A stretch of DNA of 36,779 bases from a bacterium. GTDB lineage: Bacteria > Patescibacteriota > Gracilibacteria > UM-FILTER-43-11. The stretch is taken from assembly GCA_030427295.1 (NCBI GenBank), contig JAUHWS010000010.1, positions 1 through 36,779 on the forward strand, given 5' to 3'. The translations under genes and the position numbers were made by a program. Shown here in pieces: positions 1-36,779 of this stretch. Positions within the stretch are counted from its first letter, which is position 1; every line of letters starts with the position of its first letter. The notes beneath the pieces are model-generated. The model was not told the origin of the DNA. It saw only the letters and a list, made by a program, of their open reading frames with translations, and ran no database searches.

Positions 1-61
1 AGCTCCAAGCTCCAAGCTCCAAGCTATACCTCGCACTTTGCACTCCCCACTTTAGGCGAAA

Positions 62-303
62 GTATATACTCACCCTCTCCCCAACTATATACCTATCCTC
101 TTCAGAATGTTGGGGTTCATCTCAGTACTTTTTTCAGCAAGCGATTAGCGAATAGCGAGTAGCGAATAGCTGAAATAGATCTTAGAATAGGACTACGCGC
201 TAAATGCTAATCGCTACACGCTCAAAAAATCAACTCGTAATTAGTCACTTGTAATTCGTAACCAAGAATAAAGTATATACTCACCTCAACCCAAAGTATA
301 TAC
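62..303. repeat. Third locus of paired GTATATAC motifs
   Basis: Octamers at 62-69/85-92 and 273-280/296-303; both offsets are 23 bp. Confidence 0.85.
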
Positions 304-323
304 TCACCCCAAACCTCAATGTC

Positions 324-393
324 ACTCCCGAGCCTTTATGGTCCACGAGCTTAGCGAGTGGTTTACCAAAAAGGTGAACTCGGGAGTCTTTTT
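324..393 (+). terminator. Composite stem-loop followed by T5
   Basis: ACTCCCGAG (324-332)/CTCGGGAGT (379-387), CCTTT/AAAGG, GGT/ACC, CCAC/GTGG nested, then cttttt. Confidence 0.6.
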
Positions 394-469
394 GAATTCA
401 GAGGTTCCAGATACAGACGACTCTTGGATCAAGCCAAAGAGTGACAAGCCACAACTTACCTATTTAAAA

Positions 470-504
470 CGCTAAACGCTACACGCTGACCGCTAAGCGC
501 TATA
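470..504. repeat. CGCTANN heptad array (5 units)
   Basis: cgctaaa cgctaca cgctgac cgctaag cgctata; reverse-complement orientation of the TAGCG family. Confidence 0.85.
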
Positions 505-571
505 AAAAAAGCATATTCAATTCAAGCTCATTATATAGTATGATCTAGATGTCCTTTAATGTGTATCCTTT

Positions 572-1876
572 ATGAAAAAATTTGCGGTCATTTCTTTTCC
601 GGGAACGAATTGTGAAGCCGAGACGGTCCGGGCGTTTAAACGTCATGGAATGGACGCGGAGGTGGTGCTTTGGAATGATCAGGGGCTTTTGGAAGGCGAT
701 CGTTTAGATGAATTTGATGGTTACTGTCTGCCGGGGGGATTCAGTTATGAAGACCGGGGACGGAGTGCGATTGTGGCGGCTCAAGATCCAATCATGGAGA
801 TGGTGAAGGCTGAGGCAGATCGAGGCAAGGTGGTGCTTGGAATTTGTAATGGGGCTCAGATGTTGGTGGAAACGGGTTTGATTCCGGGTTACGACAACAA
901 GGCGTTGACGATGGGTTTGGGTTGGAATGAGATGCGGGTGGAGGATCGGGTGTTGGATACGGGGTTTCGAAATGAGTGGGTTTATTTAAAGAATGTGGCC
1001 CCCAAGGGTCGCTCGGCTTTTAATGATTTTGAAGATTTGCTGCATGTTCCTTTGGCAAATGGCGAGGGCCGTTTCGTGATTCCCTCCGAGCTTCTCAAGG
1101 TGTTGGAATCCAACCATCAAATCATTTTTAAATATTCGGATGCCAGTGGTCAGATAAGTTCTGAGTACCCTGTCACTCCCAATGGTGCGGTGGATGGCGT
1201 GGCGGCGGTTTGTAATCCTGCGGGCAATGTGATGGCGATCATGCCCCATCCTGAACGGGATCCCAATGGCAGTGGCGAACTTATTTTTGATTCGATCAAA
1301 CGCTATTTTGAGCGGGATTCAAAGACAGAATACGCGTCTTTGGGTCAGGGGCAGGTCACAGATGAGATTCAGCCTAAAAAATCCTATGATGTGGAATTTT
1401 ATATTCGTTTGATCATCACGGACAATGCGGAACGGACGATTGAAGAGGCCCTGCTTCGAAAGGGGCTTTCACTTCATTTGGATCGTTTTGAATTCTATGG
1501 GATCAATCTGGCTTCTGGAGTTTCAGCGGAGGAGGCAATTGCTCGAATCATGCAGTCGGGTGAGCTGGCGAACTTTAATAAGCATTTGGTTTTTGTTCGG
1601 ACGTCCGAGGGGGTCTTTCAATATGAGGCTACAAAAGGATTGAAATCGGCTACCTTGAATTTGGATCACACCGTCATCACATCCGATGATAAGGATTTTA
1701 TGGGCCAATCCAAAAAAGCAGCGATCAATGCACATTCGGGGCATTTGATTCAGACGATGGATTATGGAGTCTTGTGGCATTTTTCTGAAACAGACGAGGT
1801 GACCATCAAGAAAGCTATTGATTCTCATGTGCTACACAATCCGTATTCGATGGTTCTTTATAGAAGTAACGACTAA
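572..1876 (+). CDS. purQ: Phosphoribosylformylglycinamidine synthase, glutaminase subunit (PurQ) with ~180-aa C-terminal PurS-like extension
   Basis: Class I amidotransferase motifs SFPGTNCEAET, VLGICNGAQML (nucleophile Cys) and MPHPERDPN. C-terminal part begins YDVEFYIRLIITDNAERTIEEALL. Confidence 0.93.
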   Translation: MKKFAVISFPGTNCEAETVRAFKRHGMDAEVVLWNDQGLLEGDRLDEFDGYCLPGGFSYEDRGRSAIVAAQDPIMEMVKAEADRGKVVLGICNGAQMLVETGLIPGYDNKALTMGLGWNEMRVEDRVLDTGFRNEWVYLKNVAPKGRSAFNDFEDLLHVPLANGEGRFVIPSELLKVLESNHQIIFKYSDASGQISSEYPVTPNGAVDGVAAVCNPAGNVMAIMPHPERDPNGSGELIFDSIKRYFERDSKTEYASLGQGQVTDEIQPKKSYDVEFYIRLIITDNAERTIEEALLRKGLSLHLDRFEFYGINLASGVSAEEAIARIMQSGELANFNKHLVFVRTSEGVFQYEATKGLKSATLNLDHTVITSDDKDFMGQSKKAAINAHSGHLIQTMDYGVLWHFSETDEVTIKKAIDSHVLHNPYSMVLYRSND

Positions 1877-1957
1877 CGACTAACGAGTAGCGATTAACGA
1901 ATAACGAATAGCGACTAACGAATAACGAATAGCGACTAACGAATAACGAATAGCGAT
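1867..1957. repeat. Phased heptanucleotide tandem array, 13 units of TARCGAN
   Basis: taacgac x2, taacgag, tagcgat, (taacgaa taacgaa tagcgac) x2, taacgaa taacgaa tagcgat; no phase breaks. Confidence 0.97.
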
Positions 1958-1981
1958 TAAGTATTAAATTTCTTATTGTAT

Positions 1982-2323
1982 ATGAAAGATCTTGCGCCTC
2001 AGATTTTTAGACAGCGTTTAATCATTGAAGGGTTTCCAGATTTTGAAATTTCTGACCTTCACATCAAAGATTACCTTTCTACTTTATCGAATGAAATTGG
2101 GATGGTGACTTTGCTTGACCCGGTGACTCACCGTTCAGACCAATTTGGTTGGGCGGGATGGATCCATTGGGAAACCTCTGGGGCTCATTTTTATGCCTGG
2201 GAGCAACCTCAATTGTTTTTCAGTGTGGATATTTATACCTGTAAATCCTTTGAGGTTGAAGATGCAACCCAATTTACAAAAGAATTTTTTGAAGCCTCTG
2301 AGCTTGTTTTTAAGGAAGTTTGA
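1982..2323 (+). CDS. S-adenosylmethionine decarboxylase (SpeD)-like protein, divergent active site
   Basis: WETSGAHFYAWEQPQLFFSVDIYTCKSFE aligns by eye with the SpeD segment SESHxxIHTWPEYGYAAVDxFTCG. ATG at 1982; the track ORF begins at an upstream TTG (1976). Confidence 0.6.
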   Translation: MKDLAPQIFRQRLIIEGFPDFEISDLHIKDYLSTLSNEIGMVTLLDPVTHRSDQFGWAGWIHWETSGAHFYAWEQPQLFFSVDIYTCKSFEVEDATQFTKEFFEASELVFKEV

Positions 2324-2366
2324 TGCTTCACTTACTCCTTAATCCATAACCCTTACTCCTACAAAA

Positions 2367-2831
2367 ATGCCAAAGTCAGTGTCCGTTTTGCTTCACAACA
2401 TTCGGAGCATGCACAATGTGGGGTCGATTTTTAGGACGGCGGATGCGGCTGGGGTGATTCATCTTTATTTGACGGGGTATACGGCTTGTCCTCCTCGAAA
2501 AGAGATTACTAAAACAGCTTTGGGGGCAGATACTTTTGTGTCCTGGTCTTATCACAAGGATCCGGACAGTTTGCTCCGTGAATTAAAAGCTAAGGAATAT
2601 CAGATTGCGGCGCTGGAAAAGAATGAAGAGAGTCAGGATATTTTTTCGTTTGAGGGACTTGATTCTGATCGACCTGTTTGTTTGATTTTGGGGAATGAGG
2701 TGGGTGGGGTTGAAAGCGATTTGCTCAACCTTTCTGATGAGGTTTTGCATATTCCGATGCGGGGTCAAAAGGATTCGCTCAATGTGAGTGTGGCGTTTGG
2801 GATTGGGGTTTATTTAGTTACGAATTACTAA
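2367..2831 (+). CDS. SpoU/TrmH family RNA 2'-O-methyltransferase (SPOUT)
   Basis: NIRSMHNVGSIFRTADAAG, LILGNEVGGV, IPMRGQKDSLNVSVAFGI are the SpoU motifs 1-3. Confidence 0.93.
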   Translation: MPKSVSVLLHNIRSMHNVGSIFRTADAAGVIHLYLTGYTACPPRKEITKTALGADTFVSWSYHKDPDSLLRELKAKEYQIAALEKNEESQDIFSFEGLDSDRPVCLILGNEVGGVESDLLNLSDEVLHIPMRGQKDSLNVSVAFGIGVYLVTNY

Positions 2832-3013
2832 TTACGAGTTACGAATTTATTTTGGAGCGTTTAGCGGTTAGTGTGTAGCGTTTAGCTCCATTTAAAATAT
2901 GCCCTTGCTAGACGCTGATCACTTATAAATTACGAGTTACGAATTTATTTGAGCGCTTAGCGCGTAGTCCTATTTTAGCTATTCGCTAGTCACTGGCCGC
3001 TAGCCGCTTATAA
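2817..3013. repeat. Intergenic heptad-phased repeats (GTTACGA, TAGCGNN/CTANNCG families)
   Basis: 2817-2844 gttacga attacta attacga gttacga; 2855-2889 gagcgtt tagcggt tagtgtg tagcgtt tagctcc; 2951-3013 gagcgct tagcgcg tagtcct attttag ctattcg ctagtca ctggccg ctagccg cttataa. Confidence 0.85.
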
Positions 3014-3040
3014 ATGACAAATTGTTTTTATTCTGTATTT

Positions 3041-3074
3041 GGCTCCCCCTTGCCAAAGGGGGCTGGGGGGATCT
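3041..3074. repeat. GC-rich palindromic REP/MITE-like fragment
   Basis: ggctCCCCCTTgccaAAGGGGGctggggggat: 7-bp perfect stem with 4-nt loop, G-rich tail. Confidence 0.5.
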
Positions 3075-3118
3075 TCTCTTTACGAATGGTTTACGAATGG
3101 TTTTTGGGTAACTTAACA

Positions 3119-3152
3119 AAAAACCCCTGGTCATTTCTAACGAGGGGTTTTT
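3119..3152. terminator. Bidirectional Rho-independent terminator
   Basis: AAAAACCCCT (3119-3128) / AGGGGTTTTT (3143-3152) inverted repeat just 3' of the minus-strand lipoprotein gene; T-runs on both strands. Confidence 0.85.
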
Positions 3153-3168
3153 GGAGTTTTAATTTGAA

Positions 3169-3699
3169 TTACGGGGTGACGATGGGGGCGGTTTCGAGTT
3201 CGTAACCATGTTCTTCTGCGAAGGCTTCTTGTGCGCTATCTAGAGCGGTGTAAGCGTTGTCCGCGGCTTGGTTGATTTCTTCAAAGATAGCGGATTCTTC
3301 ATCGATCATTTCTTGAGGAAGATCACCTTCGACTTCGGCCATGCGTTTCCAAAGTTCAATGAGTTTTGAATCTTGGTTTTCAAGGACGCTGATCATATCA
3401 TCAAGGTCATCAGCAAAAGCACTTTTTAATCCATCGTCTCCCTTAAGATCATCCATGGCTTTGATTTCATCACGGATTCCTTTGACGGTTTCGATGGTTT
3501 CGAGTCGTTTTTGGTCAAGTCCATCCAGGTCGCCTTCAAGTGGCGTGGCATCGGATTGATCGACGTATTCGTTGTAGGCATCGATGGCTTTAGTGTGAGT
3601 TTCGACAACAGTGTCGTTGTAAGCAACAGGGTCGACAAATAGGTCGCATCCACTAAGAGCTAGGGCTCCAATGACGAAGCTGAGAAATAGTTTTTTCAT
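3169..3699 (-). CDS. Small putative lipoprotein, helical
   Basis: N-terminus MKKLFLSFVIGALALSGCDLF has a lipobox (LSGC); acidic coiled remainder. Confidence 0.8.
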   Translation of the reverse strand: MKKLFLSFVIGALALSGCDLFVDPVAYNDTVVETHTKAIDAYNEYVDQSDATPLEGDLDGLDQKRLETIETVKGIRDEIKAMDDLKGDDGLKSAFADDLDDMISVLENQDSKLIELWKRMAEVEGDLPQEMIDEESAIFEEINQAADNAYTALDSAQEAFAEEHGYELETAPIVTP

Positions 3700-3789
3700 T
3701 TTTTTGAGGTAAAATAAATAAAAAGGACAACAGTTTATGGTTAGTATACCGTTGCCCTTTTGAATTGCAACTGTTTTTGGATTCCTAAG

Positions 3790-4125
3790 TTATCTTTGTT
3801 GAAGACCACTTCCAAGTATCCTTGCTAATTCCATCATTCTTTCCACTTTTTCTCTTGCACCTTCGCCAATGACTACCAAGACTTCTATCATCTCTACTCA
3901 CCTCTGTTATTTCTCTGCTGCTAGAATTACCATTTACTCTAATTTCCTCTCGAAGAATGCTTATATTTAAGCCTAGTACTCTGGCAAATTCGATTAATTG
4001 TTTCCCAAGCTCAGTGTCTGCTTCGCGTCTTTCTCCGTTACTACACTTAAATCTTGTGGTCTATTTTGCGCTAAATGCCTGGGATCGGATGTTTCAATAA
4101 CAAGATGACATTCAGAAGTTTCCAT
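3790..4125 (-). pseudogene. Frameshifted small gene (two compensating frame changes)
   Basis: Minus strand ATG at 4125 gives METSECHLVIETSDPRHLAQNRPQDLSVVT in frame 0. The shifted frame gives NGERREADTELGKQLIEFARVLGLNISILREEIRVNGNSSSREITEVSRDD. Frame 0 returns with MIEVLVVIGEGAREKVERMMELARILGSGLQQR*. ATG-to-stop span is 336 nt (112 codons). Confidence 0.55.
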
Positions 4126-4183
4126 ATGATTTTGGTGAGAGGGTAAGGGGATAACTTTAAAATACTTTAACTAATTAGTCAAC

Positions 4184-5446
4184 TTATTTGTTCTTGCCGG
4201 TGTAGTCTTCGACAAAGAGTGAAATGATGTTGGCGGTAGGGACGGCGATGATCATGCCGACGATGGCGAGGCCAACGCCTCCACCCAAATTGTAGCCCAA
4301 GCCGGCGCCGGCCAGGAGCGCAAAGATGACCACGACAGGATTGAGACCTACGGATCGTCCTACGATGAGGGGGACCAGGATGTTTCCCTCCACAAATTGC
4401 AGGATGGCATAAGCCGGAATGAGCCATAAGAAGAGGACGGGATCTTGATTCAAAGCAATCAAAGCGGCTGACGCAAAGGTGATGATGGGTCCAAAATAGG
4501 GAATGAATTCGGCCAAGGCAGAAACGAGTGAAAGGGTGAGCGCATAGTCAATGCCGATGACGGAGAAGATGATGAAGGTTAAAATTCCCATGGCCAAGGC
4601 AAGGAGGACTTGACCCCGAACCCATTCTCCAATCCGTGTGCTGACTTGTTTGGCTTTTAAGTTGAGGTAAGCGGAGTAGCGGTGAGGGAAAAGCGAATAG
4701 AAAAAATCGGAGGTGTGTTGGGAGTGGACCACCATGTAAAAAGTGATGATGAGGACCAGGGCTAGGTTGAAGATTCCGTTAAACACTGCAAAGATGGCAC
4801 CGAGGGCATTTTGGGCGAAGCCCTTAAGGTTGGTGGCCACGTCCAAAAGTCCACCACTGAGTTGTGACACCACTTGATCTTGATCGACCTGTTGCCAGAT
4901 TTGATCTATATAAGGTTGAAAGCTCTGAACAATCCATGAGTCACTGTAATTTCCATTCACCAAGTTCAAAACCATGTCCCTTAAGCTTGAGGCAATCTGC
5001 TCAATTTGATCCACAATGATGGGGATCAGGTTGGAGAACATCACGACAAAAATCCCAATGATAACAATATAAATCAAAATGATCCCCAGAGCCCGTGGGA
5101 TTCGACGAGTATGTAATTTATCCACCGCGGGATTGAGGGTGGCTGATAAGAATAGCGCCACCAAAAAAATGATGACCGTTCCTTGAATGATATTGAGTAC
5201 TCCCACAAGCCCAATGAGTAAGAGGATGGCAATGGTGGCTTTGACGACAGATGAAATGGAAATGGAAATCTTCACTTCTTGAATGTCCTTACCCTCCATC
5301 TTTCTGAGTGCTTTTTCACTCTCCTTTTCTAACCTTTTTTCTTTTTTGGATAATTTTAAGAGCTTTTCCCTCAATGAGCTCATCTTTTTTTGTGAGTTTT
5401 TGATAAACTCAGCTGCTTTTTCGGTGGGTGAGATTTTTTTACTCAT
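4184..5446 (-). CDS. AI-2E family transporter / permease
   Basis: Multi-TM protein with SVIGIDYALTLSLVSALAEFIPYFGPIITFASAALIAL and VEGNILVPLIVGRSVGLNPVVVIFALLAGAGLGYNLGGGVGLAIVGMIIAVP, typical of the family. Confidence 0.9.
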   Translation of the reverse strand: MSKKISPTEKAAEFIKNSQKKMSSLREKLLKLSKKEKRLEKESEKALRKMEGKDIQEVKISISISSVVKATIAILLLIGLVGVLNIIQGTVIIFLVALFLSATLNPAVDKLHTRRIPRALGIILIYIVIIGIFVVMFSNLIPIIVDQIEQIASSLRDMVLNLVNGNYSDSWIVQSFQPYIDQIWQQVDQDQVVSQLSGGLLDVATNLKGFAQNALGAIFAVFNGIFNLALVLIITFYMVVHSQHTSDFFYSLFPHRYSAYLNLKAKQVSTRIGEWVRGQVLLALAMGILTFIIFSVIGIDYALTLSLVSALAEFIPYFGPIITFASAALIALNQDPVLFLWLIPAYAILQFVEGNILVPLIVGRSVGLNPVVVIFALLAGAGLGYNLGGGVGLAIVGMIIAVPTANIISLFVEDYTGKNK

Positions 5447-5462
5447 ATTAAGTCACTCATTA

Positions 5463-5897
5463 TTATGATTCGGTGGCTAATTGCAAGACAATGTCCACGA
5501 TGAACCAGGCGGATAAACTGACAGCTAGGCCGATTAGCGCATACATGATAGTTTTTTTAGCGTCATCTTTGGAGGCATCTGACCCAAGGACATATTTGTA
5601 GCCTCCAATCATCACAAAAATGACTGAAATGGAACCGGCAATGATGATGAATACTTCCGAAAAAAACTTGATGAAGCAGGGGATTTGTCTCAGGGTGATT
5701 TCTCCGGTGCGGATCATCGTTGCTAATCCAATACACGCATCGCCATATCCTCCAATATTGGTGTTGTCGCCGGGCAGTAATGTTGGTGGATTAAAGTTGC
5801 TTTGAGCGAGCACGGTTGTACTCAGTCCAAATATCAGAAAAAGCATCAATAGGAATCGAGACATGATGATTTTAAGCGTGCTTTTTTTTGATTTCAT
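5463..5897 (-). CDS. TrbC/VirB2-like pilin-type membrane protein
   Basis: Signal peptide, then two hydrophobic helices flanking GGYKYVLGSDASKDDAKKTIMYALIGLAVSLSAWFIVDIVL, as in T4SS pilin-like proteins common in CPR genomes. Confidence 0.7.
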   Translation of the reverse strand: MKSKKSTLKIIMSRFLLMLFLIFGLSTTVLAQSNFNPPTLLPGDNTNIGGYGDACIGLATMIRTGEITLRQIPCFIKFFSEVFIIIAGSISVIFVMIGGYKYVLGSDASKDDAKKTIMYALIGLAVSLSAWFIVDIVLQLATES

Positions 5898-6023
5898 TTG
5901 AGGAGACTAGGTGTTTTTAGATTAGCAAAACTTTTTAATTCTGACCAGTTGCTCTTTTATTCAGTTGAATTAATTGTTTGAAACGATACAATGGAGATGT
6001 TTATTTTGTAACGCTTTTTTGTT

Positions 6024-7280
6024 TTGAGATATTCACAGATTTTTTCAAAAACGTCTAAAACGGTTTCTCATGATGCTGATAGTGCCAATGCGAAGTTGTT
6101 GATTCAGGGTGGATTCATTCACCAAGAAATTGCTGGGGTGTATACCTTTTTACCTTTGGGGCTTCGCACTCTTCGAAAGATTGAGCAGGTCATTCGAGAA
6201 GAGATGGAAGCTTTTGGGGGACAAGAGATTTTGATGCCTGCGCTGACGCCCAAGTCGGCCTGGCAAACTACCGATCGTTGGGATGGATTTGATGTTCTTT
6301 TTAAATTGGAGGGGGCAGGTTCCAAGGAGTATGCGCTGGGGGCCACGCACGAGGAAATTGTGACGCCGCTGGCGAAGGACTACACTTTTTCGTACAAGGA
6401 TTTGCCCTTTGCTGTGTTTCAGATTCAAAATAAATTTCGTAATGAACCTCGTGCCAAATCTGGTTTGCTTCGAGGGCGAGAGTTTTTGATGAAAGATTTA
6501 TATTCTTTTCATGCCTCTGAATCTGATTTGGACGCCTATTATGAAAAATCCAAGGACGTCTACTTGCGCATATTTGAGCGTTTGGGCTTTGATCCCAAAA
6601 TCACTGTGACGACGTACGCATCGGGGGGGGCTTTCAGTCAATTTTCTCATGAATTTCAGGTGCTTTCTGAAGTGGGCGAGGATACGGTTTATATGTGTGA
6701 AAAATGTCATTTGGCTATCAACAAAGAGATTATTGATGCACAAAGCACCTGTCCCTCCTGTGGGAACGCTGATTTACTTGAAAAGAAGGGGATTGAAGTG
6801 GGAAATATTTTTAAGTTGGGCACTCGTTTTTCAGAACCTTTTGGATTTAAATTTACGGATGAAGATGGTCAAATGAAGCCGGCTCAAATGGGTTGTTATG
6901 GGATTGGTCCGTCTCGTATCATGGGATCTTTGGTCGAGGTTTATCATGATGATCAGGGGATTGTGTGGCCCAAATCAGTGGCACCGCTTCAGGTTCATTT
7001 AGCGAGTCTGGGCAAGGATGAAATCGTTCAAGCTACTTGCGATAAACTTTATCAGGACCTCAAAGACCAGGGGATTGAAGTTCTGTATGATGATCGAGAC
7101 AGGCAGGTGGGTGCCAAGCTGGCGGATGCCGACTTGATTGGAATCCCACTTCGTGTGGTGGTTTCAAAACGAACCCTTGAATCGGATTCGGTGGAATGGA
7201 AAGAGAGAAGTGTGTCTGATGCTGAAACGATTCCACTTGCAGGATTGATCGAGAAGGTAAAGGAATGCTTCAGTGGTTGA
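6024..7280 (+). CDS. proS: Prolyl-tRNA synthetase, short form with CxxC/CxxC insertion
   Basis: TTG start; MRYSQIFSKTSKT, FRNEPRAKSGLLRGREFLMKDLYSFH (motif 2), GCYGIGPSRIMGSLVEVYHDDQGIVWP (motif 3). Confidence 0.95.
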   Translation: MRYSQIFSKTSKTVSHDADSANAKLLIQGGFIHQEIAGVYTFLPLGLRTLRKIEQVIREEMEAFGGQEILMPALTPKSAWQTTDRWDGFDVLFKLEGAGSKEYALGATHEEIVTPLAKDYTFSYKDLPFAVFQIQNKFRNEPRAKSGLLRGREFLMKDLYSFHASESDLDAYYEKSKDVYLRIFERLGFDPKITVTTYASGGAFSQFSHEFQVLSEVGEDTVYMCEKCHLAINKEIIDAQSTCPSCGNADLLEKKGIEVGNIFKLGTRFSEPFGFKFTDEDGQMKPAQMGCYGIGPSRIMGSLVEVYHDDQGIVWPKSVAPLQVHLASLGKDEIVQATCDKLYQDLKDQGIEVLYDDRDRQVGAKLADADLIGIPLRVVVSKRTLESDSVEWKERSVSDAETIPLAGLIEKVKECFSG

Positions 7281-7375
7281 TTTTTTGATTGAATTCTAGT
7301 AAGCTGGGACACAACTTCTTACCATTCGATAGCAATCCGCAACCCATTCGCATTCGATTCGTAAAACCATTCGAA

Positions 7376-8176
7376 ATGAAAGGAATCATTCTCGCCGGAG
7401 GTTCAGGAACACGCTTGTATCCGCTGACAAAGGTGACCAGCAAACAGCTTTTGCCGGTTTACAACAAGCCGATGATCTACTATCCACTTCACACACTTTT
7501 GAAGGCGGGGATTAAAGATATTTTGATCATTGTGGCGCCCGAGCGATCGGGAGATTTTTTGAATTTGTTGGGCTCTGGAAAGGAATTTGGAGCTCGTTTT
7601 GCGTACGAAGTACAAGATCAACCCCGTGGGATTGCTGAAGCTTTTGTGATTGGGAAGGAATTTATAGAAGGGGATCCTTGCACCTTGATTTTGGGAGACA
7701 ATATTTATACGGATGATTTTTCGGAGGTGATTGCCAATCATCAAGAAGGGGCTAAAATTTTTGTAAAAGAAGTGCCAGACGCCAATCGTTTTGGGGTGGT
7801 TGAAATGGATGAGAGTGGGAAGGTGCTTGGAATTGAAGAAAAGCCTAAGGTGCCTAAATCTCGCTTTGCCCAAACCGGTTTGTACATTTATGACAGTAAA
7901 GTAGCAGATTATGCTGAAAAACTCACTCCGTCCGCGCGTTTGGAATATGAAATCACGGATCTCAACAATATGTATTTGAAGGGAGGACAATTGTCCGCTC
8001 ATAAAGTAAGAGGGGAGTGGATTGATGCGGGAACCTTTGAAAGTTTGCATCGGGCGTCCTTGGTGGTGCGGGAGCATGAATTGGGAATTCATAAAAACAA
8101 TGAGTCGAGCTTGAAGGTGACGATTCGGGAGGATCAAAAGAATTTGAAAGAGGATTTTACAAGGTCTCTACTTTAG
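7376..8176 (+). CDS. rmlA: Glucose-1-phosphate thymidylyltransferase-like nucleotidyltransferase
   Basis: MKGIILAGGSGTRLYPLTKVTSKQLLPVYNKPMIYYPL; EYEITDLNNMYL; GEWIDAGTFESL. ATG at 7376 is favoured over the track TTG at 7289 (29 extra residues). Confidence 0.92.
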   Translation: MKGIILAGGSGTRLYPLTKVTSKQLLPVYNKPMIYYPLHTLLKAGIKDILIIVAPERSGDFLNLLGSGKEFGARFAYEVQDQPRGIAEAFVIGKEFIEGDPCTLILGDNIYTDDFSEVIANHQEGAKIFVKEVPDANRFGVVEMDESGKVLGIEEKPKVPKSRFAQTGLYIYDSKVADYAEKLTPSARLEYEITDLNNMYLKGGQLSAHKVRGEWIDAGTFESLHRASLVVREHELGIHKNNESSLKVTIREDQKNLKEDFTRSLL

Positions 8177-8493
8177 TGAGTCCCATAAGCTTCTTTTGAG
8201 AAAATGAATGTGTTGTACAGTTGAAAACGTGTCATTATTCTTGCTGCGACTGGATTGGTTTCGTTTTCTTTGAGATGTTTTTTCAGGGCTAGTTTGAGGC
8301 TCTCAGAAATGATTTCTGACTTTGTTAATTTAGGTTTTGTGAGATGCCAGTTTAAAATAATTCGAGCTGCTTTGTCTATCGTTATTTCTTCATATTGATT
8401 GCCTCGATCCGTTTCCTGAAATAACTCACACAATGATTGCATGAGTTCTGGGTCGTGATCTGCTGGGTTGTTTTCAAGTTCTGGACCCGGCAT
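8173..8493 (-). CDS. Hypothetical protein
   Basis: 106-aa ORF overlapping the upstream GT2 gene by 20 bp (translational coupling); protein-like composition. Confidence 0.6.
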   Translation of the reverse strand: MPGPELENNPADHDPELMQSLCELFQETDRGNQYEEITIDKAARIILNWHLTKPKLTKSEIISESLKLALKKHLKENETNPVAARIMTRFQLYNTFIFSKEAYGTH

Positions 8494-9319
8494 TTTTTCG
8501 AGGGTTTCCTTTAAGGAGGTGTTTGTAGCTGTATTTCAAGGCATCCTTGGTGTGTTGCCGGAGGGTCCATTTTTGAAAGAAGGCTTTGACTCCCCCTTGG
8601 CTTAGACGGATTCCATCGGCATAGACGGTGGCTTTGGGAAAATAAACCACTTTGTAGCCTCGTTCCCACACGCGGTAGCACATGTCCGGATCGGACATGA
8701 AGAGAAAATAGTCGGGGTTGAGTCCATCAAGTCCACTCCACAGATCTTTTCGCATCACCCAGAAGGAAGACTGGAGCCAATCGACGTCTTGGGTGATTTC
8801 GTAGTCTAGGTGTTGCATTTCGTCATGGGCGACCCATTTTTTGATGACAGGAAGTCCACGTAGCCAGGTACGGCGAGCCACTTGCAAGAAAAATTTTGGA
8901 AAAGCTCGGACGGTCATGGCGACTTCGCCGTTGCCATCGTTGATTTGCTTGGGTCCTAGAATTCCAATTTCGGGGTGCTTTTCCATGTAGTTGATCATCT
9001 TTTGAAGGGTGTCTTTTTCTCTCCAAATGATGTCGGGATTGACGATGAGAATGAATTCGCCTTGGGCATGTTTGGCGCCTTCGTTGTTTCCCAAAACATA
9101 GCCTAGATTCTTTTTGTTGATGTGCACTTGCACATTTGGCAGATCGTTTAAGCTCAACAGGGTTTCGGCATTGGCTTCATTGACGGAATTGTCGACGACA
9201 ATCACTTCGACGGGAAAATTAACCTCTTGTGCCAGGATGCTTTGCACATTTTCACAAACGCGTTTGGCTTTCATGAAGTCCAGAATGACGATCGATGCTT
9301 TGATTGAGGATGATTCCAT
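8474..9319 (-). CDS. Glycosyltransferase family 2 (rhamnosyltransferase-like)
   Basis: ASIVILDFMKAKRVCENVQSIL, VIVVDNSVNE, NLGYVLGNNEGAKHAQGEFILIVNPDI, GLDGLNPDYFLFMSDPDMCYRVWERGYKVVYFP. Confidence 0.92.
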   Translation of the reverse strand: MESSSIKASIVILDFMKAKRVCENVQSILAQEVNFPVEVIVVDNSVNEANAETLLSLNDLPNVQVHINKKNLGYVLGNNEGAKHAQGEFILIVNPDIIWREKDTLQKMINYMEKHPEIGILGPKQINDGNGEVAMTVRAFPKFFLQVARRTWLRGLPVIKKWVAHDEMQHLDYEITQDVDWLQSSFWVMRKDLWSGLDGLNPDYFLFMSDPDMCYRVWERGYKVVYFPKATVYADGIRLSQGGVKAFFQKWTLRQHTKDALKYSYKHLLKGNPRKNAGSRT

Positions 9320-9816
9320 TAAAGGTGAGGTTTGATCAAGTCAAAATAATTGTTTAAGTAGGGGTGGTTGTTTGGCAGATCGATTTGCCATTTGTAGTCT
9401 TCAGACTGTGAATCGAGTTGAATGTCTCCTTGATTTTTCAGTTCCATTAATACCGCGGTTGCCAAATAATGTACAGTTTTTGTTTCTGAGGAATAGTTTT
9501 TCCAATTCCGCCCTTCAAAATCATGGGTTGGAAAAATTTCCTCGAAAAATGTGGATGAGCTAAAGTTCAATTCTCCCTCCACCCCTGTTTCTTCTTTTAG
9601 GAGCCGGTGAGCGGCTTCTTCAATGCGTTCTCCATTTAACACTCTTCCTCCAGGGGTCCAAAAGAGACCTTTGGCTGGATTATTTTTTCGTTTCACAAAA
9701 AGAAATTCACCTTTTGAGTTGCGGAGGATGATGTTCACAGCTACCATGGGAAAATATTGAACGGTTTTTTGAAAAATGTCCAAGGGAGCCTTTGGTTTTA
9801 TATTTAGTTGATTCAT
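9319..9816 (-). CDS. NUDIX hydrolase, GDP-mannose mannosyl hydrolase (Gmm)-like
   Basis: FWTPGGRVLNGERIEEAAHRLLKEETGV: Nudix box with the R-L variation typical of Gmm-type enzymes. Confidence 0.85.
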   Translation of the reverse strand: MNQLNIKPKAPLDIFQKTVQYFPMVAVNIILRNSKGEFLFVKRKNNPAKGLFWTPGGRVLNGERIEEAAHRLLKEETGVEGELNFSSSTFFEEIFPTHDFEGRNWKNYSSETKTVHYLATAVLMELKNQGDIQLDSQSEDYKWQIDLPNNHPYLNNYFDLIKPHL

Positions 9817-9825
9817 TTAATGAAA

Positions 9826-9860
9826 ATGTCTAATGTCTGATGGTTAATTTCTGATGATTT
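9826..9860. repeat. Heptad-phased intergenic repeat (5 units)
   Basis: atgtcta atgtctg atggtta atttctg atgattt. Confidence 0.75.
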
Positions 9861-10886
9861 TTACGCCATCAATGATTCCATTTCCTTGGCGGTGACATTT
9901 TTTTTCATGTGTTTTTTACGGTCTTGAATGTTGGATTCAAGGGCCTGCACTTTTTTGTAGGTTCTGAGCATGCTGGGGGCGAAAAAGAGGGTGTAGAGGT
10001 AGCGGGCGATCAGGCTCAGTTTGGTTTTTAATTTTACCATGAATGAAAGCCTAGGATCAAAATTCTTTTTTAGGGTCACTAAGTGTCCAAGCAATGAACT
10101 TTCTTTGGCCCATTTGGCTTTCTGATGATGGTCTTTGAGCCTTTGTAGGGCTCCCTTGCTCTTTTCACCGAGCTGCCGGTCATGATAGACCTTGATGTCT
10201 ACCAACAGGGTTTTGAAGCCTGCCCACGAAAGCCGGTAGGCGAGGTCGCAGTCGTTTTTGTAGTGCAGATTCTCGTCAAAATATTCTAGTTTTCCTTTGT
10301 GGTTTTTGTAGGCGACGGCCTCTAAGGCTTTTTTGCTGAAGACGGCCAGGGTTCCAGAGGGGCCTAGGATTTTTCCATCCTCCACAAAATCGTTTTCATC
10401 CATGCCCTGCCCTCGGTCAAAGAGGTGATGGTTTTTGCTGATTCCAATGCCAAAGCTGTCAATTTTAGTCGTTTTAGAGCCGTGAAGATTGTCTTTTTTG
10501 ACTTCTTCAAAGTTCCATTGCATTACTTTACAGGTGGCCACGTGCGCCTCATTTTGTTGCATTTCTTCGACAATTCGACTCACAAAATTAGGTGGGTAAA
10601 GCATGTCTCCTCCTACGCAAAAATAGAGATCACCTGTCATTTGCCGTATCATGGCGTTTTGCCCGCCGCTGTGCATCACGTTGTCAGCTTTGCTGATGGT
10701 GGCTTTCTCAAAAAATTCCGGATGGTTTTGTTTGAGCCACTCGTAAACTTCGCCTTCGGGGCTTTGGTCTCGGATGATGAATTTGATGTGGGGATAGTCT
10801 TGATTGAGTAGAGAGGGGAGACTCCAACTGAGGTAAGTGGTGTCTTTGAATAAGATTAAGCCGACGGTGACTTTGGGATGTTTCAT
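9861..10886 (-). CDS. Glycosyltransferase family 2
   Basis: KVTVGLILFKDTTYLSWSLPSLLNQDYPHIKFIIRDQSPEGE, FCVGGDMLYPPNFVSRIVEEM, NDCDLAYRLSWAGFKTLL. Confidence 0.9.
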   Translation of the reverse strand: MKHPKVTVGLILFKDTTYLSWSLPSLLNQDYPHIKFIIRDQSPEGEVYEWLKQNHPEFFEKATISKADNVMHSGGQNAMIRQMTGDLYFCVGGDMLYPPNFVSRIVEEMQQNEAHVATCKVMQWNFEEVKKDNLHGSKTTKIDSFGIGISKNHHLFDRGQGMDENDFVEDGKILGPSGTLAVFSKKALEAVAYKNHKGKLEYFDENLHYKNDCDLAYRLSWAGFKTLLVDIKVYHDRQLGEKSKGALQRLKDHHQKAKWAKESSLLGHLVTLKKNFDPRLSFMVKLKTKLSLIARYLYTLFFAPSMLRTYKKVQALESNIQDRKKHMKKNVTAKEMESLMA

Positions 10887-10937
10887 CCACTGGAGTATAG
10901 CATAATTTTATTTTTGGAAGTGTCTTTTCTTCTCAAT

Positions 10938-11420
10938 TCATCGTCCTAAAAGCGTTGCCATTCTTTGATAGTAGCTGATGAGTTTCTTGTACTTTTTCTC
11001 ATTCTTTAAGCTTTCTACGACACTGTTGTATTCTGTGATGACGGCATCGAATTCTCTTTGAGCTGCTTCATCACTCAGATACAATATTCCTTCAGCCACA
11101 TTGGGATCGTGACCTTTTTCTACTGAAAAGGTTGTTCGAATGTATGATTCGTAGCTAGGCAAAGTGCCTACAAATTCATCAATATCTTCTTCTTCAAGCT
11201 CATCTGCGTTTTGTAGGACTGAATAAGAAGGAGAGTATATGTTTGTAGCATCCTGAGTTAGCCCAGATGCATTGCAATGAGTTTTAAAAATTTCTCGGCG
11301 TGTTTCCTCTATTAGTTCTTCAAAAGCGGCGCGATAGTTTTCATTAAATATCCGACCTTCATATGCCCTAAATTTGGTTTCAACGCCTTGATAGAGTAGG
11401 GCAGTTGTAGAAGGATGCAT
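10938..11420 (-). CDS. Hypothetical protein
   Basis: 160-aa ORF with protein-like composition and a good upstream promoter match. Confidence 0.6.
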   Translation of the reverse strand: MHPSTTALLYQGVETKFRAYEGRIFNENYRAAFEELIEETRREIFKTHCNASGLTQDATNIYSPSYSVLQNADELEEEDIDEFVGTLPSYESYIRTTFSVEKGHDPNVAEGILYLSDEAAQREFDAVITEYNSVVESLKNEKKYKKLISYYQRMATLLGR

Positions 11421-11514
11421 AAAAAAACTGGTTAGCGATCAAAAGCTCCCAGCTTTTCATTTTTGAAAAAATGTTTTGTGGTTGAAGGGTTTCTGCAGGG
11501 AGGGCAACTCTTTT

Positions 11515-11543
11515 AATTTATTAAATTTAAGTTAATTTGTCAA
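11515..11543 (-). promoter_or_regulatory. Sigma70-type promoter
   Basis: Minus strand TTGACA (11543-11538) - 17 bp - TAAATT (11520-11515). Confidence 0.6.
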
Positions 11544-11621
11544 GTTTTTTTAATGTTTTGGATTTCTTTAAAAGGAATGGCTTTTTAAGGCTTTTCCCCT
11601 CAAGAATTACGTGATATTGGA

Positions 11622-11774
11622 ATGGCTGGTTTAATGTCAATAGTGGCTATTATCTTCCTAAGCCTGCTGCTGAGTCTGATCTTTTGGGGATTGCTGAGTG
11701 GAAATCCGGTCAACCCACGGCTGACTTTGATCGAGGGGAAGGAGCCAGTAGTCATCTCTCTGGGACGGGTATGA
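11622..11774 (+). CDS. Putative 50-aa single-TM microprotein (below the ORF-track cutoff)
   Basis: MAGLMSIVAIIFLSLLLSLIFWGLLSGNPVNPRLTLIEGKEPVVISLGRV*: strong TM helix plus short polar tail. Confidence 0.4.
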   Translation: MAGLMSIVAIIFLSLLLSLIFWGLLSGNPVNPRLTLIEGKEPVVISLGRV

Positions 11775-11848
11775 TTGGGCATTAGACCAAAACAGTTGTA
11801 AAACTTGAAATCAGAACGTAGACTGGGATCACTTTATTTTGATTTGCC

Positions 11849-13009
11849 ATGACTGAAATTCGAAGGCCAAAGTGTCCTTATTTTGCCAATCCCGCTGAGG
11901 AAAAAACGGAGGAGCGGAAATGCGGCGGCTGCGCGACTCAGCACATTCCATACGGGGTTCAGCTTGAAAATAAGAAAAAGAAACTCATTTCGGAGATTGC
12001 TTATTCAAACATCCAGGTTTTTTCGGATCATGAATGGGCCTATCGGAATCGTATGGACATGGTGTTCACGCCCGGTGGACTCGGTTTTCGGGAGAAGGGG
12101 AAATGGTGGCGAACCTTGCCTGTCAAACAGTGTGTGATCAGCAACACCCGACTTAATGAAATGATCACTGAAATCAATGATTTTTTTGGCCCGGATTTTG
12201 ATTATTTCAATGTCAAAACCCATGAGGGGACTTATAAATATGCCGTCATTCGCACCCCTCAAAATGACTCCTCGGTTTCGATTGTGCTCAACAAACAATC
12301 CCCCCGTTACGATGAGGCGGTGGAAAAGGTGAAGGCTTACGCGGCTGTTTCGACGGCGAACAATGTCCTCATCACCAACATGAAGGCCAAGAGTTCTCAG
12401 AGTTTTGGCGAGGATTTTGAGGTCCTCAAAGGCTCCGATATGCTGGAAGAAACGATTTTAGGCAAAACGTTTCATTACAGTTGTCAGGGATTCTTTCAGA
12501 ACAATAGCATCATGGCTGAGAAAATGCATGAATACACCCATCAGCTCCTTCAAAAATATGAGACGAGCGATGCTCATTTGGTTGATTTGTACGGAGGAGT
12601 GGGGGCTTTTGGCATCATCAATGCGGATTTATTTTCGGGCATGACGACAATTGAGAGTTTTGAAGGATGCACGATTGCGGCTAGGGCTAATATCGAACGG
12701 AATCAGCTTGCCGAAAAAGCAGAGGCGATTTGTATGGATGCCAAACGACTGAAGCAGGTTAAATTTCCAAACAAGCCCCTTTATGTGATCACCGATCCAC
12801 CGCGAAGTGGGATGCATCAAGAAACGATCATCCAGCTTAAAAAGCTCAAACCCGAGCTTATCATTTATATTTCGTGTAACGTGGAGCAGTTGGGGAAGGA
12901 TTTACCGAAATTCACGGATTATCGGATCAATTCAGCAGCACTGTTTGACTTGTTCCCTCAGACGAACCACTGCGAAGCAGTTGTCGAGCTTGTAGTTGCC
13001 ACAGGCTAA
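11849..13009 (+). CDS. RumA/TrmA-family 5-methyluridine RNA methyltransferase
   Basis: C-x(n)-CGGC Fe-S-type cluster motif (CPYF...KCGGCATQH), LVDLYGGVGAFGI, ITDPPRSGMH, YISCNVEQLGKDL. Confidence 0.92.
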   Translation: MTEIRRPKCPYFANPAEEKTEERKCGGCATQHIPYGVQLENKKKKLISEIAYSNIQVFSDHEWAYRNRMDMVFTPGGLGFREKGKWWRTLPVKQCVISNTRLNEMITEINDFFGPDFDYFNVKTHEGTYKYAVIRTPQNDSSVSIVLNKQSPRYDEAVEKVKAYAAVSTANNVLITNMKAKSSQSFGEDFEVLKGSDMLEETILGKTFHYSCQGFFQNNSIMAEKMHEYTHQLLQKYETSDAHLVDLYGGVGAFGIINADLFSGMTTIESFEGCTIAARANIERNQLAEKAEAICMDAKRLKQVKFPNKPLYVITDPPRSGMHQETIIQLKKLKPELIIYISCNVEQLGKDLPKFTDYRINSAALFDLFPQTNHCEAVVELVVATG

Positions 13010-13454
13010 TTTCGCCCTTAATTTTTTCGATAACGCTTTGACAGACGTTTCGACTAAAGTTGAGGTTATTTTCGTATATTCCATCTTCTAAGGCTTCTGA
13101 TATTTCTTTTTCAATTGTTTGGGCTTGTGACTCGTAAAATGCATCCGCGACATCTGTATTGCCTAAATTTTTCTCAATTTGATAGCGAATGACTCCGCAA
13201 ATAAGGCTTATAATATTCTCTCTTGTTTCAAAATCGCTTCTTAAATCTCCATCAACATCAATCATTTCCCAATTTGAATCATACTCAGTCAAATCGATTG
13301 GGGTTGGAGACAGGTCTAAAAAGACTATTTCGTCTGCATGTTCAGGATTAGTATATGACCTGCTCACTGCTTCGAGGGTCCCTACTGCGTAGTCAAGGCT
13401 GGTGAGTTCATCCTGCTCTTCCGGGGGTTCTATTTGTGAATACAGTACTTCCAT
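12927..13454 (-). CDS. Hypothetical protein
   Basis: 175-aa acidic ORF with near-consensus promoter upstream; 3' end overlaps the convergent methyltransferase gene. Confidence 0.6.
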   Translation of the reverse strand: MEVLYSQIEPPEEQDELTSLDYAVGTLEAVSRSYTNPEHADEIVFLDLSPTPIDLTEYDSNWEMIDVDGDLRSDFETRENIISLICGVIRYQIEKNLGNTDVADAFYESQAQTIEKEISEALEDGIYENNLNFSRNVCQSVIEKIKGEISLWQLQARQLLRSGSSEGTSQTVLLN

Positions 13455-13486
13455 TAATAAGAATGTTTGGTAGTATATTTATTATA

Positions 13487-13515
13487 ATTTTAACAAAATT
13501 TAATATTTTTGTCAA
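13487..13515 (-). promoter_or_regulatory. Sigma70-type promoter
   Basis: TTGACA (13515-13510) - 17 bp - TAAAAT (13492-13487) on the minus strand, 33 bp from the ATG at 13454. Confidence 0.7.
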
Positions 13516-13530
13516 GTTTAAAAGACTCAA

Positions 13531-13558
13531 AAAACCTCTTGGCTTGTCTTAAACAAGC
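13531..13558 (-). terminator. Possible weak intrinsic terminator
   Basis: GCTTGT (13542-13547)/ACAAGC (13553-13558) hairpin; on the minus strand a TTTTTT tract follows just after the stem. Confidence 0.4.
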
Positions 13559-13561
13559 TCT

Positions 13562-13915
13562 TTAGGCAGCTTCTTTGAGGCGATTCCCTCCTTCTTCTTG
13601 GTAGTTTAACCTGAGAACCTTTGCGCCGTTATTGTTGCTTGTTTTTTTTAAGTCTAAGCCCAAATACTCTCTCATTGATCTGATAAGCTCTCTTGTTTTT
13701 AGTCTTACAACATTCTCATTTAGCTGAATTGTCCGGGTAACAAACGTACTCATCATAAGTTTTAAAAATTTTTCTCGAGCCTCACTGACTTCGAGATCAA
13801 GAAATTCAATTTCTAGTTCAATGAGGTATTCGGCGACAAGCTTTTTTGCCTTGCTTAACTCATCGATCTCTTCATTTCTTGAGTACGATTCTAAAAGTGT
13901 TTTTATATTTGTCAT
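13562..13915 (-). CDS. Hypothetical helical protein
   Basis: 117-aa ORF with near-consensus promoter upstream. Confidence 0.6.
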   Translation of the reverse strand: MTNIKTLLESYSRNEEIDELSKAKKLVAEYLIELEIEFLDLEVSEAREKFLKLMMSTFVTRTIQLNENVVRLKTRELIRSMREYLGLDLKKTSNNNGAKVLRLNYQEEGGNRLKEAA

Positions 13916-13942
13916 GTAGTGCTTTATTTGTCTATTGTCATT

Positions 13943-13970
13943 ATTTTAAATAATTTTAATAATTTGTCAA
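13943..13970 (-). promoter_or_regulatory. Sigma70-type promoter
   Basis: TTGACA (13970-13965) - 16 bp - TAAAAT (13948-13943) on the minus strand. Confidence 0.65.
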
Positions 13971-13998
13971 CTATTTTTGGGTTTTTGAGTGGTTTGAT

Positions 13999-14027
13999 TT
14001 GCCTTTTTTGAGGAGATTTGTTACACT
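13999..14027 (+). promoter_or_regulatory. Candidate rpsB promoter
   Basis: TTGCCT - 17 bp - TACACT, about 110 bp upstream of the rpsB ATG. Confidence 0.5.
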
Positions 14028-14064
14028 TTTTGGGCAAATTATTTAAATCAGTTCTATTTTGGAT

Positions 14065-14100
14065 CGAGGCATCCTGCCCAGTGATGGGACGCAAACCTCG
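14065..14100 (+). promoter_or_regulatory. Structured 5' leader of rpsB
   Basis: CGAGG (14065-14069)/CCTCG (14096-14100) enclosing CCCA-GTGA-TGGG hairpin with a GNRA loop. Confidence 0.45.
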
Positions 14101-14134
14101 AAATGAAGCAATAGAGCGTTAACCCCAAGGATTT

Positions 14135-14806
14135 ATGACTGATATTTCATTAAAAGATATGGCCAAGAATGCGGTGCATTTTGGTCATCCAACGTCTCGA
14201 TGGAACCCAAAAATGAAGCCTTTTATTTATGGCTCACGACATGGGATTCATATCTTTGACCTTAAGAAATCTGCTGAGCACCTTGTGAAAGCTCTCGAAT
14301 TTTTGAACCGAATGGCAAAAGACAAGAAGGAGATTCTTTTTGTTGGGACCAAGCAGCAATGCCGTCGCTTGCTCAATGAAATCAAGCAAGAAGCTGGAAT
14401 GCCCATCGTAACTGATAAATGGATTCCTGGCTTACTTACCAACTTTAAGACCATTAAAGAGCGTATCAACTACTTCAAGCAATTGAAGGAGGATGATGCG
14501 AGTGGGGCATTGACCAAGTACACCAAGAAAGAGCAAATGAAGCTTCGTAAGAAAATTCAGCAGCTTTCTATGTCTCTTTCTGGGGTGGAAAACATGCGAG
14601 GTAAGCCGGATGTACTTTTTGTTTCTGATATTGTGCGTGATCACATTGCTGTGGATGAGGCTCGTAAACTGGGCATTCCTGTAGTAGGAATTGTGGATAC
14701 CAATGCAGATCCTACCAAGGTAAACTATCCTATTCCGGCCAATGATGATGCCATCAAATCGCTAGAGTACATCTTGGGTCTTGCCAAATCTGCTGTGAAG
14801 GTTTAA
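14135..14806 (+). CDS. rpsB: 30S ribosomal protein S2
   Basis: HFGHPTSRWNPKMKPFIYGSRHGIHIFDL, FVGTKQQ, DKWIPGLLTNF, PVVGIVDTNADP; AAGGA Shine-Dalgarno. Confidence 0.97.
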   Translation: MTDISLKDMAKNAVHFGHPTSRWNPKMKPFIYGSRHGIHIFDLKKSAEHLVKALEFLNRMAKDKKEILFVGTKQQCRRLLNEIKQEAGMPIVTDKWIPGLLTNFKTIKERINYFKQLKEDDASGALTKYTKKEQMKLRKKIQQLSMSLSGVENMRGKPDVLFVSDIVRDHIAVDEARKLGIPVVGIVDTNADPTKVNYPIPANDDAIKSLEYILGLAKSAVKV

Positions 14807-14850
14807 GTACCATTTGATATCCTGCATTTCACTTCATAAATAAAAAAATA

Positions 14851-15351
14851 ATGGCGGAGAATACTGAAAATACCACTGTAGAACCCTCTGTAGGATCCGC
14901 CCCTGAGGTGAAGAAAAAGGCGTCCCAAAAAGAGCCTGAACGCCAAGATTTGACCACTTTGCACGAACGTACGATTGCCACCCTCAGTTATATGGGGCCA
15001 TTGGTCATTGTTCCTTTCTATCTCAAAAAAGACAGTGATTTCTGCCGTTTTCACGGCAAACAGGGATTGATTGTTTTCATTATTTTCTTTTTCATGATTC
15101 CCCTGATGGTGATCGATTTCGTACTCGATGTGGTGTTGATTGCTCAGGTTGTGATCTTTGCTTACATGGGGTTGGCGGCTTTATCTGGCCGTTGGAAAAG
15201 GCTACCTTTCATCTATGATTATGCTTGCAAGCTAGAAGATACCTTGTCGGTCAAAAACAAGCAGGAAAAAGAAGGGGAGAAAATGAGGGTGGGAGAAACC
15301 ATTTCTGATAGCCAGGTTGATTCAAATGCTAGTGAAGCTCAGCAGGAATAA
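14851..15351 (+). CDS. DUF4870/Tic20-like small membrane protein
   Basis: LHERTIATLSYMGPLVIVPFYLKKDSDFCRFHGKQGLIVFIIFFFMIPLMV: DUF4870-like signature. Confidence 0.75.
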   Translation: MAENTENTTVEPSVGSAPEVKKKASQKEPERQDLTTLHERTIATLSYMGPLVIVPFYLKKDSDFCRFHGKQGLIVFIIFFFMIPLMVIDFVLDVVLIAQVVIFAYMGLAALSGRWKRLPFIYDYACKLEDTLSVKNKQEKEGEKMRVGETISDSQVDSNASEAQQE

Positions 15352-15383
15352 GAATTAGAGACTAGGGAATAAGTTATCCGCTT

Positions 15384-15411
15384 ACTTCTTAATCCTTGGT
15401 CTTTAGTTCTT
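15384..15411. repeat. Heptad-phased intergenic repeat (4 units)
   Basis: acttctt aatcctt ggtcttt agttctt. Confidence 0.55.
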
Positions 15412-15423
15412 AATTTAAAAACT

Positions 15424-16191
15424 ATGACTATTACTGCGGCTCAGGTCAATGAGCTGAGAAAAAAGACAGGCATTTCTATGATGCAATGTAAAAAAGCCCT
15501 TGAAGAGGCGGGTGGGGATGAGACTAAAGCGATGGAAATCCTTCGCAAAAAAGGCGCGGCAAAGGCGGCTGAAAAATCTGACCGTGAAACCTCAGAAGGA
15601 ATTGTAGTGACTAAAGTCGATGGAAACAAGGCTGTGATTGTTGGGCTGTACTGCGAAACAGACTTTGTGGCTAAGAATGAAGAATTTGTGGCTGTTGCCA
15701 ATCAAGCGGCCGAAACCGCTTTGGCTTCGGGGGTTGATGCTGCCAAAGAAGAAGCTGAACCTGCTCTCAAAGAACTCTTTACCAAGTTGGGTGAAAACAT
15801 GTCCATTGAAGTTGATGTGATTGAAGGGGAAGGGTTGGGTGACTACGTTCACACCAATGGTAAGGTGGGTGCTATTGTTGGATTGACTGGTGAGGATGCA
15901 GATAAAGCTCGCGATGTTGCCATGCACATCACGGCCATGAATCCTGTGGTCGTGTCCCCCGATGATCTTCCTGAGGATGTGGTGGTTAAAGAACGCGAAA
16001 TTTGGTCTGAGCAACTTAAAAATGAAGGGAAACCTGCTGAAATTGTAGATAAAATCATGGAAGGTAAAGAGAAGAAGTTCCGTGAAGAAGCAGCTCTCAT
16101 CAAGCAATCATTTGTAAAGAATGGCGAGCAAACAGTTGAGCAGTACCTTGAAGGGAATACGGTGACTAGTTTTGTGCGAAAGGCAGTGTAA
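15424..16191 (+). CDS. tsf: Elongation factor Ts
   Basis: VNELRKKTGISMMQCKKALEEAGGDETKAMEILRKKGAAKAAEK; CETDFVAKNEEF; AMHITAMNP. Confidence 0.97.
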   Translation: MTITAAQVNELRKKTGISMMQCKKALEEAGGDETKAMEILRKKGAAKAAEKSDRETSEGIVVTKVDGNKAVIVGLYCETDFVAKNEEFVAVANQAAETALASGVDAAKEEAEPALKELFTKLGENMSIEVDVIEGEGLGDYVHTNGKVGAIVGLTGEDADKARDVAMHITAMNPVVVSPDDLPEDVVVKEREIWSEQLKNEGKPAEIVDKIMEGKEKKFREEAALIKQSFVKNGEQTVEQYLEGNTVTSFVRKAV

Positions 16192-16203
16192 ATTTAGACA
16201 CTT

Positions 16204-16233
16204 AAAAACCCCACCGAAATGGTGGGGTTTTTT
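16204..16233. terminator. Bidirectional intrinsic terminator between tsf and pnp
   Basis: AAAAACCCCACC-gaaat-GGTGGGGTTTTTT. Confidence 0.95.
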
Positions 16234-16245
16234 GATGGTTGAGTT

Positions 16246-18360
16246 TTAAGCTTGAGGTTGTGGGATTCCTTTCATACTCAATTTGAAACGACCTTGTCGT
16301 TCGTCGATGCCGAGTAGTTTCACGTTCACGATTTGACCTTCTTTAATAATGGTGCTGACATCTTTGATGAATTCATCGCTGATTTCTGAGACATGAACCA
16401 TACCCTCTTTGCCTGGCATGAATTCGACAATGGCTCCGAATTCAAGTACTTTGGTTACCTTGGAGTTCTCATACACTTTGCCCACTTCAGGTTCGGCAAC
16501 TAAATTTTGAATCCAGACCTGAGCCTTTTGGGCACTTTCTCCATTCAATGACGTGATGACCAGAGAGCCATCATCTTCGATATCAATGGATTCCACTCCT
16601 GTTTCATCGATGATCTTGTTGATCATTTCTCCTCCTGGGCCAATGATGAACCGGATCTTTTCTGGATCGACTTGCATGGATAGGAGTCGAGGGGCGTAAT
16701 TAGAAAGTTCTGGTCGGGATTGACTGATGACTTTGTCCATTTCATCTAGAATGTGCAAGCGTCCTTTTTTAGCCGCTTCCAAAGCTTCTACAAAAATATG
16801 GTCTTCTAGATGTTTTAGTTTGATGTCCATTTGAATCGCGGTGATCCCTTTTCGAGTTCCGGTGACCTTGAAGTCCATGTCTCCCCCAAAATCTTCTTCA
16901 TCTTGCAAGTCCGTTAGAATGGCATATTGAGATGAATCCTCGTGATTGGTCATTAGACCCATGGCTACTCCGCCGACAGCAGATTTAAGAGGAACACCGG
17001 CATCCATCAAAGCCAAGCTTGATCCACAGGTGGCTGCCATGGAGCTGGATCCATTGGACGCCAGGATTTCGGTGACAGTTCGGATGGTGTAAGGGAATTC
17101 TTCCTTGCTTGGAAGAACTGGAATAAGCGCGCGTTCAGCCAAGCTCCCGTGCCCAATTTCACGGTTCCCGGTGTATAGTCGATTACTGGTTTCACCTACA
17201 GAGAAAGGAGGGAAATTGTAGTGATGAAAGTAACGTTTTTTAGTTTCACCTTCAATTCCATCAATTAACTGAGCGTCTCCTGGGCTTCCCAAGGTACAGG
17301 TGCTGAGCCCTTGAGTTTCTCCGCGTTCAAAAATGGCGGATCCATGGGTGCGAGGGAGCACTCCTACTTCGATGTTCAAGGGTCTGATTTCATCTAGTCC
17401 ACGCCCTCCAATGCGCTTTTTATTCTCCAGGATATTTTTACGGACGATTTTTTTAACCAATTTGTTGACCACATCTCCCACTTGACCTAAATCCTCTTCA
17501 GGAATCCTTTCTTTTAGGGCTTCAAGGGCTTCTTCGGTTACCTCAGAGAAGTACCCAAAGCGTTCCAGCTTGCCTGGTTTCTCGTAAAGGGCGTTCATGA
17601 TTTTTTCAGCATATTGTTCTTCGACGTAATTCACGATGTCTTGATTCATCTCGGGAGAAACGAATTCGATACGAGCTTTGCCGATTTCATCTTGGATGGT
17701 TTTGATGAAGGCGGCAATTTTATTCCCTGCCTCTTTACCAAAAGCGATGGCCTCCAGCATTTTTTCTTCAGAAACCTCATTAGCGCCTGCTTCAATCATC
17801 ACTACGTTGTCTGTCGTACTAGAGACAATGAGGTCTAAGTCTGATGCTTCACGCTGTTGCATGGTGGGATTTAAAACGAGTTCCCCATTGATTAGCCCTA
17901 CGCGAACGGTAGCGGTTGGCCCTTCAAAGGGAACATCAGAAATACTCAGGGCGACTGAACCAGCGATGGTTGCTATCATGTCATGTTCATTCTCTCTATC
18001 GTAAGATAGGGTGGTCAACATGACCTGGATGTCACGATGAAAGCCTTTTGGAAAAAGAGGGCGGTAGGTTCGGTCGGCAACACGAGCCATGAGCACTTTG
18101 TCATCACTTGGACGAGTTTCACGCTTGATGAAGCGACTTCCTTTGATTGTTCCACTGGCGTACATTTTTTCTTGGTAGTTGACCATTAATGGCAAAAAAT
18201 TCACACCATCGCGTGCCTTTTTGCTCATGGTTGCCGTGGCTAGGATGACTGTATCACCAATTCTTACGGTACAGCTACCATTGGCCATTTGGGCTAGCTT
18301 ACCAGTTTCGATGATGAGCTCCTTGTTTCCAAGGGGCATTTTAAACGTTTTAGCTTTCAT
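16246..18360 (-). CDS. pnp: Polyribonucleotide nucleotidyltransferase (PNPase)
   Basis: Two RNase PH domains, FIIGPGGEMINKIIDETG (KH), S1 domain KVYENSKVTKVLEFGAIVEFMPGKEGMVHVSEIS. Confidence 0.97.
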   Translation of the reverse strand: MKAKTFKMPLGNKELIIETGKLAQMANGSCTVRIGDTVILATATMSKKARDGVNFLPLMVNYQEKMYASGTIKGSRFIKRETRPSDDKVLMARVADRTYRPLFPKGFHRDIQVMLTTLSYDRENEHDMIATIAGSVALSISDVPFEGPTATVRVGLINGELVLNPTMQQREASDLDLIVSSTTDNVVMIEAGANEVSEEKMLEAIAFGKEAGNKIAAFIKTIQDEIGKARIEFVSPEMNQDIVNYVEEQYAEKIMNALYEKPGKLERFGYFSEVTEEALEALKERIPEEDLGQVGDVVNKLVKKIVRKNILENKKRIGGRGLDEIRPLNIEVGVLPRTHGSAIFERGETQGLSTCTLGSPGDAQLIDGIEGETKKRYFHHYNFPPFSVGETSNRLYTGNREIGHGSLAERALIPVLPSKEEFPYTIRTVTEILASNGSSSMAATCGSSLALMDAGVPLKSAVGGVAMGLMTNHEDSSQYAILTDLQDEEDFGGDMDFKVTGTRKGITAIQMDIKLKHLEDHIFVEALEAAKKGRLHILDEMDKVISQSRPELSNYAPRLLSMQVDPEKIRFIIGPGGEMINKIIDETGVESIDIEDDGSLVITSLNGESAQKAQVWIQNLVAEPEVGKVYENSKVTKVLEFGAIVEFMPGKEGMVHVSEISDEFIKDVSTIIKEGQIVNVKLLGIDERQGRFKLSMKGIPQPQA

Positions 18361-18388
18361 ATTGAATATGAGGATTAATGTTAAAATC

Positions 18389-18482
18389 CTCTGGAACCCA
18401 TGAAAGTTTCAAGTGACTGTTTTTCTCCTTTTTTAGGTGGAGGCTAAGCAATCATTTGAAACTTTTTTCATGAACTCCAGAG
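18389..18482 (-). promoter_or_regulatory. Long stem-loop in the rpsO-pnp intergenic region
   Basis: CTCTGGA/TCCAGAG (18389-18395, 18476-18482) and CATGAAAGTTTCAA (18399-18412) pairing TTGAAAC-(ttt)-TTTCATG (18456-18472). Confidence 0.75.
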
Positions 18483-18487
18483 TGAGG

Positions 18488-18877
18488 TTATTTACGTAAT
18501 TTGAGAGACTCAATGACTTCGCCATACTTCTCAGGTTTTGAGTTTTTGAGATAATTGAGGAGTTTGCGACGTTTTCCAACCATTAAAAGGAGCCCACGGC
18601 GTGAATGGTTGTCTTTTTTGTGCTCCTTTAGATGAGCGGTGAGTTCATTGATGCGATTGGTGAGAATGGCAATTTGAACTTGTGCGCTTCCGGTATCCTT
18701 TTGATGCTTGGCAAATTTAGCAATGACTGTTTTTTTAGCCACTTTTTTGACAGGTGCTTTGACTGTAGTGGTTTTTTTGACACTTGTCTTAGTGGTTTTC
18801 TTCACCTTCTTAGCGCTATCAGTTTTTTTGGATACTTTTGCTTTAGTGCTTTTTTTAGCTTTCTTCTCGTCGCTCAT
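18488..18877 (-). CDS. rpsO: 30S ribosomal protein S15 with Lys-rich N-terminal extension
   Basis: [54 protein letters not shown]. Start MSDEKK at 18877 favoured; the track ORF extends to 18937. Confidence 0.95.
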
Positions 18878-18971
18878 CGGTTTAGTTAGTTTATGAAATA
18901 GCGGAGTTATTCTAGCACTCATTTGCTTCCTATGCAAGGCTTTTTAAGGTTATCTCCCCGTTCAAACTTTC

Positions 18972-19898
18972 TTAAAGCCATCGTTTCCATTTGAAGGTCC
19001 CAATCATGGCAATGATGACCCCCGCCATGATGAGTAAAATCAGCCAAAAATGATCTCCATTTTCTAGAGCTTGAACGAAGGGGAGTTTCACATTCATCCC
19101 AAACAACCCTGTGATGAAGGTGAGAGGGAGCATGATGGCTGAAAAAACCGTGAGGGTTCGCATGGTGGAGTTGATGTTGTGTGATAGCAGACTTTCGTTG
19201 GTGTCTTCTAGTGATTCAACAATTTCTTTTTGAGTTTCTAGTATGTTCCAGAGGCTTTCTATTTGATCGACAGTATCATCGAAATAAATGACCAAATCAT
19301 CTGCTAAAAAGCGTTTTTGCTTGTGCTCGAGAGTGGCGACCACGCTACGTTGGGGGAGTAGAATTTTGCGCAGCGTAATGACATTCTTTTTCAATACCAT
19401 GATATTAAACAATTCGTCTTTAGGTCGTTTTGATTCAAAAATTTCGGTTTCCACCCGTTTGATGGAACGTTGAATTTTATCAGTGATCGGAAAAATACTG
19501 TTGAAGAGCACGTTGATGATTTGATAAAGCAGATACCCACTGCTTTGATTTTCACCAAAAAATTCACGCCTGTTTTTTACTGATTTCTTGCATGCCTGAA
19601 CAATTTGATCGAGGGCCTTGAGCTTTCCTTGATGGATGGTGATGAGGTAATTTTGACCAATGAAGATGTTGAGTTGTTCAGTGTCAAAGCGATGATGTCT
19701 TTTATTATAAACCGGGAATTGCAAAATGATGAATAGGTAGTGTCCGTATTCATCAATTTTGGGCCGTTCGGTGTGTTGTAGGCAATCTTCTAAATCAAGT
19801 TCGTGAAAACGATATTTTTTAGCGATCTTTCTCATCTCACCTTCTTCGGGGTGGGATAAATTGATCCATTTGGTTTTTTTGAACTTGATTTCTTCCAT
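18972..19898 (-). CDS. corA: CorA-family Mg2+/Co2+ transporter
   Basis: C-terminal ITGLFGMNVKLPF (GMN motif) between two TM helices. Confidence 0.93.
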   Translation of the reverse strand: MEEIKFKKTKWINLSHPEEGEMRKIAKKYRFHELDLEDCLQHTERPKIDEYGHYLFIILQFPVYNKRHHRFDTEQLNIFIGQNYLITIHQGKLKALDQIVQACKKSVKNRREFFGENQSSGYLLYQIINVLFNSIFPITDKIQRSIKRVETEIFESKRPKDELFNIMVLKKNVITLRKILLPQRSVVATLEHKQKRFLADDLVIYFDDTVDQIESLWNILETQKEIVESLEDTNESLLSHNINSTMRTLTVFSAIMLPLTFITGLFGMNVKLPFVQALENGDHFWLILLIMAGVIIAMIGTFKWKRWL

Positions 19899-19930
19899 GG
19901 TGTGTTTTTATTTTTTTAACCCGTCTATTT

Positions 19931-20338
19931 TTATTTCCGTTTTTTCTTTTTGGGAAGGTACTTATCCGTCTTTTTACTTTGTTTCATGAGTTTACTTTTT
20001 TGCGCATATTCCTTTTTATGATTTTTTAGAAATTTTACCAGGCTACGAATCATGAAGAGTCCGAGGACGATCCACCAAAATCGCATGGATAGAAAGGGTA
20101 AATTTACCTCTCTAATTAAGAGAAGTAGAAGTACAAAAGCTCCATACCACACTGGAATGGTGGTGTATTTTTTGAGTGATTTTCGAAGGACTTTGTCTTT
20201 TGATTTTTTTCGGTACCATTCTGCCCAAAAGCCAAATAGGATCAATAGAGCTCCAATTCCAAAAACCACTTTGGTCATTTCAAATTCTCCGAGGGGTCGC
20301 ATTTCAAAATAATAATTGAGGGTGAGAAATTTATCCAT
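19931..20338 (-). CDS. Hypothetical membrane protein, basic C-terminus
   Basis: 135-aa ORF, two or three hydrophobic segments, tail KKTDKYLPKKKKRK. Confidence 0.65.
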   Translation of the reverse strand: MDKFLTLNYYFEMRPLGEFEMTKVVFGIGALLILFGFWAEWYRKKSKDKVLRKSLKKYTTIPVWYGAFVLLLLLIREVNLPFLSMRFWWIVLGLFMIRSLVKFLKNHKKEYAQKSKLMKQSKKTDKYLPKKKKRK

Positions 20339-20352
20339 AAATATGAAAATGG

Positions 20353-20940
20353 TTATGATTCAGTATCGTTATCAATTTCTTGCTCTTTTTTCTTTGGCTT
20401 CTCATGGCTTTTTTCATTTTTTTTGTCATACTTGTCTTTATCACCCTTTTTCTTATTTTCAGTTTTCTCCTTATACTTAGTACCACAAAATGGACAAATA
20501 TTCCAGTTTTTTGAGAAGGCTTTTTTACAATGTGGGCAGATTTTTTTAAGTTGGTGACTGCAGCTTGGGCAAAATATATAGTCTTTGTGGACAGCCATCA
20601 GGCATTTTTCACAAGCAAGGCGCGTTTCATTTCTTTCATTTTCAGTGCCTATTTCATCACCGCTCAATTGCTCTTCCATGTTTCCATAAAGTTGTTCGAG
20701 CAACGTGGTTCTTGGGCGGATGATTAGATAAATTAGAACACCTAAAATAGGGACAAAAATATTGATGAGGATCACAAAGGCTTGAAAGGCGAGGTTATTA
20801 CTTCTGGACAAGGCATCACGGGTGACCCAAATGATAATGGATAACCAGAGTAGGGCGACATATCCAATCCCAATGGTTTTGACGAGGGTGAAGGTGTCTG
20901 GGTTAAAAAATTCCATCCATCCGCTTAAAGTTTCATTCAT
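20353..20940 (-). CDS. PLDc_N-type membrane protein with double zinc ribbon
   Basis: Two TM helices then CEKCLMAVHKDYIFCPSCSHQLKKICPHCKKAFSKNWNICPFCG and a highly charged tail. Confidence 0.75.
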   Translation of the reverse strand: MNETLSGWMEFFNPDTFTLVKTIGIGYVALLWLSIIIWVTRDALSRSNNLAFQAFVILINIFVPILGVLIYLIIRPRTTLLEQLYGNMEEQLSGDEIGTENERNETRLACEKCLMAVHKDYIFCPSCSHQLKKICPHCKKAFSKNWNICPFCGTKYKEKTENKKKGDKDKYDKKNEKSHEKPKKKEQEIDNDTES

Positions 20941-20967
20941 TTTGATTTTCTTAGAAGTTAAGTGATT

Positions 20968-21714
20968 TTACTCTTTTATGTGAGTTTGATGACTGCAATG
21001 TACACTCGCGATAAAACTGAGGGCTGCCAAGACGCCAAAGGCAATTTTTTGATACAAAAACAGGGTAGGATCTCCTCTTAAAAAATCGATGCCTAGCATG
21101 GCAATGGCGTAAAAAGTGAGGGCTCGTGTGCCAACGACGCCGGGTAGGTGAGTGCGTTTGCTTCGTTTTACGCTGTAACCGAGTAAGATTAAGCTGGCTA
21201 GGCTGGCGTAAAGTTGTATGGGGTGAATGGGAATGAGAAAGGGGATTTTGTCTGTTGAGAATGAAATGCCCCATGGTAACTTGGTGGGAGTGCCGTAGTA
21301 ATCTCCACTAAAAAAACGTCCTATGTGTGTAAAAATCATGATGGCGACGATGGAAAGGATGATCACGTCTACCCAGGCCCAAAAATTTTCCTTCCCCTTT
21401 CTGCTTAATAAATACAGGGTCCCCATGACGCCAATAGTGACTCCAAAAAAACTATAATTTAAGTCCCAAAGGTACAGGCTGCTGATGGGATTTTGCATGA
21501 CAACATTCCAGCTTTCAAAGACGTAGAATAATCGTCCCCCTAAGATCGCTCCGGTAAACAGGTGTGGAAAATAGCGGATCAAGAAGGTAGAATTCATTTT
21601 ATGCCGTTCGGTGTAGCGAATGCTAAAGATGCCTGCAAAAATGAAGCCTGCCAAAACAAGGATGTTGAGTGTCTTTAGGGTTAGAAATGAATTTTGGAAA
21701 AGAACTTCGTACAT
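20968..21714 (-). CDS. lgt: Prolipoprotein diacylglyceryl transferase
   Basis: GAILGGRLFYVFESW, FTHIGRFFSGDYYGTPTKLPWGISF, HPIQLYASLASLILL. Confidence 0.9.
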   Translation of the reverse strand: MYEVLFQNSFLTLKTLNILVLAGFIFAGIFSIRYTERHKMNSTFLIRYFPHLFTGAILGGRLFYVFESWNVVMQNPISSLYLWDLNYSFFGVTIGVMGTLYLLSRKGKENFWAWVDVIILSIVAIMIFTHIGRFFSGDYYGTPTKLPWGISFSTDKIPFLIPIHPIQLYASLASLILLGYSVKRSKRTHLPGVVGTRALTFYAIAMLGIDFLRGDPTLFLYQKIAFGVLAALSFIASVHCSHQTHIKE

Positions 21715-21717
21715 GGT

Positions 21718-24700
21718 TTATGGTATTGCTTGGCTACTAATAAAAGATCCAGCGTTGGTGAAGCCAAGGGGGGTAGGTCTATTATCCCTTTCTATGAAGA
21801 ATGTGTCTAGGGATTTAGAATTTTCTGGGTCTAAATGACTTTTAGCGTTAAGGATCACGGTGCTTGGTAAAGCGCCTACACTACACTCATGAGGGTCGTT
21901 TTCATTGCAGCTGCCGCCTCCACTGAATAATGTCCCTGCGGAGCTGTAATAGCTGTCGTTGTTACCGTCGTAAAGTGGAGAAAATCGTCTGATATAATCC
22001 AAGTCATAGGCTTTTGAGCAGGCTGCCAAGTCTTCATTCCAGGGGCTGCAATCTGCTGTGGCTGGTTTGATATTGTTGGCCGCCCCTCCGATAGTGTTTC
22101 GTGTGGCAATGCTCCCTTGCCAGTAGAGTTGGTTTTTAAGTTCAATGGGATCTGCTCCATTGCCATAGTAAAGGGTGTTTCCTCCGTCAGGGCTGCTGAG
22201 TAAGCTGCCTTCAGCGTATAGTAGCCCGACTAGATTGGTTGGTGTGGGATCAATATAAGTGTTTCCCCCTTCCCCCTGTTCGTTTTGGAGGGCAATGATC
22301 CCCAATGAGCTTTTTTCGTCACTGTAAGCTAGATTGCTTTTTAGATTTAAATTGGCGCCATTCATTAAAATGAGCGTGTATTTGTAGTCTGGAGGAAGGG
22401 TAAGGGTGTTTCCATCACCTTCTAAGGTTATGGTCCCTTGGCTAAAAGCAGCCACAATGGTTTGGTTTGATTCATTGACTATCACGCATTCAGAGGGGTT
22501 TTGAGGGAGTTCAGATAAGGTCACTTCGCCAGGACAATTTTCAGGATTCAGGTTTCGAGTCAACTGAGCCACATTGCGTCTCATTTCTTTGCGCAAATTG
22601 GCTGAGGTGGTGAGGGTGATTTTTTCCAGGTCACGCCCTGTGACGGGTTCAAAAATTTGCTCGCCTCCGACTAGGCCTTGGCTGCCTAAACCTACGGCTT
22701 TGACTTCAATACCATCGATAAAGGGGGCGGCTGGGTAAATTACAAATGGTTGGAGGACAGAATTCGGTTTATAGGCCACATACTGATCAATGTTGAAGAC
22801 TAAATTAGTATCAGGGGCTTGGCCAAGATATTGGCTTGGGGTGAGAGAAAGAGTGTACTTGTCATTTTCTCCAGCCAAAAGCTCGTAGGAGGCGGGCAGT
22901 TTATCACTTCGATCGATGGTTTGAGGGGGGTAAGGTTCTTCATCATTAGGTTGAGCGTAATAGGCCCCATCAGCTTCGTAATTGCCCGCAAAGTCGACTC
23001 CGTCATTGTCATAACTGAAATCGTAGAACGGCTCGTGGTAATTGGTTTGAGTGCTATGAAAATAATTACTACTCAAAATTAAGGCATCTTGTTCATTAAA
23101 AATTAGTTGGTACCTGGTTGCGCCCTCTTGTCGATCGGTTTGACCCGTGACGGCATCATTGTTCGGAATGAGGTTGAGGTTTATGATTTCGAGGGCGTCC
23201 TCGTCGGCATTGTTGTTGAGATCTTCAAAATCTAAAATATGATCAAGGCTGTAGTTGGATTGGATGAGTGTATTACTGTTATTTTGAATTTCAAAGGTAG
23301 CTTCCAGGTTTTCCCCCATGCTGATGGGCTCTTTATTTAATTCTCCGCTCACCACCTCCAGGGCTGGGACAAAGTTGTAGGCATGGGGCAGTCCTATCAT
23401 GTTGGAATTTAGATCTAGGTTGAGATCCGTGATCAAATTGTAGGCGGGCATGGAAGGAGACACGATAGGCAGCGAATCTACTCCTTCTTGAGTATTGGTT
23501 TGAAGGGTGAGGCCTTCCAAAATCAATTGATTGTCGATGCCTGTGGTGGGAGCAAGTCCTTTTATTTCGAGGAGGTAGCCATCATTGTATTCATATTTGT
23601 TTGTAGGCTCATTTTTGGGGTAGGTGATTACTTCTGAGTTAGGATAAACTTCCGTTTCAATTTCAAGAGGGGCTGGGTAATTGTTGTCAAAATTGTTGGC
23701 AAGGTTCACCGAATCAAAGAAGTAATTACTGGCATCAAGCTGGTACTTTAAATACACATTGCGGACGGCGTTATTTAAATTATTCCCGACGGGACTCCCA
23801 CTTAGATCAAAGGGAATGTTGACAATGGGGTTGCCTCCTATGTCTTTGGGAATGAATTGGCTTTGCAGGGCGTCGTAACCATCGGCAATGGCATTGGCTT
23901 CAAAATTAATTTCGGAGGTGCTGGCATCAAAACCACCGGCTAGCGTGAAGAGGTTTAGATCAGTTTCGTCAATGACATGGGGGGTTGGGTTGTCCACATC
24001 GATCCCTGCATTGGCGGCCCGCTCTTTGGCGTTGGATCCAAAAAAGTAGCCGATTTGAGAGGTGTTATAAATCACGCCGCTCACGTTGTAGCGGCAGTGT
24101 CCATTGGAGACCGTTTGGTCAATTTGGCCAATTAACGGGAAGTCCAAGTTGACTTTAGTTTCCTCTTGGCTAATGAAGGCTGACTCAGCAATTTGAGGAT
24201 TGCATCCGGCATATCCTGGGTCCGGATTGAGTTCGAAGTCCACATCCGATGTGTTTGAATCCACTTCTGAATCATTTTCAATGGCAAACTCTATCCAGTT
24301 GATGGTGCCGGATTCATTGTCGTTGGGGATCCAGATGTTGTTGGTTTCAAATTGAGGTTCAGGCGGGGTGTCGTCGGTGGACCAATCGATGAAAACCCCA
24401 GCAAAACCCTGGTCACCCGGCTCCACTCCAAATTTGATCCATCCTAAGTGCTCGCTCCACGCGTAACCTCGTACAGGTAGGCCATCGGGGTTGTTTTCGG
24501 TGTCAAAAACACATTGATTGTTTTCCCAATTGCAGTAATTGGATTCACAGCTGTTTTCGTCATTTTTGAGTTCACAGAGGTCTACATAAACTCCCCAGTC
24601 ATCTGCGCTTTGAAGTTCGACGTCGGGTGGGTTTGTGGTGGGAGCTGCAACACAGTATCCATCGTTTGACCATTCACAATAAGCTTTATTGTTACAGCTG

Positions 24701-25101
24701 TCAGCTTCTTCGAGGCTGTTGCAAGCGGATAATCCGACCCAGCCTGTTTTGTCTCCCCAAGCGAAGCCTTCAAAGCTTCCATTATAAGTCAGTTTGGCAT
24801 GTTGATCCGAGAGGAAGAGGCCTCCGTTGTTTTCAATGTCTATTTGGATTTCTTCTCCATTCCAGGCAGTCCAGCCAATCACGTCAGACCATGAGAATCC
24901 CCAAACTCGGCATTTTTGACTGTCGTCATCACAGTCGTCTGAGCCAAAGTTTCCAATTTCTACCCCTGGTTCAATGTTGAATTGAATGGGGCCAAAGCCT
25001 TTTCCATAGGCTTCTCCCTTTAGACTGGCAGCGAGGGCTTGAGGGATGAAAAAGCTCAAGCTCATGACGATCAACCCGAATTGTATAAATTTTTTGTTCA
25101 A
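21718..25101 (-). CDS. Large secreted surface protein with GW-type repeats and Cys-rich PSI-like modules
   Basis: Signal peptide; GFSWSDVIGWTAW, GFAWGDKTGWVGL, GYAWSEHLGWIKF; two C-x(n)-C-x4-YCxW-x(n)-C modules. Confidence 0.8.
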   Translation of the reverse strand: MNKKFIQFGLIVMSLSFFIPQALAASLKGEAYGKGFGPIQFNIEPGVEIGNFGSDDCDDDSQKCRVWGFSWSDVIGWTAWNGEEIQIDIENNGGLFLSDQHAKLTYNGSFEGFAWGDKTGWVGLSACNSLEEADSCNNKAYCEWSNDGYCVAAPTTNPPDVELQSADDWGVYVDLCELKNDENSCESNYCNWENNQCVFDTENNPDGLPVRGYAWSEHLGWIKFGVEPGDQGFAGVFIDWSTDDTPPEPQFETNNIWIPNDNESGTINWIEFAIENDSEVDSNTSDVDFELNPDPGYAGCNPQIAESAFISQEETKVNLDFPLIGQIDQTVSNGHCRYNVSGVIYNTSQIGYFFGSNAKERAANAGIDVDNPTPHVIDETDLNLFTLAGGFDASTSEINFEANAIADGYDALQSQFIPKDIGGNPIVNIPFDLSGSPVGNNLNNAVRNVYLKYQLDASNYFFDSVNLANNFDNNYPAPLEIETEVYPNSEVITYPKNEPTNKYEYNDGYLLEIKGLAPTTGIDNQLILEGLTLQTNTQEGVDSLPIVSPSMPAYNLITDLNLDLNSNMIGLPHAYNFVPALEVVSGELNKEPISMGENLEATFEIQNNSNTLIQSNYSLDHILDFEDLNNNADEDALEIINLNLIPNNDAVTGQTDRQEGATRYQLIFNEQDALILSSNYFHSTQTNYHEPFYDFSYDNDGVDFAGNYEADGAYYAQPNDEEPYPPQTIDRSDKLPASYELLAGENDKYTLSLTPSQYLGQAPDTNLVFNIDQYVAYKPNSVLQPFVIYPAAPFIDGIEVKAVGLGSQGLVGGEQIFEPVTGRDLEKITLTTSANLRKEMRRNVAQLTRNLNPENCPGEVTLSELPQNPSECVIVNESNQTIVAAFSQGTITLEGDGNTLTLPPDYKYTLILMNGANLNLKSNLAYSDEKSSLGIIALQNEQGEGGNTYIDPTPTNLVGLLYAEGSLLSSPDGGNTLYYGNGADPIELKNQLYWQGSIATRNTIGGAANNIKPATADCSPWNEDLAACSKAYDLDYIRRFSPLYDGNNDSYYSSAGTLFSGGGSCNENDPHECSVGALPSTVILNAKSHLDPENSKSLDTFFIERDNRPTPLGFTNAGSFISSQAIP

Positions 25102-25114
25102 GTATGGGTTGAGT

Positions 25115-26023
25115 TTATGGAAGCATCTCTTGGCAACGTTTGGCTATTTTTAGATCCTGGATGGCTGCACACTGTTCTGCTGAATTTGTTGCTACGGCCA
25201 TGCGTAAAAAATAGTTGTCTTGTTTTGTCTCTAGCATGTCTAAGCATTCTTTGCTGAGCTCACTTGTGCTAATGGCTAAGCAATTTTCAGGATTTTTTTC
25301 TTGCAAGGCTAATTGCATTTTTAAGGTGTTTTGACAACGAGTTTTTTGCTCTGGGTTTAGGGTTTTACAGGGTGACTCAGCATTTTTATTGCTTTGAAGG
25401 GTTTGGATGTTCTGAATTCGTTTGCTACAATTTAATTTTAGATTTGAGTCTACGATTTGATCACACTCCTCCAGGGTTTTTGCTGCTTTGACCCCCTGTT
25501 TGTCTAGGCAGGTCTGTCGGCTCATTACGGATTCTATTTTTTGACAATCTTCTGCTGATGTGGCCTTGCTGATGAGGTTTTCCTCCACTTTTTTGAGACA
25601 TTGTATTTCTAAATTCTGATCCTGAATTTTTTGACAGATGCTTTCATCCTTCAAGCTTGTTGCGGACTGAATATAGGTTTTATCTGAGCAGAGTTGCTTG
25701 AGCGTTGTGTTTTGAATTTCATGGCATTCATGGCGGTTTTCCTCATTTTGGATGGATAAGTAAATGACTTCATCCATACAATTTTGTTTTTTTTCTACGT
25801 CTTTGATGGCCTCGCATTCATTCATTTTTTCACGCTTGGCTCCTATGTTTGTTTGGCTTTGCTCTTCTGAGCTAACTGTTTCTGGTGTTAGATTGTCTGA
25901 TTCACTTTCAGAGTTTACTTGAGGTTCGGAAGAGTTGGCGCTCCATAACAAAAAAATCCCAAGTCCCACAAAGGCGATCAAGAAGACGATCAGTACCCAT
26001 GTTTTTTTTGAGGCCTCCTTCAT
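25115..26023 (-). CDS. Membrane-anchored protein with eight tandem CX10-11C repeats
   Basis: N-terminal TM helix WVLIVFLIAFVGLGIFLLW; repeats CEAIKDVEKKQNC, CHEIQNTTLKQLC, CQKIQDQNLEIQC, CQKIESVMSRQTC, CDQIVDSNLKLNC, CKTLNPEQKTRC, CLAISTSELSKEC, CAAIQDLKIAKRC. Confidence 0.85.
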   Translation of the reverse strand: MKEASKKTWVLIVFLIAFVGLGIFLLWSANSSEPQVNSESESDNLTPETVSSEEQSQTNIGAKREKMNECEAIKDVEKKQNCMDEVIYLSIQNEENRHECHEIQNTTLKQLCSDKTYIQSATSLKDESICQKIQDQNLEIQCLKKVEENLISKATSAEDCQKIESVMSRQTCLDKQGVKAAKTLEECDQIVDSNLKLNCSKRIQNIQTLQSNKNAESPCKTLNPEQKTRCQNTLKMQLALQEKNPENCLAISTSELSKECLDMLETKQDNYFLRMAVATNSAEQCAAIQDLKIAKRCQEMLP

Positions 26024-26075
26024 TTCTATTTCTTTTTTTAGACCGTTTTAGTTTATCAAATTTGATTCTTGAATG

Positions 26076-26505
26076 CGAATGGTTTACGAATTGTCTCACG
26101 TATAGTTTACGAATAGTTCCGAATAGGCTGCGGATAGTGTACGAATGATTCCTATTTGGATTACGGATTATGGATTACGTAGTACGCGGTCTCATAAAAA
26201 TTAGACATTCGCTCATTAGACATCAGACATTAAGTATATACCCACCCTCTCTCCAACTATATACCCAAGTCTTAATTCATTCCAATTCACCTCAATATTC
26301 ACCAATTCATTCCAAACAGATTCTAAACTTGAATTTCTAATGTCTAAATGATTTAGAATTTGATTTATTTAAGCTGTTTTCGTTCCAAATAAGGTTTAAA
26401 AATTAGACATTCTGAATTGAGTTTTATTTAGAAGCTAGAACCTAAGAAATTAGAAATTGAGAAAAAGTATATACTCACCCTCACCGAAAGTATATACCTA
26501 CCTTT
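26076..26505. repeat. Dispersed intergenic element copy A (11-bp array, heptads, two 23-bp-offset GTATATAC pairs)
   Basis: Aligns along its length with 32177-32587; see findings. Confidence 0.85.
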
Positions 26506-26514
26506 TATTCAAAG

Positions 26515-26652
26515 AGCTGGGAGCTTGGAGTTTGTAGCTGGTGGCAAAATTTAGTGAATATAACTCTTTGATTAAACATAAATAAAAGACAGTTTAAGTT
26601 ATTCCAGATACCCACTAGTCTACCAGCTCCCAGCTAATAGCTAACAGCTCAC
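26515..26652. repeat. AGCTNNN heptad clusters
   Basis: 26515-26542 agctggg agcttgg agtttgt agctggt; 26625-26652 agctccc agctaat agctaac agctcac. Confidence 0.75.
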
Positions 26653-26654
26653 TA

Positions 26655-28415
26655 TTACCAAGCACCGCCTCCGCCCCCACCAAAACCACCTCCGCTAAAT
26701 CCACCACTGAAACCACTGCCTCCTGACCAGGCAGAGCTTCCTCCTGATGAGCGTGGGGCGCTGCGCATGATGGTGGATAGGTTTCGATCAAAGCGGTTTA
26801 AGCTGAGCCAAAAAATGCTCGGCCTGAAGCCTTTCATCATGGCTTCATCGTCACTTTCAAACCATTTAGGAGCTTTTTTATAGAGTCCATCAAAGACCTT
26901 ACACCATTGGTCGGCTATGCTCAGGGTCATGGCGTAGGGGAGGAGTTTCTCAAAGCGATTTTCTTTGGCGTGGAATTCAAGACGGTCTTTTTCGGCCGTT
27001 CGAATGTAGTCTTCTAAACCTAAAATGTGATAATAGGCCTCCACGCCTTTTTTAGTCTTGGCAGGCATGAAGCGTGCAAAAATAAGAACGATCAACCCGG
27101 AGCTGGCGATCCCGATGGGAACTGAAATGCTGGTTTCTAAAATAAAATAGGCCATTCCAAATAGGGGGGTGGCTAGTAAGATAATCCCTAAAATAAAGTA
27201 TCGGAGTCTTACTTTGTCTGGACGTTGAGGGAAGATTCCTTCATTGACCAGTTTTTTGTAGAGCATTTTTTTGATGCCCGGTAGCTTTTTGTAGAATTCA
27301 TATTTTAGATCCTCCATATCCTTTTTGTCTGAGCTTCCAAAAACCCCTTTTAGAATGGCCTTTTCGTGATCCTCGAGTTTTTCATCGGTTTCGAAGGCTT
27401 TGAGTTTGTGAAGGGTGTAATTTTTTTTATCTTTAAAGAGCTTCTTTTCGGTTTTTTCTTCAATTTTTAAATAACCTCGCACGGCCATGTCGATCAGTGT
27501 AGCTGTGATGTCTTGGATGTCCACTTTTTCATCTAAAATGGTGCCGACTTCGGTGGGCTTCATGCCTTCCGGGGCTTCGTACTGTGGAATGATGGTGCTT
27601 TTTTTGCTTCGAGGATTTCGTCCCCGGGTGGCCCACAAATACATTAAGATCAAGAAGGTGAATAAGGGAAGTAGGTAAGCCCAGTTGTCTGCTAAAAACC
27701 ATTTCACGACCTGACTGGTCGCTATAGGCTCAATGCTTCCTTTTGGTAGGCCGATGACTGTGGTTAATCCTTCTTGAGCCTTTAAGCTTTTTTTTGCTTG
27801 ATAAGTGACTTGGTTTTTCTCAATTTGAATGTCGCAGGCTTGCTCGGTGGAACCATAGGGTCCGGTGTAGCAAACCGCATCTACTTCGCTAGGGTCGATA
27901 TTTTGGGGATAATGAATGGTGCTTGAGGCGTTTTGAATGGGGACCTCCCATTCTGTTCCGGTAACATTCCAATATAGTTCGTCGTGGGTGTCTTGATAGC
28001 CAATGGCCCTGAGGACCTGGTAGTGTAACTTGAAGGTGAGGGGGTCTGAAAAGTATTGGTTTTGGTCTCCGGCTTTGATGACCAGATCGTCACCTTCTTT
28101 GCTGGTTTCGTACCACCAGGCTTGATCGTTTTCGTCTGTGACGGACAGAAGCTCCATCCTTAATTTGAATCGGTTTTGATTTCCATCGAAATAACGAATG
28201 GGTATGTTTCTAAAAATGCCATGGTGAGGCTCTTGGCTAAAATCCACCTCAATGGTTTCTGTGATGTCTAGCAGTCCATCGTCTTGAATGACAATGTCAC
28301 TATGAAATGTCGTTACCTCCCAGTTATTGTTGAAATATTGGGCTTGGGTGGGGGTAATTCCAAGAAAGCCAAAAAATAAAATCATCCCTCCGATGACGCG
28401 ATTTTTCCGAGACAT
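26655..28415 (-). CDS. DUF2207 family membrane protein
   Basis: HSDIVIQDDGLLDITETIEVDFSQEPHHGIFRNIPIRY, long middle, Gly-rich tail SGGSGFSGGFSGGGFGGGGGGAW. Confidence 0.9.
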   Translation of the reverse strand: MSRKNRVIGGMILFFGFLGITPTQAQYFNNNWEVTTFHSDIVIQDDGLLDITETIEVDFSQEPHHGIFRNIPIRYFDGNQNRFKLRMELLSVTDENDQAWWYETSKEGDDLVIKAGDQNQYFSDPLTFKLHYQVLRAIGYQDTHDELYWNVTGTEWEVPIQNASSTIHYPQNIDPSEVDAVCYTGPYGSTEQACDIQIEKNQVTYQAKKSLKAQEGLTTVIGLPKGSIEPIATSQVVKWFLADNWAYLLPLFTFLILMYLWATRGRNPRSKKSTIIPQYEAPEGMKPTEVGTILDEKVDIQDITATLIDMAVRGYLKIEEKTEKKLFKDKKNYTLHKLKAFETDEKLEDHEKAILKGVFGSSDKKDMEDLKYEFYKKLPGIKKMLYKKLVNEGIFPQRPDKVRLRYFILGIILLATPLFGMAYFILETSISVPIGIASSGLIVLIFARFMPAKTKKGVEAYYHILGLEDYIRTAEKDRLEFHAKENRFEKLLPYAMTLSIADQWCKVFDGLYKKAPKWFESDDEAMMKGFRPSIFWLSLNRFDRNLSTIMRSAPRSSGGSSAWSGGSGFSGGFSGGGFGGGGGGAW

Positions 28416-28418
28416 GGT

Positions 28419-29834
28419 TTAGAAGTTAGTGATGATCAGGCTGAATAATCCGATGCTTAAGAAAAGTAAAAAGGCACTACCGATGGCATTTTGTCTAAAG
28501 AGCCGCAATTTTAGTTTGATGGTCAGGTGCATCAGGATTAAAAAGATACTGATATTTAAAATGAGAGGATTGCTCAGGGTTCTGACCACTAAATCTTGAG
28601 GGAGGCCGATGTTTCGTTCGAGCGAAATACTGGCGATGAAAAAGTAGCTGAGATAGAAAAAGAGGAGCCATCCAATAAAACTGTTGAGTTCGGCAAAAAA
28701 TCCTGAAAAATCATGGGGTTCGGATTTGCCTTTTAATTTGCGTTGATCGGCTTTGATCTTTTGCTTTTTAGCTTGCCATGCTTCGTAGAGATCATCGAAT
28801 TCTTTTTTTCGCGCTCGTTTAAGAATGGGGTTCCGTTCTTTGAGGTAGCCAAAATAACGTTTGACTAGCGGTTGGAAAGGATGGGCTAGTAGCTCGTTGA
28901 GGTCTTCTGGTACTTCGTCTATCTTTTTTTGGCTCAGAGCTCGCTCTAGTTCGCTGGTGTCTTTGCTGAGTCTTCCCTGGACTTTGGATAGGATGCCTTT
29001 GACTTTTTTGAGTCCCGTTGATTGGCTTTGAGGATGTGAAAGGCTAAGGGTTCCCATTGTTTTTTGTACGAAGCCACTGGATTTCATTTTTTCGATGACT
29101 TGTTGGTAGCCTTGATTCTTTTCTTCACTCCCTTTTGCCTTGATTGTTTTATCTGGGTGTGAGACGAGATCATACAAATCGTTACATACTTTGGTGATAT
29201 GCTTGAGGTTGTTGCTGGCTCTAATTTGCTCCAAATTGTCTAATTTCTTTTGGATTTCTTGCAAGAAGATTTCTGAATATTGATTTTGATATTCTTCGAT
29301 GATTTTTTGAGTGTTTTGGATGAAGTGGTCTATTTCGTCGACAATTTCTTGAGCGATGGGGGTTTCTTCCTCCTCGAGTTCATTTTTGACCTGTGCTTCT
29401 GTTTTTACGGTTAGTCCAGGTGATTCTTGATCAAGGAGTTGATTCCATTTGTTGAATTGGGTGACAAAGGTTTGATTTTCGTTCTCTGATGGATGGAGGT
29501 TGGAAACTTGAAATTGAAATTCGGTCAGGAGCCTTTTGTAGGCTAAAAATGCTTCTTGGGCATCGATGGTTCCATTAACTTGTTTACCCTCTTTGTCTGT
29601 GGCTTCAAAATAATAGGTTTGAATCTCTTGCCTTTCATGAATCTGGTTTTTTTTGGACTCTTTTAGATTGACGGTACTTTGCTCTTTTTCCTCATTTTCT
29701 TTTGATTCGTTTAAAGCGATGATGGATAAATCCATCTTGTGGAGTTGTTTTCGGGCAGCTTCTAAATTTTTGGCATGTAGCTCACCCGTGAGTTTTTGAT
29801 TGTCTGGGCCCAGGGCCGTGTAGCTAAATTTCAT
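28419..29834 (-). CDS. Membrane protein with two GspF/PilC N-terminal-like minidomains and coiled coil
   Basis: FSYTALGPDNQKLTGELHAKNLEAARKQLHKMDLSIIAL and YYFEATDKEGKQVNGTIDAQEAFLAYKRLLTEFQFQVSNL; C-terminal TM helices, no recognisable T2SSF domain. Confidence 0.65.
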   Translation of the reverse strand: MKFSYTALGPDNQKLTGELHAKNLEAARKQLHKMDLSIIALNESKENEEKEQSTVNLKESKKNQIHERQEIQTYYFEATDKEGKQVNGTIDAQEAFLAYKRLLTEFQFQVSNLHPSENENQTFVTQFNKWNQLLDQESPGLTVKTEAQVKNELEEEETPIAQEIVDEIDHFIQNTQKIIEEYQNQYSEIFLQEIQKKLDNLEQIRASNNLKHITKVCNDLYDLVSHPDKTIKAKGSEEKNQGYQQVIEKMKSSGFVQKTMGTLSLSHPQSQSTGLKKVKGILSKVQGRLSKDTSELERALSQKKIDEVPEDLNELLAHPFQPLVKRYFGYLKERNPILKRARKKEFDDLYEAWQAKKQKIKADQRKLKGKSEPHDFSGFFAELNSFIGWLLFFYLSYFFIASISLERNIGLPQDLVVRTLSNPLILNISIFLILMHLTIKLKLRLFRQNAIGSAFLLFLSIGLFSLIITNF

Positions 29835-30123
29835 CTTTATTTTGTTGACTCATTTTACGCACTGTTTCACGCGTTGGGCGTTTGCTTTGATTTAGGAGTG
29901 GTGCGTGGCTCGTGTTCAGTGTTCAGTTGCTTATTTGAGTAAAACTAAAATTGTTTCTAGTCTACTCATTACTGACCACTGATCAATTTCTGAGGATCTT
30001 GCCATTCCATAAAACTAAGAGTAATGCGTATGGTGAGTTTGTTTAGATTAATTGTATCACAAGCTGCTTTTTAGGATCAATTTTTTAGTCAATATTTAAT
30101 TCATTTTGAGGTATGCTGAGTGT

Positions 30124-32130
30124 ATGACTTATGCTCAAATTGTGATCATTAAACGGCCAGGTGCTTTTGATGCTCCGCTGACTTATCGGATTCCTGAGGC
30201 GTTGAAGCCTACTTTAAGGGTGGGGCAGGGAGTAGTGGTGCCTCTTAAAGAGGGGGAAACTCGTGGTGTGGTGGTTGGATTTGAGAGAACTGTTGGCTCT
30301 GCCGATGAGAATAAAATTAAAGATGTGATTGAGTTGATTCCTGAACTTTGTATTGATCCTATTTATGTTCAATTAGCTCAAAAGATGGCGACGTATTATC
30401 ACTGTTCGATCTTGCGTTGTCTCAAGCTGATGTTGCCTCGGCATTTGTGGAGAGGGACGGGTAAGCGCCTTCTTAAAAAGTGGTCCTCTCGTGACCCTAT
30501 CGATTTGAGCTCAATTGATTTTCCCTTAAAACCTTTTAAGCATCAATTGACTCCTGTTCAAGTGGCTGCGTTAACGAAAATTCGAGCGTCTAAAAAACCT
30601 GTATTGCTTCATGGGGTGACGGGTTCGGGTAAAACCGAGCTTTATTTACGACTGATTTTAGAAGTTGTTCAAAAAGGGCAGCAGGCGATTTTATTGCTTC
30701 CCGAAATTGGCTTGACCCCTCAGATGATTGATTATTTTTCGTATTACTTTGGAGATTACATGGCGGTGTTTCATTCTAAGCTTTCTGATGGAGATCGCCT
30801 TGAAGCTTGGCTTCGCGTTCAGTCGGGTGAAGCCTGTTTGGTGATTGGCTCCCGTTCGGCGATTTTTGCCCCGATGCGGGATTTGGGACTTCTTATTTTG
30901 GATGAGGAACACGCCTGGACCTACAAGCAAGAATCTTCACCTTACTATCAAACCCATCACGTGGCTGAAATGCTCGTTTCCTTAGCAGATTGCCAATTGA
31001 TTTTTGGAACGGCGACACCCCGATTAGAAACTTTGCATCATGCGCAGTCAGGGCGCTATGGAAAGGTGGATTTGCCAGAGCGCGTGAATCAGACGGCTTT
31101 GCCAAACATTGAGGTGGTGGATTTGCGTGAAGAATTTAAGAAGAAAAACTACAGTATTTTTTCGTATGTCCTTTTCAACAAAATGAAGGAGGTGCTTGCC
31201 CGAGGAGAACAGGTGATTTTGTTTGTGAATCAACGTGGCGTGTCTCGAGCGGTGGTTTGCCGGGATTGTGGGGAGTCAATTACATGTCCTCATTGTCATG
31301 TGTCTTTAAAATGGCATGAGCCACATGGGGGGCATCCTGCTAAACTACTTTGTCATTATTGTTCCTTCGAAATGCTACCCGTTTTAACTTGTCCTTCTTG
31401 TGGCTCGCCTCACATTAAACAGACAGGGATTGGCACTCAGCGTGTGGAGCGAGAGGTTTTAAAGGTTTTTCCAGGTGTTCAGGTGATTCGGGCTGACAAA
31501 GATACCACGTCCAACAAGCAGGGGTTTCAACCCATTTATGAGGCCTTTAAAAAAGGGGATTATCAGGTGCTCGTCGGAACGCAGATGGTGGCGAAGGGGC
31601 TTGATTTTCCTCGGGTGAGTTTGATTGGGATCATTTTGGCTGACATTGGCTTGAATATTCCTGATTTCCGGAGTCATGAACGCTTGTTTCATTTGATCAC
31701 CCAAGTTTCCGGCCGAGCGGGTCGTGGCGAGCGAGTGGGGGAGGTGGTGCTACAAACCTATCAGCCGGACCATCATGCAATTCGCATGGCAGCGAATTAT
31801 GAATTTGAAGCCTTTGCGGAACAAGAATTGGTCTTTCGAAAGAAATTGCGTTATCCACCTTACCATCAGCTGATCAAGTTTACCGTTTTAGGACGTGATG
31901 TGGAAAAGCTTAGAACTCACCTGCAGGTGGAAAAAGAAGTGTTGGAGGATGTGTTTAAAACTCAAAAGCTCAATGCTTCTGTCACTTATGCTCCGGCCTT
32001 GATTCCTAAGATGGGCGAATTTTATTACTACCATGTGCTGGTGCGCAGTCCTAATCCTCGCATTATTTTTGATCACTGGCAGTTACCTGCTCATTGGCGC
32101 GTGGATGTGGATCCGATTCATACGGCTTAG
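30124..32130 (+). CDS. priA: Primosomal protein N' / replication restart helicase PriA
   Basis: LLHGVTGSGKTELY (Walker A), LGLLILDEEHAWTYKQE, Zn-binding CRDCGESITCPHCHVSL...CHYCSFEMLPVLTCPSCGS, GTQMVAKGLDFPRVSLIGI. ATG at 30124 favoured over the track TTG. Confidence 0.95.
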   Translation: MTYAQIVIIKRPGAFDAPLTYRIPEALKPTLRVGQGVVVPLKEGETRGVVVGFERTVGSADENKIKDVIELIPELCIDPIYVQLAQKMATYYHCSILRCLKLMLPRHLWRGTGKRLLKKWSSRDPIDLSSIDFPLKPFKHQLTPVQVAALTKIRASKKPVLLHGVTGSGKTELYLRLILEVVQKGQQAILLLPEIGLTPQMIDYFSYYFGDYMAVFHSKLSDGDRLEAWLRVQSGEACLVIGSRSAIFAPMRDLGLLILDEEHAWTYKQESSPYYQTHHVAEMLVSLADCQLIFGTATPRLETLHHAQSGRYGKVDLPERVNQTALPNIEVVDLREEFKKKNYSIFSYVLFNKMKEVLARGEQVILFVNQRGVSRAVVCRDCGESITCPHCHVSLKWHEPHGGHPAKLLCHYCSFEMLPVLTCPSCGSPHIKQTGIGTQRVEREVLKVFPGVQVIRADKDTTSNKQGFQPIYEAFKKGDYQVLVGTQMVAKGLDFPRVSLIGIILADIGLNIPDFRSHERLFHLITQVSGRAGRGERVGEVVLQTYQPDHHAIRMAANYEFEAFAEQELVFRKKLRYPPYHQLIKFTVLGRDVEKLRTHLQVEKEVLEDVFKTQKLNASVTYAPALIPKMGEFYYYHVLVRSPNPRIIFDHWQLPAHWRVDVDPIHTA

Positions 32131-32176
32131 CTTAATTGCTAATTACAAGTTACGAATTACGAGTTGTTTCACGGAT

Positions 32177-32587
32177 AGATTTACGAATTGTCTTACGTAT
32201 AGTTAACGAATTGTTTTCGAATGGGTTGAGGATAGCTTTTATTTAAGGATTACGTAGTACGTAGTACGCATGATCTCATAAAAATTAGACATTAGCCCAT
32301 TAGGCATCAGACATGAAGTATATACCCACTCTCTCCCTATCTATATACCCAAGTCTTAAATTTCCAATTCACACCAATACTCACCAATTCATTCCAAACA
32401 AATTCTAAACTTGAATTTCTAATGTCCAAATGATTCGTAATTTGTTTTATTTAAGCTGTTTAGAATCCGAATAAGGTTTAAAAATTAAACCTTCAGAATT
32501 CAGTTTTATTTAGAAACTAGAAACTAAGAAATTAGAAATTAAGAAGAAGTATATACCCATCCTCAACAAAAGTATATACCCATGTCT
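32177..32587. repeat. Dispersed intergenic element copy B
   Basis: Aligns along its length with 26076-26505. Confidence 0.85.
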
Positions 32588-32767
32588 TAATTCATTCTAA
32601 TACTCACCAATACTCAATGATACTTTTCAAACAAATCTTCCTCTTTTAGATTGTGAGATTTATCTTACAACTTTTTTCAACAGGCGTGGGGCGACTAGCA
32701 AGTAGCCAAATATCCTATTTAAAAAGGCTAAACACTAAACGCTGACCGCTAAATACTTAAAGATAAA

Positions 32768-35700
32768 TTATCCTTGCTCAGCCTTTTTGGCATTCGCGGC
32801 GATGCGGCCTAGCATTTTGTTGTAATCTTCGGTGCTCATATGGGCGACCATGTAGTTGGTGATGGTGTCAATTTTACCAAAAATTTGGTCGACACTTTCC
32901 AAATCGCTCATGTCGTTCATTTGCCTCATGAGTCCGGGATGCTTCTGTCTTAAGTATCCTTTAATTCTTTTGGCGAGGTCTGTTTTTGCTTGCTTGGAAG
33001 CTACCTGTTTTCCTCGGATCATCCCAAAGAACTCAGGGTCGATCATGTCTAGGAAGTTGTTGAGGATTTTTCGATGCCCGTTGACGGTCATTGTTCCATA
33101 GCGTCCGATTCCTGCTTCTCCGGGTTTCCAGTTTTCAAGGTCATCGCTCCCACGAGCGTAGGTATCCACGGTTCCATCCACCCCACGGTAGGCGGTTCCG
33201 TCTAGAATCCCGTTGGTCATGGCGATACGAGCAGCCATGTTGGCGAATGTGCCACGCGTAGCGTACATGGGGTTGATGGCATTTTCTTCCAGCATTTGCA
33301 CTTCCCCCACGATGTGGTTGGCGATGGCAGGGAACTTGGTTTCGGTTTGGCTGGCCCGCCCTGAGTAAAATTGACGCGTGGTTTCGGCCGTTCCTCCGAT
33401 CAAAATGGTTCGACAGAAGTCCGGGTCCCAACTACGCCCATTGACCGATTTTTGCACACGATCGTTGATCCTAAAGTCATTGGGAATGGTTGTGATGAAC
33501 CAGTTCTTGAATTCACGTCCTCCATGTTTACTTAAATTTCCTGCTTCATAGTCTTTTTTAAAGTGGGTTTCACAAAGACGTCTAAAGTCTTCTTGGTTGT
33601 AGTTTAGATTTTCAAACCATTGTACGGGAGGATAGGTGTTGGCATGGGCTCCCAGGGCAATCCCACGATCTGGAGGAAGGAGTCCACGCGCCATCCCACA
33701 CATCAGATGGAAGATGAGGTTTTCCCCGTAGGATTTCCCTTGCACCATTCCAAATTCGAGGATGGATTCGTATTCGTGTGGGTCTACTAGGTTAGGATCT
33801 CCGTTAACATATTGATCTAGAAGCTCGTCTAGCCTGGCAGTCAGTTGGGTTGAAGTTTTTTTATTTAAATTTTCGTATTCTTTCTTTTTACTTTCGTAAG
33901 ACGAATCTGCTTTTCGGTCTAGGTCGGGGAATTCATCTAAGTCGAAGATGGTTCCCATCGCTTTCATCATTTTTTTACGCAGTTGTGTGGGATCCCGAAG
34001 GAGTTTTTGGTCTCCCAACGGGAAATAGGCGGCGCCTTGCATGCGGTTTAAAATGCGCCACAAGTCTTGGTTACGCCAATCCAAACGCCCCTTTTCGGCA
34101 AGGGTTCGGATTAGAGCTTTGAATTGATCTTTGTTGGGGAACATTTGTTTGGAGATGCTCTCCAAAATTTGAAGGAGTTCCCAAGGTGGAATTTCCTTAT
34201 AGTTTTCCATCCATTGGTTGACTTCTTCGGATTCTGACTTTTCTTTTCGAGCACGTGAGTCATAACCAAAACCGGTCCCTTTAAAGAAGGTCATGCCTAG
34301 TTCGGCAGAGTTGGCAGCGTTGCGGCGTTTGAAGCGGCGATCCCAGTATTCTTTAAAGTCGACGCCCATTTGCACAAAATCGGCGATGGAGTAGAAGGCG
34401 GTTCCATCCCACAGTTTGGACATGAAGCCCATTTTTTTGTTTTGTTCTTTGCTGGAAATATCACTGAGGTTTTCGTCTAATTTATCTAGCTGGTCGCTTA
34501 CTTTACCGATCCGTTTATCAATCGTGTCCTGTAGATTGAGATTATCGTCTAAATTGTGTCGATTGAGTAAGGCGGTGTTCTTGTTGTATTTGCCCATGGC
34601 ATCAAGTAGTGGCCTTGCCCCTTTTATTCCCCTGAGATGCTTGGATTTTCGAATTTCTTCGATTCTATGGTCCAAATCTCTGATTTTGAGTTGATTTTTG
34701 TTGAAACTGGCTTGCTCGGAATTGATGGGTTTGACGCCATCACCTTCGAGTTTGCTAAAATCGATGGCTTCTTCCCCAGCTTCGGTGAATCCTTTTGGCA
34801 CACCTCCTTTATCCCCAAAAATTTGGGCGATTTCCTCTGAATCATCAAATGTTTTTGCTTTTTTATTCAGATCTCCCATGCGGTTTTGCACGGCTTGTTT
34901 GACGTGTAGGTCGTGCAGCAAATTGTTGAAAATATGAATGGGATTTAGTTTACCATCTTCAACATCTTCTTTTTCGATTCGTTCTTGCCCCCATTCTTTT
35001 TGCATGGCGAAGATTTCGCTGAGAATATGGTCTTCATCTTTCCATTCATAGCTTCCTTCGGGATCCTTTTGTCTTGTGTAACGAGCCATCTCCCGGAAGG
35101 CTTTGGCAACTTTTTTCCAGTCGCCTGGAAACTCTTTTTGATAAGCTTTTTTGGCTTCTTCTTTGATGGTTGTTAGTTCACCGGCTTTATTTAGGGTGGT
35201 TCCGCCATTTTCAAAAACGACATGGAGGAGTTCGTGAATCACTTGTTTTCTAAGTCGTTCGCTGTTTTCAGCTCCTTCTTCGATGAAGATGTACCATTCT
35301 TCTCCTCGTTTGAAGAAGACCATGTTTCCGTTGGTATAGTCCTTATACTGTTTGAATTCTGCTTTAGAAAGAACTTTAGCTTTAAAATTTGGGTTCCCGG
35401 CGATTTTTTTGCCGTCTTCACTGATGACTTCTTGGTCAGAAAGATCTTCAAGTCCGATGGTTTCCCTTAAAACGGCCAGGGTTGATTTTTTTCCAGTTTC
35501 TAGAGCTCGGATGGCTTCGTTCGCCTTTTTGACGGCTTTATAATTGGGATTTTCAACCAGCTGAATGAATTTATCTATGTCTTTCAGTGGCATCCGATTG
35601 CTGAAATGACTGACGGTTTCTGATAAATCTTTTAACTCTGAAGCGGTTAGTTTTTTATCGCCATTTATTTTTTCGTCTAGGGCATCGATTGTTTTTCTCA

Positions 35701-36779
35701 GTTCACTGTTTTGATCTGCTAGTTCTCGTAGCGGTCCAATTGCTTTATCAATTATTGTCACGGTGTCGCCTCGTTCCCTTAATTGTTCTACAAACTCTAC
35801 TTCGGCTTTTTGAATGAGCGAGGGGTTTATTTTCGCAATATTCGCTTGGAGCTTTTTGTAATCCTCCTTTAATTTTGCTTCAATGGGATCTCGTTCTTGT
35901 TCAACTCCTGTCAACTCTTCTTTTTTTTGTTGCAAGCTTTGCTTGGTCGCCTCCAGGTTTTTTGAAATTTGCTTTAAAAATTGAGGTTTAATTATATTTT
36001 TATTGAGCAAATACATTCTTGCCTCTTCTATTTTTTCCTCCATTAAATCGGCTTCTTCATCATCCAGAAGTCCACCCGTGCTTTTTATAGCTTCAAATTC
36101 CCTTTCAACGTCTTCGAACCTTTCCTCAAGATATTCATGAATTTTTTCAATCCGCATGTCTTTTGCTTCACTGACGAGTTGTTTGAGTTGATTTAGGCTA
36201 CCAGGGTCAACAAAATCATTCACACGCCCGTAATCTTTCATGAAGTGCTCTTCTCGTTTTTTTTCTTTCCACCTAGTAGCTCCATTTCGCTTTTGATTTC
36301 TTAGGGCACGCACTTTCATTTCAATATTTGCCTTTTGCTTTCGTTCTTCAGCATCAGTAATTTTGTTGGCCGTTCTTTTTATCCCAAGTCTCATTTCTTC
36401 TATTTCGAGCTGATGTATTTCTTCATCAATTTCTTTTACATGTTCAAGCCAAGCTCTATTGACAGTTTCTTCTTGTGTATGTCTTAACCGACCTTGGTAG
36501 ATACTACCAAAGGTTAGGTCAGTTAGGTTCATGCTCTGTTTTGCTTGCTCTAGTTCGCTTCTAAACCTTCCATCAAAGAAAGGCTGCAGTTCTGACTCCA
36601 ATAGAAAATCAATGTCTATTCCATCAATTTTTTCTGAATATAGCTTATCCAAAAGGTAATCATAAAGATCAATAGAATTTGTTGATATCACCAGATCATC
36701 TTCATTTTCAATTTTTTTACTTAAGGATTCCATGACTCCTTCGCAGGCTTCAATGGTTGCGCCAAGGGCCGCTTTGTAC
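32768..36779 (-). CDS. Giant coiled-coil protein with HExxH metalloprotease-like motif; 5' end outside window
   Basis: VIHELLHVVFENGG followed downstream by ILSEIFAM. The frame is open from 36733 to the window edge (YKAALGATIEACEGV before the track ATG). Confidence 0.75.
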   Translation of the reverse strand, partial: YKAALGATIEACEGVMESLSKKIENEDDLVISTNSIDLYDYLLDKLYSEKIDGIDIDFLLESELQPFFDGRFRSELEQAKQSMNLTDLTFGSIYQGRLRHTQEETVNRAWLEHVKEIDEEIHQLEIEEMRLGIKRTANKITDAEERKQKANIEMKVRALRNQKRNGATRWKEKKREEHFMKDYGRVNDFVDPGSLNQLKQLVSEAKDMRIEKIHEYLEERFEDVEREFEAIKSTGGLLDDEEADLMEEKIEEARMYLLNKNIIKPQFLKQISKNLEATKQSLQQKKEELTGVEQERDPIEAKLKEDYKKLQANIAKINPSLIQKAEVEFVEQLRERGDTVTIIDKAIGPLRELADQNSELRKTIDALDEKINGDKKLTASELKDLSETVSHFSNRMPLKDIDKFIQLVENPNYKAVKKANEAIRALETGKKSTLAVLRETIGLEDLSDQEVISEDGKKIAGNPNFKAKVLSKAEFKQYKDYTNGNMVFFKRGEEWYIFIEEGAENSERLRKQVIHELLHVVFENGGTTLNKAGELTTIKEEAKKAYQKEFPGDWKKVAKAFREMARYTRQKDPEGSYEWKDEDHILSEIFAMQKEWGQERIEKEDVEDGKLNPIHIFNNLLHDLHVKQAVQNRMGDLNKKAKTFDDSEEIAQIFGDKGGVPKGFTEAGEEAIDFSKLEGDGVKPINSEQASFNKNQLKIRDLDHRIEEIRKSKHLRGIKGARPLLDAMGKYNKNTALLNRHNLDDNLNLQDTIDKRIGKVSDQLDKLDENLSDISSKEQNKKMGFMSKLWDGTAFYSIADFVQMGVDFKEYWDRRFKRRNAANSAELGMTFFKGTGFGYDSRARKEKSESEEVNQWMENYKEIPPWELLQILESISKQMFPNKDQFKALIRTLAEKGRLDWRNQDLWRILNRMQGAAYFPLGDQKLLRDPTQLRKKMMKAMGTIFDLDEFPDLDRKADSSYESKKKEYENLNKKTSTQLTARLDELLDQYVNGDPNLVDPHEYESILEFGMVQGKSYGENLIFHLMCGMARGLLPPDRGIALGAHANTYPPVQWFENLNYNQEDFRRLCETHFKKDYEAGNLSKHGGREFKNWFITTIPNDFRINDRVQKSVNGRSWDPDFCRTILIGGTAETTRQFYSGRASQTETKFPAIANHIVGEVQMLEENAINPMYATRGTFANMAARIAMTNGILDGTAYRGVDGTVDTYARGSDDLENWKPGEAGIGRYGTMTVNGHRKILNNFLDMIDPEFFGMIRGKQVASKQAKTDLAKRIKGYLRQKHPGLMRQMNDMSDLESVDQIFGKIDTITNYMVAHMSTEDYNKMLGRIAANAKKAEQG

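Follow-up and report, generated by a model that had tools for sequence, protein, structure and literature searches.

The 1.48-Mb draft genome (98 contigs) of an uncultured bacterium belonging to Candidatus Peregrinibacteria contains an intergenic repeat, estimated at approximately 95-110 copies, whose core of approximately 220-290 bp (26234-26497 in copy A) consists of two pairs of an 8-bp palindrome, pair a and pair b, with an exchangeable payload between them. The palindrome is the only strongly constrained part of the repeat and the same putative operator word also marks promoters, which ties the repeat family to a candidate binding protein. We tentatively interpret the element as a non-autonomous, modular, species-restricted intergenic repeat carrying paired operators that would act as docking sites for a tandem MazE/AbrB-type protein, with a nucleoid, insulator or roadblock role. 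In a PriA comparison the nearest named relatives of the source bacterium were Candidatus Peregrinibacteria with 37-39% identity. Features within the window, meaning the whole 36,779-nucleotide stretch of DNA analyzed, are listed in Table 1.

Table 1. Positions of repeat cores and adjoining modules in the window
Feature	Coordinates	Strand	Description
Outer module U1, copy A	26076-26231	+	11-bp-periodic CGAATRGTTTA array (26076-26140), ACG-type heptads (26161-26187), TTAGACA heptads (26199-26231); separate from core
Pair a, copy A	26234-26264	+	GTATATAC 26234-26241, 15-bp pyrimidine-rich spacer, CTATATAC 26257-26264
Payload, copy A	26265-26466	+	Class 1 (28 members); imperfect inverted repeat of short repeats
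Pair b, copy A	26467-26497	+	GTATATAC 26467-26474, spacer, GTATATAC 26490-26497; CTA after right edge
Downstream module D4, copy A	about 26510-26655	+	Heptad/hairpin, AGCTGGGAGCTTGGAG ... TACCAGCTCCCAGCTAATAGC; like class 3 payload without pairs
Outer module U1, copy B	32131-32315	+	87-91% alike to that of copy A
Core, copy B	32318-32579	+	Pair a 32318-32348, class 1 payload, pair b 32549-32579
Core, locus 1	62-303	+	Pair a 62-92, class 2 payload (28 members), pair b 273-303
Downstream module D1, locus 1	304-405	+	Terminator-like ACTCCCGAG ... CTCGGGAGTCTTTTT
Upstream heptad arrays, locus 1	1-58	+	AGCTCCA repeats, then CGCACTT-type module U2; at contig end

Anatomy and distribution of the repeat

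Pair a has the form GTATATAC-N15-CTATATAC and pair b the form GTATATAC-N15-GTATATAC, giving four 8-bp palindrome sites per element of which one is the variant CTATATAC, with site starts 23 bp apart within each pair (about two helical turns). A catalogue based on 317 kb of stretches fetched from the draft genome around such sites contained 86 pairs a and 85 pairs b, corresponding to 80 elements with the order a then b in 77. Clustering of the payloads between pairs produced at least six classes (28, 28, 12, 9, 2 and 1 members) with no links to one another at the clustering threshold used. Distances between pair starts cluster by class at about 188, 211 and 231-235 bp; helical phasing of these distances is suggestive only, lengths within one class not being independent. 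In most cases unique flanking sequence begins directly outside the (G)AA preceding the first site and the C(T/C)A following the last, indicating that the pairs are the true ends of the element. The pairs are direct repeats of one palindrome, with no inverted relationship between the spacers of a and b. No terminal inverted repeats beyond the short palindromes were found in the elements, and no target site duplication of ≥6 bp was present, a slight excess of 4-5 bp matches having no common register. Some elements share a middle pair and some pairs have one or three sites instead of two. At one locus only one half-site (GCATATAC, carrying one mismatch) lies between module U1 and module D1, the arrangement that an empty or excised state would be expected to leave. 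Two class 1 payloads (L025 and L026; G000:C36:8406 and C65:47649) contain an inserted palindrome, CCTGCCTGCCGGCAGGCAGG, that is also found beside other elements, and a class 2 payload at G000:C77:6435-6880 (L183, L162) is enlarged by successive 14-bp ACGCTAATCGCTAT repeats.

Modules outside the core abut pair edges exactly and in many combinations. U1 recurs before other payload classes at about ten other loci, whilst pair b is followed by D1, D2, D3 or other modules, and nearly all of the approximately 28 genomic copies of D1 lie directly 3' of a pair b. No association between payload and outer module was detectable (permutation p 0.16, 0.54 and 0.49; 38 combinations, with small counts and modules called with simple patterns). 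Heptad arrays are also present without GTATATAC pairs at 1860-1964 and 2814-3009 of the window (TAACGAATAGCGACTAACG..., TTACGAATTACGAG..., GCGTTTAGCGGTTAG...), partly as inverted copies of class 2 payload arms, and 7-bp periodicity is common in intergenic DNA of the source genome and was rarely found in relatives by scan.

The earlier note had described 26076-26505 as one composite element of approximately 420 bp in an undescribed dispersed non-coding family. Inspection of the sequence located all of the parts it had named for copy A, including TTAGACA-type heptads in U1, AGAA-type heptads before pair b and CTTGAATTTCTAATGTC inside the payload, and reproduced its a-to-b separations of 233 bp in copy A, 231 bp in copy B (32318/32549) and 211 bp in locus 1 (62/273). 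BLAST of 26076-26505 against the source genome detected 56 places. The genes flanking the copies differ and are unrelated to one another, and segmental duplication was rejected on these grounds. Description as a dispersed non-coding family is borne out by approximately 100 copies, absence elsewhere, lack of an Rfam match and the observation that no ORF of ≥90 aa overlaps any element, and a search of the literature on the GTATATAC word and on Peregrinibacteria repeats found nothing relevant. The 420-bp block is not the unit, however: boundaries are the paired palindromes, payloads and outer modules are exchanged, only the segment from pair a to pair b repeats as a unit and 26076-26231 is a separate module.

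Nine occurrences of the word GTATATAC were counted in the window, where 0.11 would be expected, and the pair-a pattern was matched three times compared with none in shuffles. Across the genome the pair-a pattern produced 75 matches and a reversed control none, and exact pairs of either kind numbered 163 forward and 149 reverse, pair b being readable on both strands and hence matched on each. The pairs were absent from 17 other genomes of the family, one congener included, and the consensus had no matches in GTDB genomes or in IMG/VR (the source genome itself left out of both). The pattern GTATATACN{3,15}GTATATAC was present in 12 of 353 genomes of the class including the source, with 120 matches in the source and 1 to 8 in the others. 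A viral origin was rejected on the basis of the IMG/VR result, the seven matches to a looser pattern being unrelated and having different spacers. An element common to the congener was also rejected, the repeat being absent there and the congener holding other, unrelated repeats. One dispersed repeat of the congener, of approximately 180 bp with inverted ends TTCACTCACCT ... AGGTGAGTGAAT (G001, L134:3335-3509 and L138:4946-5119), looks like a MITE of that species.

Site conservation and genomic position

Identity within classes was 97-100% at the four sites, compared with 78-83% in payloads and 65-79% in the 15-bp spacers of the pairs. Since pairs had served to find the first set of copies, constraint was retested with class 2 copies found by payload alone. 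The 96 sites of this set had 13 private changes, a figure that includes apparent mismatches corresponding to structural losses, against 57.5 expected at the terminal-branch rate of the payload, indicating constraint on the sites in spite of the age of the copies. A similar picture could come from divergent source lineages under selection for mobility. The elements are intergenic, and either orientation relative to genes occurs. Where an element end faced a stop codon, the distance was ≤25 bp in 39 of 82 cases, compared with 3 of 54 for ends facing a start codon (Fisher p 5e-8; genes from simple ORF calls), and a terminator-like hairpin is found just 3' of many copies.

The palindrome at promoters and a candidate binding protein

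When GTATATAC sites lacking a second site 23 bp away were sought, five loci emerged with three GTATATAC sites at 11-bp spacing, each just upstream of a gene. These are a TspO gene, a small ORF preceding a carbamoyltransferase gene, two hypothetical genes and the gene of a 110-aa tandem MazE/AbrB-type protein. The latter (C9:8002-8334) consists of two MazE/AbrB-type repeats (PF04014, E 4e-13), and its own promoter contains the triple GTATATAC at C9:7952, 50 bp upstream of the ATG. Among 39 genomes this protein was present only in the element-bearing genome. Comparison with the PDB by sequence produced no match, and a structure model of the protein was too poor for a fold search. Two overlapping ORFs 1.3 kb from the tandem MazE gene (G000:C9:6081-6675, L234) look by eye like a frameshifted transposase of the zinc-ribbon type, IS1595-like.

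In other genomes of the class the genes behind tandem GTATATAC encode a PF04014 antitoxin accompanied by a PIN toxin, a small unclassified protein accompanied by a PemK/MazF toxin, and a pair of BrnT/CopG type. From its tandem occurrence before genes of this kind, GTATATAC is plausibly the operator of antitoxin-type autoregulators. MazE, Kis and YefM antitoxins bind palindromes in their own promoters, and a parallel has been described in the yefM operator, whose palindromes are 12 bp apart (PMC4803016). AbrB-type proteins elsewhere serve as nucleoid proteins (PMC11368403, PMC5222340). Single-domain relatives of the tandem protein in the source and the congener have tandem TTACGTAA-type palindromes or repeats just before the start codon, suggesting that TTACGTAA-type sequences may be a second operator word for the MazE/AbrB-type family in both species; single-domain genes with such palindromes were observed at G000:C88 about 765-941 (L246) and at G001:C168 (L243). 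Another genome of the class, G176, contains GTATATACATTGTATATAC-type tandem palindromes at eight places (L253 for example), the single locus read having no obvious regulator adjoining.

Interpretation and comparison with known systems

The sites are very likely protein-binding DNA, and the tandem MazE/AbrB-type protein is probably what binds them; more tentatively, the role may be nucleoid- or insulator-like. We infer that the protein would occupy each pair and perhaps bridge pair a to pair b, that occupied pairs would flag the 3' ends of genes as places of nucleoid association, insulation or roadblock, and that elements would be kept there for docking, in many cases with a terminator-like module following. 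Two observations run against this reading, namely the spacing of 11 bp in promoters as against 23 bp in elements and the presence of GTATATAC before ribbon-helix-helix-like or other antitoxins in other genomes, and another protein could be the binder of GTATATAC. Binding alone does not account for the strict a-then-b polarity or for the exactness of the module joints. A wider proposal, which we regard as speculative and rather doubtful, is that an antitoxin-like autoregulator has turned into a sequence-specific nucleoid protein and that a modular repeat has both spread and maintained its operator at the ends of genes, as approximately 100 paired sites, forming a species-specific chromosome-organizing or insulating system.

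In the main rival explanation the half-sites are recombination or transposition sites at which a recombinase, integron-like or IS200/IS605-like, inserts, exchanges and excises payload cassettes, with conservation reflecting the need for mobility. Exact joining of outer modules at pair edges, combinations of payload and outer module without detectable association, the joint of U1 to D1 through one half-site, site numbers of 1-3, the middle pair common to some elements, the lack of target duplication and the direct rather than inverted pairs are all consistent with such a system. We nevertheless consider it somewhat unlikely, as neither an autonomous copy nor a linked recombinase was found in the part of the genome read, the occurrence of the word in promoters is left unexplained, sites are intact on long terminal branches of old copies, and both site-number variation and the single-site joint can arise from ordinary homologous recombination. 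As spread and maintenance are separate questions, this explanation and the operator reading may both be true. The more than 300 sites set against five promoter targets, and restriction to one species, would also suit selfish or neutral copies acting as a sponge, with operators merely titrating the regulator and no function per locus; this is unlikely, since individual copies keep their sites despite approximately 20% payload divergence, suggesting selection on each copy.

A role in RNA, with the element as a 3'-UTR structure stabilizing or terminating transcripts, is consistent with locations just 3' of stop codons, with terminator-like modules after many copies and with payload folds somewhat more stable than those of shuffles (mean z about -1.3 to -2.9). 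Against this, compensatory changes were no more frequent than in shuffles for any class, class 1 has no consensus fold, the second site of pair a carries a C at a position that would have to be G for pairing, the palindrome is also present in promoters and the elements lie in both orientations relative to genes. An Rfam scan of the window gave no match and there was no covariation, and a structured RNA was rejected for these reasons; with folding only modestly above shuffles, the RNA role is less likely than protein docking or recombination cassettes and we judge it quite improbable. Minimum-energy folds often have two outer stems with symmetric 15-nt internal loops, as in an attC-like single-strand hairpin site in which a1 pairs with b2 and a2 with b1 around a variable apical payload. 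We give this very little credence because the self-complementary GTATATAC would form such stems in any case, the first base of a2 is a C facing another C and the elements contain no ORF cassettes.

Bacterial intergenic repeats have mostly been judged by hairpins or mobility. With protein docking at paired operators as the preferred reading, it becomes directly testable whether bacteria keep dispersed repeats as docking sites for proteins, in a reduced-genome lineage whose chromosome organization is hardly known. BOX elements of Streptococcus are modular dispersed repeats of ordered sub-units, a description that the present elements share, although their ends are operator pairs and their payload classes replace each other rather than repeat. 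Similarity to REP/BIME repeats, including those binding IHF or gyrase, lies in approximately 100 copies, intergenic location mostly at gene 3' ends and mosaic arrangement, and REP/BIME are bound by host proteins (PMC2817692); the conserved part here is instead two pairs of an 8-bp operator word, and the REP/BIME hallmark, a GTAG/CGTC-tagged 20-40 bp palindrome, was not seen on reading through the payload classes by eye. The elements are short, non-coding, dispersed and AT-rich like the MITE-like repeats Correia/NEMIS, ERIC and RUP, some of which carry a protein-binding site such as that for IHF (PMC2229807), but unlike a classical MITE they have neither terminal inverted repeat nor target duplication, and their payloads are interchangeable. 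Tandem short palindromes, in phase and just upstream of an antitoxin-type gene, resemble the operators of the type II antitoxins MazE, Kis, VapB and YefM (PMC4803016), whereas the word here is also found at approximately 100 non-promoter sites. The AbrB-type nucleoid proteins cyAbrB2 and Sso7c4 offer a likeness as swapped-hairpin DNA binders at many genomic places (PMC11368403, PMC5222340), the difference being that here the predicted binding would be to a strict word carried by a repeat.
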